DNA of 64,000 nucleotides from an uncultured Pelagibacteraceae bacterium (GTDB taxonomy: Bacteria; Pseudomonadota; Alphaproteobacteria; Pelagibacterales; Pelagibacteraceae), in NCBI GenBank assembly GCA_902597865.1, contig CACJZL010000002.1:1-64000 (forward strand). Direction: 5' to 3'. Positions 1 to 64,000 of this stretch are shown in pieces; the stretch's first letter is position 1, and each line of letters starts with the position of its first letter. The notes below the pieces were generated by a model. That model was not told the origin of the DNA, searched no databases, and worked only from the letters and a program-made list of their open reading frames with translations. A program made the position numbers and the translations under genes.

Positions 1-1
1 T

Positions 2-568
2 ATTGTAGACCAATTTATTGATAGAACTTTTGCAAGAAAAAAAACTTTTTTTGAGGACGAAATTGTAGCCCATGTATCAATGGCACACCCAACTTCAACT
101 GGATTAATGAATGCATGTGAAGATGCAATCAAGAAAGAAAAGATCGATTATCAAAGAAATGGCACTTACATTGTAATGGAAGGTCCGCAGTTTTCCACAT
201 TAGCGGAGTCTAATTTATATAGATCTTGGAAAGCTGATGTAATTGGAATGACTAACATGCCTGAGGCAAAATTAGCAAGAGAAGCTGAGATAAGATATGC
301 GTCGGTTTCAATGGTTACAGATTATGATTGCTGGCACCCAGATCATGAAAATGTTGATGTACAACAAGTAATCAAAGTTCTTTTAGGTAATGCCGCAAAA
401 GCAAAAAATATGATTAAAAACCTTATAGAAAATTTTGAAAAACATATTGATCTAAAAGATCCAACAAATAATTGTTTAGATGTAGCTATTATAACAGCAC
501 CAGAAAAAAGAACTCAAAAAACTAAAGACAAATTAAAAACAGTTGCTGGTAGAGTTTTAAATAAATGA
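2..568 (+). CDS. mtnP: S-methyl-5'-thioadenosine phosphorylase (5' end truncated by window edge)
   Basis: Frame is open upstream of the listed ATG at 80 (IVDQFIDRTFARKKTFFEDEIVAHVSMAHP...); YIVMEGPQFSTLAESNLYRSWKADVIGMTNMPEAKLAREAEI is typical of MTAP; next to mtnA. Confidence 0.93.
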   Translation: MVDQFIDRTFARKKTFFEDEIVAHVSMAHPTSTGLMNACEDAIKKEKIDYQRNGTYIVMEGPQFSTLAESNLYRSWKADVIGMTNMPEAKLAREAEIRYASVSMVTDYDCWHPDHENVDVQQVIKVLLGNAAKAKNMIKNLIENFEKHIDLKDPTNNCLDVAIITAPEKRTQKTKDKLKTVAGRVLNK

Positions 569-1635
569 AAATTGAAGGAAAAGAATATAGAACAATTTGG
601 TTTGAAAATAATATTGTTAAGATAATTGATCAAACAAAACTCCCACACCAATTTATTATAAAAGATCTTAAAACAGTTAAAGACACGATAAATGCAATTA
701 AAATAATGGAGGTAAGAGGCGCACCTTTAATAGGAGCCACCGCAGCTTATGGGTTAGTTTTAGCTATTTTAGAAAATAATGATCAATCTTTTTTAAAGAA
801 ATCGGCTGAAGATTTAATAAGATCAAGACCTACAGCAATTAATTTAAAATGGGCAGTAGATAGAATGATGAATAAACTTTCAGGGGTTAATAGTGAAAAA
901 ATTTTAGATATTGCTTTGAATGAAGCAAAAGAAATTTGTGAAGAAGATATAAAGTTTTGTGAAAATATAGGATTAAATGGTCTAAAGATAATTGAGGAAA
1001 TTTATAATAAAAAAAAAGATACAGTAAACATTTTAACCCACTGCAACGCAGGATGGCTTGCAACAATTAATTGGGGTACAGCTACATCTCCAATTTATCA
1101 TGCACATAAAAAAGGCATTCCAGTTCATGTTTGGGCAGATGAAACTAGGCCCAGGAACCAGGGTGCAAACTTAACGTCATATGAATTAAATGAGGAAGGT
1201 ATTAAAAATACAATCATTGCAGACAACACTGGTGGAATTTTAATGCAGAGAGGGCAAGTGGATATGTGTATAGTTGGAACTGATCGCACTTTATCTAATG
1301 GTGATGTGTGTAATAAAGTAGGGACTTATCTTAAAGCACTTGCCGCAAAAGATAACAATATACCATTTTATGTGGCTTTACCAAGCTCGACTATCGATTG
1401 GAAAATTAAAAATTCTAAAGATATTCCAATTGAAGAAAGAAGTTCAGAAGAGTTGTCAAAAATCGAAGGTATTGACGAAGATGGTAAAGTAAAAAAAGTA
1501 AAGATATATCCAAATAAAAGTAAGGTTATGAATTTAGCATTTGATGTTACTCCAGCAAAATATATAACTGGTTTAATAACTGAAAAAGGTATTTGCGAAG
1601 CATCAGAAAAAGGATTAAAAAATTTATTTAAATGA
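565..1635 (+). CDS. mtnA: S-methyl-5-thioribose-1-phosphate isomerase
   Basis: MEVRGAPLIGATAAYG, THCNAGWLAT, VWADETRPRNQGANLTSYEL, GTDRTLSNGDVCNKVGTY motifs; 4-nt overlap with mtnP. Confidence 0.95.
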   Translation: MKIEGKEYRTIWFENNIVKIIDQTKLPHQFIIKDLKTVKDTINAIKIMEVRGAPLIGATAAYGLVLAILENNDQSFLKKSAEDLIRSRPTAINLKWAVDRMMNKLSGVNSEKILDIALNEAKEICEEDIKFCENIGLNGLKIIEEIYNKKKDTVNILTHCNAGWLATINWGTATSPIYHAHKKGIPVHVWADETRPRNQGANLTSYELNEEGIKNTIIADNTGGILMQRGQVDMCIVGTDRTLSNGDVCNKVGTYLKALAAKDNNIPFYVALPSSTIDWKIKNSKDIPIEERSSEELSKIEGIDEDGKVKKVKIYPNKSKVMNLAFDVTPAKYITGLITEKGICEASEKGLKNLFK

Positions 1636-1955
1636 ACCCGCTTATTTTATCACTTGTTTGTCTTTTATTAGTTGGAGTTTCTGCTAATTGGCTAAGTATT
1701 GTTAAGAATAATAAGACATTAATTTATCTTTCTTTAGCACCATGTATTTATATAGCAATATATGGAATTTATTTAGTTATTGGACCTGTTGATTTGTATG
1801 AAGACGGTTCAAAAAACTTTTTTATGCAGAACCCTTATGAAAGTGAGCTTCCACCACAGTTTTTATTATTAAAGCTTTACCAGTATATTCTAATAGGCGT
1901 AGGTGTAATTTTTGGGTATTTATTTTTAAAATATTTAAAAAATTATGGACGTTAA
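1632..1955 (+). CDS. small hydrophobic (about 3 TM) protein of unknown function
   Basis: 107 aa ORF with hydrophobic segments, overlapping both neighbours (mtnA and aldolase) in a co-oriented run. Confidence 0.75.
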   Translation: MNPLILSLVCLLLVGVSANWLSIVKNNKTLIYLSLAPCIYIAIYGIYLVIGPVDLYEDGSKNFFMQNPYESELPPQFLLLKLYQYILIGVGVIFGYLFLKYLKNYGR

Positions 1956-2592
1956 GAGTAGAGAAGAAATAATAAAATTTGCACAAAAACTAAATAGTAC
2001 AAATTTATCTCCGCTAAGATCAGGAAATATTTCACTTAAAGCTCAGAACAATAATGAAGAGGGGTTTTTAATTACTCCATCAGGCAAAAAATACGACAGT
2101 TTAAAAGCTGATGATATAGTCTTTGTATCTTTAGAGGGGAGATATGATGAAAAAGGTTTGCAGCCTTCTTCGGAATGGAGATTTCATAAAGATATTTATT
2201 TAAAGAAGGCTGATGCAAAAGCCGTCGTCCATGCTCATTCACCACACGCAACAGCTGTATCAGCACACAACAAAGACGTCCCTGCCTTTCATTACATGAT
2301 AGCTTTAGCTGGTGGAGATAATATAAAGTGCGCAAAGTATGCAACTTTTGGAACACAAGAACTATCTGACAATATTATTGAAGCGTTAGAAAATAGAAAG
2401 GCATGCTTGATGTCTAATCACGGTCAAGTTGCTTATGGGGATAACTTGAACTCAGCCTTTGAACTTGCAGAAGAAGTTGAAAATATTTGCCATCAATACA
2501 TAAATGCAATAAAGTTAGGAGAACCTAAGATTCTTTCATCAAGTGAGATGGATGTAATATTAGAAAAAGTTAAAAACTATAAAAAAGGATAA
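1945..2592 (+). CDS. class II aldolase family protein, FucA/Ald2-like
   Basis: TPSGKKYDSLKADDIV, SSEWRFHKDIYLKKADAKAVVHAHSPHATAVS, HYMIALAGGDNIKCAKYATFGTQELS, MSNHGQVAYGDNL; resembles fuculose-1-P aldolase more than MtnB dehydratase. Confidence 0.88.
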   Translation: MDVKSREEIIKFAQKLNSTNLSPLRSGNISLKAQNNNEEGFLITPSGKKYDSLKADDIVFVSLEGRYDEKGLQPSSEWRFHKDIYLKKADAKAVVHAHSPHATAVSAHNKDVPAFHYMIALAGGDNIKCAKYATFGTQELSDNIIEALENRKACLMSNHGQVAYGDNLNSAFELAEEVENICHQYINAIKLGEPKILSSSEMDVILEKVKNYKKG

Positions 2593-2598
2593 CTTTTT

Positions 2599-3639
2599 AT
2601 GACGAAGGTTGGGGAGCACGTCACTTTAGATATCATAGGTACTGAAAAAGAGTACGAACCAAAATTCTTTGAAAAACTAGTTTATAAAATATCAAAGAAG
2701 GCAAAGGTAACTGTTCTAGAGATTTCAAAGTATAAATTTGAGCCACAAGGCTTCACTCTTATAGCTTTATTAGCAGAAAGTCATATCAGCTTTCATACTT
2801 TCCCAGAAAGAGGAATTATAAGTTTTGATTTTTTTACGTGCGGAAAAGTAAATCCTAATGTTGCCTTCGATATTATAAAAAAAGAAATTAAGCATAAAAG
2901 AATTGTTAAAAAAGAATTCAATAGAGATACAATAAGTTATTATGATGATATTTATAGCTCACCAGGTTTAAAAAAATATTACATGGTTAAAGATGTTTTG
3001 GAAAACTTTACATCAAAAGTAGGTCAAAACATTGAAATTTTAGATTTAGAACAATTTGGCAAATCTCTATTTATCGATGGTGAACTTCAGGTGGCAGAAA
3101 ATGATGAACACTTGTATAGCTCAACATTTGTAAACTCTGGTTTAAAACTGAATCCATCAAATGATAAAACTGCAATTATTGGCGGAGGAGATGGAGGCGT
3201 AGCAAGAGAGTGTATATCTAAGGGTTTTAAACTAATTGATTGGTATGAGTTAGATCCCGAAGTTGTAACAATGTGTGAAAAATATTTATCTAAGGTAGGT
3301 AAGAAAGCTACTACAAAAAACCATGTGCAATGTGTATGGGGAGATGCATTTGAAAGTATTAAATCAGTTGAAGATAATAAGTATGATAAAATTTATGTAG
3401 ATTTAAACGATGATCAGTATTGTATTGATTTGGCCGCAAAAAATATCAAATCTTTAAAAAGAATTCTTAAGCCAAATGGAACAATAACTGCACAAGTTGG
3501 AAGCCAAGATAAAAAACCTAAACAAGTTGATAAATGGTTAAATCTTTTTGAAAAAAGTTTTGGCAATACGTCATTAGACAGAGTTTATATCCCAAGCTTT
3601 GATTGCTCTTGGAATTTTGCATCTTCTCTAAATAAATAA
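2599..3639 (+). CDS. speDE: fused S-adenosylmethionine decarboxylase (SpeD) - aminopropyltransferase/spermidine synthase (SpeE)
   Basis: N-terminal AdoMetDC with pyruvoyl-forming LAESHISFHTFPERGIISFDFFTCG; C-terminal SpeE-like domain with IIGGGDGGVARE and YDKIYVDLNDD. Confidence 0.9.
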   Translation: MTKVGEHVTLDIIGTEKEYEPKFFEKLVYKISKKAKVTVLEISKYKFEPQGFTLIALLAESHISFHTFPERGIISFDFFTCGKVNPNVAFDIIKKEIKHKRIVKKEFNRDTISYYDDIYSSPGLKKYYMVKDVLENFTSKVGQNIEILDLEQFGKSLFIDGELQVAENDEHLYSSTFVNSGLKLNPSNDKTAIIGGGDGGVARECISKGFKLIDWYELDPEVVTMCEKYLSKVGKKATTKNHVQCVWGDAFESIKSVEDNKYDKIYVDLNDDQYCIDLAAKNIKSLKRILKPNGTITAQVGSQDKKPKQVDKWLNLFEKSFGNTSLDRVYIPSFDCSWNFASSLNK

Positions 3640-4029
3640 TTAATATTTAGTATACTCTTTAATCTCTTTGATCTTAGATCCAGTGTGATTATTTATTTCT
3701 AACTTAATACTTGCCCGTTTGTCGTTTAAGAAGTGGATTTCTCTTGATAACAAAATGAAATGATCATCGAATTTTGAATCTTTTTCGCATTGTCTTTTAT
3801 TATCTTCAATATCCCACAGTTTAGCATTTATTTCTTTTAATTCAGAGAATAAACTCTTTATCTTTTCATCAACTTTCATATTTTTATCATATTGTTCCTT
3901 TAAAGAATCATATTCTAAATTTATGAATTTTAATTTTTCTGCGTCTTTGATTTTGTCTTTTTTGATTTCAAGGATAGTTAATTTATCTAATAACTCACCA
4001 ACAGATACTTCAACTAATATTTTATTCAT
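3640..4029 (-). CDS. DUF6165-like protein
   Basis: VEVSVGELLDKLTILEIKKDKI start is typical of this small family often found near LPS genes. Confidence 0.65.
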   Translation of the reverse strand: MNKILVEVSVGELLDKLTILEIKKDKIKDAEKLKFINLEYDSLKEQYDKNMKVDEKIKSLFSELKEINAKLWDIEDNKRQCEKDSKFDDHFILLSREIHFLNDKRASIKLEINNHTGSKIKEIKEYTKY

Positions 4030-4061
4030 AAAATTTTATAGTGTGATAAATTGTTAAAAAT

Positions 4062-4991
4062 ATGTCTAATATATTAATCATAAAGCACGGATCACTAGGA
4101 GATATAGCTCAAGCGAGTGGGGCAATTCAAGATATTTATGACAACCATAAAGATGATTTTATTTATTTATTAACATCTCACGTATATTCAGATCTTTTCA
4201 AAAAAAATCCCAATATTAAAGAAGTAATTGTCGATAAAAGATTGTCCAGGTTTAATTTGATCTATCTTTTTTCTTTAATGAAAAAAATTAAACAACATAA
4301 GTTTACTAAAGTCTACGATCTACAGAATTCTTCAAGGACTTCATTTTATAAAAGAATTTTATTTCCTAATTTAGGATCTTATAAATGGTCTTCTTCTGAA
4401 ACTACTCTTCCAGCAAATGAAACTAAAAAAGAATTTGATAAAAAACCAGTATTAGAAAGATTTGATCATCAATTAAAGATATCTGGTTTGAAAACATCTC
4501 ACACTTTAAAGCCAGATTTTTCTTGGGGTTGTTCTAATATCGATAAACTTATTTCTAAATATAATTTATCTGATTATATATTGTTATTTCCATTCTGCTC
4601 TGAGCATTTACAGCAAAAGAAATGGCCGTATTACGATCAATTAATAAAACTCATAAAACAAAATCATCCTAATCTAAAAATAGTGATAGCTCCTGGTCCT
4701 GATGAAATAGAAAAAGCCAAAAAATTAGATGCAGTTTCTGTTCTAAAAGAAGATAAAGCTATTTCTATTTCGGAACTTGCAGGTTTAATAAAAAGAAGTA
4801 AATTTGTTGTTGCTAACGATACAGGTCCTGCGCATATGGCAGCACATTTAAATGTTAAAGGTCTGTCGTTGTTTGGAAGTCATACGACTGCTTATAAAGT
4901 AAGTATTGAAAGAGAAAACTTTAAAGCAATACAAGTTAGTGATTTAAAAAACCTAAGTGCAAAGAAAGTTTTTGAAAGATTAGCTCTTTAA
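4062..4991 (+). CDS. glycosyltransferase family 9 (heptosyltransferase-like)
   Basis: ILIIKHGSLGDIAQASGAI N-terminus; VVANDTGPAHMAAHLNVKGLSLFG motif. Confidence 0.88.
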   Translation: MSNILIIKHGSLGDIAQASGAIQDIYDNHKDDFIYLLTSHVYSDLFKKNPNIKEVIVDKRLSRFNLIYLFSLMKKIKQHKFTKVYDLQNSSRTSFYKRILFPNLGSYKWSSSETTLPANETKKEFDKKPVLERFDHQLKISGLKTSHTLKPDFSWGCSNIDKLISKYNLSDYILLFPFCSEHLQQKKWPYYDQLIKLIKQNHPNLKIVIAPGPDEIEKAKKLDAVSVLKEDKAISISELAGLIKRSKFVVANDTGPAHMAAHLNVKGLSLFGSHTTAYKVSIERENFKAIQVSDLKNLSAKKVFERLAL

Positions 4992-6068
4992 AATCTCTAA
5001 ATATTTTTTTAAGATTTCTGGCCAAAGAAATTTTTTTGCATTTTCTTCTGCATTCTTTCCTAAAACTTTAAATTTATTATTCTGCAATATATCAACTAAA
5101 CTTTGATAGATTTCATCTAAATTGTTTCCATCACAAAGTAAACCAGTTTCATTATTGACAATAGCGTCGGATGCACCACCAACTTTTCCACCAATAGATG
5201 GTACTCCATATTGAGCAGCTTCAACATAAACAATTCCAAAACCTTCTACAGATTTTTTATAAGAAATCGATGGCATAACAAAAACATTTGAATTTTTTAA
5301 GTAAGAGTTTTTTTCATCTTTAGATAAATTTTTCAAAAACAAAACATTACTCTCAAGTTTTAATTCTTTAATAAGTTTTTTCTGAGATTCTAAAGTATCG
5401 CCTTGACCAATACAAATATAAATTATGTTTGGGTAAATTTCTTTCAAATTTCTCAAAGACATAATTATTTTTTCATGATTTTTTCTTTTATCAAATCTAG
5501 CAACAGTAATTAGTCTTGGCTCTTTTCCTTCAAGTTTCTTTAATATTTTTTCATCTATTTTTGGATTTACTTCTTCTCTTGGAAATACACCTGGGTTAAT
5601 AACTTTGATTTTTTCCTCATTAATACCAATTTCAATACCAAGACTTTTAGTGAAATTGGAATTTGCAATGATATGATCGCAGTTGTTTAACACTCTAACA
5701 ACTCGTTTATTAAGAAAAGAATCTTTTTTATGATTTATTTCCTTAGAGTGAATAAGACAAGTTTTTCTTATTTTGGTATTGATGTTTTCTAAACTTTTCC
5801 AATGATCAGAGATGATATTTTTAACTTTAGTATTTTTTTGTAGGTAATTATTAATTAATGAAGCTTTTCTAAATTTTCTAAAGATTTTTGGCCCTCCAAC
5901 TCTTTCAATTGAAAATGATAAATCTTCGTCAAATTTTTCCTGCTGATAATGTTCATCAGCAAATACTTTAACCATCATATGTTCCGACAGTGATTTTGTA
6001 AGGCCAAACATAAGATTTTGCATACCTCCAACATCAGGTGGAAAATTTCTTGTGATAATTAAATTCAT
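4980..6068 (-). CDS. glycosyltransferase family 4
   Basis: RNFPPDVGGMQNLMFGL; ITVARFDKRKNHEKII; EGFGIVYVEAAQYGVPSIGGKVGGASDAI. Confidence 0.9.
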   Translation of the reverse strand: MNLIITRNFPPDVGGMQNLMFGLTKSLSEHMMVKVFADEHYQQEKFDEDLSFSIERVGGPKIFRKFRKASLINNYLQKNTKVKNIISDHWKSLENINTKIRKTCLIHSKEINHKKDSFLNKRVVRVLNNCDHIIANSNFTKSLGIEIGINEEKIKVINPGVFPREEVNPKIDEKILKKLEGKEPRLITVARFDKRKNHEKIIMSLRNLKEIYPNIIYICIGQGDTLESQKKLIKELKLESNVLFLKNLSKDEKNSYLKNSNVFVMPSISYKKSVEGFGIVYVEAAQYGVPSIGGKVGGASDAIVNNETGLLCDGNNLDEIYQSLVDILQNNKFKVLGKNAEENAKKFLWPEILKKYLEILKS

Positions 6069-6622
6069 TATTTAAACCATTTTATACTGCATCCCATACT
6101 AGGATATTGTTCTTTCGGACCTTGTTGGGTTTTAGCAATTAGTTTCATAGATTTAAGTAATTCACTGTCGCCAGTTCCGACAGGTTTTAAATCGTTTAAT
6201 TCTCTTATTCTTCCTCTGTAATTGAGCTCAAGTTTTTTATTGTAACCAAAAAAGTCTGGAGTACAAACTGCATCATATTTTTTTGCGATTTCTTGAGTCT
6301 CATCAATTAAATAAGGAAATGAAAAGTTATATCTTTCAGAAAACTTTTTCATATTTTCAAAAGAATCTTCAGGATAGTTTTTGGTATCATTTGACATTAT
6401 CGCAACTGAGTTAATGCCATCTTCTTTAAGTTTTGCACAATCATCAGCAAGTTCTCTTATTATCGCTTTTACATAAGGGCAATGATTGCAAATAAACATT
6501 ATCAAAGTTCCATTATCGCCTTTGACATCACTCAATGTTAATAATTCCTCATTAATTGATTTAAGCTTAAAATCTATTGCATTTAGACCGAAATCACATA
6601 TTGGAGTTTTTAAAAGTGCCAT
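6068..6622 (-). CDS. thioredoxin-fold/redoxin family protein (AhpC-TSA type)
   Basis: LIMFICNHCPYVKAIIREL; KKYDAVCTPDFFGYN. Confidence 0.85.
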   Translation of the reverse strand: MALLKTPICDFGLNAIDFKLKSINEELLTLSDVKGDNGTLIMFICNHCPYVKAIIRELADDCAKLKEDGINSVAIMSNDTKNYPEDSFENMKKFSERYNFSFPYLIDETQEIAKKYDAVCTPDFFGYNKKLELNYRGRIRELNDLKPVGTGDSELLKSMKLIAKTQQGPKEQYPSMGCSIKWFK

Positions 6623-6639
6623 GTTAGAATATATAAATT

Positions 6640-7152
6640 ATGTTTTACGATTTGGAAAATAAAAAACCAAAAAACTCTGGCGAAAATTGGGTAGCACCTA
6701 ATGCCGTTGTTATTGGTGATGTAACATTAGATAAGAATACAAGTGTTTGGTTTAATGCAACCTTAAGAGGTGACATTGAAAATATTCATATAGGCGAGGG
6801 GTCAAACGTTCAGGATGGTTGTGTATTACACACTGATCCAGGTTGTCCTTTGAAAGTTGGAAAAAATGTAACCATTGGACATTTAGTGATGCTTCATGGA
6901 TGCACAATTGGTGACAATAGTTTAATTGGGATTGGTGCCGTAATCTTGAACAAAGCAAAGATAGGAAAAAATTGTATTATAGGTGCAAAGGCTTTGATCA
7001 CAGAAAATAAAGAGATACCCGATAATTCTTTAGTTGTAGGATCTCCAGGAAAAATCATTAGACAAGTAACGGAAGAAGAAAAAAAGGCAGTCTTTGAAAA
7101 CACCAAACATTATCAAGACAATTGGAAGAGGTATTCAAAATCAATTTTTTAA
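6640..7152 (+). CDS. gamma-carbonic anhydrase family / hexapeptide protein
   Basis: Left-handed beta-helix hexapeptides; WFNATLRGDIENIHIGEGSNVQDGCVLHTDPG, IGHLVMLHGCTIGDNSLIGIGAVI. Confidence 0.9.
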   Translation: MFYDLENKKPKNSGENWVAPNAVVIGDVTLDKNTSVWFNATLRGDIENIHIGEGSNVQDGCVLHTDPGCPLKVGKNVTIGHLVMLHGCTIGDNSLIGIGAVILNKAKIGKNCIIGAKALITENKEIPDNSLVVGSPGKIIRQVTEEEKKAVFENTKHYQDNWKRYSKSIF

Positions 7153-7166
7153 TATAAGTTTAAATA

Positions 7167-7442
7167 ATGAAATTAATTTTTAGTGTTATAACTTTTGTTT
7201 TATTACTATCTGTAAATGCAAATTCACATTCTGGTGGAACTAATGCTGCGGGATGTCACATGAATTACTCCACAGGTTTTTACCATTGTCATCAGGCAAA
7301 ACAACCAGATCCTTTTAAAACATATTACTACATAAAACACCAAGGAAGATCATATGGACCTTACTCGAGTTATAGTTCGTGTATGGCTGCTATAAGAGGG
7401 GCAGGAATTTCCGGAGCATTTTGTAGTACTTCTAAATATTAA
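7167..7442 (+). CDS. small secreted YHYH-domain protein
   Basis: Signal peptide-like N-terminus then HSGGTNAAGCHMNYSTGFYHCHQ. Confidence 0.7.
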   Translation: MKLIFSVITFVLLLSVNANSHSGGTNAAGCHMNYSTGFYHCHQAKQPDPFKTYYYIKHQGRSYGPYSSYSSCMAAIRGAGISGAFCSTSKY

Positions 7443-8038
7443 GGAACTAACCAAGTATCTTTATTACTTTCCAAATCAAATTTTGCTCTTCGATGGCCTT
7501 TAGCAGCAAGATATAACCACTCAATAGATTTTATTTTACACTGAATGACAGTGAAGTTTTTATAACCTTCTTCACTTTGTTCCTTTGTATAATCAAAATT
7601 ATCTAACTCAGGTTTAAGTCCTGATGTTGGAATATCAGATTCTGTTCCTGGACCATTATCAACTAAATAACATTTACGGCTTATATGTTGAGTTTTTTCC
7701 CAAGAATTTTTCGTAATATCGTTTTTGTGATTAATAATACAGTTTACTTTAAGTCGAACCTGAATTTTTTCATCCTTATCATAAAATAAAAGAGCAGCAT
7801 TGGGATTATTTTTAAGTAATTCTATTTTATCTGATCTAATATCACTGTGAAATTGAACTAAGTTATTTTGTTGATCTGCCTTTCTTAAAACAACAATTCT
7901 TCCATCTACATCTTTGTTATGACCGCATATAAAAGTAGGAATTCTAAATTGAGAACTTCTATTGGTCACTGCATCAACAAGCATTGACCATATTTTCTTC
8001 TTTATCTCTGTGAAGTCTTCATAGTACGCAGGCTGCAT
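7439..8038 (-). CDS. pyridoxamine 5'-phosphate oxidase family / FMN-binding protein
   Basis: RIVVLRKADQQNNLVQFHSDIRSDKIELLKNNPNAALLFYD; WLYLAAKGHRRAKF. Confidence 0.8.
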   Translation of the reverse strand: MQPAYYEDFTEIKKKIWSMLVDAVTNRSSQFRIPTFICGHNKDVDGRIVVLRKADQQNNLVQFHSDIRSDKIELLKNNPNAALLFYDKDEKIQVRLKVNCIINHKNDITKNSWEKTQHISRKCYLVDNGPGTESDIPTSGLKPELDNFDYTKEQSEEGYKNFTVIQCKIKSIEWLYLAAKGHRRAKFDLESNKDTWLVP

Positions 8039-8042
8039 ACTT

Positions 8043-8912
8043 TTACTTTCTAAATCTTTTTATTAAGCTTGAAGTATCCCATCTTTTACCACCCATGTCT
8101 TGAACTTCAGCATAATACTTATCAATTATTTCTGTAATCGGTAATAGTGATCCATTATTCTTTGCCTCTTCCATTGCAATTTTAAGATCTTTTCTCATCC
8201 AATCTACAGCAAATCCAAAATCAAATTTATCTTCTAACATTGTTTTATATCGGTTCTCCATTTGCCAAGACTGAGCAGCGCCTTTTGAAATAACTTCAAT
8301 AACATCTTCCATGTTTAATCCTGCTTTTTGACCAAAGTTAATTGCTTCAGATAATCCTTGCACTAACCCCGCAATACAAATTTGATTAACCATCTTTGCT
8401 AATTGACCTGAACCTGATTTACCTAACAACTTTACTTTTTTACTGTAACAATCAATTTTATCTAATGCTTTATCAAAATCTTCTTGATCTCCACCTACCA
8501 TTACAGTAAGCGCACCGTTCTCAGCACCTGCTTGACCACCAGATACGGGTGCATCTAAAAAACCAAAACCATTTTTTTTTGCGTAAGAATAAATTTCTCT
8601 TGCTATTGTTGCAGAAGCAGTTGTGTTATCAATATAAACTGCCCCTTTTTTTATTGATTTAAATATTCCGTTTTCTCCAAATGTAACTTCTCTTAAATCA
8701 TTATCATTTCCTACACATGTGAAAATATAATCAGCGTCTTTCGCAGCATCTTTAGGTGTATCAGCTTTTTTTCCTTTGAAATCTTTTATCCATTTATCAG
8801 CTTTAGCTCCTGTTCTATTATAAACAGTTACATTGTGCCCACCTTTTGATATATAACCAGCCATGGGATATCCCATTACACCAAGACCAATGAAAGCAAC
8901 GTTACAAGACAT
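8043..8912 (-). CDS. 3-hydroxyisobutyrate dehydrogenase family NAD(P)-dependent oxidoreductase
   Basis: VAFIGLGVMGYPMAGYISKGGHNVTVYNRT; FLDAPVSGGQAGAENGALTVMVGG; GSGQLAKMVNQ. Confidence 0.9.
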   Translation of the reverse strand: MSCNVAFIGLGVMGYPMAGYISKGGHNVTVYNRTGAKADKWIKDFKGKKADTPKDAAKDADYIFTCVGNDNDLREVTFGENGIFKSIKKGAVYIDNTTASATIAREIYSYAKKNGFGFLDAPVSGGQAGAENGALTVMVGGDQEDFDKALDKIDCYSKKVKLLGKSGSGQLAKMVNQICIAGLVQGLSEAINFGQKAGLNMEDVIEVISKGAAQSWQMENRYKTMLEDKFDFGFAVDWMRKDLKIAMEEAKNNGSLLPITEIIDKYYAEVQDMGGKRWDTSSLIKRFRK

Positions 8913-8918
8913 AATTTA

Positions 8919-10124
8919 ATGTTAAAAAATTTAAGTATTAAAGTAATTATTTTTGGATTTATATTTACATTTTTTTCAAGCTTTGGACAGAGTTTTTTTT
9001 TTCTAGGATTGTTCAACGAAAGTATAAGAAATGAATTAGATATTACTCATGGACAATTTGGCTCAATCTATGCATCAGCAACATTGTTAAGTAGTATAAT
9101 TTTAATTTGGGTTGGAAAGAAAATAGATGACTTTGATGTATTAAAATTTTCTTTTTTTGTAATATCATTACTTGCAATTTCAACTTTTACCTTTTCAAAA
9201 ATTAATTCACTAGCATTTCTTTTTGTTGCAATATTGCTTATGAGATTTTCTGGCCAAGGAATGATGTCTCACACTGCCTCTACTACAATATCTAGATACT
9301 TTACTAACACTCGGGGTAAAGCACTAAGTACTGGATGGTTTGGTTTATCTACAGCAGAATTTTTAATGCCAGTTACAATAATTTATGCTCTTACAATAAT
9401 GGATTGGAGAAATATATGGATCATTATTTCAGTCGCCATAATTTTATTTCTACCTATGGTATCTTACTTTTTAGTGAAAGAGGTTAAACTTTCATCGAGG
9501 GAAGATGATAATGAAATTATTAAAGAAAATATAAAACAATGGAAAAGATCTGAGGTTATTAAAGACTATAGATTTATTATTATCGCTTTAAATATGTTAG
9601 CGATGCCCTGGATAGCAACAGGAATATTTGTTTACCAATCATTTATTTTGTCTGCAAAAAACTGGGGTGAATATACTATCGCTCAATCTTTTATGGTTTA
9701 TTCAATAGCATCAGTGTTAACTTTATTTGTTGCAGGTTATTTGATTGATAAATTTACAAGTAGAAAACTACTTATATATATGAATATACCTTTTTTGATT
9801 TCTTTATTAATTTTAATTTACTTTCAATCACCAGTTTCCTCATTTTTCTTCCTTGGATTAATCGGTGTATCAAATGGTTTTGCTAACGTTTTAGGATCAT
9901 CAACATGGGCTGAATTATATGGTGTTAAGTTTATAGGATCTATTAAAGCGTTAACTACTGCATTAATGGTATTTTCAACTGCATTTGGTACAGCTCTTTT
10001 TGGATTAATGATAGACTTTGACTTTTCGATAGAGCAGATATCTATGATTTCAGGAGGCTATATTTTAATTTCCTTAATTTTGCTGTTTTTAATTAAAAAC
10101 AAACTCAATCCAACGATTTTATAA
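8919..10124 (+). CDS. MFS transporter
   Basis: 401 aa with about 12 hydrophobic segments; RFSGQGMMSHTASTTISRYFTNTRGKALSTGWFGLS. Confidence 0.8.
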   Translation: MLKNLSIKVIIFGFIFTFFSSFGQSFFFLGLFNESIRNELDITHGQFGSIYASATLLSSIILIWVGKKIDDFDVLKFSFFVISLLAISTFTFSKINSLAFLFVAILLMRFSGQGMMSHTASTTISRYFTNTRGKALSTGWFGLSTAEFLMPVTIIYALTIMDWRNIWIIISVAIILFLPMVSYFLVKEVKLSSREDDNEIIKENIKQWKRSEVIKDYRFIIIALNMLAMPWIATGIFVYQSFILSAKNWGEYTIAQSFMVYSIASVLTLFVAGYLIDKFTSRKLLIYMNIPFLISLLILIYFQSPVSSFFFLGLIGVSNGFANVLGSSTWAELYGVKFIGSIKALTTALMVFSTAFGTALFGLMIDFDFSIEQISMISGGYILISLILLFLIKNKLNPTIL

Positions 10125-10131
10125 AAACACC

Positions 10132-10158
10132 TTGATTTTAAGGATCTCAGAGTATAAA
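10132..10158 (+). promoter_or_regulatory. putative sigma70-type promoter of rpoZ
   Basis: TTGATT (10132-10137), 15-nt spacer, TATAAA (10153-10158), about 8 nt before the rpoZ ATG. Confidence 0.4.
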
Positions 10159-10166
10159 TAATCCGC

Positions 10167-10694
10167 ATGGCTAGAGTAACTGTAGAAGATTGTATCGATA
10201 AAGTAGACAGCCCTTACGAATTAGTTTTAGTTGCAAAGGAAAGAGCTACTCAATTAAATTCTGGAATTGAACCGAGTGTGGAAAAAGATAACGATAAAAA
10301 TACTGTTATCGCACTTAGAGAAATTGCAAATGAAAATGTCAAAACAAGTGAGTTGACAGATAGCGCTGTTTACAAACTTAGAAAACATATCGAGCAAGTT
10401 GATGATTTAAGTGAAGAAGATGAAGATATCGGAGATGATTTTGAAAACTTATACAAAGGTGAAATCTCAAAAAGTGGAACACCAATTTTACCATCTAAAA
10501 GGGCAAGAAAAGTTCCTGAAAAAATTCAAGTTTCAAAAGAAGACTTAGCAGAACTACAAAATGCGGATGCCCCTCAATCAAATGATGCTCCAGCTGAAGA
10601 GGGCGGAGTAGAAGAAAGTAATGAAGTTTCTCTTGATGAAATAGCTGAAAACGATCAGCAAGAAGCTGATAACTCAGAAAATTCAGAACAATAA
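10167..10694 (+). CDS. rpoZ: RNA polymerase omega subunit with extended acidic C-terminus
   Basis: [33 protein letters not shown]...[17 protein letters not shown]. Confidence 0.93.
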
Positions 10695-10741
10695 TATTTC
10701 AATCATAATCAAAATAAGTTATTTAATTAAACATAGTTTTA

Positions 10742-11341
10742 ATGAATAAGTCTTTAAGAATTGCATGTGATGGAGAAGCTGCTAGCGGCAAAAGCACAGG
10801 TGCAAAATTAGTTTCAAAAAAATATAAACTTTTTCTTATAAATTCTGGATTATTGTACAGATATGCAAGTAAAATTATCATTAAGCATAAGCCTAAAAAG
10901 GTAGTTCCTTTTTTAAAGAAGAAATTTAAAAACGTCTCTTATAATAAAATAAAAAAGCAATCTCTACATTCACAGGAAATAAGCAATCATGTTGGTTATC
11001 TAGCTAAAAATAAAGGTGTTAGAGAAATAATGAAAAAATTTCAAAAAAAGATTATCAAAAAAAATAAAAGAATATGTGTTGAAGGTAGAGATATAGCTAG
11101 TACTATTCTTAAAAAAAATCCCCGTTATGACCTAGCTTTTTATTTTACTTGTAATCTTAATTTAGCATCTATTAGAAGATGGAAAGATTTAAAGAAGAAA
11201 GTTCCTCTCAAAGAGGTTAAAAAAAGCTTAAGTATTAGAACTAGACTTGATAAAAAAAGAAAACATTCACCACTAAAAAAAATGAGAGATGCTGTTTTAA
11301 TTAGAACAGATAAACTAAATAAAAAAAAAAGTATTACTTAA
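10742..11341 (+). CDS. cmk: cytidylate kinase; zero-frame ORF appears C-terminally cut by an A10 frameshift (restored frame would end at 11384)
   Basis: RIACDGEAASGKSTGAKLVSKK; NSGLLYRYASK; CVEGRDIASTILKKNPRYDLAFYFT; HSPLKKMRDAVLI. Frame after A-run 11321-11330 discussed in findings. Confidence 0.87.
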   Translation: MNKSLRIACDGEAASGKSTGAKLVSKKYKLFLINSGLLYRYASKIIIKHKPKKVVPFLKKKFKNVSYNKIKKQSLHSQEISNHVGYLAKNKGVREIMKKFQKKIIKKNKRICVEGRDIASTILKKNPRYDLAFYFTCNLNLASIRRWKDLKKKVPLKEVKKSLSIRTRLDKKRKHSPLKKMRDAVLIRTDKLNKKKSIT

Positions 11342-11364
11342 AATGTCTCAGGAGATAGAAAAAA

Positions 11365-12522
11365 TTAATTACAAAACTCTTTAATAATTTTTTCTCTATG
11401 TTCATCTAAATCTGGTATATCTCCTCTTTTTTCCTCATCTTTGTAATTTGACATCTTAATTGGGTTACCAGCAGTTTTAAACTCACCAATTTTTTTATGA
11501 TATGAATTTACAATCATATTTCTTGCTTTGATTTGAGGATTTTCAACAGCCTGTTTAATATTAAAGATTGGACCACAAGGAATTTTTTCTTTTTCCATCA
11601 ATGAGACCCAGTCACTTGTATTTTTGCTTGAAAGCTCTTTTTCTAAAATTTTTTTTAGTTCATCCATATTTTGAGCTCTAGATGAATTTGTTTTAAATTT
11701 TTCATTTTTTAAAATATTATTGATATTTAAAACTTGGCAAAGTTTTTCAAAAAGCTTATCGTTACCCGCCGCTATTATAATGTGACTATCTTTTGTTTTA
11801 AAGGCTTCAAAAGGTGCTATTGATGGATGACGTGATCCCATTGGTTTAGGTATTTCATTCTTTGCCAAGTATCTTGCAATTGCATTTTCTAAAATTGCAA
11901 TTTGGCAATCAAGCATTGAAACATCTATGAAAGTCCCTTTACCTGTTTTCTTCCTGTCATATAGTGCTGCATTAACACCTATTGCCGTAAACAAACCAGC
12001 AGTAATATCACCAATTGATGTTCCGACTCTTGTAGGTTCAGAATTTGGTTGACCAGTTACACTCATAAGTCCACCCATTCCTTGAACAACCATATCATAT
12101 GCAGGTAATTCTCTTAATGGACCTGTTTGACCAAAACCTGATGCAGAAGCATAAATTAATTTTGGATATTTTTTACATAAATCTTTCCAACCAAATCCCC
12201 ATTTCTCTAATGTTCCAGGTTTAAAATTTTCAACTAACACATCTGCTTTTTTAAGTATTTGTTCAAAAATTTTTTTGTCTTCTGAATTTTTTAAATTTAG
12301 AGCTATACTTTCTTTTCCTCTATTAAGAGACATAAAGTATGCAGACTGATCATCAATAAAAGGTCCAAATTTTCTAGAGTCATCTCCAATTTCAGGTGCT
12401 TCAACTTTAATCACTCTCGCCCCCAAATCTGACAAAATCATAGTACAATAAGGACCAACCAGCACTCGAGTTAGGTCTAAAACTAATACGTCTTTCAAGG
12501 GTCCATTCATAATTAGCGTCAA
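11365..12522 (-). CDS. CaiB/BaiF family (family III) CoA-transferase
   Basis: PLKDVLVLDLTRVLVGPYCTMILSDLGARVIKVEAPEIGDDSR; ADVLVENFKPGTLEKWGFGW; YDMVVQGMGGLMSVTG. Confidence 0.93.
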   Translation of the reverse strand: MTLIMNGPLKDVLVLDLTRVLVGPYCTMILSDLGARVIKVEAPEIGDDSRKFGPFIDDQSAYFMSLNRGKESIALNLKNSEDKKIFEQILKKADVLVENFKPGTLEKWGFGWKDLCKKYPKLIYASASGFGQTGPLRELPAYDMVVQGMGGLMSVTGQPNSEPTRVGTSIGDITAGLFTAIGVNAALYDRKKTGKGTFIDVSMLDCQIAILENAIARYLAKNEIPKPMGSRHPSIAPFEAFKTKDSHIIIAAGNDKLFEKLCQVLNINNILKNEKFKTNSSRAQNMDELKKILEKELSSKNTSDWVSLMEKEKIPCGPIFNIKQAVENPQIKARNMIVNSYHKKIGEFKTAGNPIKMSNYKDEEKRGDIPDLDEHREKIIKEFCN

Positions 12523-12540
12523 TTGTATTTTTAATGCATA

Positions 12541-12569
12541 TTGACTCTTATCAAGAAGTTACATTTAAT
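12541..12569 (+). promoter_or_regulatory. putative sigma70-type promoter of TRAP operon
   Basis: TTGACT, 17-nt spacer, TTTAAT; SD-like AGAGAGGA before the ATG at 12603. Confidence 0.5.
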
Positions 12570-12602
12570 ACACCAATAAAATAATAACAGAGAGGAATAA
12601 TA

Positions 12603-13613
12603 ATGTTAAAAAAAATATCTTTATATTTTCTTTCATTAGTTTTCGTAACTACAACTATTGGATCAGCTTTTGCAGTAACTTTAAAAGCTAGTCACCAATG
12701 GCCAGGTACGCCAAGAGCCGATGGGTCTTTCGACGTAAGACACGAAATGGTTCAAATTATTGCTGATGAAATGAAAAAAGCTAATGTAGGAGTAGATATA
12801 AGAATTTACCCTGCAAAATCACTTTACAAACCAAAAGAGCAATGGAAACCGATGACAACAGGTCAGCTGGATATTTCAGCTTTCCCATTAGCATATGCTG
12901 CTAAGTTCCATCCAGAGTTTGACATTACTTTAATGCCTGGAATGGTTAAAAACCATAAACATGCATTAAGAGTTAATGCGTCTCCAATGATGACAGAAAT
13001 TAAAAAAATCATCAATGATGCTGGAGTAGTTGTTTTGTCTGATGCTTGGCTTGCAGGTGGATTTGTTTCAAAGAAAAATTGTATTTCAAGTCCAGAGTCT
13101 GTAAAAGGTCAAACGTTTAGAGCTGCAGGTAAAGCATTTAACCAAATGTTAGAAGCAGCAGGAGCAGGTATTCAATCAATGCCATCTTCTGAAATCTATA
13201 ATGGTTTGCAAACAGGTGTATTAGATGGTGCTAATACTAGTTCAGGAAGTTTTGTTTCGTACAGAATTTATGAGCAAGTAAAATGTGCAACACCTCCAGG
13301 AAAATTTGGTCTATGGTTTATGTATGAGCCAATTTTAATGTCAAAAAAATCTTTTGATGCCTTAGATAGCAAGCAACAAAAAGCTTTAATGAAAGCTGGA
13401 AAAAAAGCAGAGAAGTATATGACTAAAGAAGCTGCTGGTTTAGATTCGACAATGGAAAAAGCTTACAAAAAAGCTGGAGTAGAGTTGTCTTATATGACTA
13501 AAGCAGACTTTGAAGCTTGGTTAGCTATTGCTAAAAAATCTTCATACAAAAACTTTGCAGAAAAAGTGCCAAACGGTCAAAAATTGATTGATATGGCTCT
13601 TGCTGTAAAATAA
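12603..13613 (+). CDS. dctP: TRAP transporter substrate-binding protein DctP
   Basis: Signal peptide; FRAAGKAFNQMLEAAGAGIQSMPSSEIYNGLQTGVLDGANT typical DctP signature. Confidence 0.93.
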   Translation: MLKKISLYFLSLVFVTTTIGSAFAVTLKASHQWPGTPRADGSFDVRHEMVQIIADEMKKANVGVDIRIYPAKSLYKPKEQWKPMTTGQLDISAFPLAYAAKFHPEFDITLMPGMVKNHKHALRVNASPMMTEIKKIINDAGVVVLSDAWLAGGFVSKKNCISSPESVKGQTFRAAGKAFNQMLEAAGAGIQSMPSSEIYNGLQTGVLDGANTSSGSFVSYRIYEQVKCATPPGKFGLWFMYEPILMSKKSFDALDSKQQKALMKAGKKAEKYMTKEAAGLDSTMEKAYKKAGVELSYMTKADFEAWLAIAKKSSYKNFAEKVPNGQKLIDMALAVK

Positions 13614-13626
13614 TTAAATTAAAATT

Positions 13627-13657
13627 ATACCCCTGCTTTTTCGGCAGGGGTATTTTT
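13627..13657 (+). terminator. intrinsic terminator-like hairpin between dctP and dctQ
   Basis: ATACCCCTGC - TTTTTCG - GCAGGGGTAT (10-bp perfect stem) followed by TTTT; the dctQ ATG begins at 13659. Confidence 0.8.
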
Positions 13658-13658
13658 C

Positions 13659-14156
13659 ATGACTGATAAATTTATTAAATTGACAAACTGGCTAGCGAAA
13701 GCTTGTGGAATTTTTGCAGCTGGCTGTCTTTTTCTTTCTATCGTTATCATTACAGAATTAGTTTTCGAGAGATACTTATTTAAAAACGCAATTACATGGC
13801 AAACAGAACTTGTTACAATGTTATTAGTTGCTTCTACATTTATAGGCGCTGCATATGTTTTGAGTGAAAAAGGTCACGTTAATATGGAGTATCTATATAC
13901 TTTTTTAAGTGAAAAGAATGTCACTAAACTTAAAATTTTTACTGATAGTCTTTGTTTAATTTTTTTTCTAATTTTATTTTACGTAAGTTATGAAATTACT
14001 TACGAAGCATTTATAAAGAATTACAATACGGGAACAGTATGGGGTCCTCCACTATGGATACCTTATTCATCAATGCTAATCGGCGCAATTCTTATGACAA
14101 TGTCATACATATCTGAATTAATTTTACATGTGAGAAAATTAAAGGAGTTTGAATAA
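13659..14156 (+). CDS. dctQ: TRAP transporter small permease DctQ
   Basis: Four hydrophobic segments; WQTELVTMLLVASTFIGAAYVLSEKGHVNME. Confidence 0.9.
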   Translation: MTDKFIKLTNWLAKACGIFAAGCLFLSIVIITELVFERYLFKNAITWQTELVTMLLVASTFIGAAYVLSEKGHVNMEYLYTFLSEKNVTKLKIFTDSLCLIFFLILFYVSYEITYEAFIKNYNTGTVWGPPLWIPYSSMLIGAILMTMSYISELILHVRKLKEFE

Positions 14157-15487
14157 TGGATCCTTTATTATTAGGTTTAGTAGTCGGGATAGCAACTGTT
14201 GTAATGTTGTTCTCAGGAATACCAATAGCTTTTGGTTTATGTTTTATTTCAGTAATTTTTTTAGTTATTGCTGAAGGTTTTTCAATTTTAAATGTTTTTG
14301 CTGAAACATTTTATGCAGGTTTAAATTCATTTGTCTTGTTGTCTATACCAATGTTTATTTTGATGGGTATGGCTGTTGCAAATTCACCAGCCGGAAAAGA
14401 TTTGTATACAGGTTTAGACAGGTGGCTATGGAGATTGCCTGGTGGTCTTGTTGTCTCAAATATTGGAGCTTGTTCTATCTTTGCAGCCTTAAGTGGATCA
14501 AGTCCTGCAACATGTGCAGCAATAGGAACAATGGGAATTCCAGAAATGAGAAAAAGAGGATACTCAGCGAGGTTAGCAACTGGATGTATAGCAGCAGGGG
14601 GAACTCTAGGTGTTTTAATACCGCCTAGCATTGTTTTAATTGTTTATGGATTAGCAACTGGTACTTCGATTGGAAGATTATTTTTATGTGGTGTCATACC
14701 TGGTTTACTTTTAGCTGGATTATTTATGTTATGGGCTTACATCTATTCTTACTTTATTGACAAACAATCTGCAGAAATTTTAAGAAATAGAACACCCCCA
14801 ACACTCAAAGAGAAATTAGAAGTCATCCCAAGAGTACTTCCATTTTTATTAATAGTAGTTGGAGTTTTATATGTTTTATACGGTGGGGTAGCAACTCCTT
14901 CAGAAGCATCCGGGGTAGGTGCATTTCTTGTATTTGTCATGATTGCAATTGTTTACAAAATTTACCAACCAAAAAAAATATGGGACATCGTAAAAGTTTC
15001 TATGAAAGAAAGCGTAATGATAATGTTTATCATTGCAGGTTCTTATATATTCGCTTTTAGCTTATCTACGCTTTATGTAACACAATCAATTGCTCAAACC
15101 ATTGTAGAGATGGGATTGAATAAATGGGTCTTATTTTTCTACATTAATATATTTTTGTTGATTGCTGGTTTCTTTTTACCACCTGTTGCAGTTATAGTTA
15201 TGACATCTGCAATATTATTGCCAATTATTACTCAGTTCGGCTTTGATCCTTATTGGTTTGCAATTGTCTTTACGATTAATATGGAAATTGGTTTGATCAC
15301 ACCACCTGTTGGATTAAACTTATATATTATAAAAGGAATTACACCCGACGTAAGTCTTTCTGAAATATTAAAAGGATCTATTCCTTTTATGGCAATGATG
15401 GTCATTTGTATAATAATATTGTGTATTTTCCCAGAAATAGTAACTTGGTTACCTGACAAATTAATGGGTAAACCAATTGGATTTTAA
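14156..15487 (+). CDS. dctM: TRAP transporter large permease DctM
   Basis: SIPMFILMGMAVANS; GCIAAGGTLGVLIPPSIVLIVYG; ITPPVGLNLYIIKGI. Confidence 0.95.
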   Translation: MDPLLLGLVVGIATVVMLFSGIPIAFGLCFISVIFLVIAEGFSILNVFAETFYAGLNSFVLLSIPMFILMGMAVANSPAGKDLYTGLDRWLWRLPGGLVVSNIGACSIFAALSGSSPATCAAIGTMGIPEMRKRGYSARLATGCIAAGGTLGVLIPPSIVLIVYGLATGTSIGRLFLCGVIPGLLLAGLFMLWAYIYSYFIDKQSAEILRNRTPPTLKEKLEVIPRVLPFLLIVVGVLYVLYGGVATPSEASGVGAFLVFVMIAIVYKIYQPKKIWDIVKVSMKESVMIMFIIAGSYIFAFSLSTLYVTQSIAQTIVEMGLNKWVLFFYINIFLLIAGFFLPPVAVIVMTSAILLPIITQFGFDPYWFAIVFTINMEIGLITPPVGLNLYIIKGITPDVSLSEILKGSIPFMAMMVICIIILCIFPEIVTWLPDKLMGKPIGF

Positions 15488-16484
15488 AAACAAAAAAATC
15501 AATAGAAAAATATCGGTTGCACCAATGATGGATTGCACTGATAGGCATGATAGATATTTTTTAAGACTTATAAGCAAAAATGTAATGTTGTACTCTGAGA
15601 TGGTTGCAACGAAATCAGCAATTCATGGTGATAGAAAAAGAATACTTGGTTTTAGAGAAGAAGAGAAGCCAGTTGCTCTTCAAGTAGGAGGCTCAGACAA
15701 AAATGAACTAGCAGAAGTTGCTAAACTAGCAGAACAATTTGGCTATGATGAAATTAATATTAATTTAGGTTGTCCAAGTAAAAAGGTGCAAAAAAATTCT
15801 TTTGGAGCGTGTTTAATGAAAGAACCTGATTTAGTTGCAGAATGTATTAATAACATGGTCAATTCATGCAAAATTCCGGTTACAGCTAAAACTAGGATAG
15901 GAGTTGATGAAATTGAGGACTTTGAATATTTAAATAATTTCATTAACAAAATAAAACAATCTGGATGTAAAACAGTTATACTTCATGCAAGAAAGGCTTT
16001 ACTAAAAGGTCTTACTCCTAAGCAAAATTTAAATATACCGAAACTAAATTACAAAATGGTTTACGAAATTAAGAAAGCAAACCCAGAGCTTGAGATAATA
16101 ATTAATGGAGGAGTCTCACAGACTGAAGAAATTAAAAAACATTTAGAACATTGTGATGGTGTGATGATTGGAAGAGCAATTTATCAAAATCCTTACTTTT
16201 TAACCGATATTGAGAAAGAAATATTTAATACAAATGAAGTACCCTCAAGAGAACAAATAGCAAAACAGATTATTAGTTATTTAGAAGAAGAGGTAAAGCT
16301 TGGTACAAAAGTAAATCATGTTATGAGACACACAGTTGGTCTTTATCATGGTCAACCTGGTTCAAAAGATTGGAAAAGATATTTAAGTGACAATATGATG
16401 GCTAGAGACTCAGATTTTCAAAAAGCAAAACACATAATGACAATTGTGCAAAACAATGAGAAAGCAAATCAATTAAATTCCTAA
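15477..16484 (+). CDS. dusA: tRNA-dihydrouridine(20/20a) synthase DusA
   Basis: SVAPMMDCTDRHDRYFLRLIS; INLGCPSKKVQKNSFGACLM; MIGRAIYQNPYF; MRHTVGLYHGQPGSKDWKRYLS. Confidence 0.93.
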   Translation: MDFKNKKINRKISVAPMMDCTDRHDRYFLRLISKNVMLYSEMVATKSAIHGDRKRILGFREEEKPVALQVGGSDKNELAEVAKLAEQFGYDEININLGCPSKKVQKNSFGACLMKEPDLVAECINNMVNSCKIPVTAKTRIGVDEIEDFEYLNNFINKIKQSGCKTVILHARKALLKGLTPKQNLNIPKLNYKMVYEIKKANPELEIIINGGVSQTEEIKKHLEHCDGVMIGRAIYQNPYFLTDIEKEIFNTNEVPSREQIAKQIISYLEEEVKLGTKVNHVMRHTVGLYHGQPGSKDWKRYLSDNMMARDSDFQKAKHIMTIVQNNEKANQLNS

Positions 16485-17320
16485 TGGAAAATTTAAATAT
16501 CAATGAAATTTTTTATCTTTTAACTGTTTTAGCTATTGCTGCAGCAGTTGCTGGATTTATGGCTGGTTTACTTGGAGTAGGTGGGGGTATCATTATGGTT
16601 CCCGCTCTTTACTACGCGTTTACAGTTTTAGACTTTGACATCGTAACAAGGATGCATTTAGCCGTTGGAACATCTTTAGCAATAATAATTCCAACCTCAA
16701 TTATATCTACTTTTACACATAGAGAACACGATGCAGTAGATTTTAATATGGTAAAATCATTTGGAATTTTTATTTTAATTGGAGTTTTTTTTGGAACTTT
16801 CTTGGCAGTTAATTTGAAAACACCTGCACTTGTATTATTTTTTTCTATATTTGCTTTTATGGTTGGACTTTTTTTTATTTTTTTGAGAGAAAAATTAGTT
16901 GATAACCCAAAACAAATATCAAATTTAGTTAAAAATATTTCCGGTATATTGATTGGATTTATTTCTATTCCTTTAGGAATTGGAGGCGGATCGTTAATGG
17001 TTCCCTTCATGAGAACATTTGGTTATGATATTAGAAAATCAATTGGAACAGCTGCAGCAGTAGGTTTCCTTATTGCTGTTACTGGAACAATTACAATGAT
17101 CACTGGTGGAAAAATTATTGATAATGTTAATACACCGTTCAGTTTGGGATATATAAATTTACTTGGCTTCATAGTATTTGTGCCAGTTACCATGATAATG
17201 GCTAGGTTAGGTGCAAAAGCAGTCTACAAAATCGATAAAAAAATACTTAGCAAAATATTTGGAACTTTTTTAATTTTGGTATCAATTAGATCATTTTTAG
17301 AATATCTAAGTATCAATTAA
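16484..17320 (+). CDS. TSUP (TauE/SafE) family permease, copy 1
   Basis: GFMAGLLGVGGGIIMVPALYY; GIGGGSLMVPFMRTFGYDIRKSIGTAAAVGF. Confidence 0.9.
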   Translation: MENLNINEIFYLLTVLAIAAAVAGFMAGLLGVGGGIIMVPALYYAFTVLDFDIVTRMHLAVGTSLAIIIPTSIISTFTHREHDAVDFNMVKSFGIFILIGVFFGTFLAVNLKTPALVLFFSIFAFMVGLFFIFLREKLVDNPKQISNLVKNISGILIGFISIPLGIGGGSLMVPFMRTFGYDIRKSIGTAAAVGFLIAVTGTITMITGGKIIDNVNTPFSLGYINLLGFIVFVPVTMIMARLGAKAVYKIDKKILSKIFGTFLILVSIRSFLEYLSIN

Positions 17321-17329
17321 ATTTAAATT

Positions 17330-18160
17330 GTGGACCAGATTATTTTCAACGAATACATTTTTTTCATTTTATTAATGATTGCTGCAGCTATTCCTGTTGG
17401 TTTTTTTGCGGGACTATTTGGAATTGGTGGTGGATTAATTTCTGTGCCATTTCTTTTCTTTATTTTTGAAACTTTTGGAATAGATAGAAATTATCTAATG
17501 CATCTTACAGTTGGGACTGCATTTACAATCACAATATTAACTTCATTCTCATCAGTACTAGCTCACAGAAAACATGGTGCTGTTGATTTAAGTATAATAA
17601 AAACTTTTGGAACATTTGTTGTTTTTGGCGTCGTAACCGGGACTATAATTGCTTCTATGATGAATACTAAATCATTGGTTCTTTTTTTTTCAATCATGGT
17701 CTATTTTTTAGGCGCTTATCTACTTCTTGCAAAAAACAAAAATAAAAAAGTTTATCCTTCATTTAATTTGCTACCTCGTCTTTCATTTGGATTTATCTCT
17801 GGCTTAATTTCAGCTCCAATGGGTATTACTGGAGCTATGATTAATGTCCCTGTTTTAAGATACTTTGGCTACTCGATAAATAGAGCAATAGGGAGTGCTG
17901 CAGCCATTGGATTTATAATCTCATTGTTTGGAGCAATTGGTTTTTTCTTGTCAGGATTATTCAAGAATGTTGACATTCCCCTCAGCATTGGTTTTGTAAA
18001 TATCCCTGCCTTTCTAATATTCGTTCCTATCACCACAATAATGGCTAGAATTGGGGCTAATACAGTGCACAAACTTGAGAGGACAAAAGTTCAAGTTCTT
18101 TTTGGAATTTTTTTATATGTAGTTGCTACAATATTTCTTTACAGATATTTTAATATTTAA
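17330..18160 (+). CDS. TSUP (TauE/SafE) family permease, copy 2 (GTG start)
   Basis: GFFAGLFGIGGGLISVPFLFF; GITGAMINVPVLRYFGYSINRAIGSAAAIGF; clear paralogue of the upstream ORF. Confidence 0.88.
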   Translation: MDQIIFNEYIFFILLMIAAAIPVGFFAGLFGIGGGLISVPFLFFIFETFGIDRNYLMHLTVGTAFTITILTSFSSVLAHRKHGAVDLSIIKTFGTFVVFGVVTGTIIASMMNTKSLVLFFSIMVYFLGAYLLLAKNKNKKVYPSFNLLPRLSFGFISGLISAPMGITGAMINVPVLRYFGYSINRAIGSAAAIGFIISLFGAIGFFLSGLFKNVDIPLSIGFVNIPAFLIFVPITTIMARIGANTVHKLERTKVQVLFGIFLYVVATIFLYRYFNI

Positions 18161-18218
18161 TGGTGATAATTTAAAAACTTATCTTGAACTTAAATATAAA
18201 TTATTTAAATTTAAATTA

Positions 18219-18620
18219 ATGGTTTCTAAAATAAAAAACTTTTTACTAAACTTTGAGGCTCTTGCTTCTCTTTTATTAAGATTTGGTATTGGAATAGCTT
18301 TTATCATTCATGGTTATGCTAAATTTCCTTTGCCACCAGCAGGTCTAGTTGAATATTTTGGTTTACCTCCAGCACTTGCAACATTTGTAGCATTAAGTGA
18401 ACTTTTATCTGGAATAATTTTAATTGTTAGTGGTTTTTTGAGAAACCCCATAGGAGACTCACTTACAAGATTTGCGGGACTTGTAATTGTAATACTCATG
18501 ACAAATATATTTATAATTGCTCACCCAGATTGGTTTATCACCCAAAAATTATTTACTAGTGAGCAAATTTTTCTTTTTATTGGTGGCTTTTATTTTTTGA
18601 TTAAAGGAAATAAAGTTTAA
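18219..18620 (+). CDS. DoxX family membrane protein
   Basis: LLLRFGIGIAFIIHGYAKFPLPPAGLVEYFGLPPALATFVALSELLSGI; start at 18219 preferred over 18123 (no overlap with the upstream permease). Confidence 0.82.
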   Translation: MVSKIKNFLLNFEALASLLLRFGIGIAFIIHGYAKFPLPPAGLVEYFGLPPALATFVALSELLSGIILIVSGFLRNPIGDSLTRFAGLVIVILMTNIFIIAHPDWFITQKLFTSEQIFLFIGGFYFLIKGNKV

Positions 18621-18622
18621 AG

Positions 18623-20068
18623 CTATATCTTTTGATCGTATTCACCTATTTTTCCAGTTTTTTGAAGTAGATCATCAATAAATCTAAAGATATCGGTTTT
18701 TATTTTATCTGATACCGGACTTTCTGTAACAACAACAAGTGATGGTTTGTTTGAAGATGCTCTTACAAGACCCCAAGATCCATCAGCGAGAGTAAATCTC
18801 ACACCATTGACTGTAAGTATGTCAGTTATTTCCTGATTACATATTTTTTGTTTATCAGTCTGAAGTTTTTTTATATTAGAGATAATTTCGTCTATAACTT
18901 TATATTTTTCTTCATCTTTACAAAATGGTCCCATAGTTGGGCTTTGAAAAGTTTTTGGCAAATCACTTATTAAAACATCCATTTTTTTATTTTGATTATC
19001 AATTAAATGACAAATTTGAATTGCGGAATTAATTCCATCGTCAAAGCCAAATCCCAAGGGTTTATTAAAAAAAAAGTGGCCACTTTTTTCAAATCCAGCA
19101 ATAGCATTATCTTCTTTTACTTTTCTCTTAATATACGAATGTCCCGTTTTCCAATACAGAGTTTTACAATTATTTTTCTTTAAAATTTCATCTTTGTTAA
19201 ACAATCCTGTAGATTTTACATCTACAATAAATTTATTATTTGGATGCAACTCTGAAATATTTCTAGCAATTAACAAACCAATTTTGTCTGCAAATATTTC
19301 ATTCCCCTTATTATCAATAACTCCAACCCTATCTCCATCACCATCAAAACCAAAACCTGCATCTGCGTTATTTTCTTTTACACATTTTGAAATTTCATGT
19401 AACATTTTCATATCTTCTGGATTTGGGTTATATCTAGGGAAACTATAGTCTAAGTTACAATCAAGCTCTATTACTTCACACCCAATATTTCTAAGAATTT
19501 CAGGTGCGAATATTCCAGCAGTGCCATTACCGCATGCAGCTACAACTTTTAACTTTTTCTTAATTTTATTTTTTGATAACTCATCAATATATACTTTATT
19601 AAAATCTTCTACTTTTTCGTATTTGCCCGAACCCTGTTTAAACGTTTCATTCATTACTATAGATTTGAGCTCTGACATTTCTTCTTTGCAATGAGTTAGA
19701 CCTTTTTCAATTCCCATCTTTATTCCTGTCCAACCATTTTCATTGTGGCTTGCTGTAATCATTGCAACAGCATTTGATTTTATTTTAAATTGAGAAAAAT
19801 AAACTGTGGGTGATAAACATAAACCTATATCTTTTACATTACAGCCAGTTGATAATAGTCCTTTTATAAAATTATTTTTAACTTCTTCGCTATAAGATCT
19901 GTAATCATTTCCTACAATTACAATAGGATTCTTTTCAGAGTTAATAACCTGTGTTCCGAATCCTTTTCCTACGGCCTCGATTCCCTTCGAGTTGATGCTT
20001 TTTGGGTATAACCACCTAGCGTCATATTCTCTAAATCCCAACGGGTCGATTTTTTTTTCCACTTCCAT
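18623..20068 (-). CDS. phosphomannomutase/phosphoglucomutase
   Basis: FREYDARWLYPKSIN; VAMITASHNENGWTGIKMG; FGFDGDGDRVGVID; start MEVEKKIDPLGFREYD (20068) preferred over the listed 20182. Confidence 0.9.
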   Translation of the reverse strand: MEVEKKIDPLGFREYDARWLYPKSINSKGIEAVGKGFGTQVINSEKNPIVIVGNDYRSYSEEVKNNFIKGLLSTGCNVKDIGLCLSPTVYFSQFKIKSNAVAMITASHNENGWTGIKMGIEKGLTHCKEEMSELKSIVMNETFKQGSGKYEKVEDFNKVYIDELSKNKIKKKLKVVAACGNGTAGIFAPEILRNIGCEVIELDCNLDYSFPRYNPNPEDMKMLHEISKCVKENNADAGFGFDGDGDRVGVIDNKGNEIFADKIGLLIARNISELHPNNKFIVDVKSTGLFNKDEILKKNNCKTLYWKTGHSYIKRKVKEDNAIAGFEKSGHFFFNKPLGFGFDDGINSAIQICHLIDNQNKKMDVLISDLPKTFQSPTMGPFCKDEEKYKVIDEIISNIKKLQTDKQKICNQEITDILTVNGVRFTLADGSWGLVRASSNKPSLVVVTESPVSDKIKTDIFRFIDDLLQKTGKIGEYDQKI

Positions 20069-20147
20069 GTTGATATATGTACATTTTTTTGATTTTTTTA
20101 TTGAACTATTTTTTTTATGTTCTATAAATGTTCTGTTGATTTTTAAT

Positions 20148-20210
20148 TTATATAGTGTATTTAAGAAATCTGCACACAACATATAGTTGTTTTACTAATA
20201 AATAGTGTTA
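20148..20210 (+). promoter_or_regulatory. putative NrdR-box-like repeat cluster upstream of nrdAB
   Basis: TTTATATAGTGT (GTGT ends 20158), inverted repeat ACAAC-ATATA-GTTGT (20176-20190), and AATAGTGTT (20201-20209); first two are 32 nt apart. Confidence 0.35.
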
Positions 20211-20223
20211 AAAAGGGAGTATA

Positions 20224-22161
20224 ATGAACAAAGTCTTGTCTCAGGCAATAAAGAAAGCTGTCTCTGAATTTAAACCTCAGGTTGATCAGAAGACTAAGAC
20301 CAAAGGTCCAGATTTATTCTCATTAAACAACAACACAGAACTCTTTCAAAATTCCAGAGGTATCACAATAAAGATTGATAGAAGTAGAGATGAAAATCTA
20401 ACAGATTTCGGAAAAGCAACACTTAGCGACAGATATTTAGGTGAAAATGAATCTTTTCAAGACTTGTTTGCAAGAGTAGCAAGTCACTATGCAGATGATA
20501 ATTTACACGCACAAAGACTATACAACTATATAAGTAATCTTTGGTTCATGCCTGCAACACCAGTGCTGTCTAATGGGGGAACTACAAGAGGTTTACCAAT
20601 ATCATGTTTCTTAAATGAAGCAAGTGATAGTTTAAATGGTATCTTGGGTCTTTGGAGTGAGAATGTTTGGTTAGCTGCTAGAGGTGGTGGTATTGGAAGC
20701 TATTGGGGCAATCTAAGATCTATTGGTGAAAAAATTGGAAGGGTTGGAAAAACTTCTGGAATAATTCCTTTTATAAAAGTTATGGACTCTTTAACGATGG
20801 CAATCAGCCAAGGTTCGTTAAGAAGAGGATCTGCTGCATGTTATTTACCAATTGACCATCCAGAGATTGAAGAATTTATTGAAATGAGAAGACCTACTGG
20901 TGGAGATCCAAATAGAAAAGCTCTCAACTTACACCACGGTGTTCTTGTTTCAGATGCTTTTATGAGAGCGGTTGAACTTGATGAGCAGTGGGCACTTAAG
21001 AGTCCAAAAAACGGATCTGTTCAATCAACCGTTTCAGCTAGAAATTTATGGATCAGATTATTAACTGCAAGAGTTGAAACTGGTGAGCCGTACATAATTT
21101 TTATTGATACAGTTAATAGACAAATACCACAACATCATAAGTTAGCTGGCTTAACAGTTAAGACTTCTAATTTGTGTAGTGAGATTACTCTTCCAACAGG
21201 TATTGATAAAGAAGGTAGAGATAGAACTGCTGTTTGTTGTTTATCTTCATTAAATATTGAGAAATACGATGAGTGGAAAGATGATGAAAATTTTATCGAT
21301 GATGTAATGAGATTTTTAGATAATGTCTTAACTGACTTTATTAACAATGCTCCAGAAGAGTTTAGTGATGCAACATACTCAGCTGCAAAAGAACGAAGTG
21401 TTGGCTTAGGGGTTATGGGGCTTCATTCATACTATCAGAAAAAAATGATACCTCTAGAGTCGGTAATGAGTAAAGTTTGGAACAAAAAGATTTTTGAAAA
21501 TATTCAAAAGAAAGTTGATAAATCCTCAAAAGATTTAGCAGATGAAAGAGGGGCATGTCCTGATGCTGCTGAATATGGTTTTAAAGAAAGATTTTCAAAT
21601 AAAACTGCGATCGCTCCAACTGCTTCAATTTCAATTATTTGTGGTGGAACTTCTCCTGGAGTTGAGCCAATTGCAGCAAATAGCTATACCCACAAAACTC
21701 TTTCAGGGTCTTTCAATGTCAGAAATAAATACTTAAGAAAGTTATTAGAAAAACATGGAAAAGATACAGATGAAACTTGGTCAACAATTACGACTAACCA
21801 AGGCTCTGTATCACATTTAGATTTTTTAACGCAAGAGGAAAAAGATGTTTTTAAAACAGCTTTTGAATTAGATCAAAGATGGCTTGTTGATTTAAGTGCA
21901 GACAGAACTCCGCATATATCACAAGCACAATCTATTAACTTATTTTTACCTGCGGATGTTCATAAAAGGGATCTTCATCAAATTCATTTCCAAGCTTGGA
22001 AAAAAGGTTTGAAGAGTCTTTATTATTGCAGGTCTAAATCAATACAAAGAGCAGAAAATGTTAATGATGCAAAATCAACTGATATTACTGCGAATGTTTA
22101 TAAATCAAAACAACAAAAAAACGACGAAAACAAATACGAGGAGTGTCTATCATGTCAGTAG
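20224..22161 (+). CDS. nrdA: ribonucleoside-diphosphate reductase alpha subunit (class Ia-like)
   Basis: PATPVLSNGGTTRGLPISCFLN; NLCSEITLPTG; GLGVMGLHSYYQKK; C-terminal ECLSCQ redox tail; GGGAG SD. Confidence 0.95.
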   Translation: MNKVLSQAIKKAVSEFKPQVDQKTKTKGPDLFSLNNNTELFQNSRGITIKIDRSRDENLTDFGKATLSDRYLGENESFQDLFARVASHYADDNLHAQRLYNYISNLWFMPATPVLSNGGTTRGLPISCFLNEASDSLNGILGLWSENVWLAARGGGIGSYWGNLRSIGEKIGRVGKTSGIIPFIKVMDSLTMAISQGSLRRGSAACYLPIDHPEIEEFIEMRRPTGGDPNRKALNLHHGVLVSDAFMRAVELDEQWALKSPKNGSVQSTVSARNLWIRLLTARVETGEPYIIFIDTVNRQIPQHHKLAGLTVKTSNLCSEITLPTGIDKEGRDRTAVCCLSSLNIEKYDEWKDDENFIDDVMRFLDNVLTDFINNAPEEFSDATYSAAKERSVGLGVMGLHSYYQKKMIPLESVMSKVWNKKIFENIQKKVDKSSKDLADERGACPDAAEYGFKERFSNKTAIAPTASISIICGGTSPGVEPIAANSYTHKTLSGSFNVRNKYLRKLLEKHGKDTDETWSTITTNQGSVSHLDFLTQEEKDVFKTAFELDQRWLVDLSADRTPHISQAQSINLFLPADVHKRDLHQIHFQAWKKGLKSLYYCRSKSIQRAENVNDAKSTDITANVYKSKQQKNDENKYEECLSCQ

Positions 22162-23162
22162 TAAAAAAAGAGGAAAAAGGAAAAATCATTCAACCAAAAA
22201 AAATGGGGTTATTAGTAGAAAATCCTGTTTATAAACCATTTAGATATCCATGGTGTTACGATGCTTGGTTAACTCAACAAAGAATACATTGGTTACCAGA
22301 AGAGGTGCCATTAGGAGATGATGTTAGAGATTGGCAGAAAAACTTATCAGAACCAGAAAAAAATTTAGTAACACAAATTTTTAGATTTTTTACTCAAGCA
22401 GATGTTGAAGTTAATAACTGTTATTTAAGACACTACACAACAGTGTTTAAACCAACAGAAGTTTTAATGATGATGACAGCTTTTGCTGCAATGGAAACAG
22501 TTCACGTAGCTGCTTACTCACATTTATTAGATACAATAGGAATGCCCGAGTCTGAGTATTCAGCTTTCATGAAGTATAAAGAAATGAAAGATAAGTACGA
22601 TTACATGCAAGGTTTTAATGTTAATTCGAAAGAAGACATTGCAAAAACTGTTGCTGTATTTAGTGCTTTTACAGAAGGATTACAATTATTTGCAAGTTTT
22701 GCAATTTTGCTAAACTTTCCAAGACACAATAAACTTAAGGGCATGGGACAGATAGTTACGTGGTCAGTAAGAGATGAAACTCTTCACTGTAATTCGATGA
22801 TCAGAATTTTCAAAGAGTTTATAAAAGAAAATCCTGAAATCTGGACACCGAAACTTAAAAAAGAAATTTACGATGCATGCAGAACAATTGTAGAGCATGA
22901 GGATGCATTTATAGATTTAGCTTTTGAAATGGGACCAATGAAAGGTCTTACAGCTCAAGAAGTTAAGGACTATATTAGATTTATTGGAAACAGAAGATTG
23001 GTTCAGTTAGGTCTTGAGCCAATTTATGATGTAGAAAAAAATCCACTAACTTGGCTTGATACTATGTTGAATGCGGTTGAGCACATGAACTTCTTTGAAG
23101 GAAGGGCAACAGAGTATTCAAAAGCATCAACACAAGGAAATTGGACAGAAGCCTTTTCGTAA
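22152..23162 (+). CDS. nrdB: ribonucleoside-diphosphate reductase beta subunit
   Basis: RIHWLPEEVPLGDDVRDWQKNLS; AAMETVHVAAYSHLLDTIG; VRDETLHCNSM; ATG at 22152 has a GAGGAG SD (GTG at 22143 alternative). Confidence 0.95.
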   Translation: MSVVKKEEKGKIIQPKKMGLLVENPVYKPFRYPWCYDAWLTQQRIHWLPEEVPLGDDVRDWQKNLSEPEKNLVTQIFRFFTQADVEVNNCYLRHYTTVFKPTEVLMMMTAFAAMETVHVAAYSHLLDTIGMPESEYSAFMKYKEMKDKYDYMQGFNVNSKEDIAKTVAVFSAFTEGLQLFASFAILLNFPRHNKLKGMGQIVTWSVRDETLHCNSMIRIFKEFIKENPEIWTPKLKKEIYDACRTIVEHEDAFIDLAFEMGPMKGLTAQEVKDYIRFIGNRRLVQLGLEPIYDVEKNPLTWLDTMLNAVEHMNFFEGRATEYSKASTQGNWTEAFS

Positions 23163-23184
23163 TCTAAGTAATAATTTAATTAAG

Positions 23185-24309
23185 TTATCTTTGGTTAATT
23201 GGAACAACTTTTCGATAGCTGCTACCTTTGTAGCTAGCTAGTGGTCTTATCAATTTATTTGCTGCATGCTGTTCGAGAATGTGTGCAGACCATCCAGTTA
23301 TTCTAGAGATTACAAAAATTGGCGTAAAGAAGTCCGTATCAAATCCCATTAAATGATAAGTCGGTCCAGTAGGATAATCTACGTTAGGATGAATATTTTT
23401 TCTTTCAATCATTACCTTTTCAACAATGTCATAAATTTTTTCAAACTTCTTATCTTTTTTAACTTTTGCAACTTTAGAAAAGTATTCTCTCATGGTCGGC
23501 ACTCTAGAGTCTCCACTTTTGTAAACCCTATGACCAAAGCCCATTACAACAGCTTTTTGATCTAAAGCGTTATTAATCCAATTTAACGCATTTTCAGGTT
23601 TTTTAATTTTATTCATCATGTGCATAACTTCCTCGTTAGCACCACCATGTAATGGTCCTTTTAAACTTGCAATGGCACCAGTAATTGCACCATGAATATC
23701 TGACAAGCTGCTAGTAATTGTTCTTGCGGTAAATGTAGAAACATTAAAACTATGTTCAGCATATAATATTAAAGAAACATCAAATGCTTTTACAATTTCT
23801 TTTTCAGGAACTTTGCCAAAACACATATAAAAAAAGTTTTCAGAGAAAGACAAATTAGTTTTTGGCTTTATAATTTTTTTTCCTTTTCTAATTCTGTAGA
23901 AGGCAGCTAAAGCGACTGGTGTTTTTGCAAAAATTCTCATTACCTTTCTCAAGTTAGCATCAGGAGAATTATCTTTAGTCTCCTTATCTTCTAATCCCAT
24001 TATACTTACTGCTGTTCTAGCTACATCCATGGGATGAGATTTTTTTGGGAAATTTTTGATACTTTCCATTAATGTTTTTGATAAATTTCGTTCTTTTCTC
24101 TCAAGTTTTTCAAAATTCTTTAACTGTTTTTCAGAGGGCAACTCTCCATTTAAAATAAGATACGCAACTTCTTCAAATTTACATTTTGCACAAAGGTCTT
24201 GTGCGGCATATCCTCTATAAGTAAGAGAATTTATTTCCGGCATCACCTTTGAAACTTCAGTTTCATCAACTACAATTCCAAGTAATCCTTTTTTAATATC
24301 TTCAGTCAT
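23185..24309 (-). CDS. prpC: 2-methylcitrate synthase/citrate synthase family
   Basis: LTYRGYAAQDLCAKCKFEEVAYLILNGELPS; EHSFNVSTFTARTITSSLSDIHGAITGAIASLKGPLHGGANEEVM; GFGHRVYKSGDSR; adjacent to prpB and prpD. Confidence 0.92.
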   Translation of the reverse strand: MTEDIKKGLLGIVVDETEVSKVMPEINSLTYRGYAAQDLCAKCKFEEVAYLILNGELPSEKQLKNFEKLERKERNLSKTLMESIKNFPKKSHPMDVARTAVSIMGLEDKETKDNSPDANLRKVMRIFAKTPVALAAFYRIRKGKKIIKPKTNLSFSENFFYMCFGKVPEKEIVKAFDVSLILYAEHSFNVSTFTARTITSSLSDIHGAITGAIASLKGPLHGGANEEVMHMMNKIKKPENALNWINNALDQKAVVMGFGHRVYKSGDSRVPTMREYFSKVAKVKKDKKFEKIYDIVEKVMIERKNIHPNVDYPTGPTYHLMGFDTDFFTPIFVISRITGWSAHILEQHAANKLIRPLASYKGSSYRKVVPINQR

Positions 24310-25205
24310 TAATCATGTCCATCTGTGCTAAAATTATATATTTTTTTGTCGAGAGCATTGTATTTTTCATAATCTACTAAGTCATACAATCTACTTCTAG
24401 TTTGCATTTTATCAATAAGGTTTTTTTGATGTCCTTCTTCAAAAATTTTCTTCAAACCTTCCTCCACACTTTTCATTGCCAATCTTTGGGTTGTAACGGG
24501 ATAAATAACAATATTATAGCCCAAATTTTCTAACTCTTTATAATCTAAAAGATCCGATTTTCCAAATTCTGTCATGTTTGCAAGTAAATATGAACTTAGA
24601 TTTTTCCTAACTTTTTCAAATTCACGTCTATCCTTTAAAGCCTCAGGAAAAACTATTTCGGCACCTGCGTCGATATATGCTTTACATCTATCAATCATCT
24701 TATCTATTCCCTCTACATTTTTTGCGTCAGATCTAGCAATTATCTTAAAATTTTTATCTTTACGAGCTTTCACACACTCTTCAATTTTTTTTACCATTTT
24801 TTTAGCAGAAATAATTTCTTTGTTATCAAGGTGACCACATCTTTTTCTTTCAACTTGGTCTTCTATATGTACCGCTGTCACACCAAATTTTTCAAAAGTT
24901 TTGATAGTTTTTTTGCAAGACTTAAATCCCGTATCAATATCTACAATTGTAGGTAAGTTTGTTACTCTTGCTATTTGTTTTGATCTATTACTCACATCTT
25001 CAAGTGTTGTAAGGCCTATATCCGGGTAACCAAGATCATTAGACATAACACCACCTGAAACATAAACAGCATCATAGCCAATTTCCTCAATAACTTTAGC
25101 AGTTAAAGGGTTATATGCACCAGGAACCCTTAAAATTTTTCCACTTTTTAATTTATTAATAAAATCTTTTCTTTTTTCTTTTATTTTTTTTTTAATAAAG
25201 TGCAT
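24309..25205 (-). CDS. prpB: 2-methylisocitrate lyase
   Basis: RVPGAYNPLTAKVIEEIGYDAVYVSGG; VDIDTGF; HIEDQVERKRCGHLDNKEI. Confidence 0.93.
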   Translation of the reverse strand: MHFIKKKIKEKRKDFINKLKSGKILRVPGAYNPLTAKVIEEIGYDAVYVSGGVMSNDLGYPDIGLTTLEDVSNRSKQIARVTNLPTIVDIDTGFKSCKKTIKTFEKFGVTAVHIEDQVERKRCGHLDNKEIISAKKMVKKIEECVKARKDKNFKIIARSDAKNVEGIDKMIDRCKAYIDAGAEIVFPEALKDRREFEKVRKNLSSYLLANMTEFGKSDLLDYKELENLGYNIVIYPVTTQRLAMKSVEEGLKKIFEEGHQKNLIDKMQTRSRLYDLVDYEKYNALDKKIYNFSTDGHD

Positions 25206-26707
25206 TAAAAAATACCAATTTTTTTATTTTTTTTAATATTTCTACTATTTATTTCAATATTTAATTTGTGTAACTGATTTGACTTTAACTTTCTTAAGTT
25301 CTGAATATCTCTAAGAAATCTATCTGACTCCTTTTTGGGTATAATATCTTTTGTAAGTGTTAAAAACTTTTTAATATAATTAGCCCTTTTGAATGGCCTC
25401 AAACCATAAGGATGAGCGTCTGCTACACCTTGTTCTTCAACAATTTTTTTATTATTTTTTAATGTGACTATAACTTTAGCTCCAAAAGCTTTATTTTTGG
25501 GATTTGGATCATGATAACGTTTCGTCCATTTTTTATCCTCATGGGTTTTAATAGATCTCCATATTTTAATGGTACTTTTTTTTCTTGCTCTAGATTTGCT
25601 ATATGATTTCACGTGGTGCCAATCAGCATCCTCTAAAGCAACAGCAAATATATACATTATTGAGTGATCTAAAGTTTCTCTACTTGCATTAGGATCCATT
25701 TTTTGTGGATCGTTTGCTCCTGTTCCAATTACATAATGAGTATGATGACTTGTATAAATATCTATTTTTTTAATTTCATTTAGATTGTCAATTTTTCTAT
25801 TTAATTTTTTTGCAAGGTCTATAAGTGCTTGTGCTTGATATTCTGCTGAATATTCTTTTGTATAAGTTTCTAGAATAGCTTTTTTTTCCCTATTTTTTTT
25901 TGGAAGTGGTACTTTATATAATGCTTTTTTTCCATCAAGTATTCTTGCAATCACACTATCTTCACCTTCATAAATCGGACTTGGTGCTCCTTCACCTCTC
26001 ATTGCTCTGTCGACTGCCTCTATACCAAGTTTTCCAGCATGCGCAGGAGCAAAAGCTTTCCAACTAGAAATTTCTCCTTTTCTAGATTGTCTTGTTGAGA
26101 CAGTTACATGCAGTGCTTGCTGAACAGCTTGATAGATGGTTTCCGTTTTTAAATTAAGCATTGTTCCTAAACCAGCTGCAACACTTGGACCTAAATGAGC
26201 GATATGGTCCACTTTATGTTTATGAAGACAGATACCTTTAACAAGATTCACTTGCACCTCATATGCAGTAATTATTCCTTTAATAAGGTTTAAGCCGGAG
26301 ACCTTCTTTTGTTGTGCAACAGCCATTAAGGCAGGAATATTATCTCCTGGATGACTATAATCCGCTGCTAAAAAGGTATCGTGAAAATCTAATTCTCTTA
26401 CTGCAGTTCCATTGGACCATGCAGCCCATTCACAATCAAATTTCTTTTTGGAATTAATTCCAAATAAAGTAGCACCATTACGCCTTGAATGTTTCATTGC
26501 CATTTCTCTTGAGGTAATTACAGCTTTTCTGTTTAACGAAGCGATAGCTACAGATGCATTATCAATCATCCTATTTATCACCATATCAACTGAGTCTTTA
26601 TTTAGTTTAGCATTATCGCTTGCAATTTCTGCAATTTTCCACGCAAGTTGATTTTTTTTACTTAGTTTATCTTTTGATGCGAAAACTTTTACTTTATGTA
26701 TTTTCAA
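25205..26707 (-). CDS. prpD: 2-methylcitrate dehydratase
   Basis: RELDFHDTFLAADYSHPGDNIPALMAVA; SWKAFAPAHAGKLGIEAVDRAMRGEGAPSPIYEGEDS; TTG start as read at 26707. Confidence 0.92.
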   Translation of the reverse strand: MKIHKVKVFASKDKLSKKNQLAWKIAEIASDNAKLNKDSVDMVINRMIDNASVAIASLNRKAVITSREMAMKHSRRNGATLFGINSKKKFDCEWAAWSNGTAVRELDFHDTFLAADYSHPGDNIPALMAVAQQKKVSGLNLIKGIITAYEVQVNLVKGICLHKHKVDHIAHLGPSVAAGLGTMLNLKTETIYQAVQQALHVTVSTRQSRKGEISSWKAFAPAHAGKLGIEAVDRAMRGEGAPSPIYEGEDSVIARILDGKKALYKVPLPKKNREKKAILETYTKEYSAEYQAQALIDLAKKLNRKIDNLNEIKKIDIYTSHHTHYVIGTGANDPQKMDPNASRETLDHSIMYIFAVALEDADWHHVKSYSKSRARKKSTIKIWRSIKTHEDKKWTKRYHDPNPKNKAFGAKVIVTLKNNKKIVEEQGVADAHPYGLRPFKRANYIKKFLTLTKDIIPKKESDRFLRDIQNLRKLKSNQLHKLNIEINSRNIKKNKKIGIF

Positions 26708-26741
26708 TTTGTTCCTTCTTGAGTTTAGTACTTCATTTATT

Positions 26742-27431
26742 TTAAGTATTCAAATATTTTGAAACTATTTTCTCAATACCTTGAAAGTTGGTTACCAAGT
26801 GATCATGAGGTATTTCACTTACTTTTTTATCAGTATATCCGTCCTCGAGCAATATAAATGGTAAGTTTGCAGAATTAGCAGCAGCAGAATCTGTTTCACT
26901 ATCACCAATCATTAAGGTTTTTTTTATATCCCCTTGAAGAATTTCAATTACAGAAGTCAAATGTCTAGGATCTGGTTTGCAATAATCAAAAGTATTACTA
27001 CCAGCAACATATTCAAAATAGTCAAAAATTTTTATTTTTTTTAATAAATCAATTGCTAAATGTTCTTGTTTATTAGTACATACTGCCAGTGAAATACCAT
27101 TTTGTTTTGACCATTTCAAAAATTCTATCACGCCATCAATAATCTTACTTTCATTCACAATATTCTTTCCATAGTAATCTATAAAATCTTTAACCATTTC
27201 ATCTTTTACTTTTTTATTTGATATTTTCCCAAATTCTTTTTTGGCTGTTCCCCATATAGATCTTCCAATTAAAGCACCAGCACCTTTACCAACAAGGTTT
27301 CTAATTTCCTCAGTTGTCTTTGTTTCGTACCCAAACTTTTTCATTACATAATTATGTGCATTCATTAGATCTGGAGCTGTATCTACAATGGTTCCATCCA
27401 AATCGACTAAAACTGTGAATTTTTGACTCAT
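26742..27431 (-). CDS. gph: HAD-family phosphatase, phosphoglycolate phosphatase-like
   Basis: FTVLVDLDGTIVDTAPDLMNAHNYVM; AVCTNKQEHLA; CKPDPRHL; MIGDSETDSAAANSA. Confidence 0.88.
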   Translation of the reverse strand: MSQKFTVLVDLDGTIVDTAPDLMNAHNYVMKKFGYETKTTEEIRNLVGKGAGALIGRSIWGTAKKEFGKISNKKVKDEMVKDFIDYYGKNIVNESKIIDGVIEFLKWSKQNGISLAVCTNKQEHLAIDLLKKIKIFDYFEYVAGSNTFDYCKPDPRHLTSVIEILQGDIKKTLMIGDSETDSAAANSANLPFILLEDGYTDKKVSEIPHDHLVTNFQGIEKIVSKYLNT

Positions 27432-27502
27432 TTTAAAAAAGTATTATTAAGAAATATTTTGTGAATTCTTTATCATAAATACTTATCTATAAGAAAAAAT
27501 CA

Positions 27503-28114
27503 ATGAAACAAACTAATATTCAAAATAAATTTAGAAAAAAATTTTTGAATCAGGGTGTAAAAATGACTGCACCTGAGACTGTTTTTTTTTCAAATGATAC
27601 TAAAATTGGAAAAAATGTAACAATCGAACCATATGTTGTTTTTGGATCGAAAGTAAAAATTAAAAATAATGTGAAGATATTAGCCTTTTCACACCTTGAA
27701 GGTGTAAGTGTTGATAATAATGTTTCAATTGGTCCATACGCACGTTTAAGACCCGGAACTGTTTTGGAAGAAGGTTCAAAAGTCGGCAACTTTGTTGAAA
27801 TTAAAAAATCTCGGTTAAAAAAGAATTCAAAAGCAAATCACCTTACTTATATTGGAGATGCTACAGTAGGTAAAAAATCTAATATTGGTGCGGGTACAAT
27901 TACTTGTAATTACGATGGAGTTAAAAAAAGCAAAACAATAATTGAAGATGGTGCCTTTATAGGATCAAACACATCATTAGTTGCTCCAGTTAAAATTGGA
28001 AAAAAAGCAATTGTTGGTGCTAGCTCTGTAATCACTCAAAATGTCAAAAGTGGTTCTTTAGCGCTTACAAGGTCAAAGCAAACTGAATTAAAAAATTATA
28101 AAAGAAAAAAATAA
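27503..28114 (+). CDS. stand-alone GlmU C-terminal (acetyltransferase, left-handed beta-helix) domain
   Basis: [86 protein letters not shown]; no pyrophosphorylase domain upstream. Confidence 0.9.
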
Positions 28115-28117
28115 ATT

Positions 28118-29938
28118 ATGTGTGGAATTATTGGAATAACAAGTAACAAATTAGTTTCTTCACCAATTATAAATTCTTTAAAAAAATTAGAATATAGAGG
28201 TTACGACTCAGCAGGAATTGCTACGATCGACGCTGGCTTCATTAAAGAAGTTAAATGCGAGGGTAGAGTTGAAAGTTTAGAGGAAGCTGTTTCAAAATCA
28301 AAGTTAACAGGGAATGTCGGAATTGGACATGTAAGATGGGCAACTCATGGAATTCCAAACACCATTAATGCTCACCCACATTCATCAGAAAATGTATCTG
28401 TGGTTCATAATGGAATAATTGAAAATTCTACATTGTTAAAAAAGTTTTTAGTTAACAAAGGACATAAGTTTAAATCTCAAACAGATACTGAAGTAATTGT
28501 TCATCTTATTACTGAATACTTGAAAAAAGACAATCTTAAAGATGCAATTATTAAAGTTTTAAAAAAACTTCATGGAAGTTTTGCGCTAGGAATAATCTTT
28601 AAAGACAATCCTAATTTAATAATTGGTGCAAGAAGAGGTTCGCCTTTAGCTGTTGGTTATGGTCCTGGTGAAAATTATTTAGGATCAGATTCTTATGCTT
28701 TAAAATCTATGACAAATAAAATTTCATATCTTAACGATGGGGAGTTTTGTATAATTAAAAAAGATAACGTTGAGTTTTTTAATCAGAGCGGAAAAAAAAT
28801 AAATAAAAAAGTATTACATTTATCATCAAACGAACAAAATTATGAAAAGGGTGACTACAAACATTTCATGGCTAAAGAAATTGATGAACAACCAAATACT
28901 ATCAAAAATTGTGTCAACGAATACATCGACAAAATCAATAATGACATAAATATTTTTAATTTTCCATTTAAAGAAAAGGAAATTAAGTCTATTACATTAA
29001 TCGGATGTGGTACAGCTTATCACTCCTGTCTTATTGCAAAATATTGGTTTGAGCAATTAACATCATTCGATGTTAGTATCGATATTGCTTCAGAGTTTCG
29101 TTACAGAAAAAATAAATTTAAGAAAGATTGTCTTTATATTTTTGTTTCTCAGTCAGGTGAAACTGCTGATACTTATGCAGCTTTAGATCTTTGTAATAAA
29201 AATAAAATGAAAACATGCTCAGTTGTAAATGTTATTGAAAGCTCAATAGCAAGAGACTCTAAATTCGTTTTACCTATTCATTGTGGTCCAGAAATCGGTG
29301 TTGCATCTACTAAAGCTTTCTTAGGACAAATGCTTGTTCTATATATACTTTGCTTAAAATTAGCTCAAAAAAGAAAAGATATAAGTAAAAAAGATTATTT
29401 AAAGAAGATCAAAAATTTATTTAATCTCGCAAAATTAGTTAAACATTCTTTAGAAACTGAAAATAAGATACAATCAATATGTAGTTCATTTGTTGATGCA
29501 AAAGGTTCAATGTTTTTAGGTAGAGGATATTCATTTCCAATAGCATTAGAAGGGGCACTTAAATTGAAAGAGTTAGCCTACGTACATGCAGAGGGTTATC
29601 CCGCAGGTGAAATGAAGCATGGACCTCTAGCTCTTATAGAAGATGGAATGCCAGTAGTAGTGATTGCCCCAAGAGATCAACATTATAAAAAAACTATTTC
29701 AAACATGCAGGAAGTAATAGCTAGGGGAGCTAAAGTTTTGCTTATTACAAATAAAAGCAAAGATGAAGTATATTCTGAAAATATATGGGAGACTATTGAA
29801 GTTGAAAACACAAACGATGATTTGTTTCCTTTTTTAGTTACTATTCCTCTACAAAAACTTGCTTACTATTCAGCATTAAAAAAAGGGTATGACATCGATA
29901 AACCCAGAAATTTGGCTAAATCAGTAACAGTTGAATAA
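28118..29938 (+). CDS. glmS: glutamine-fructose-6-phosphate aminotransferase
   Basis: MCGIIGITSNKL; LEYRGYDSAGIA; HVRWATHGIPNTINAHPH; SQSGETADTYAAL; C-terminal PRNLAKSVTVE. Confidence 0.97.
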   Translation: MCGIIGITSNKLVSSPIINSLKKLEYRGYDSAGIATIDAGFIKEVKCEGRVESLEEAVSKSKLTGNVGIGHVRWATHGIPNTINAHPHSSENVSVVHNGIIENSTLLKKFLVNKGHKFKSQTDTEVIVHLITEYLKKDNLKDAIIKVLKKLHGSFALGIIFKDNPNLIIGARRGSPLAVGYGPGENYLGSDSYALKSMTNKISYLNDGEFCIIKKDNVEFFNQSGKKINKKVLHLSSNEQNYEKGDYKHFMAKEIDEQPNTIKNCVNEYIDKINNDINIFNFPFKEKEIKSITLIGCGTAYHSCLIAKYWFEQLTSFDVSIDIASEFRYRKNKFKKDCLYIFVSQSGETADTYAALDLCNKNKMKTCSVVNVIESSIARDSKFVLPIHCGPEIGVASTKAFLGQMLVLYILCLKLAQKRKDISKKDYLKKIKNLFNLAKLVKHSLETENKIQSICSSFVDAKGSMFLGRGYSFPIALEGALKLKELAYVHAEGYPAGEMKHGPLALIEDGMPVVVIAPRDQHYKKTISNMQEVIARGAKVLLITNKSKDEVYSENIWETIEVENTNDDLFPFLVTIPLQKLAYYSALKKGYDIDKPRNLAKSVTVE

Positions 29939-29995
29939 AAAATAAGTATTCTCTTTTGTCATAATTTCGTTATATATTCATCTTAAGGTTGAAAT

Positions 29996-31375
29996 ATGAA
30001 AAATTGGAAAGTTAATTCTTGGAGAAAACATCCTGTTAAGCATGTCCCATCATATGATGATGAGAAAGAACTTAACATGGTATTAAATAAATTAAAATCT
30101 TCTCCACCATTAGTATTTGCTGGAGAGACTAGACATTTAAAAGATCAACTTGCAGAAGTTGTTGATGGTAAAGCATTTTTACTTCAAGGGGGAGATTGCG
30201 CAGAAAGTTTCGCAGAATTTCATCCTGATAACATCAGGGATACTTTTAAAGTAATTTTACAAATGTCACTTATTTTAACTTATTCAGCATCTTTGCCAGT
30301 TGTAAAACTTGGAAGAATTGCTGGACAGTTTTCTAAACCAAGAAGTGCACCAACTGAAAAACAAGGTGGAAAAGAATTACCAAGTTATCTAGGAGATAAC
30401 ATTAACTCAATAGAATTTAATGAAAAAGCCAGAAGACCTGATCCAAAAAGATTATTTAGAGCTTACTCTCAATCAGCATCTACACTTAATTTGTTAAGAG
30501 CTTTTTCAAATGGAGGTTTTGCAGATTTGAAAAAGGTTCATCTCTGGAATTTGGGATACATTAAAAATAGTCCACAAGCTAAAAAATTCAAAGAGCTAGA
30601 GGATAAAATTGCAGACGCACTTGGATTTATGGCAGCTTGCGGAATAACTCCAGAATTTAATAGAAGATTGTACACAGTTAATTTTTGGACTTCTCATGAA
30701 GCTCTTCATTTGCCATTTGAAGAAAGCATGACAAGAACAGACTCTACTACAGGAGAATACCATGACACATCTGCTCACTTTGTTTGGATCGGTGATAGAA
30801 CTAGACAGTTAGATGGTGGACATGTTGAATTTTGTAGAGGAATAGAAAATCCAATTGGCATTAAATGTGGTCCAACCTCAAAAGCAGATGAGATAGCAAA
30901 AATTTGTGAAGTCATTAATCCTAAAAATGAAAAAGGAAAAATTACTCTTATTTCGAGATATGGACACGATAAAGTTGAAAAATTTTTACCAAAACTTATA
31001 AGAGGAATTAAAAAAGAGGGTCTAAATGTAGTTTGGTCATGTGATCCAATGCATGGAAATACTTTGGTCTCTACAACTGGATTTAAAACAAGACCATTTA
31101 ACAATGTCGTCAAAGAGGTTAAAAATGTTTTTGAGGTTCATCAAAGTGAAGGGTCTTATGCTGGCGGTCTTCATATAGAAATGACAGGTCAGAATGTGAC
31201 AGAATGTACTGGTGGCGCAAAAAATATTTCAGACCAAGATTTATCAAGCAGATACCATACACATTGCGATCCAAGATTGAATGCTGATCAGGCCTTGGAA
31301 TTGGCTTTTTTGATCTCTGATGAGATTAAAAAGAATTCCAATTATGCAAAAAATGCAATTAAAGCGGCATCTTAG
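29996..31375 (+). CDS. class II 3-deoxy-7-phosphoheptulonate (DAHP) synthase
   Basis: AFLLQGGDCAESFAEF; RIAGQFSKPRS; RTDSTTGEYHDTSAHFVWIGDRTRQLDGGHVEF; GSYAGGLHIEMTGQNVTECTGG. Confidence 0.95.
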   Translation: MKNWKVNSWRKHPVKHVPSYDDEKELNMVLNKLKSSPPLVFAGETRHLKDQLAEVVDGKAFLLQGGDCAESFAEFHPDNIRDTFKVILQMSLILTYSASLPVVKLGRIAGQFSKPRSAPTEKQGGKELPSYLGDNINSIEFNEKARRPDPKRLFRAYSQSASTLNLLRAFSNGGFADLKKVHLWNLGYIKNSPQAKKFKELEDKIADALGFMAACGITPEFNRRLYTVNFWTSHEALHLPFEESMTRTDSTTGEYHDTSAHFVWIGDRTRQLDGGHVEFCRGIENPIGIKCGPTSKADEIAKICEVINPKNEKGKITLISRYGHDKVEKFLPKLIRGIKKEGLNVVWSCDPMHGNTLVSTTGFKTRPFNNVVKEVKNVFEVHQSEGSYAGGLHIEMTGQNVTECTGGAKNISDQDLSSRYHTHCDPRLNADQALELAFLISDEIKKNSNYAKNAIKAAS

Positions 31376-31412
31376 ACATTTAAAAATTTAATTTTTACAT
31401 TATATAAGAATC

Positions 31413-32150
31413 ATGGATGCATCAAAAAAAGCTATATTTATAAAAGACTGGATATTGAATTATGTTAATTCAATGCCAAAAAAAGCAGAGTCCTTAGTTA
31501 TAGGTATTTCTGGGGGAATAGACTCCTCTGTTTCTAGTACATTGAGCGCAATGACAGGTTTAAAAACTATAGTTTTATCCATGCCAATAAAACAAAAAAA
31601 TACTCAACACGATTTAAGTATAAGACATCAAGAGTGGTTAAAAAAGAATTTTAAAAATGTTCAAGGTCACACAATAGAATTAGATAGTTTGTTTAAAACT
31701 TTTGGAAATACTTTAGGTAAATTTGATAGCGAACATGGGATGGCCAATTCACGTGCTAGATTAAGAATGGCAACTCTTTATCAGGTGGCGGCAGCTAACA
31801 ATGGAATAGTGGTTGGAACAGGAAATAAAGTAGAAGATTTTGGAGTTGGTTTTTATACAAAATATGGTGATGGAGGAGTTGATATATCTCCAATTGCAGA
31901 TTGTAATAAAACAGAAGTATGGGAACTTGGAAGAGAACTAAAAATACTTGATGATATTATTAAAGCAGCACCAACAGATGGTCTTTGGGATGATGGTAGA
32001 ACTGATGAAGGTCAATTAGGTTTATCATATAAAGAAATAGAAGAAGCGATGAATAACGAGAATTCTAAAAATCGAGATAAATATATTCAAATTAGAAAAT
32101 CAAACTTGCACAAAATGGAGCCAATTCCAGTATGCAAGATTCCCAATTAA
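31413..32150 (+). CDS. nadE: ammonia-dependent NAD+ synthetase
   Basis: LVIGISGGIDSSVSSTLSA; GTGNKVEDFGVGFYTKYGDGGVDISPIADCNKTEVWEL; PTDGLWDDGRTDEGQLG. Confidence 0.95.
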   Translation: MDASKKAIFIKDWILNYVNSMPKKAESLVIGISGGIDSSVSSTLSAMTGLKTIVLSMPIKQKNTQHDLSIRHQEWLKKNFKNVQGHTIELDSLFKTFGNTLGKFDSEHGMANSRARLRMATLYQVAAANNGIVVGTGNKVEDFGVGFYTKYGDGGVDISPIADCNKTEVWELGRELKILDDIIKAAPTDGLWDDGRTDEGQLGLSYKEIEEAMNNENSKNRDKYIQIRKSNLHKMEPIPVCKIPN

Positions 32151-32195
32151 TCAAATAGATTCACAAATCCAAATTAAAAGTATATTCCTTATACA

Positions 32196-33557
32196 ATGAA
32201 CAAAGATATATATTTAAGTAATAGTCTAGGTGGAAAAAAAGAAAAGTTCATACCAATAAATCCAAAGAAGGTTAGGATGTATGTTTGTGGACCCACAGTA
32301 TATGATGATCCTCATATTGGTAACGCTAGACCTTTAGTAGTTTTTGATATTCTTTTTAAAGTTCTAAAATGTAAATATGGGAAATCTTCAGTTTTATATG
32401 CAAGAAATATAACTGATGTTGATGATAAAATTATAGATGGTGCAAAAAAAAAAAATATATCAATAGATAAATTAACTAAAGATATTACAAAACGTTTTGA
32501 TGATGATTGTGATTATTTAAATTGTGAAAAACCTTCTTTTGAACCAAAAGCTACTGAGAATATTCCATTAATGATCGATATGATAAATGTTCTTATTAAA
32601 AAAAATAATGCATATGAAAATAAATCTCATGTCTATTTTAATGTATCGAGTTTTAAAGATTACGGAAAACTATCAAATAAAAATGTTGATGAACTTTTCG
32701 CAGGAGCTAGGGTTGAGGTATCAGAAAATAAGAAAAGACCTGAAGATTTTGTTTTATGGAAACCATCAACCGAGGACGAACCTGGATGGGATTCTCCTTG
32801 GGGAAGAGGTAGACCAGGGTGGCATATAGAGTGTTCTGCAATGTCAAAAAAATTTCTTGGAGATACATTTGATATACATGGGGGAGGACGTGACTTATTA
32901 TTTCCGCACCACGAAAATGAAATAGCTCAGTCAAGATGTGCAAATGAAAATAAACCTCTATCAAATTATTGGATACACAATGGTTTTATTACAGTCTCAA
33001 ATGAGAAAATGGCAAAGTCTCAGGGAAATGTTTTTAAGATAAAAGATTTTTATGAAAAGTATAATGGTCAAGTTTTAAGATTAGCATTAATGTCAACTCA
33101 TTATAGGCAAGCAATGGATTGGAATGAAAATTTGTTAACACAATCAAAAAAAACTTTAGATAAATGGTACGAGTGCCAAAAAAAACCAGAAGGCAAGGTG
33201 TTAATACCAGATGATGACTTAGCTCCTCTCTATGATGATTTAAATACACCTGGATATATTAGCAACATTCACAAATTATATGATAAAGCTGCAAAAGGAT
33301 CTGAAAAAGATAAAGAAATTTTTACAACAGCATGTAATTTTATTGGTCTTTTAACTGAGCCAAAATCAAAATGGCTAGAGTTTAAAAAGAATATTTTAGA
33401 AATTTCAGAGGAAGAGATTTTGCAAAAGATAAAAGACAGGAACACAGCTAGAGATAACAAAAATTACCAGTTAGCTGATGAAATAAGAAACGAACTTTTA
33501 GACAAAGGTATTTTAATTGAAGATAAAGATGATAAAACAACTTGGAAAATAAAATGA
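32196..33557 (+). CDS. cysS: cysteinyl-tRNA synthetase
   Basis: MYVCGPTVYDDPHIGNARPLVVFD; RGRPGWHIECSAMS; FPHHENEIAQS; EKMAKSQGN. Confidence 0.97.
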   Translation: MNKDIYLSNSLGGKKEKFIPINPKKVRMYVCGPTVYDDPHIGNARPLVVFDILFKVLKCKYGKSSVLYARNITDVDDKIIDGAKKKNISIDKLTKDITKRFDDDCDYLNCEKPSFEPKATENIPLMIDMINVLIKKNNAYENKSHVYFNVSSFKDYGKLSNKNVDELFAGARVEVSENKKRPEDFVLWKPSTEDEPGWDSPWGRGRPGWHIECSAMSKKFLGDTFDIHGGGRDLLFPHHENEIAQSRCANENKPLSNYWIHNGFITVSNEKMAKSQGNVFKIKDFYEKYNGQVLRLALMSTHYRQAMDWNENLLTQSKKTLDKWYECQKKPEGKVLIPDDDLAPLYDDLNTPGYISNIHKLYDKAAKGSEKDKEIFTTACNFIGLLTEPKSKWLEFKKNILEISEEEILQKIKDRNTARDNKNYQLADEIRNELLDKGILIEDKDDKTTWKIK

Positions 33558-35155
33558 GTAAAGAACGATTATACATATTTGATACTACATTGAGAGATGG
33601 AGCCCAAACCCAAGGTGTGCATTTTTCAATTGATGAAAAAACAAAGATTGCCCATGCTTTAGATGATCTTGGTGTGGATTATATAGAGGGAGGTTGGCCA
33701 GGGGCTAATCCATCTGATACAGAATTTTTTCAAAAAGGTTTGGATTTAAAAAACTCTACCTTCACTGCTTTTGGAATGACAAAGAAAGCTGGACGAAGTG
33801 CAGAAAATGATCCAGGTTTGTCAGCGATTTTAGATTCAAATACTAAATCTGTTTGTTTAGTAGGAAAGTCATGGGATTTTCATGTTGATGTCGCATTAGG
33901 AATAACTAATGAGGAAAATTTAGAAAATATTAAAGAGACAACAAAACATTTTGTAAAAAATAATAAAGAGTTCATGTTTGATGCCGAGCACTTTTTTGAT
34001 GGTTACAAAGCAAACCCAAAATATGCTTTAGCTTGCATTAAAGCTGCATACGATAACGGTGCTAAATGGATAGTTCTTTGTGATACTAATGGAGGAACGC
34101 TTCCTCATGAGGTTACAAAAATAGTTAAAGAAGTCTCAGAACATATTCCTGGTGAAAATTTAGGTATTCACGCACACAATGATACTGGTAATGCTGTTGC
34201 AAATTCAATTGCAGCTGTTTTATCAGGAGCAAGACAAATACAAGGTACTATAAATGGCTTGGGTGAAAGATGTGGTAACGCTAATCTAATGTCAATTATT
34301 CCAACATTTCATCTTAAAAAAGAATTATCAGATAAGTTTGAAATAAGTATTAAAGAAAAAAATATTAAACAAATTACACAATGTTCAAGATTACTTGACG
34401 AAATACTTAATAGAAAACCTAATAAACATTTACCATATGTTGGTGCTGCAGCATTTTCACACAAAGGGGGCTTACATGTGTCTGCTGTTCAAAAAGATCC
34501 TAAAACTTATGAGCATATAAATCCAGAAGATGTTGGCAATAACAGAAATATAGTCGTTTCTGATCAATCAGGTAAATCAAATATTTTGTCTAGACTTAAA
34601 ACAATTGGAATAGAAATCGAGGAAAACGATCCAAAAGTTAAAAAACTTTTGGAAGAAGTAAAAGACAGAGAATTCATTGGTTACAGTTATGATGGAGCTG
34701 ATGCTTCTTTTGAATTGCTAGCTAGAAGAGTAATGGGAGAAATTCCAAGGTATATCTCAATAAAAGAATATGATGTTTCAGTTTCAAAAAACAATCAGGA
34801 TAAAATTATTTCAAGAGCAAAAGCAAAATTAGAAGTTGATGGTGAACAAATAGTCTGCGAAGGTGAGGGTAATGGACCTGTTCATGCTCTAGACAACGCT
34901 ATAAGAAAAAATGTTACTAAATTAGAAAAATATTCTGAATATTTAAAAGATTTAAAACTAGTTGACTATAAAGTTAGAATTTTAAATACAGGAACTGAAG
35001 CGACCACAAGGGTATCGATTGAAAGCACAGACTCCCAGGGAAAAAATTGGTTTACAATTGGTGTTTCACCAAACATAATTGATGCATCATTTAAAGCTCT
35101 TATCGATAGTTTAGATTTCAAATTATTTAAGGATAAAGCTCCTGCAAGTAAATAA
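33554..35155 (+). CDS. cimA: (R)-citramalate synthase
   Basis: IFDTTLRDGAQTQGVHFSIDEK; YIEGGWPGANPSDTEFF; HAHNDTGNAVANSIAAVLSGARQIQGTINGLGERCGNANL; start at 33554 (MSKERL) likely. Confidence 0.92.
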   Translation: MSKERLYIFDTTLRDGAQTQGVHFSIDEKTKIAHALDDLGVDYIEGGWPGANPSDTEFFQKGLDLKNSTFTAFGMTKKAGRSAENDPGLSAILDSNTKSVCLVGKSWDFHVDVALGITNEENLENIKETTKHFVKNNKEFMFDAEHFFDGYKANPKYALACIKAAYDNGAKWIVLCDTNGGTLPHEVTKIVKEVSEHIPGENLGIHAHNDTGNAVANSIAAVLSGARQIQGTINGLGERCGNANLMSIIPTFHLKKELSDKFEISIKEKNIKQITQCSRLLDEILNRKPNKHLPYVGAAAFSHKGGLHVSAVQKDPKTYEHINPEDVGNNRNIVVSDQSGKSNILSRLKTIGIEIEENDPKVKKLLEEVKDREFIGYSYDGADASFELLARRVMGEIPRYISIKEYDVSVSKNNQDKIISRAKAKLEVDGEQIVCEGEGNGPVHALDNAIRKNVTKLEKYSEYLKDLKLVDYKVRILNTGTEATTRVSIESTDSQGKNWFTIGVSPNIIDASFKALIDSLDFKLFKDKAPASK

Positions 35156-36016
35156 ATGAAAATCAAGAAGTTTTCCAAGAAACCTACTGATATTGAGAGC
35201 AGGGTAGGAGCAGATCCTGTTGTTTGTTATCCAAATGATACAATAAATAATAATCTTGAAATATTACATGAAGCTAGAAAACACATCAAACAAGTTGATG
35301 AAGTAATTGTACCTCCAAGAGATGCTAAATCTTTTAATGTTAAGTCAAGTAATTTTTTTAGAATAGAAAGTGTTGAAGGACCACAAGTTGGAGATTTAAA
35401 TTTATTTCAAGCTAATAATTTAGAGGAAAAGTTTTATTCTGGAAAAACTAGAGCTCTTTATGGAACACATATTTCAGTTGGAGACAAAATGTTTAGTAGT
35501 TTCCCGTATTTAAGATCATTAGCTACAATTACGTGGGATACATTAGATTGGTATGGTTATGACAAAGATGGGGGATCAGTCCATGATGTTATTGGTACCA
35601 GATGTGATCCTTATACGTATAAACTAACATCAAACAACGATTATCATTATTGTTGTCATTCAAACTTAACTAGAGCTTTGGTTAAAGAGAAAAATGTCAA
35701 ATTAGATGACGCTGAAAAAATTGTACATGATGTTTTAAATGTATTTATGCTTACTGGTTTTACAAATGATACTAAACAATATTTTATGAAATCAAGTCCT
35801 GTAAGACCTGGTGATTATTTAGAATTTTTCGCAGAAACAGATCTATTAGGGGTTTTATCTGCTTGCCCAGGTGGAGACTGCGGATCGGAACATTCGTCTG
35901 ATGTTGCAAAGTGTTATCCATTAAAGGTTTCCATATGGGATGTTGATCAAAAATTTCTAAAAGGAATTAACCCATCGAAATTGTCTAATTATAATAGAAA
36001 TCACGGCATCAAATAA
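35156..36016 (+). CDS. DUF1989 / urea carboxylase-associated family protein
   Basis: TRALYGTHISVGDKMFSSFPYLRSLATITWDTL; HDVIGTRCDPYTY; GVLSACPGGDCGSEHSSDVAKCYPLKVSIW. Confidence 0.8.
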   Translation: MKIKKFSKKPTDIESRVGADPVVCYPNDTINNNLEILHEARKHIKQVDEVIVPPRDAKSFNVKSSNFFRIESVEGPQVGDLNLFQANNLEEKFYSGKTRALYGTHISVGDKMFSSFPYLRSLATITWDTLDWYGYDKDGGSVHDVIGTRCDPYTYKLTSNNDYHYCCHSNLTRALVKEKNVKLDDAEKIVHDVLNVFMLTGFTNDTKQYFMKSSPVRPGDYLEFFAETDLLGVLSACPGGDCGSEHSSDVAKCYPLKVSIWDVDQKFLKGINPSKLSNYNRNHGIK

Positions 36017-36730
36017 ATGAACAAAAGTAAAGTTACATTTATTTTACACAAACCTCAGTTATCAGAAAATATTGGTGCTTGTGCACGAGCAATTAAGAAT
36101 TTTAATTTCCAAAAGCTCTATCTGATTGATCCAAAACCTATTTTTCCTAACGATAAGATATTAGCGACATCCGTTGGAGCAAAAGACATTATAAAAAGAA
36201 GTAAAGTATTTAATAATTTAGAAAGTTCCTTAGGGGATATCGATATATTGATCGCTACATCTGCAAGATTTAGAAACAAAAATGTAAAACATATTAATCT
36301 TGAGGGTTTAAAAAAAATAGATTTTAGAAAAAAAATTGGATTTTTATTTGGTTCAGAGGCATCAGGGCTATCAAATAAAGAAGTTAGTTATGCAAATTAC
36401 ACTTTACAAATACCTACAAATATAAATTTTAAATCTTTAAATTTATCCCATAGCCTTATAATTATTGCGCAATTCGTCTCAAGTTTATTAAATTCCAAAT
36501 CTAATCAATTTAAAAAGTCAAAAAAGGTAAAGAAAGCAACTAAAAAAGAAATTCAAGCGATGATAAATTTATGCCTAAATAACCTAAATGAAATTAATTT
36601 TTTTAAACACAAAGAAAAAAAACCTATAATGCTTGAAAATTTAAGAAACATTTTTTATAGAATGGAACTTTCAGATAAAGAAACACGTATTTTATCAAGT
36701 GTATTTGCAAGTTTAGGAAAAAAACGTTGA
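36017..36730 (+). CDS. trmJ: TrmH/SpoU-family RNA 2'-O-methyltransferase, TrmJ-like
   Basis: FILHKPQLSENIGACARAIKNFNF; LFGSEASGLSNKEVSYANYTLQIPTN; SLNLSHSLIIIAQ. Confidence 0.87.
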   Translation: MNKSKVTFILHKPQLSENIGACARAIKNFNFQKLYLIDPKPIFPNDKILATSVGAKDIIKRSKVFNNLESSLGDIDILIATSARFRNKNVKHINLEGLKKIDFRKKIGFLFGSEASGLSNKEVSYANYTLQIPTNINFKSLNLSHSLIIIAQFVSSLLNSKSNQFKKSKKVKKATKKEIQAMINLCLNNLNEINFFKHKEKKPIMLENLRNIFYRMELSDKETRILSSVFASLGKKR

Positions 36731-36758
36731 TTGACAAATTAGATGTTAAGTTTATAAC
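36731..36758 (+). promoter_or_regulatory. putative sigma70-type promoter of rpsD
   Basis: TTGACA (36731-36736), 16-nt spacer, TATAAC (36753-36758); ATG of rpsD at 36771. Confidence 0.65.
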
Positions 36759-36770
36759 CCATTTCACTAA

Positions 36771-37388
36771 ATGACAAAAAGATTAAATTCTAAACACAAA
36801 ATTGATAGAAGACTGAAGGTTAACCTTTGGGGAAGACCAAAAAGCCCTTTCAATAAAAGAGCATACCCCCCAGGACAACACGGACAATCTAAAAATGCAA
36901 AACTATCAGACTACGGAACTCAACTTCAAGCTAAGCAAAAATTAAAATCATATTATGGAAACATAAATGAGCGACAATTCAGAAATGTTTACAGAAAAGC
37001 CATTATGAAAAAAGGGGATACTGCGGAAAATTTAATAGGATTACTAGAAAGAAGATTGGATTCAGTTATCTATAGAGCAAAATTTTCTAGCACAATATTT
37101 TCATCAAGACAGTTTATTAATCATGGACACGTAAAAGTGAATGGAAAAAAAGTAAATATTTCAAGTTACCTATTAAGCGAAGAAGACACTATCGAGATTA
37201 AAGATAAATCAAAGCAATTAGCAATCATTGATATAGCTTTAGCTAATAAAGAAAGAGATATTCCCGAATACTTGCAAGTAGATGAAAAGAAAAGAACTAT
37301 TAAGTTTGTGAGAACACCAAAGTTTGAAGAAGTTCCTTATCCTGTAGTTATGGAACCAAATCTAGTTATCGAATATTACTCTAGATAA
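36771..37388 (+). CDS. rpsD: 30S ribosomal protein S4
   Basis: [65 protein letters not shown]. Confidence 0.97.
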
Positions 37389-37390
37389 TA

Positions 37391-37723
37391 TTATTTTTTA
37401 TATTCTATACCTTTTTCGTCAAAAACTTTTTTAAGTTCACCGTTCTCAAACATTTCTTTGATGATATCACATCCACCGATGAATTCTTTTTTAATGTAAA
37501 GTTGAGGGATCGTTGGCCACTCACTATATACCTTAATACCTTCACGAATTTTTTGATCTTTTAATACGTCAACACTTTGATATTTAACTTCCAAAATTTT
37601 TAAGATGTTAGAGACAGCCATTGAGAAACCACACTGCGGAGCTTCTGGACTACCTTTCATAAATAAACAAACATCGCTGTTATTTATCGAATTTTCTATC
37701 TGTTCTTTAACTTGTTGATCCAT
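37391..37723 (-). CDS. grxD: monothiol glutaredoxin, Grx4 family
   Basis: VCLFMKGSPEAPQCGFSMAVSNIL; SEWPTIPQLYIKKEFIGGCDII (CGFS motif). Confidence 0.95.
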   Translation of the reverse strand: MDQQVKEQIENSINNSDVCLFMKGSPEAPQCGFSMAVSNILKILEVKYQSVDVLKDQKIREGIKVYSEWPTIPQLYIKKEFIGGCDIIKEMFENGELKKVFDEKGIEYKK

Positions 37724-37953
37724 TAGTTTTCCCTAGTCTTAAGCGCTAGAGCATGAAGCTCATTTCCCATTTTTCCTTTTAAAGCATCATACACCATTTT
37801 ATGTTGTTGCACTTTATTTTTACCTTTAAATTGAGAAGAAGTCACTGTGGCGGAATAGTGATTCCCGTCACCAGCTAAGTCTTGAATATCAATAGTAGCA
37901 TCTGGCAAAGCCTCTTTAATCATTTTTTCAATTTCTTTTAAATCCATCGCCAT
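37723..37953 (-). CDS. BolA family protein
   Basis: IEKMIKEALPDATIDIQDLAGDGNHYSATVTSSQFKGKNKVQQHKMVYDALKGKMGNELHALALKT; paired with Grx4. Confidence 0.94.
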   Translation of the reverse strand: MAMDLKEIEKMIKEALPDATIDIQDLAGDGNHYSATVTSSQFKGKNKVQQHKMVYDALKGKMGNELHALALKTREN

Positions 37954-37955
37954 AA

Positions 37956-40145
37956 TTAACTCATGTATTTATATAACCAACCTTTATAAAATTCTGTCAC
38001 CTTGTCCACAGTAAAAGTTGGCTCATCGTTTATGATAATCTCTTTATCTGTTGTTTCTCCTAATAAATCAAAATGCACAGAGTTTTTCTTTAAAATACTT
38101 TCTACTTTTTTTAGATTATTTTTCTCTACTTCGATAATATATCTTCCTTGATCCTCAGAAAAAAAATATTGATAAATATTTGTTAAATTTTTGAATTTAT
38201 AAAATTTAATTCCCATATTGCCTACTATACACATCTTTAAGGCGCCAATCATTATTCCACCAAGAGATACATCATGAACTGACAAAGGTAGCTTTTCTTT
38301 AATAAGTTTAAGAACTGTTTCTCCATTGTTTTTTTCATTGAAAAGATTTATTTCAGGAGGAGGACCTTTTTTCTCATCTAAAATTACATTTGCAAAGATA
38401 CTTTGATCTAAATTTCCCTCTGTTTTTCCAATGACCAAAACTAAGTTTTCTTTTGATTTAAACTTCATGGTCATTAAATTTTTATAGTCTTTTATTAAAC
38501 CAACACCTCCAATTGTTGGTGTAGGTTTAATTCCTTTATCTTTTGTTTCGTTGTAGAATGATACGTTTCCCGAAACGACAGGGAAATTTAAATATTTACT
38601 TGCTTCATTAATACCATCAATGCATTCAACAAACTCACCCATATTTTCTTTTTTTTCGGGGTTTCCAAAATTCAAACAATTCGTTATTGCTATAGGTTCT
38701 GCACCAACTGAAACTAGATTTCTCCAAGCTTCACAAACTACTTGTTTCCCTCCTGTAAATGGATGTGCATAACAGTAGGAAGCAGATGAATCGACAGAAG
38801 AAGCTACTGCTTTATTTGTGCCGTGTACTCTAACAACTCCTGCATCACCACCAGGTTTTTGAATTGTATCTCCCATAACAGTATGATCATATTGTTCCCA
38901 TATCCATTGCTTAGAGCAAATATTTGGATGAGAAATCATTTTTTTAATTACATCATTAAACTTTAATTTTTTTAATTCATTATTTGAAAATTTAATCTTT
39001 TGAGGAAGTTTGGTTTTTTTCCAAGGTCTATCATACATTGGAGCTTCATTTGCCAAAAATTTAATTGGTACATTTGCTACTTTTTCTTTTTCAAAGTAAA
39101 GCTCAATATTTTTGGAATTAGTTGTTTTTCCTATTACCGCAAAATCTAGGTTCCATTTATCAAATATTTTTTTGGCACTATCTTCCTTCCCATTTTCTAA
39201 AACTATCAACATTCTTTCTTGGCTTTCAGACAACATAATTTCATAAGGTGTCATTTTCTCTTCTCTGCATGGAACTTTATCTAAATGTAATTCAATTCCT
39301 AAATTTCCTTTTGATGCCATCTCAATACTTGATGAAGTCAATCCTGCTGCACCCATATCTTGAATTGCAATAATGGATTTGTCAGACATTAACTCTAAAC
39401 AAGCTTCTAAAAGAAGTTTTTCAGTAAAAGGATCTCCGACTTGAACGGTTGGTTTTTTTTCCTCTATTTTGTCATCGAATATTGCTGATGCCATACTTGC
39501 TCCATGAATACCATCTCTTCCAGTTTTTGACCCAACATAAATGACTGGTTTATTTATCCCAGCAGCTTTTGAGTAGAAAATTTTATTTTTATTTACCAAA
39601 CCTAATGTCATTGCGTTTACTAAAATATTTCCATTATAAGATTGATCAAAACAAGTTTGGCCACCAATAGTTGGAACTCCAATACAATTTCCATATCCGC
39701 CAATTCCCTTAACAACTCCTCTTAACAAATTTTTAGTTTTTTTATGTTGTGTTGAGCCAAAATGAATTGAATTTAGGTTTGCAATAGGTCTTGCACCCAT
39801 TGTAAAAACATCTCTCATTATTCCACCAACACCTGTTGCGGCACCTTGATATGGTTCTATAAATGAGGGGTGGTTATGACTTTCAATTTTAAAAACTATT
39901 GCATCGTCATCCCCTATATCAATTACGCCAGCATTTTCACCTGGACCTTGAATTACCTTTTTTCCTCTAGTGTTTAATTTTTTTAAATGTAATCTTGAAG
40001 ACTTATAGGAGCAATGTTCATTCCACATAGCTGAAAAAATTCCAAGTTCTGTTAAATTTGGAACACGCTTTAACAAATCACAAATTTTTTTGTATTCATC
40101 GGGCTTTAAACCGTGATCTACTGCAATTTTTTCATTTACTTCCAT
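37956..40145 (-). CDS. purL: phosphoribosylformylglycinamidine synthase subunit PurL
   Basis: [33 protein letters not shown]-type region; [28 protein letters not shown]; downstream of purQ and purS. Confidence 0.97.
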
Positions 40146-40147
40146 TA

Positions 40148-40828
40148 TTAAAAATTCTTTAATAAATTTTCAAAAAATATTGAGCCATCTTCACCAGATA
40201 AACTTTGATCTATCATTCTTTCCGGGTGAGGCATCATTCCTAGAATGTTTTTCTTTTCATTAAATATCCCAGCAATATTTTTTATTGCACCGTTCGGATT
40301 TGACTTATCATCTATTTTTCCATCAGAGCTACAATAGTAAGCTGCAATTTGGTTGTTATCCTCTAATGACTTTAATTCATCCTCAGTGCAAAAAAAGTTA
40401 CCTTCATTATGAGCTATATGAAGTTCTAAGATATCTTTATTTATATTTTCAAAAAATTTGTTTTCACTACTGTTAACTTTGACAAATATATTTTTACAAA
40501 TAAATTCAATATTTTTATTTTGTTGAAGAACGCCTTTTAATAGACCAGTTTCTGTTAAGATTTGAAATCCATTGCAAATTCCTAAAACTAATCCCCCCGA
40601 GTTTGCAAAATTTATAACTGATTGAATAATTTTAGACTTTCCGGCTATACTTCCACATCTAAGATAATCTCCATAAGAAAATCCACCTGGCAAAACAATC
40701 AAGTCACTTTTGGGTAATTCATTATCATCATGCCAAACCATTTTGTTTTTAAAACCAAATTTTTTGAGGGCTACATCCATATCCCTATCACAATTAGATC
40801 CTGGGAATATAATGACCGATGAATTCAT
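40148..40828 (-). CDS. purQ: phosphoribosylformylglycinamidine synthase subunit PurQ
   Basis: [59 protein letters not shown]. Confidence 0.96.
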
Positions 40829-41061
40829 TAAATAATTTTAAAATCCTCAATGACTTGATTGGCTAGAAGCTTTTTACAAATTTCCTCTGCAGTAAGCTTT
40901 GCTTTTTGTTCATCACTTCCATCAATATCTATATCAAAATATTTTCCTTGCCTTACATCTTTAATGTTTGCAAAACCCATTCCATTTAAGGTTTGTTGTA
41001 TTGCTTTACCTTGAGGATCAAGAACTCCAGATTTAAGAGTAACAATTACCTTTACTTTCAT
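40828..41061 (-). CDS. purS: phosphoribosylformylglycinamidine synthase subunit PurS
   Basis: KVIVTLKSGVLDPQGKAIQQTLNGMGFANIKDVRQGKYFDIDID. Confidence 0.95.
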   Translation of the reverse strand: MKVKVIVTLKSGVLDPQGKAIQQTLNGMGFANIKDVRQGKYFDIDIDGSDEQKAKLTAEEICKKLLANQVIEDFKII

Positions 41062-41844
41062 TTATTTTTTGTTTTTTACCGCTTTTGGTTTTTCAAAATT
41101 GACAGCTTGTATATTGGATTGTTCGTGAAGAATACCTAATCTTTTTGCTACTTCTTGATATGCATTTATCAAATTTCCAAGATTATTTCTAAATCTATCT
41201 TTATCTAATTTTTTATCAGTCTTATTGTCCCATAATCTACAAGTGTCAGGACTTATCTCATCTGCTAGCAACACATCTGTTTTGCCATTATTTTTAATTC
41301 TTCCAAATTCAACTTTAAAATCTACAAGTTTAATGCCAACACCTCTAAACATTCCTACCATGAAGTCATTTATCCTTAGTAACTGTTTATCTATTTTTTC
41401 TATTTCTTTTTTATTTGACCATTTAAAAGTGTAGATATGTTCTTTCGATATAAGAGGATCTCCTAGTTCATCGTTTTTTAAACAATATTCAATTAATGGA
41501 TCTTCTAAAATGGTACCATCCTCTATTCCAAGTCTTTTTGTAAGAGAACCAGTTGCAATATTTCTAACAATAAATTCGATCGGAATAATTTCGACATGTT
41601 TGATAAGTTGCTCTCTCATATTAAGTCTTTTTACCAAATGATTTTTTATTCCAACTTGATCAAGGTTCATTAATATATGTTCAGAAATTCTATTATTTAG
41701 AACACCTTTGCCTTCAATCTTTGCTCTTTTTTGATTATTAAAAGCTGTTGCATCATCCTTAAAGTGTTGAATTACAAAGTCTTTATTTTCAGTAGCAAAA
41801 ATTATTTTTGCTTTACCTTCGTATAATTTTTTCCCCTTTTTCAT
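41062..41844 (-). CDS. purC: phosphoribosylaminoimidazole-succinocarboxamide synthase
   Basis: LYEGKAKIIF; FKDDATAFNNQKRAKIEGKGVLNNRIS; VEIIPIEFIVRNIATGSLTKRLG; DEISPDTCRLWD. Confidence 0.96.
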   Translation of the reverse strand: MKKGKKLYEGKAKIIFATENKDFVIQHFKDDATAFNNQKRAKIEGKGVLNNRISEHILMNLDQVGIKNHLVKRLNMREQLIKHVEIIPIEFIVRNIATGSLTKRLGIEDGTILEDPLIEYCLKNDELGDPLISKEHIYTFKWSNKKEIEKIDKQLLRINDFMVGMFRGVGIKLVDFKVEFGRIKNNGKTDVLLADEISPDTCRLWDNKTDKKLDKDRFRNNLGNLINAYQEVAKRLGILHEQSNIQAVNFEKPKAVKNKK

Positions 41845-41846
41845 TA

Positions 41847-43139
41847 TTATTTAAAAACTCTTCTAAAAATATAATTTACATTTTTTAAATGTTTGGAATA
41901 TGTAAATACTTTATCAATTTTTTTCTCTGGTATTAAAGATGTGATCGACTTATCTTTTTTAATCAATTCAATCAAATTAGTTTTTTTGTTAAAGCTATTA
42001 ATTGCATGCGTTTGAATTTTTTTATAAGCCTTTTCTCTTGAAAGACCAACTTTTGTAAGCTCTAGCATCATCTCTTGTGAAAAAATTACTCCTTTAGTTA
42101 TATTAAGATTTTTCATCATATTTTTTGGATAAATAATCATATTATCCACAAGATTTGTAAGTCTAAATAAAGCAAAATCTAAAGTAATATTAGCATCAGG
42201 TCCAATATTTCTCTCTACGCTAGAGTGAGATATATCTCGCTCATGCCATAGAGCAATATTTTCTAGTGCAGGAATAACGCTACTTCTTACAAGTCTCGCA
42301 AGTCCTGTTAAATTTTCACTGAGTATAGGATTTTTTTTGTGAGGCATTGCTGAAGATCCTTTTTGACCTTTTGAAAAAAATTCTTGTAACTCATAAACTT
42401 CAGATCGTTGTAAATGCCTAATCTCAGTTGCAAATCTTTCAATTGATCCTGCTATAATTCCTAAAACAGAGAAATAATATGCATGTCTATCTCTTGGAAT
42501 AATTTGCGTTGATATTGGTTCAGGCTTTAGTTTTAATTTTTTTGATACGAAAACTTCTACTCTTGGATCTATATTTGCAAATGTTCCAACTGCTCCAGAA
42601 ATAGCACATGTTGAAACTTCATCAATAGCATTCTGTAATCTTTTTTTATTTCTTTTGAATTCTTCATAGTAAGTTGCTAGCTTTAATCCAAATGTTATTG
42701 GCTCAGCATGAATACCGTGACTTCTACCAATACATGGAGTCATTTTATGCTTGTAAGCTTTTCTTTTAATCACAGATAATAACTTCTCTATATCTTTCAT
42801 TAAAATTTTACCTGATTGGACTAATTGAATATTGAAACTCGTATCAAGTACATCTGATGAAGTCATTCCCTGGTGAAGGTATCTTGCTTTAATTCCTGCT
42901 TTTTCAGTTATTGAAGTAAGAAAAGCAATTATATCATGTTTAACTCTTGCTTCGATTTGATGAATTCTCTTAACATTAATTTTGCCTCTACGTCTAACTA
43001 CAGATGCCACACCTTTTGGAATGATCTTAAATTTCTCCATTGCTTGAGCTGCAGCAATTTCAACTTCAAGCCAAATTTTATATTTATTTTCCTCTGACCA
43101 AATTTCTGTAAGTTCTTTTCTTGAATATCTCGATATCAT
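41847..43139 (-). CDS. purB: adenylosuccinate lyase
   Basis: ISRYSRKELTEIWSEENKYKIWLEVE; HQGMTSSDVLDTS; GRSHGIHAEPITFGLK; GSSAMPHKKNPI. Confidence 0.96.
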   Translation of the reverse strand: MISRYSRKELTEIWSEENKYKIWLEVEIAAAQAMEKFKIIPKGVASVVRRRGKINVKRIHQIEARVKHDIIAFLTSITEKAGIKARYLHQGMTSSDVLDTSFNIQLVQSGKILMKDIEKLLSVIKRKAYKHKMTPCIGRSHGIHAEPITFGLKLATYYEEFKRNKKRLQNAIDEVSTCAISGAVGTFANIDPRVEVFVSKKLKLKPEPISTQIIPRDRHAYYFSVLGIIAGSIERFATEIRHLQRSEVYELQEFFSKGQKGSSAMPHKKNPILSENLTGLARLVRSSVIPALENIALWHERDISHSSVERNIGPDANITLDFALFRLTNLVDNMIIYPKNMMKNLNITKGVIFSQEMMLELTKVGLSREKAYKKIQTHAINSFNKKTNLIELIKKDKSITSLIPEKKIDKVFTYSKHLKNVNYIFRRVFK

Positions 43140-43912
43140 TAGTTGTAAGGAGGCTCCTTATAACCTTTAGCAGATTCTGTAAAAATTTCATAACCATTTT
43201 CTGTGATTCCAACAGTGTGCTCAAATTGTGCAGATAATGTTTTATCTTTTGTAACTGCTGTCCAACCATCATTTAAAACTTTAGTATGATACTTTCCAGC
43301 ATTTATCATTGGCTCAATAGTAAAAGTCATTCCTGGTTTTAATTCGTCCCCAGTATCTTTCGAACCATAGTGAAGAATATTTGGCTCTTGATGAAAATTT
43401 GTTCCTATTCCGTGACCACAAAAATCTCTTACAACTGAAAAACCATTTTTTTCCACAAAAGATTGTATCTCATGACCAATATCACCAATTCTTTTTCCAG
43501 GCTTTAATATCTTAATTGCTCTGTATAGAGATTCATAAGTAACATTAATAAGTTTTTTTGATTTTACAGAAATATCACCAACAGTATACATTCGGCTCGT
43601 ATCCCCGTAGTGATCATTAATTATAGCGGTTACGTCTATATTAACAATATCTCCATCCTGAAGTGTTCTGTCACCAGGTATACCGTGACAAACAACATGA
43701 TTGAGAGAAGTGCAAATTGATTTTTCAAATCCTCTATAGAATTGAGGGGCAGAATATCCACCGTTATCCCTTATAAATTCATAACAAAGCTTATCAATAT
43801 GATTTGTTGCCGTTCCTTCTTTTACATAATCAGTAATCATGTCTAAAGTTTTAGATGCCAAAGAACCAGCAATTCTCATTTTTTCAAATTTTTCCAAATA
43901 GTTACTCATCAA
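43139..43912 (-). CDS. map: type I methionine aminopeptidase
   Basis: FYRGFEKSICTSLNHVVCHGIPGDRTLQDGDIVNIDVTAI; CGHGIGTNFHQEPNILHYG; GMTFTIEPMI. Confidence 0.96.
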   Translation of the reverse strand: MMSNYLEKFEKMRIAGSLASKTLDMITDYVKEGTATNHIDKLCYEFIRDNGGYSAPQFYRGFEKSICTSLNHVVCHGIPGDRTLQDGDIVNIDVTAIINDHYGDTSRMYTVGDISVKSKKLINVTYESLYRAIKILKPGKRIGDIGHEIQSFVEKNGFSVVRDFCGHGIGTNFHQEPNILHYGSKDTGDELKPGMTFTIEPMINAGKYHTKVLNDGWTAVTKDKTLSAQFEHTVGITENGYEIFTESAKGYKEPPYN

Positions 43913-44588
43913 TAATATTTATTTTTTTTTCTATTTTGATTTCTTTATCGTTTAATTTACATCTATAAGCTAAAAATTTAACTCCATTTTTTTTAACTTT
44001 TAAATAATTCTTATAATATTCTGCATCGATGTCTTTAGCTATTTTAAATTTATTTATACCTTCAATTTGAGTTAAAAATAAGACAAACGGTTTAAAGCCC
44101 CTTTTTATTGATTCAGCTAACTTAATTAAATGTTTTGAGCCTCTAGTTGTTATAGCATCTGGAAACTCTGCAAAATCTTTACCCCTTAAAAGAGTTACAT
44201 TTTTTACTTCGAGTAAATTTTTATCACATAAGAAATCAAACCTTGTGTCATCTGAATATTTAAATTCTGGTTTTATTTCTTTAACATTTTTCATTTCCTT
44301 AATTAATTTTTTGTTAAGACCGTCCAATACTATTTTGTTTGCTCTGTGAGTATTAACACCAATCATACGGTTACTTGATTTAATCATTTCTAATGTAAAT
44401 TTAAGTTTTCTTTTTGGATCATTATTTTTGGAAACAAAAACTGTATTTCCTGGATCTAAAAGGCCCATCATTGAGCCAGTGTTGGGACAGTGTGCTGTAA
44501 TCTTTGAATTATTTACTTTGATATCGATAAAAAATCTTTTATACCGCTTGATAAGTTTGCCTTTGATTAAAGTATTGGTAAATTTCAT
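43902..44588 (-). CDS. sfsA: SfsA family (DNA/RNA nuclease homologue)
   Basis: LIKGKLIKRYKRFFIDIKV; ITAHCPNTGSMMGLLDPGNTV; EVKNVTLL..FPDAITTRGSKHLIKL; start MKFTNTL at 44588 preferred over 44693. Confidence 0.92.
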   Translation of the reverse strand: MKFTNTLIKGKLIKRYKRFFIDIKVNNSKITAHCPNTGSMMGLLDPGNTVFVSKNNDPKRKLKFTLEMIKSSNRMIGVNTHRANKIVLDGLNKKLIKEMKNVKEIKPEFKYSDDTRFDFLCDKNLLEVKNVTLLRGKDFAEFPDAITTRGSKHLIKLAESIKRGFKPFVLFLTQIEGINKFKIAKDIDAEYYKNYLKVKKNGVKFLAYRCKLNDKEIKIEKKINIIDE

Positions 44589-44610
44589 ATTTATTAATTT
44601 ATATTTGTAT

Positions 44611-45363
44611 ATGAAAAATAAAAAAGAAATAAATGCAGGCATAATTATAATTGGAAATGAAGTTCTTTCTGGAAGAACTAAAGATATCAACACAAGTACC
44701 TTATCACTATGGTTGAATTCCTTAGGTGTACAGGTAAAGGAAGTAAGAATAATCCCTGATATTGAAAAAGATATTATCGAAACAATAAATACTTTTAAAA
44801 ATAAATTCTCTTATGTTTTTACAACAGGTGGAATAGGTCCTACACACGATGACATAACCGCTGAGTCAGTATCAAAAGCTTTTAACATTGAATATGGTTA
44901 TCATAAGGAGGCCTTTTCAATATTAGAAAAATATTACAAGCCAAGTGAATTTAGTGAAGGTAGAAAAAAAATGGCAATGATGCCTGTAACTGCTGAACTT
45001 ATATTAAATCCCACAAGCGGTGCACCAGGATTTTATGTTGAAAATGTTTTTTCTCTTCCAGGAGTTCCTTCCATACTGAAGTCAATGCTCGGAGGTTTGG
45101 ATCACATAATAACCGGTGGAGCGCCAATTTTAAGCCATACAATAAATCTTAGAACAGTTGAAAGTGAAATTGCGAAATATTTAACTAAAGTTCAAAATAA
45201 TAATCAAGATGTTGAAATAGGAAGTTATCCATTTTTTCGAGCGGGAAAGCTCGGTGTTTCTATAGTTGTAAGATCTACTGATAAAGCTAAAATAGACACT
45301 TGTAATAATGAAATTTTAAAATTTGTTGCAGAACAAAAAATTCAAATAGTAAACGAGGTATAA
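44611..45363 (+). CDS. CinA N-terminal-type molybdopterin-binding domain protein
   Basis: AGIIIIGNEVLSGRTKDINTSTLSLWLNSLGVQVKEVRIIPD; FTTGGIGPTHDDITAESVSKAF; start 44611 preferred over 44428, which overlaps sfsA. Confidence 0.92.
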   Translation: MKNKKEINAGIIIIGNEVLSGRTKDINTSTLSLWLNSLGVQVKEVRIIPDIEKDIIETINTFKNKFSYVFTTGGIGPTHDDITAESVSKAFNIEYGYHKEAFSILEKYYKPSEFSEGRKKMAMMPVTAELILNPTSGAPGFYVENVFSLPGVPSILKSMLGGLDHIITGGAPILSHTINLRTVESEIAKYLTKVQNNNQDVEIGSYPFFRAGKLGVSIVVRSTDKAKIDTCNNEILKFVAEQKIQIVNEV

Positions 45364-45764
45364 TGTTATACTTTGCTTATGGTAGCAACCTTCATCATGA
45401 ACAGATGAAAAAAAGATGCTCTGGCTGTAAATATTTGAAAAAATATATTCTTCTAGATTATAGATTAACCTTTAGAAGCGAGTTATCTGTGGCTGATATC
45501 GAATATAAAAAGGGATCTAGTGTACAAGGAGCTTTATATGAAATCACAACAAAAGATGAATCTTGTCTGGACAAGTATGAGGATTTTCCTGTTCTTTACA
45601 AAAAAATGTTTTTCAAATATCAGGGAAGGGATGTAATGGCATATTCCATGGAAAAAAAGACTTCTTTCAAATATCCAAGTACGAGATATTTAAATATAAT
45701 AAAGCAAGGTTATAAGGACTGTGGTTTAGACTCTAAATTTTTGATTGAAGCCTTAAAAGGTTAA
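45363..45764 (+). CDS. gamma-glutamylcyclotransferase-like protein
   Basis: LYFAYGSNLHHEQMKKRC; VQGALYEITTKDESCLDKYEDFP. Confidence 0.88.
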   Translation: MLYFAYGSNLHHEQMKKRCSGCKYLKKYILLDYRLTFRSELSVADIEYKKGSSVQGALYEITTKDESCLDKYEDFPVLYKKMFFKYQGRDVMAYSMEKKTSFKYPSTRYLNIIKQGYKDCGLDSKFLIEALKG

Positions 45765-45765
45765 A

Positions 45766-46452
45766 ATGTTATCCAAATTTCAAATCTTTAAGTTAGGTTT
45801 TTTTGATTTAGCTCCTCATTTACTTTCAGTAATACCCTTCGGAATAATATTTGGTGCAATCGGTATTGAACTTGGTTTTGATCCAATCATGACTTATGCC
45901 ACATCATTAATAATATTTGGAGGAGCCTCACAAATAGTTTTTTTACAATTATTATCTGGTGGAGCATCATCTCTAATTGCTATTACCTCAGTTGGTATTA
46001 TAAATTCAAGACATTTACTTTATGGAGCTGTTTTATCTGAACATTTAAATAAATTATCACTAATAAAAAAACTTTTTATTTCTTACTTTATAGTTGATCA
46101 AGGCTTTGCAGTTTCAAATAAATATTTTAAAAAAAATAGAGACCAAAATTTTAAACATTATCACTTAATGGGTTCTGGAATAACACTTTGGTTTTGTTGG
46201 CAAGCTTCTACAATTTTAGGGATATTTCTTGGATCGATTGTGCCTGAAGAACTAGGATTAGAATTCGCAATTCCCTTAACCTTTATAGCAATTGTAATAA
46301 ATGAGTTAAGAAAGTTAGATCATTTAATTGTAATGGTTGTTTCAGGTTTGGCGGCGACTATTTTTTATAATGCTCCTTTTAAATCTTATATAATAATTTC
46401 ACCACTAATTGGTTTAATGACATCATACATATTATTAAAATTGAAAAAATGA
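45766..46452 (+). CDS. azlC: AzlC family branched-chain amino acid exporter subunit
   Basis: SVIPFGIIFGAIGIELGFDPIMTYATSLIIFGGASQIVFLQLLSGGAS; NSRHLLYGAVLSEHL. Confidence 0.92.
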   Translation: MLSKFQIFKLGFFDLAPHLLSVIPFGIIFGAIGIELGFDPIMTYATSLIIFGGASQIVFLQLLSGGASSLIAITSVGIINSRHLLYGAVLSEHLNKLSLIKKLFISYFIVDQGFAVSNKYFKKNRDQNFKHYHLMGSGITLWFCWQASTILGIFLGSIVPEELGLEFAIPLTFIAIVINELRKLDHLIVMVVSGLAATIFYNAPFKSYIIISPLIGLMTSYILLKLKK

Positions 46453-46760
46453 CTTGGACTTCAATATTTATTGCGGGACTAATTACTTATTTAACCAGAA
46501 TGGGAATGATTGTTTTATTAGATAAAGATGTTTTCAATGAAAATTTTAGAAAAATTTTAAACTACGTGCCATCAGTTGTGTTTCCCTCTATAATTTTTCC
46601 TGGTATACTTTTAGACGATTACGGAACTTTTGTAGATATTACAGATCCTAAAATTTACGGTGCTCTTACAGCAATTTTTATTGGGTATTTTTCAAAAAAT
46701 GTAATTTTTACAATTTTGTCAGGATTAGCGTCTTACTGGTTTTTAATATTTATAATATAA
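46449..46760 (+). CDS. azlD: AzlD family protein
   Basis: Small multi-TM protein GLITYLTRMGMIVLLD...FRKILNYVPSVVFPSIIFPGIL directly after azlC. Confidence 0.88.
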   Translation: MTWTSIFIAGLITYLTRMGMIVLLDKDVFNENFRKILNYVPSVVFPSIIFPGILLDDYGTFVDITDPKIYGALTAIFIGYFSKNVIFTILSGLASYWFLIFII

Positions 46761-46778
46761 TTTTATTAACTTAAAATA

Positions 46779-47534
46779 TTAAATTCTTATTGGAATTTTT
46801 TTGTTATTTAAATATCTCTTTAAGTTCAAAGGGGTAATATGAGTAAAATGATACATGCTCGCAGCACAAACTGCAGATACATCAGTTCTTTCGATTAAGT
46901 CATATGCATGTATCTCTTCACCACATCCTCCAGAAGCAATAATCGGCAAACTAGATAATTTACAAGCTTTTTTAATTGTTTCAATATCATAACCTTCCAT
47001 AACACCATCCCTATCTATACATGTCAGTAGTATTTCTCCAGCTCCTGCATCCTCCAAATCTTTTAAATAATTCTCTAATTTTAATTGAGTTTTTTTATTT
47101 CCTGAGTTTGAGTATATTACAGGAATACCATTCTCAATTTTATAATCTATTGATATTACTATACATTGAGATCCAAACACTTTTGAAGCTTTATTGACAA
47201 ATTCAATATCTTTAACTGCCATTGAATTAATGCTTACTTTATCTGCTCCTGTTTTTATTATTTTAGCAATGTCATCAATCGTGTTTATACCTCCCCCAAA
47301 TGTTAAAGGCATAAAACATTCATTGGCAACCTCATTGACTAAATCTAAATCAATTTTTTTATTGTTATTTGTAGCAAAAACATCCAATAGAATTAATTCA
47401 TCAACTTCACGTATATTATAAATTTTTACTGCTTGCATTATACTTCCAACAGTTCTCCAACTGTGAAATTTTACACCTTTGACTAATTTGAAATTATTAT
47501 AAAGTAGAGTTGGTATAATTCTTTTTTTTAACAT
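46779..47534 (-). CDS. HisF-like cyclase paralogue, glycan amidination-associated (HisF2/WbuZ type)
   Basis: RIIPTLLYNNFKLVKGVKF; LILLDVFATNNNKKID; PLTFGGGINTIDDIAKIIKTGADKVSINS; located with HisH-like and sugar amidotransferase genes. Confidence 0.88.
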   Translation of the reverse strand: MLKKRIIPTLLYNNFKLVKGVKFHSWRTVGSIMQAVKIYNIREVDELILLDVFATNNNKKIDLDLVNEVANECFMPLTFGGGINTIDDIAKIIKTGADKVSINSMAVKDIEFVNKASKVFGSQCIVISIDYKIENGIPVIYSNSGNKKTQLKLENYLKDLEDAGAGEILLTCIDRDGVMEGYDIETIKKACKLSSLPIIASGGCGEEIHAYDLIERTDVSAVCAASMYHFTHITPLNLKRYLNNKKIPIRI

Positions 47535-48169
47535 TAAAAATTAACAAAATTTTTTAAAAGTTTTATTCCATTTTTTAAACTTTTTTCCGGATGAAATTGA
47601 ACACCAAAAATATTATTCTTTATTACTGAAGAACAAAAATTTGTTCCATAGTTCGTTTTAGATAAAATATTATCCACATTTTTACACGAAAAGTGATATC
47701 CATGAGTAAAATAAAAATCAACATCATTATTAATGCCAGAGAATAAAGCACTTTTACTCAAAAAATTTACACTATTCCAACCAACGTGAGGTAACTTAAA
47801 ATTTTTTTCAATATCGAATTTAATTACTTCACCTTCTATTAAATCTAATCCATTTGTTACTTTATTATTTTCATACCCTTTTGTTGAAAATAATTGCATT
47901 CCCAAACATATTCCTAAAACTGGAATTTTTTTAATGTTTATTATATTTTTTAAACTTTCAGCTAAATCATTAGAATTTAGTTTTTTCATACCGTTCTCAT
48001 ATGTTCCAACTCCTGGTAAAATTATATGACTTGCTTGTGCTAGATCTTTAACTTTGTCTGAAATAAAAACGTTCTTTTCAAAACTTTTTATAGCTCTAAA
48101 AACTGAACCAACATTACTTATATTTAAATCAATAATAATAATTTTTTTATTATTTTTTGATGTTGTCAT
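47534..48169 (-). CDS. HisH-like glutamine amidotransferase paralogue (HisH2/WbuY type)
   Basis: IIIIDLNISNVGSVFRAI; HIILPGVGTYENGMKKL; PVLGICLGMQLFSTKGYE; FGVQFHPEKS; start 48169 (MTTSKNNKK) preferred over 48265. Confidence 0.88.
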   Translation of the reverse strand: MTTSKNNKKIIIIDLNISNVGSVFRAIKSFEKNVFISDKVKDLAQASHIILPGVGTYENGMKKLNSNDLAESLKNIINIKKIPVLGICLGMQLFSTKGYENNKVTNGLDLIEGEVIKFDIEKNFKLPHVGWNSVNFLSKSALFSGINNDVDFYFTHGYHFSCKNVDNILSKTNYGTNFCSSVIKNNIFGVQFHPEKSLKNGIKLLKNFVNF

Positions 48170-49340
48170 AATTATTTTTAAAAATACAACCGCTGTTATC
48201 TCTTTTAAGCGATCCATCAGAATTTTTTTGAAAAATCTTTTTATTTGTAAATTTATCACATACATCAGTAAATTCGTCCACTGTCATATCAATCTTATTC
48301 AAGATATCTTCAAGTGATTTGCCTAGATAATCCGATGGAAATTTCCCCCCAACTTCTTTAGTTAATTTAATGCCTTCATCCCTGGTCATTCTTTTTCTTC
48401 TAATTGCTAAACTTCCCCAATCACTTACTCTGTCATAACCATACTTTAAGTATTTGAAATAATCGTGAATTCTCTTCTGATAATTATCTAAATTTTCATA
48501 GGGAACAATATTGCCTTCCACATTTTTATGGTATTCTTTAAAACCATTATTTTTTGCAACGATATAATTTGAGTGACCATCCCAAGGTATATGATAACCT
48601 AAAAATATTCCTAAAGTTCCATTTTTTTTTATCTCCTTACTATCAGGATATGTATAGGGCATCATGTCAATTTCTTTCAATCCTTCGCCCTGAAGGTCGT
48701 ACAGTATGTCAGACGCTCTAAGACCTAAAGTTCCACCAAATTCTTCCATCCATCTATGATCGTGTCTCTGAACATCGTTTAGAACATCAGAATTTCTTGC
48801 AGGTCCTCCGTTTTCATTTTCAGGATTTTCTCCCCAAACAATTACAGGGATTTTATGTTTAATTGAGTGTCTTGCTACATTACACCAAATAGAAACTGCC
48901 TCTGGCCACGAAATATCTCCAACAAGATTTAAACAATATTTATTTAATCTGTTTCTTACAATTGGATTAGTTGTTATTTCAATGTAATCAACACCAAGAT
49001 TTTTAATGTTTTCAATATTTTTTCTACCAATCTCTGTTACATCACAAGGCGTAACAGTTATACAAAGTGGATTAAAACCTAGATTCTTTATTTGAATTAC
49101 TTGATAAGTACTATCTTTTCCACCACTACAAGGAATTATACAATCGTAGTTACTACCATCTTTAGGTCTATTTTTATCAATTATTTCTATAAGTGCAGAC
49201 TTTCTTTTATCCCAATCGGTTTTTTCTCTGTTCTGAAAATTTCTACACCCCGAACATATACCATCTGCATCTATAAAAGTATTTGGCCTTGTTTCAGGTA
49301 TAAGACAGAGTTCACAATACTTTAAGAATTCTTTATTCAT
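48150..49340 (-). CDS. N-acetyl sugar amidotransferase (WbpG/PseA family)
   Basis: CELCLIPETRPNTFIDADGICSGCRNFQNR; YDCIIPCSGGKDSTYQVIQIKNLGFNPLCITVTP; WGENPENENGG. Confidence 0.92.
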   Translation of the reverse strand: MNKEFLKYCELCLIPETRPNTFIDADGICSGCRNFQNREKTDWDKRKSALIEIIDKNRPKDGSNYDCIIPCSGGKDSTYQVIQIKNLGFNPLCITVTPCDVTEIGRKNIENIKNLGVDYIEITTNPIVRNRLNKYCLNLVGDISWPEAVSIWCNVARHSIKHKIPVIVWGENPENENGGPARNSDVLNDVQRHDHRWMEEFGGTLGLRASDILYDLQGEGLKEIDMMPYTYPDSKEIKKNGTLGIFLGYHIPWDGHSNYIVAKNNGFKEYHKNVEGNIVPYENLDNYQKRIHDYFKYLKYGYDRVSDWGSLAIRRKRMTRDEGIKLTKEVGGKFPSDYLGKSLEDILNKIDMTVDEFTDVCDKFTNKKIFQKNSDGSLKRDNSGCIFKNNYDNIKK

Positions 49341-49421
49341 AATAAAAAAAAGATATAACATTTAAATAGTTTTATACACCTAAAAATTGTATAACTATTT
49401 TAGTTTTTAATCTTAAAACCT

Positions 49422-51212
49422 ATGAAAAAAATTAAAGAAAAAAAAAATCTTGTAACAACTAATATTGAAGAAACATGGTTTGATGATGAAAAAATGTTTT
49501 TTTTAGGACCTTGGTGTAAAGATTTTAAAAATGAGGGAAAAATTTCAAAAATTGATCACTTTTTTCACAAACATCATTGGCAAAACAATAATGAAAAACT
49601 TTCAAAAGATTTAATCTATATTAAAGATTTAACAAATAGATTAATTTATTATTTAAAAAATGATTTAAAAATAAATCAAAATCTAAAATTAAAAGAAGAA
49701 TTCTGGAAAATCTCAACTGAATATTGGTTAATGAGCTTTATAACAATAGCTTACGACAAATGGGAAACATTAAAATCATTTTTAAATAAAGATGAACAAT
49801 ATGTTACTAAAATTGTAGATTACAACAAGAATGATTTAATACCCTCTGGGTTAGAAAATTACTATAGATTAAGGCATTCAGATATTTTTCATCATTATAT
49901 GTTTTCAGAAATTCTTAAATATTTCAAGGATAAGAAAAACTATTCAATAGAAATTTTAAAAGTTAATCATAATTATTTTGATCAGATAAACCAGGAACAT
50001 TTTAGCAAATTTAATCTTTTTTTGCATAAAATAAAAATAAATTTAATAAGTTTCTTTAACATTTTTTACAGATTTTTATATGTAAATAATAAATATTGTA
50101 TATTTGATAGGTATCAAAATAATTCAGAAAATCTTAAATTAAACTTATCTTTAAATCAGTTTCCAGTTTTATATTTGTATAAGGATTTAGGAAAAAGAAA
50201 AAATTTTACCAGAGAGAGTGGTAAATTATTTACAAAAGATTTTGAGTATAAAAATGATTTTGAAAGTTTTTTAAATAGTTTTCTCTCTCAAAATATACCT
50301 TTTTCTTTTGTTGAAGAACTAAAAAATTATATTGCAAAAATCGAAAAATCATATCTCCCAAAAAACCCGAATACAATCTTTGTAACTAATATTGTTACAA
50401 ATACATTTTTAAGTATTTATTGTGGGCTTAAAAAAAGCAAATCCTCAAAAATATTATTCGCCCAGCATGGAGGTTCGTATGGACAACATTTAATGGTTCC
50501 ACAAGAATATTTTGAAAGAAAAGTATCAGATAAATTTTTGACTTGGGGTTGGGATTGTACTTACAAAAAAGTTTATCGATTTAGTTATGTTAAACGATAT
50601 AGTGATAAGATAATAAATTATCAAAATAACAATAAACTTTTACTAATTAACAGAGTTCAAAAAAAATATATTACAGATATTGACCCATACAGTAGTTCAA
50701 TTGATAAAAGCGAATATTTTCTTGGACACAAAAATTTTTTGAATACATTAGATGAGAATTTAAAAAAAAAAGTAGTTATAAGATATAAAGCTGCTGATTA
50801 TATGAGGCAAAAAATATATGATAAAAAAAATTTTCCAAATTTAAAGATTGATGAGGGAGAAACTGATATTTATGAACTTTTTAAAACCTCAAGAGTCGTA
50901 GTATCCCAAGCTTTACAAACAACGTACTTAGAAAGTTTAAGTCTTAACATACCAACAATTGTATTCACAAATCATAAATCTGAATTATTTAGAGATGACT
51001 TTTTACCTTACTTAAAGATATTAAAGGATAACAACATATTTTTTAACGATCCTATTGATGCAGCAAATCATTTAAACAAGAATTGGATAGATATAGACAA
51101 TTGGTGGAAAGATAGAAAAACTCAAGAAATAGTATCAGATTTTTCTGATAGATATATTTTTAGAAACAAAAAAAAACTTCAAGATTTAAAAAATATTTTA
51201 TTACAAAAATGA
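49422..51212 (+). CDS. LIC12162-like family protein, putative surface-glycan transferase
   Basis: Long ORF, NIEETWFDDEKMFFLGPWC start; FAQHGGSYGQHLMVPQEYFERKVSDKFLTWGW; VVSQALQTTYLESLSLNIPTIVF glycosyltransferase-like. Confidence 0.65.
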   Translation: MKKIKEKKNLVTTNIEETWFDDEKMFFLGPWCKDFKNEGKISKIDHFFHKHHWQNNNEKLSKDLIYIKDLTNRLIYYLKNDLKINQNLKLKEEFWKISTEYWLMSFITIAYDKWETLKSFLNKDEQYVTKIVDYNKNDLIPSGLENYYRLRHSDIFHHYMFSEILKYFKDKKNYSIEILKVNHNYFDQINQEHFSKFNLFLHKIKINLISFFNIFYRFLYVNNKYCIFDRYQNNSENLKLNLSLNQFPVLYLYKDLGKRKNFTRESGKLFTKDFEYKNDFESFLNSFLSQNIPFSFVEELKNYIAKIEKSYLPKNPNTIFVTNIVTNTFLSIYCGLKKSKSSKILFAQHGGSYGQHLMVPQEYFERKVSDKFLTWGWDCTYKKVYRFSYVKRYSDKIINYQNNNKLLLINRVQKKYITDIDPYSSSIDKSEYFLGHKNFLNTLDENLKKKVVIRYKAADYMRQKIYDKKNFPNLKIDEGETDIYELFKTSRVVVSQALQTTYLESLSLNIPTIVFTNHKSELFRDDFLPYLKILKDNNIFFNDPIDAANHLNKNWIDIDNWWKDRKTQEIVSDFSDRYIFRNKKKLQDLKNILLQK

Positions 51213-51721
51213 TTTATCAATTGATTTCTAAAGAAACTTCTAAACTTACCAAAAAAGAAATTTTGAAAATATGTTATTTAAAAAATATTCATTGGAAGTA
51301 TGGTATTAAAAATCAGTTAGATTGGTTTAAAAATAATATAAGGAATAGTGACATTCATAATCTTTTATTTATTGATAAAAAACTTATAGGTTATACTGCG
51401 CTTAAAAAAAGAGTTTTTTACTCTAAACAAAAAAAAAAAAATTATTTATTATTTGATACTTTAATTATTCATAAAAAATTTAGAAAAAAAAAACTCTCTG
51501 ATTTATTAATGTATTTTAATAACGAGATAATCAGGAGGAACAATAGATTGGCCTTCTTAATATGCAAATCAAGCCAAGTAAATTACTATTTAAAATATAA
51601 TTGGAAAAAATTGCATAATAAAACTTTCAAGGTTTATGATCACAAGTTTGAAAAAAAAGGGATGATTTTTAATTTAAGAAAATTAAAGTATAAATTTTTT
51701 ACTTTTCTTATTAACAAATGA
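51209..51721 (+). CDS. GNAT-like acetyltransferase
   Basis: DTLIIHKKFRKKKLSDLLMYFNNEIIRRNNRLAFLICKSSQVNYYLKYNWKKL; GNAT-like region. Confidence 0.65.
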   Translation: MIYQLISKETSKLTKKEILKICYLKNIHWKYGIKNQLDWFKNNIRNSDIHNLLFIDKKLIGYTALKKRVFYSKQKKKNYLLFDTLIIHKKFRKKKLSDLLMYFNNEIIRRNNRLAFLICKSSQVNYYLKYNWKKLHNKTFKVYDHKFEKKGMIFNLRKLKYKFFTFLINK

Positions 51722-51749
51722 TATTATAACTAGCATGAAAAAAACTCAT

Positions 51750-51835
51750 GCCCTCGTGGTGAAATTGGTAGACACAAAGGACTTAAAATCCTTGCCCTTT
51801 TGGGAGTGCCAGTTCGAGTCTGGCCGAGGGCACCA
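51750..51835 (+). tRNA. tRNA-Leu (TAA), CCA encoded
   Basis: gccctcg...gacttAAAatcc anticodon loop with TAA, long variable arm, gttcgagtc T-loop, cgagggcacca 3' end. Confidence 0.95.
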
Positions 51836-51840
51836 CTAAA

Positions 51841-52611
51841 ATGAAAAACATACAAATTATTTCAGATAAGAATTTAAAATCACTAAAAATAAAGAGATCT
51901 TTATCTAACATACTTAAAAAATTTAACACAAAAAAAACAAATGTAGTAATAGTGATTGGGGGAGATGGTTTTATGCTTCAAACATTAAAAAAAAATAAAA
52001 AATCAAAAAAAATTTTTTATGGTGTCAATTCAGGTAACTACGGTTTTTTAATGAACAAGTTTTCATCAAAAAAATTTTTGAAAAATTTTACTAAATCAAA
52101 AATAGTTTCTATTTCACCATTAGAAATGTTTGTTAAAAATAAAAAAAATATTTCAAAAAAATACCTGGCAATAAACGAAGTATCTATTTTGAGACAAAGC
52201 AGACAAGCAGCTTCTTTATCAATCAATCATGGGTCAAAACAAATTATTAAAGAATTAGTTTCAGACGGTGTGCTAGTTTCTACCCCAGCAGGTAGCACTG
52301 CATATAATTTATCTGTTCATGGTCCAATACTTAATTTGAATTCTAAAAAATTATCAATTTCACCAATTAGTCCCTTTAGACCAAGACGGTGGAAAGGTAA
52401 AATAGTTAGCGATAGATCAAAAATATTTATAAGAAATTTAAATCCAAAAAAAAGACCAATAAGTGCAGTTGCTGATAACGTAGAGGTAAGAAATGCAAAA
52501 AATATTATCATTAAAACTAATCAAAAAATAAAATTTAATCTTTTGTATGATCAAAACAGAAGTCTTCAAAAGAAAATCAAATTAGAACAATTGAGAAAAG
52601 AAACATCTTGA
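51841..52611 (+). CDS. nadK: NAD kinase
   Basis: VIVIGGDGFMLQTLKK; YGVNSGNYGFLMN; DGVLVSTPAGSTAYNLSVHGPIL. Confidence 0.94.
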   Translation: MKNIQIISDKNLKSLKIKRSLSNILKKFNTKKTNVVIVIGGDGFMLQTLKKNKKSKKIFYGVNSGNYGFLMNKFSSKKFLKNFTKSKIVSISPLEMFVKNKKNISKKYLAINEVSILRQSRQAASLSINHGSKQIIKELVSDGVLVSTPAGSTAYNLSVHGPILNLNSKKLSISPISPFRPRRWKGKIVSDRSKIFIRNLNPKKRPISAVADNVEVRNAKNIIIKTNQKIKFNLLYDQNRSLQKKIKLEQLRKETS

Positions 52612-52687
52612 TGGTGCCCCCGCACGGACTCGAACCGCGGACCTATTGATTACAAATCAATTGCTCTACCAGCTGAGCTACAAGGGC
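52612..52687 (-). tRNA. tRNA-Thr (TGT), CCA encoded
   Basis: Reverse complement gcccttgtagctcagctggtagagcaattgatttgtaatcaataggtccgcggttcgagtccgtgcgggggcacca; complete cloverleaf. Confidence 0.95.
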
Positions 52688-52715
52688 GCTCACTTTTTTT
52701 ATAAGAATTCTATTA

Positions 52716-53462
52716 CTAATCAAGATTTTTTTTTACTTTGTTTATGTGAAAAAAAACGATAGATGCACTGTTTGCTATATTTAAGCTTTCAATTTTCTCA
52801 TTTATCTTAATTTTGACTGGGTAGTCGATATATTTTGATGTCTTTTCTTTTAACCCTCGCCCTTCGGAACCAAATAGAAGAACATTATTTCCTTTCCAGT
52901 TGAGTTTAGTGAAATCTTCACTCCCTTCTGAAGAAAAACCATAAACCCAAAAATTTTTTTCTCTTAGAAATTTTAAAGTACTGTTAATATTAGAAACTTT
53001 AAAAATATTTAAGTATTCTATAGTACCTGAGCTTGCTTTATACATGGATTTACTATTTTCTGGGAACTGTCTTTGTTTTACAATTATGCCATCAATATTA
53101 AAAGACGCAGCGCTTCTTATCACCGATCCAATATTTCGTGGATCTGTGACACCGTCTAGACAGGCTAAACTTATATTTTTTTTTGTTTTTATAAATTCTT
53201 TTAAACTTTTTTCCTCTAATCTCTCAACCTCAGCTACATAACCTTGATGTAAAATTTGCTCATTTTTGCAATATTTATCCAATTCCTTTTTAGTTTTAAA
53301 AAAAACTTTTACGTCTTTTATCAAATTTTTTTTGGGACTTAGTCTATGTATATTTTTTTTACTCTCCTCAGTTAGAAATAGCCTAATCACTTTCCTTTCT
53401 GGATTTTTTAATGCCTCTATCACAGGATGCTTCCCAACAATAAAAAAGTTTGTATTTGACAT
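52716..53462 (-). CDS. rlmB: 23S rRNA 2'-O-methyltransferase RlmB-like
   Basis: FFIVGKHPVIEALKNPERKVIRLFL; CLDGVTDPRNIGSVIRSAASFNIDGIIV; LLFGSEGRGLKEKT; LNIANSASIVFF. Confidence 0.93.
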   Translation of the reverse strand: MSNTNFFIVGKHPVIEALKNPERKVIRLFLTEESKKNIHRLSPKKNLIKDVKVFFKTKKELDKYCKNEQILHQGYVAEVERLEEKSLKEFIKTKKNISLACLDGVTDPRNIGSVIRSAASFNIDGIIVKQRQFPENSKSMYKASSGTIEYLNIFKVSNINSTLKFLREKNFWVYGFSSEGSEDFTKLNWKGNNVLLFGSEGRGLKEKTSKYIDYPVKIKINEKIESLNIANSASIVFFHINKVKKNLD

Positions 53463-53594
53463 ATTTTTCTCAATATTTACTAATTTTTTTAGTATTTTCT
53501 TATTATTTCACATATTGCAATTGTTTAATAAAAATATATAAAACCCCTGTTGTTTAAAGGTTTTTTGAACAAGGGGACGCTTTCCCCTATTTTA

Positions 53595-53680
<86 letters not shown>

Positions 53681-53720
53681 TTCGAAAAAACTTTAACAAT
53701 TGGAGTGTTAACTTGGTTTT

Positions 53721-53794
53721 GCGGGTGTAGTTCAATGGTAGAACGCTAGCCTTCCAAGCTGGATGTAAGGGTTCGATTCCCTTTACCCGCTCCA
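53721..53794 (+). tRNA. tRNA-Gly (TCC), CCA encoded
   Basis: gcgggtgtagttcaatggtagaacgctagcctTCCaagct...gggttcgattccctttacccgctcca. Confidence 0.95.
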
Positions 53795-53826
53795 AATTAT
53801 TAAAAAATAAAAGTAAGGATAAAAGA

Positions 53827-55017
53827 ATGTCGAAAGAAAAATTTAATAGAAGTAAACCACATTGTAACATAGGTACAATTGGACACGTAGACCACGGTAA
53901 AACAACTTTAACTGCGGCTATAACAAAAGTATTATCTGAAAAAGGCGGAGCTCAATTCACTGCTTACGATCAGATTGATAAAGCCCCTGAAGAAAAAGAG
54001 CGGGGTATTACTATTTCAACTGCTCACGTTGAATATGAAACCGAAAAAAGACACTATGCTCACGTGGACTGCCCAGGTCACGCTGATTATGTAAAAAATA
54101 TGATTACTGGCGCAGCACAAATGGATGGAGCAATTTTAGTTGTTAACGCAGCTGATGGTCCAATGCCACAAACAAAAGAACATATTCTTTTAGCAAGACA
54201 AGTTGGTGTTCCAGCAATTGTAGTTTTTTTAAATAAAGTTGATCAAGTGGATGATAAAGAAATGATAGACTTAGTTGAAGAGGAAATTAAAGAACTGTTA
54301 ACATCTTATAAATTTCCAGGAGATAAGACTCCAATTATTAAAGGTTCAGCACTTGCAGCTGTTGAGGGAAAAGATGACGCTATCGGAAAAAATGCGATTA
54401 TGGAACTTATGAAAGCTGTAGATGATTTTATTCCTCAACCTGATAGACCAAAAGATAAGCCTTTTCTAATGCCTGTTGAAGATGTTTTCTCAATTTCTGG
54501 TAGGGGTACAGTTGTTACAGGGAGAGTAGAGCAAGGTGTTGTGAAAACTGGTGAAGAAATCGAAATAGTAGGAATTAGAGATACAAAAAAGTCAGTTTGT
54601 ACTGGTGTTGAGATGTTTAGAAAAATTCTAGATACTGGTGAAGCAGGGGATAACATTGGAGCACTATTGAGAGGTGTTGAAAGAACTGATGTAGAGAGAG
54701 GTCAAGTATTATGTAAACCAGGCTCTGTAACTCCACATACTAAATTTGAGGCTCAAGCATATGTTTTAAAAAAAGAAGAGGGTGGAAGACATACTCCTTT
54801 CTTTACCAAATATAGACCACAGTTTTATTTTAGAACTACAGACGTTACCGGTGAAGTTGAATTACCCTCAGGTACTGAAATGGTAATGCCCGGAGATGAT
54901 GCTAAGTTTACAGTTAAATTAATTACACCTATTGCTATGAGCGAAAAATTAAATTTTGCGATTAGAGAGGGTGGTAGGACTGTAGGCGCAGGAGTAGTTA
55001 CGAAGATTATAGAGTAA
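53827..55017 (+). CDS. tuf: elongation factor Tu
   Basis: [57 protein letters not shown]. Confidence 0.99.
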
Positions 55018-55025
55018 ACTCCTTT

Positions 55026-55101
55026 AGGAGTGTAGCTCAATTGGTAGAGCGCCGGTCTCCAAAACCGGAGGTTGGGGGTTCGATTCCCTCCGCTCCTGCC
55101 A
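55026..55101 (+). tRNA. tRNA-Trp (CCA), 3' CCA encoded
   Basis: aggagtgtagctcaattggtagagcgccggtctCCAaaaccggaggttgggggttcgattccctccgctcctgcca. Confidence 0.95.
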
Positions 55102-55120
55102 AAACAAGGAGATTAACAAA

Positions 55121-55312
55121 ATGAAAAACCCATTTAGATTTTTTCAAGAGGTGAAACAAGAGGCTTTTAAAGTTACTTGGCCCACGGGGAAAGAAACTAT
55201 TCAAGGAACTATAATGGTTGTGATAATGGCTGTAATTGCATCGTTATTTTTTTTGTTAATTGATCAATTTTATAAATTTTTTTTGGATATTATACTTAAG
55301 ATAGGAATTTAA
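55121..55312 (+). CDS. secE: preprotein translocase subunit SecE
   Basis: RFFQEVKQEAFKVTWPTGKETIQGTIMVVIMAVIASLFFLLID; upstream of nusG. Confidence 0.95.
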   Translation: MKNPFRFFQEVKQEAFKVTWPTGKETIQGTIMVVIMAVIASLFFLLIDQFYKFFLDIILKIGI

Positions 55313-55842
55313 TGAAAAATTGGTACATCGTTCAATCCCACTCAAGCTTTGAGAACAAAGTAGCTCAATTAATCAAAGAAGAGGCTGATAAAGCTAAAAT
55401 ATCTGATAAATTTGAGGAAATTATAGTGCCAACGCATGATGTTACTGAGGTAAAACGAGGAAAAAGAGTCCAAAGAAAAAAGAAGTATTTTCCTGGATAT
55501 GTGCTAATTAAAAGCGAAATGAACAATAGTATTTATCATATGATTAAAGGTATAAAAAAAGTTAGTGGTTTTTTAGGCAGTAAAGGCATTCCTGTTCCAG
55601 TTTCAAATAATGAAATAGAAAAAATTTTAGGTCAAATTAAAGATGGTGTTGCACAATCGAAATCAACAATAGATTATTCTGTAGGAGAAAAAGTTCAAGT
55701 AGTAGATGGTCCTTTTGCATCTTTCTCTGGAATGATTGAAGATATTGATGAGGAGAAATCTAGAGTTAAGGTTTCAGTATCTATTTTTGGAAGACCAACA
55801 CCAGTAGATTTAGATTTTAATCAAATTGAAAAGGCAAGCTAA
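55312..55842 (+). CDS. nusG: transcription termination/antitermination protein NusG
   Basis: [51 protein letters not shown]. Confidence 0.97.
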
Positions 55843-56270
55843 TGGCAAAAAAAGAAATAAGTGGATATGTGAAACTTCAAATAAATGGTGGTCAAGCTAA
55901 TCCAGCTCCACCAGTTGGACCAGCCTTAGGTCAAAGAGGAATAAATATTATGGAATTTTGTAAAGCATTTAATGAAAAAACGAAAAACTTTATGGGCAAA
56001 CCGGTACCGGTAGTAATAACTGTTTATAAAGATAAAAAATTTGATTTTATAATAAAATCACCTCCAGCATCACACTTCATTAAAGAAGCAGCAAAATTAA
56101 AAAGTGGTTCACAAGAACCTGGAAGAAACATTGTTGCATCAATTACAAAAAAACAAGCTGAAGAAATAGCTAAAAAGAAGATGGTTGATCTAAACGCTCA
56201 TGATTTAGAAGAGGCTGTTAAAATAATAGCTGGCTCTGCAAGATCAATGGGTATTGAGGTAAAAGATTGA
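55842..56270 (+). CDS. rplK: 50S ribosomal protein L11
   Basis: [36 protein letters not shown]. Confidence 0.98.
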
Positions 56271-56959
56271 TGAGTTCAAAAAGATTTAAAAAGCTTCCAA
56301 AAAATACGAATACTTTAAAAGCTGAGCCCATAAATAATTTGCTATCTAAAGTTAAGGGAAATTGCACTACAAAGTTTGATGAGTCTCTAGATATAAATAT
56401 TTTAATTAACAACAAACAAAAAAAAAATGAAATTAATTTAAGATCTATGGTAAATCTACCAAGCGGAACAGGAAAAAAAGTAAAAGTTGCTGTTGTATGC
56501 GAGGAAGGAAAATTAAAAGAAGCAAAGGACTCTGGGGCAGATCTTGTTGGTGGGGACGAATTAATTGAAAAAATAAAAAATGGGGAAATGAATTTTGAAA
56601 AGTTAATTTGCTCATCATCTATGATGATTAAACTATCAAAATTAGGTAAAGTTCTAGGACCTAAAGGGTTAATGCCTAATCCCAAGTTAGGAACAGTTAC
56701 AGAAAAAATTGGTGAAGCAGTAAAGAATGCAAAAGCTGGTCAAGTTGAATTAAAAAATGACAAAGACGGGAATATTGGTCTAAGTATAGGAAAAAAATCT
56801 TTTTCTGACGAAAAACTAATCAAAAATTTCAATGCAGTCATTAGTTCACTTGAAAAAGAAAAATCGAACCTTACAATAAAAGGAGATTTAATCAAATCTA
56901 CTTATATTACCTCTACAATGGGTGTTTCATATAAGATAAAATTAGAAAAAAGTTTTTAA
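56270..56959 (+). CDS. rplA: 50S ribosomal protein L1
   Basis: VNLPSGTGKKVKVAVVCEE; KLGKVLGPKGLMPNPKLGTVT; ATG at 56270 (TGATG overlap with rplK). Confidence 0.97.
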   Translation: MSSKRFKKLPKNTNTLKAEPINNLLSKVKGNCTTKFDESLDINILINNKQKKNEINLRSMVNLPSGTGKKVKVAVVCEEGKLKEAKDSGADLVGGDELIEKIKNGEMNFEKLICSSSMMIKLSKLGKVLGPKGLMPNPKLGTVTEKIGEAVKNAKAGQVELKNDKDGNIGLSIGKKSFSDEKLIKNFNAVISSLEKEKSNLTIKGDLIKSTYITSTMGVSYKIKLEKSF

Positions 56960-56961
56960 TT

Positions 56962-57471
56962 ATGATGAGTAAAGAAAAAAAACAGGTTTACATTAGCGAA
57001 ATGTCTTCACAGCTAGACAAAGCCGAAGCAGTTATTGTAGCTCATTATCAAGGTTTAACAGTTAAACAACTTGACGAATTAAGAAAAAAGATGCGCGAAC
57101 ATGGAATACAATTTAAAATTACAAAAAATAGAATTACAAAATTAGCACTAGAAAAGACGAGCAGAAAAGATTTATCAAATTTATTCTCAGGTCCAACAGC
57201 TATCGCAATGTCAGATGATGCAATTACTTCGGCAAAAATTTTAACTAATTTTTCAAAAGAGAATCAAAATCTAAAAATTCTTGGTGGTATAATGGGTAAA
57301 GACCTGTTAGATGTTGCGGGTGTTAAAAATATTGCAACTTTGCCGACCTTAGATGAGGCAAGAGCAAAAATCGTTGGAATTTTAAGCTCTCCAGCACAAA
57401 AAATAGCAAGTATTTTGCTTGCACCTGGCTCAAAAATCGCTATTTTAGCGCTCGAAAAATCAAAAAAATAA
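56962..57471 (+). CDS. rplJ: 50S ribosomal protein L10
   Basis: LDKAEAVIVAHYQGLTVKQLDELRKKMREHGIQFKITKNRITKLAL. Confidence 0.97.
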   Translation: MMSKEKKQVYISEMSSQLDKAEAVIVAHYQGLTVKQLDELRKKMREHGIQFKITKNRITKLALEKTSRKDLSNLFSGPTAIAMSDDAITSAKILTNFSKENQNLKILGGIMGKDLLDVAGVKNIATLPTLDEARAKIVGILSSPAQKIASILLAPGSKIAILALEKSKK

Positions 57472-57489
57472 CTTAGGAACATATTTGTT

Positions 57490-57864
57490 ATGGCGGACTT
57501 AAATAAAATCATAGACGAACTATCAAAATTGACTGTTGTAGAAGCAGCTGAGCTATCAAAGCAACTAGAGGAAAAATGGGGTGTTACAGCAGCAGCAGCA
57601 GTGGCAGCACCAGCAGCAGGAGCAGCAGCTGGAGGAGCACCTGCAGAAGAGAAAAATGAATTTACGGTTGTACTAGCCTCAGCAGGGGATAAAAAAATTA
57701 ACGTTATTAAAGAAGTTAGAGCAGTTACAGCACTTGGTTTAAAAGAAGCTAAAGACTTAGTTGAGGGTGCACCAAAAGAAATTAAATCTGGTGTTAGTAA
57801 AAAAGATGCCGAAGAGATGAAGAAAAAACTTGAGGCAGCTGGCGCTAAAGTAGAGCTTAAATAA
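57490..57864 (+). CDS. rplL: 50S ribosomal protein L7/L12
   Basis: [26 protein letters not shown]; Ala-rich hinge; [26 protein letters not shown]. Confidence 0.98.
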
Positions 57865-57866
57865 AG

Positions 57867-57899
57867 AATTAAAAAATTATAGGCTGTTTTAATTTTTTT
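57867..57899 (+). terminator. weak A/T hairpin plus T-run in rplL-rpoB gap (attenuator candidate)
   Basis: AATTAAAA (57867-57874) / TTTTAATT (57887-57894), then TTTTT. Confidence 0.3.
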
Positions 57900-57915
57900 A
57901 AAGCAGTTGGAATAA

Positions 57916-60900
57916 ATGCAACTATCTTTTACTAAAAAAAAAAATATTAGAAAAAATTTTGGAAAATTAAAAGAAGGTTTATCAATACCAAACCTAATAG
58001 AAGTTCAAAAAAATTCTTACAAAGAATTAACAGAATATAAAGAAGATGTAGCTCCACAGTTCATCAAGGGTTTTGACCGTGTATTTAAAAGTATTTTTCC
58101 GATAGAAGATCTTAACGATAAGGCAACTCTAGAATATGTAAGTTATAGATTAGACAAACCAAAATTCGACGTAGAAGAATGCATTCAAAGAGGTCTCACT
58201 TACTCTTCAGCTTTGAAATGTAATTTACGTTTAGTTGTTTACGAAATAAATCAAGAAAACAATACTAAAGATATTTTGTCAGCAAAAGAACAAGAAGTTT
58301 ACATGGGCGAAGTTCCTATGATGACCAATAGCGGAACATTTATAACTAATGGAGTACAAAGAGTTGTGGTTAACCAAATGCACAGAAGTCCAGGAGTATT
58401 TTTTGATCACGATAAAGGTAAATCTCACGCAAGTGGAAAATTATTATTTAATTGCAGAGTAATACCTAATAGAGGTTCATGGCTTGATTTTGAATTTGAT
58501 GTTAAGGATCTATTATATTTTAGAATTGATCGTAAGAAAAAAATACTTGTCTCAACATTATTATTAGCTTTAGGTTTTAATAAGAGCGATATAGTTAAAG
58601 AATTTTATGAAAAAGAGGTTTATTCCTACGACGAAAAAGAAAAAAAATGGAAAACAAAATTTAATCCTGAAAATTATAAATCTAAAAATTTTACTGAAGA
58701 AATAGTAGATGCAAAAAATAAAAAAGTTATTATTAAAAAAGGTGAAAAAATAAATTTTTTAAAAGCAAAAAAACTTGCATCAGATGGTCTTAAAGAAATT
58801 TACGTTTCTAATCAGTATTTATTAGGAAAATATTTAATTAAGGATATAAAAATTGGAGAAGATGAATTTAAAATAGGTTCAGAACTTAATGAAACGGTCA
58901 TAGAAAAGTTTATAGAGTCTAAAATATTCTCTTTGGAACTTGCTTATACAAATTCAATTAATAAAGGACCTTATCTTTTACAAACATTATTTAATGATAA
59001 GAATAATTCTAAAAATGATGCAATAAATGAAATTTATAAAGTTTTAAGACCTGGTGAACCACCAACAATTGAAATTGCAACACAAATATTTAGTAATCTT
59101 TTTTTTAGTTCAGATAGATATGATCTATCTGATGTGGGTAGAGTAAAATTAAATTCTAGATTAAGTTTAGAATGTTCAGATAAAATCACGATTTTGAGAA
59201 CGGACGACATCTTAGCAATTATTAAAAAGATGCTTGATTTAAGAGATGGTAAGGATGAAGTAGATGATATCGATCACCTAGGAAACAGAAGAGTGAGATC
59301 TGTTGGAGAGTTAGTTGAAAACCAGGCAAGAATAGGTGTCTATAGAATGGAGAGAGCAATTAAAGAAAAAATGACAACTCTTGATATTGAGTCAGCCATG
59401 CCCCAAGATTTAATTAATGCAAAACCATTAACGATTTCTTTAAAAGACTTTTTTGCTACATCACAATTATCTCAATTTATGGATCAAACAAATCCTTTGT
59501 CGGAAATAACTCACAAAAGAAGAGTCTCAGCATTAGGACCTGGAGGTTTAACAAGAGAAAGAGCTGGTTTCGAAGTAAGGGATGTTCATCCAACTCATTA
59601 TGGAAGAATTTGTCCAATTGAAACACCTGAGGGACCAAATATTGGATTAATAAATAGCTTATCAACATATTCAAAAATTAATAAATATGGTTTTATAGAG
59701 TCGCCTTACAGAAAAGTGGTTAATGGGGTCGTTCAAGAAAAAATAGAATATTTATCAGCAATGGAAGAAACTAAGTTTACTATTGCTCAAGCTAATTCAA
59801 AAGTTGACAAGAATGGGAAATTTACAGAAGATTTAGTCTCAAGCAGGGAAAATTTAAACTTTATTTTATCTAAACCTGAGAATATCGATTATATTGACGT
59901 TTCACCAAAACAATTAGTATCTGTAGCTGCTTCTTTAATACCATTTCTTGAAAACGATGATGCTAACAGAGCACTTATGGGATCCAATATGATGAGACAG
60001 GCAGTACCTCTTTTAAAACCAGAGTCACCTTTAGTTGGTACAGGTATAGAAAGTGACGTTGCTTTAGACTCGGGTGTAACAATTGTTGCAAAAAGAGATG
60101 GAGTGGTTGACAAAATTGATGGTAAAAGAATTGTAATTAAGGCAACAAGTGAAACTGATTTTTCTAAATCAGGAGTTGATATATATAATTTGCAAAAATT
60201 TAAAAGATCTAATCAAAATACATGTATAAATCAAAAACCTTTAGTTAGAGTAGGTGATAAAGTTAAACGTGGAGATATTATTGCAGATGGTCCTTCAACA
60301 AAAATCGGTGAACTAGCACTTGGAAAAAACGTAACAGTGGCTTTTATGCCATGGCAGGGATACAATTTTGAGGACTCAATATTAATTTCAGAGAGATGTG
60401 TTACAGACGATGTATTTACTTCAGTACACATTGAAGAATATGAAGTTATGGCCAGAGATACCAAACTTGGTGAAGAAGACATAACAAGGGATATTCCGAA
60501 TGTAAATGAGGAAGCTTTGAAAAATTTAGATGAGTCAGGTATTGTTTATATTGGCGCAGAAGTAAAACCAGGAGACATTCTTGTAGGTAAAGTTACCCCT
60601 AAAGGAGACACAGCATCTGGGCCTGAGGAAAAATTATTAAGATCAATTTTTGGTGAAAAAGCTATTGATGTCACAGATACTTCTTTAAAGATGCCAAGTG
60701 GTAGTGGAGGTATAATTGTTGATGTGAGAGTTTTTAATAGACATGGAATAGAAAAAGATGAGAGATCTATAACAATTGAAAGAGCTGAAATAGATTTAGT
60801 TCAACAAGATAAGTTAGTAGAGGAAGAAATTTTAGAAAGAAGTATAAAACAAAGAGCAGCTCAAATTTTATCGGGTATTCAAATTTCAAAAAAAATAAAA

Positions 60901-61998
60901 AATTTAAATCAAGGCGACACAATTGATCAAAATAATATAAATGAAGTACCTATATCTGAAATTTTTAAAATTAACGTTAAAGATACAAGTAAAAGTGAAA
61001 TATTAGTAAAACTAAGAGAGCAATATGATAATGCAAGCCAAGATATTAAAGATAGGTTTGAAGATAAAGTACTTAAGATAAGACAAGGTGATGATTTATT
61101 ACCAAGTGTAATGAAAATGGTAAAAGTATTTGTCGCAATTAAAAGAAGATTAAGACCTGGAGATAAAATGTCAGGAAGACACGGTAATAAAGGAGTTGTA
61201 AGTAAAATTGTTCCTGTAGAAGATATGCCTTATAGAGAAAATGGAAAACCTGTTGATATTGTTTTAAATCCTTTAGGTGTACCTAGCAGGATGAATGTGG
61301 GTCAAATTTTAGAAACTCATTTAGGTTGGGCATGTACTGAACTTGGAGATAAATTAAAAAATTTAATTAATGAAAACCAAAAAAAATTAGAAATGTCTCA
61401 AAAGATTAAGGAGTTTCTAAAGTCTGTTTATGGAAAAGAAATATTGGAAAATTCAATTGAAAAATTATCTAAGAATGAATTTTCTGATTTATGTGAAAAC
61501 TTGATGAGCGGTGTGCCAATTTCTACACCTGTATTTGATGGTGCTAAAGAGAAAGATGTAACTGATATGCTTGATTTAGCAAAATTACCTAAGACTGGAC
61601 AAACCCCTTTGTGGGATGGAAGAACAGGTGAAAAATTTGATCGAGATGTAACTGTAGGAACTATATATATGTTAAAACTGCATCACCTTGTTGAGGATAA
61701 AATTCACGCCAGATCAACAGGGCCATACAGTTTGGTTACACAACAACCGCTTGGGGGTAAAGCTCAATTAGGTGGTCAAAGATTTGGTGAAATGGAAGTT
61801 TGGGCTTTAGAGGCCTATGGAGCATCTTATACTCTTCAAGAAATACTTACTGTTAAGTCTGATGATGTAGCTGGGAGAGTTAAAGTTTACGAAACAATTG
61901 TTAAAGGTGAGGAAAATTTTGAGTCTGGAATACCAGAGTCATTTAACGTTTTAGTTAAGGAGATAAAATCTTTAGCATTAAATGTAGAATTAAATTAA
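57916..61998 (+). CDS. rpoB: DNA-directed RNA polymerase subunit beta
   Basis: [23 protein letters not shown]-type region; [64 protein letters not shown]. Confidence 0.99.
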
Positions 61999-62000
61999 TT

Positions 62001-64000
62001 ATGAAAAAAGAACTTAAAGACTTATTTAAAAATAGCGAAATATCAGAGTCACAGAATTTTAACAGTATTAAAATCTCATTAGCAAGTCCTGAAAAGATAA
62101 AATCATGGACATATGGTGAAATTAAAAAACCTGAAACAATTAACTATAGAACATTCAGACCAGAGAAAGATGGTCTCTTCTGTGCAAGAATTTTTGGACC
62201 AATTAAAGATTATGAATGTTTATGTGGAAAATATAAGAGAATGAAGTTTAGAGGTATTATATGTGAAAAATGTGGAGTTGAAGTTACGAAATCAAATGTC
62301 AGACGAGAAAGAATGGGACATATTAATCTTGCAACACCAGTAGCACATATTTGGTTCCTAAAATCTTTACCTAGTAGAATTTCATTGGCAATAGATATGA
62401 AACTAAAAGAAGTTGAAAGAGTTCTTTATTTCGAAAATTTCATTGTTATTGAACCTGGTCTAACTGGTTTAAAAAAGAACCAATTGTTGTCAGAGGACGA
62501 ACTAATAAAATATCAAAATGAATATGGTGACGAGTCTTTTACAGCGGGTATTGGAGCAGAAGCAATATTGGAAATACTCAAAAATATTAATTTAGAACAA
62601 GAAAGAGAAATTCTTGTAAAAAACATTAATGAAACAAAGTCTAAAGTTTCGGAGGAAAGATCTATAAAAAGATTAAAATTGATTGATTCATTCATTAAGA
62701 CTGGAAATAAACCTGAATGGATGATTTTGACGGTTGTACCTGTAATACCACCAGAATTAAGACCATTAGTTCCTTTGGATGGAGGGAGATTTGCTACTTC
62801 AGATTTAAATGATTTATACAGAAGAGTAATTAATCGAAACAATCGTCTGAAAAGACTAATGGATTTAAAAGCTCCAGACATAATTGTAAGAAATGAAAAA
62901 AGAATGTTACAAGAGTCTGTCGATGCACTTTTCGACAATGGAAGAAGGGGAAGAGTAATTACTGGAACTGGAAAACGCCCATTAAAATCTTTAGCTGAAA
63001 TGCTTAAAGGTAAACAAGGAAGATTTAGACAAAATCTCTTAGGTAAAAGAGTAGATTATTCTGGAAGGTCAGTAATAGTAGTCGGTCCGGATCTTAAACT
63101 TCATGAATGTGGTTTGCCAAAAAAAATGGCCTTAGAATTATTCAAACCTTTTTTATATGCGAGATTAAATAAACTTGGTTTAGCCTCAACAATTAAACAA
63201 GCTAAGAAACTAGTTGAAAAAGAAACTAATGCTGTTTGGGATGCTTTAGAAGTTATTGTTAGAGAACATCCGGTTATACTTAACAGGGCGCCTACACTTC
63301 ATAGGCTAGGTGTTCAGGCTTTTGAACCTAAATTGATAGAAGGAGATGCAATTGAATTACACCCTCTAACTTGTGCTGCATTTAATGCTGATTTTGATGG
63401 AGACCAAATGGCAGTACACATTCCATTAAGTTTAGAAGCACAACTAGAAGCTAGAGTTCTAATGATGTCCACGAACAATATTTTAAGTCCATCAAACGGA
63501 AAGCCAATTATAGTTCCGAGTCAAGATATGATACTTGGAATTTACTACCTATCTCTCCCACCTTATCAGGAGAAGAATATTGAGGGTTATTTTGTAAATA
63601 ATTCTGAAATTGAGCAAGGCTTAGAATCTGGAAAAATAAAAATACATTCTAGAATTATATCTAGATTTGAAACAGTTGATGAAAAAGGTAATCAAGTATT
63701 TGAAAAACATACAAGTACAGCTGGTAGATTTTTGTTGGCAAATCTTTTACCAAAAAACAAAGATATCAAATTTTCTTTAATTGACAGAGTTTTACCAAAA
63801 AAAGTTGTTTCAGAAATAATTGACTTTGTTTTTAGATACACAGGTCAAAAAAGCACTGTAATTTTCTGTGATAAATTGAAAGATCTCGGATTTAAGCATG
63901 CGTTTAAGGCAGGTATTTCTTTTGGTAAAGATGATTTAATTATACCAGATAATAAAGAACAATTAATTGATGAAACTAAACAACTTATCAAAGATTATGA
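62001..64000 (+). CDS. rpoC: DNA-directed RNA polymerase subunit beta' (3' end truncated by window edge)
   Basis: MKKELKDLF from 62001 stays open to window end; [67 protein letters not shown]-equivalent at about 63390. Confidence 0.98.

Follow-up and report, generated by a model that had tools for sequence, protein, structure and literature searches.

A predicted DHAP-shunt cassette with an exchangeable last enzyme beside the spermidine synthase gene of SAR11 bacteria

The polyamine-synthesis locus of SAR11 bacteria very probably has its own cassette for disposing of MTA, one that would run the DHAP shunt rather than MtnBCD salvage. We base this conclusion on a locus at the start of the window, a 64,000-nucleotide stretch of DNA from an uncultured Pelagibacteraceae bacterium, and on a comparison across 118 genomes of the family. 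As a prediction from sequence, the DHAP-shunt reading of the window locus is well supported. The aldolase slot of the cassette is exchangeable in SAR11: its last enzyme has repeatedly been swapped.

Organization of the locus

Positions 2 to 3639 of the window hold five genes in the following order on the forward strand:

2–568, + strand: mtnP, 3' part of the MTA phosphorylase gene, 188 aa (best NCBIfam match NF006492)
565–1635, + strand: mtnA, 5-methylthioribose-1-phosphate isomerase (TIGR00512, 424 bits; cut-off 279)
1632–1955, + strand: 107-aa ORF with three hydrophobic stretches by hydropathy (no family match)
1945–2592, + strand: class II aldolase, predicted 5-methylthioribulose-1-phosphate aldolase (PF00596, Aldolase_II, 173.6 bits)
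2599–3639, + strand: speD-speE fusion (speDE; S-adenosylmethionine decarboxylase plus spermidine synthase), predicted source of MTA (AdoMet_dc and Spermine_synth domains)

These ORF coordinates agree with the co-oriented arrangement described in the initial annotation, in which neighboring genes overlap or are separated by only a few nucleotides. The mtnP/mtnA and mtnA/107-aa ORF junctions are both 4-nt overlaps (ATGA); the ORF overlaps the aldolase gene by 11 nt, and a gap of 6 nt precedes speDE. The start of the contig cuts mtnP, whose 5' end falls outside the contig together with the divergent apt gene of relatives. The fragment matches NF006492 (S-methyl-5'-thioadenosine phosphorylase) with an E-value of 6e-84 over model positions 103–290 of 291, and the Pfam and NCBIfam families found on its product are PNP_UDP_1 and MTAP; the full-length orthologues of relatives exceed the MTAP cut-off. 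When produced in E. coli, orthologous SAR11 SpeDE fusions form spermidine, spermine, and thermospermine (PMC11107197).

Conservation across the family

Each of the 21 SAR11 loci of the aldolase type that we examined has the order mtnP-mtnA-aldolase-speDE, and the conserved set consists of these four genes plus the divergent apt. Given this constancy and the near all-or-none presence of the genes across the family, chance cannot plausibly account for the four-gene order. The 107-aa membrane ORF, on the other hand, falls outside the conserved module, since no homologue of it was found among 40 related loci; its search against Pfam and NCBIfam returned zero matches. Thus, the expected conservation of a five-gene order held for mtnP, mtnA, the aldolase gene, and speDE, and failed for the membrane ORF.

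The tie between MTA salvage and polyamine synthesis proved stronger than had been claimed from the window. In 80 of the 118 genomes, speDE is accompanied by mtnP, mtnA, and an aldolase of one of two kinds (51 with the FucA-like aldolase, 29 with a bifunctional enzyme instead), and 20 genomes have none of the five functions. Where either aldolase is present, speDE was detected almost without exception (88/90), and genomes without the cassette mostly lack speDE as well or carry, next to it, a gene resembling that of an MTA nucleosidase. Weak Aldolase_II matches in several SAR11 genomes (approximately 20–30% identity) are other members of the family at other loci, and they were not counted.

Identity of the aldolase

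The window aldolase is 46% identical to E. coli FucA and 39% identical to the verified E. coli Ald2; it is nearer to the former, and the assignment of its substrate therefore leans chiefly on context. Its top solved-structure and NCBIfam matches are FucA. PDB entry 6btd, which we take to be DrdA, matched with an E-value of 2e-44. In an alignment with E. coli FucA, all of the FucA catalytic residues are kept, and the following codons were located:

2173–2175, + strand: Glu77, equivalent to FucA Glu73
2230–2238, + strand: stretch with His96 and His98, equivalent to the FucA zinc ligands His92 and His94
2293–2298, + strand: Tyr117-Met118, with Tyr117 equivalent to FucA Tyr113
2419–2421, + strand: His159, equivalent to the FucA zinc ligand His155

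The position of FucA Tyr113 is occupied by Tyr in all SAR11 (14/14), mtn-linked (46/46), and unlinked (14/14) aldolases, and in none of eight MtnB proteins, which have Leu or Phe instead.

Might the protein be an MtnB-type dehydratase that feeds an unrecognized methionine salvage pathway? The two belong to a shared superfamily, and the MtnB model TIGR03328 gives the window protein 75.8 bits. However, this score misses the cut-off of 137, and MtnB forms a clade of its own with 100/100 support, outside of which the window aldolase is placed; on these two grounds, the MtnB identity was rejected. The residue at the Tyr113 position also speaks against it. Consistent with the original description, the motifs SSEWRFH, HAHSPHATAVS, and YATFGTQELS are present, and the protein is FucA-like rather than MtnB.

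The wider gene content points the same way. MtnP and MtnA are common to this locus and the universal methionine salvage pathway (MtnB, MtnC or MtnW/X, MtnD), whereas MtnB and MtnD are absent here. Only one Aldolase_II protein is encoded in the source genome (73% complete), which therefore has no MtnB. No MtnD exceeded the curated cut-off in the 118 family genomes, 45 of which are at least 90% complete; weak ARD matches in three genomes fell below that cut-off and were left out of the counts. A complete MtnBCD pathway elsewhere, for which the initial annotation had proposed a genome search, is ruled out by these results with respect to MtnB in the organism's own genome and MtnD in the family. 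The lack of MtnD counts further against the dehydratase reading, to which we assign a negligible likelihood.

A second possibility is that the protein is a true aldolase for L-fuculose-1-P, or for a related sugar-1-P, that merely sits in the operon. Its best matches, its degree of identity to FucA, and its full set of FucA catalytic residues would all fit. Yet it falls under every curated FucA cut-off (TIGR01086, 185.8 against 400; NF005984, 205 against 264; NF005302, 204 against 264), and no fucose genes are adjacent at the locus. The protein is found among mtnA/mtnP-linked alphaproteobacterial aldolases and not in the clade with E. coli FucA; mtnA, mtnP, or mtnK is linked in 46 of 60 non-SAR11 alphaproteobacterial aldolase loci. 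Moreover, relatives have swapped the slot for another aldolase or, together with mtnP and mtnA, for a nucleosidase (see below), which would be senseless for fucose use. We thus hold a fuculose-1-P aldolase to be very improbable. In the comparison proposed for the aldolase against FucA, Ald2, and MtnB, the protein took a position outside MtnB and within an mtn-linked clade; E. coli Ald2, to which it is not closest, groups with E. coli FucA. We predict that the window aldolase cleaves 5-methylthioribulose-1-phosphate.

5-Deoxyribulose-1-phosphate is possibly a second substrate, and a further alternative makes it the principal one. The cassette would then serve mainly 5'-deoxyadenosine from radical-SAM enzymes, with MtnP and MtnA followed by cleavage of 5-deoxyribulose-1-P to DHAP and acetaldehyde, and the proximity of speDE would be secondary. 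The two substrates are inseparable by sequence, and the DHAP shunt is bifunctional in Rhodospirillum rubrum and E. coli (PMC10986504). Bacillus thuringiensis DrdA, a 5-deoxyribulose-1-P aldolase, acts on the deoxy substrate (PMC8102628); like the window protein, it is a FucA-family aldolase that disposes of a SAM by-product sugar phosphate. The DrdA route, however, is kinase-based and proceeds from 5-deoxyribose, whereas the SAR11 route would start with a phosphorylase and be linked to the making of spermidine. The contiguity of speDE in every aldolase-type locus examined (21/21), its detection in all but two of the 90 aldolase-bearing genomes, and the absence of speDE, or presence of a nucleosidase-like gene beside it, in most cassette-less genomes argue for MTA instead. 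A cassette mainly for 5'-deoxyadenosine is, in our judgment, quite unlikely.

Exchange of the last enzyme

Among 88 mtnA-bearing SAR11 genomes, 54 have the FucA-like aldolase, 32 have the bifunctional enzyme, two have neither, and none has both. The flanking-gene trees force at least five to six switches of the aldolase slot; such counts are a safer measure than Fisher p-values for co-occurrence and exclusion, which are blind to phylogeny. The bifunctional protein (approximately 677 aa) is an aldolase/short-chain dehydrogenase of the RhaEW superfamily encoded between mtnA and speDE, with both domains (Aldolase_II and short-chain dehydrogenase) in place and the catalytic residues intact.

It could be argued that this protein is an ordinary RhaEW of the rhamnose pathway, encoded between mtnA and speDE by coincidence. 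The domain architecture is identical: RhaEW (L-rhamnulose-1-P aldolase/L-lactaldehyde dehydrogenase, TIGR02632) is likewise a class II aldolase fused to a short-chain dehydrogenase, and it converts L-rhamnulose-1-P to DHAP and L-lactate (PMC3870299). However, the 677-aa protein misses the cut-off of TIGR02632 (RhaD_aldol-ADH; 448 bits, cut-off 567.75) and passes that of a separate subfamily, NF006192 (886.7 bits, cut-off 639), to which the SAR11 and the mtn-linked alphaproteobacterial proteins belong. RhaEW orthologues are stated to be always inside rha loci (PMC3870299); the SAR11 gene and its mtn-linked counterparts lie in mtn loci, and outside SAR11 the gene adjoins mtnA, mtnP, or mtnK at 23 of the 40 alphaproteobacterial loci sampled. 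Its strict exclusion of the FucA-like aldolase (0/86 mtnA-bearing genomes with either enzyme hold the two together) also disfavors coincidence, and we consider a rhamnose enzyme unlikely.

The mtn neighbors in those 23 loci suggest that the bifunctional enzyme is a second type of aldolase for the DHAP shunt, one that carries its own aldehyde dehydrogenase and has apparently gone undescribed. We lean toward a broader proposal: the NF006192 family would be a second, independent 5-methylthioribulose-1-phosphate aldolase, common across the Alphaproteobacteria and the prevailing form in several lineages of SAR11, that has been repeatedly exchanged with the FucA-like aldolase beside the spermidine synthase gene. 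It would couple cleavage to the oxidation (or reduction) of methylthioacetaldehyde, an "oxidative DHAP shunt" leading to (methylthio)acetate.

In at least four genomes (G026, G078, G012, and G040), a gene for an MtnN-like nucleosidase, located between apt and speDE, takes the place of the entire block. The encoded protein is a distant, short relative of MtnN/Pfs and is below every nucleosidase cut-off. It had no PHROG match; a few phage records contain relatives of it at the 27–43% level.

Proposed route

The MtnP-MtnA-Ald2 route has published precedent (PMC5893883, PMC10986504). In R. rubrum, Rhodopseudomonas palustris, and ExPEC-type E. coli, the DHAP shunt comprises MtnP or MtnN plus MtnK, MtnA, and Ald2, and its carriers are described in the R. 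palustris paper as mostly terrestrial (PMC5893883). The window locus resembles that system in its co-directional genes for MtnP, MtnA, and a FucA-like class II aldolase and in the absence of MtnB and MtnD. The DHAP-shunt logic first proposed for the locus is thus supported, with three genes present and the FucA-like aldolase in MtnB's place. Unlike the known shunt, the SAR11 cassette is joined to the polyamine fusion gene, and its last step is exchangeable.

In the route that we propose, SpeDE would form spermidine and release MTA, which MtnP would convert with phosphate to adenine and methylthioribose-1-P. Adenine would pass to AMP by the neighboring Apt of relatives, and MtnA would turn methylthioribose-1-P into methylthioribulose-1-P. 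The FucA-like zinc aldolase is predicted to split the latter into DHAP and 2-(methylthio)acetaldehyde, the products of the known shunt. DHAP would enter central carbon metabolism, and the aldehyde would presumably yield a C2 methylthio compound, possibly methanethiol; no alcohol or aldehyde dehydrogenase that could finish the route was found in the aldolase-type locus. In sister lineages, the RhaEW-superfamily enzyme in the slot would perform the same cleavage and then oxidize the aldehyde, or else reduce it. A few lineages have the MtnN-like nucleosidase, which would hydrolyze MTA and leave the ribose carbon unrecovered.

Implications for SAR11

Polyamine synthesis generates one MTA per aminopropyl transfer. 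In the excerpted portion of its source (PMC8437039), the published SAR11 polyamine scheme ends at MTA. Among surface-ocean heterotrophs, SAR11 ranks first in abundance; it cannot reduce sulfate and obtains its sulfur from methionine, DMSP, and methanethiol (PMC5069961). A built-in DHAP shunt, if true, would recover ribose carbon and adenine, and the methylthio group could return as methanethiol, usable by MetY. The three-way exchange of the cassette provides natural comparisons for the fate of this sulfur. It also yields a predicted role for NF006192, a large subfamily of a two-domain aldolase/dehydrogenase type previously described only in rhamnose breakdown.

Gene layout and identity of the aldolase

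The window comprises the first 64 kb (30.6% G+C) of contig C2 (108,840 bp), part of a genome of 864,543 bp that is estimated to be 73% complete and is related to Pelagibacteraceae (SAR11). Five co-oriented genes occupy positions 2–3639 of the forward strand: mtnP, of which the 3′ portion is present, followed by mtnA, an ORF of 107 aa, the class II aldolase gene and speDE, which fuses speD to speE. The junctions are stop/start overlaps of 4, 4 and 11 nt and a final gap of 6 nt. All of the ORFs, families and gene order described in the initial annotation were located. That annotation had also counted a three-TM protein as a member of the set:

1632-1955, + strand: 107-aa ORF separating mtnA from the aldolase gene; three of its stretches are hydrophobic

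This membrane ORF does not belong to the module: it matched no family in profile searches, and no homologue was labelled among 40 related loci. The set is reduced to mtnP, mtnA, the aldolase and speDE. Near mtnA in other lineages are unrelated genes (alpha/beta-hydrolase-like, enoyl-CoA hydratase with a CoA-binding protein, Ldh_2-type dehydrogenase), and five fetched loci (L045, L046, L047, L055 and L064) have unrelated insertions, including aminotransferase-like genes, at differing places around mtnA. These surroundings look like an insertion hot spot.

The aldolase matches Pfam Aldolase_II with 173.6 bits. It reaches none of the FucA cut-offs and falls far short of the one for MtnB. It is 46% identical to E. 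coli FucA (FucA residues 9–209, sequence from a PDB alignment) and 39% identical to E. coli Ald2 of ATCC 25922 (WP_000439686.1, L226:16197-16838). FucA Glu73, His92, His94, His155, Tyr113 and Tyr209, the known catalytic and zinc residues of that family, are all conserved (E77, H96, H98, H159, Y117 and Y212); each of eight MtnB proteins has Leu or Phe in place of Tyr113. A tree was built from the SAR11 aldolases, 60 other alphaproteobacterial aldolases, the eight MtnB proteins, and E. coli Ald2 and FucA. MtnB formed its own clade (support 100/100), and the SAR11 enzymes were placed among mtnA-, mtnP- or mtnK-linked aldolases. With its position outside the MtnB clade, its low MtnB score and the retained tyrosine, the protein is FucA-like and not MtnB, as originally proposed. 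E. coli Ald2 and FucA were sisters, apart from the alphaproteobacterial mtn-linked aldolases; therefore, the two types appear to be separate recruitments inside the FucA family, and “Ald2” enzymes seemingly arose more than once. One alphaproteobacterium of another family (L075) has an aldolase 64% identical to that of the window and nested within the SAR11 aldolases, with an mtnA only 53% identical; horizontal transfer of this aldolase is possible.

Outside SAR11, mtnA, mtnP or mtnK was found within the fetched stretch (at most ~6 kb on each side) in 46 of 60 alphaproteobacterial loci having the window-type aldolase. This linkage accords with the published R. rubrum operon and R. palustris mtnP-mtnA pair, in which MtnP, MtnA and Ald2 convert methylthioadenosine (MTA) to DHAP and 2-(methylthio)acetaldehyde, the latter passing to methylthioethanol and methanethiol (PMC5893883).

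Co-inheritance with polyamine synthesis

Among 118 genomes of the family, speDE was detected in 94, mtnP in 87, mtnA in 88 and the FucA-like aldolase in 56. MtnD exceeded its cut-off in none of the 118. Complete sets of speDE, mtnP and mtnA occurred with the FucA-like aldolase in 51 genomes and with a different, bifunctional enzyme (see below) in 29; 20 had none of the five genes. Partial sets numbered 18, several of them truncated where a contig ends (in G093, G091, G116 and G011, a match starts within ~20 bases of such an end). Thus speDE and the MTA-disposal genes are gained or lost almost as a single unit.

Exchange of the terminal enzyme

Except for G092 and G100, every mtnA-positive SAR11 genome examined that lacks the FucA-like aldolase has, between mtnA and speDE, an oppositely oriented gene for a ~677-aa protein. 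In this protein an Aldolase_II domain is fused to a short-chain dehydrogenase; its score exceeds the NF006192 cut-off but does not reach the one for the RhaEW model, TIGR02632. An example is:

L055:7296-9329, − strand: bifunctional aldolase/dehydrogenase (RhaEW superfamily), in the aldolase's place beside mtnA

The two enzymes were mutually exclusive: of the 88 mtnA genomes, 54 had the FucA-like aldolase, 32 the bifunctional enzyme, none both and two neither. mtnA was in the same locus in 65 of 80 named contigs fetched with the bifunctional enzyme; in nine further contigs with full flanks it was elsewhere in the genome (~9–14 kb away where positions were compared). At one locus of G100 (L244), mtnP and mtnA are followed by ABC-transporter and FGGY-kinase-like genes, with no aldolase in the fetched stretch. 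The single-cell genome AG-435-M03 (L211:6251-9022) holds both enzymes in one locus, arranged speDE-aldolase-bifunctional-mtnA-mtnP-apt. Its aldolase frame is full-length, and the locus is likely an intermediate of the exchange. The mtnA, speDE and mtnP trees required 9, 6 and 10 changes of aldolase type, respectively, and well-supported branches forced at least 5–6. These forced switches are better evidence than the Fisher p-values for co-occurrence and exclusion, which are tiny but blind to kinship.

We also inspected 40 non-SAR11 alphaproteobacterial loci with the bifunctional enzyme (L249–L288; ~44–54% identical). mtnA, mtnP or mtnK was adjoining and co-oriented in 23. All 40 copies, and all 95 examined from SAR11, retained the Glu and three His of the aldolase domain together with the Tyr/Lys pair of the dehydrogenase; the dehydrogenase Ser was likewise conserved, bar one Thr. 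In the non-SAR11 survey, four genomes held both aldolase kinds vs. ~11 expected (one-sided p = 0.005, uncorrected for kinship). A MAG labelled Gammaproteobacteria has the order bifunctional-mtnA-mtnP-apt, its mtnA being 57% identical to the window's.

Replacement by an MtnN-like nucleosidase

At least four genomes have speDE without mtnP, mtnA or either aldolase: G026 and G078 (complete, of the window's genus) and G012 and G040 (another genus). Flanked by a divergent apt and by speDE, these genomes encode a 174–178-aa relative of MTA/SAH nucleosidases that scores below the nucleosidase cut-offs:

L237:7820-8344, L238:6253-6780, L239:4768-5304, L240:7238-7774: MtnN-like ~175-aa nucleosidase, between apt and speDE, replacing the mtnP-mtnA-aldolase block

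The nucleosidase occurs in seven of the 118 genomes, six of which lack mtnP and mtnA. G048 has lost mtnA and retains a 43-residue aldolase remnant between mtnP and speDE; speDE went undetected in G005, yet the nucleosidase still adjoins apt. In G010 (8% contamination), apt-like and MtnN-like genes are adjacent (L247:6071-7112) on a contig whose other ORFs resemble phage genes, which suggests that phages may carry this pair.

Proposed pathway

As far as sequence can tell, the DHAP-methylthio shunt put forward in the initial annotation is right; we observed the gene content, order, co-inheritance, mutual exclusion and conserved residues, and we infer the substrate, products and sulfur fate of the aldolase route. 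SpeDE would make spermidine and release MTA; in E. coli, orthologous SAR11 fusions show AdoMet decarboxylase activity as well as spermidine/spermine/thermospermine synthase activity (PMC11107197). MtnP would cleave MTA to methylthioribose-1-P and adenine, the latter going to Apt, and MtnA would form methylthioribulose-1-P, which the aldolase would split into DHAP and 2-(methylthio)acetaldehyde. From L-rhamnulose-1-P, RhaEW proper produces DHAP and L-lactate, using NAD+ (PMC3870299); by analogy, which also sets the presumed direction of the dehydrogenase, the bifunctional enzyme would yield DHAP and (methylthio)acetate. We found no report in the open-licence literature tying a RhaEW-type protein to MTA, and the evidence presented here for a second, dehydrogenase-fused kind of DHAP-shunt aldolase appears to be new. 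The shunt itself is already known; its coupling to SAR11 polyamine synthesis and the repeated swapping of the last enzyme at a single position also appear to be new.

No gene was identified for the step from methylthioethanol or methylthioacetate to methanethiol. SAR11 needs reduced sulfur and can convert methanethiol to methionine via MetY or MetC (PMC5069961); therefore, a route from either compound to methanethiol would benefit these bacteria.
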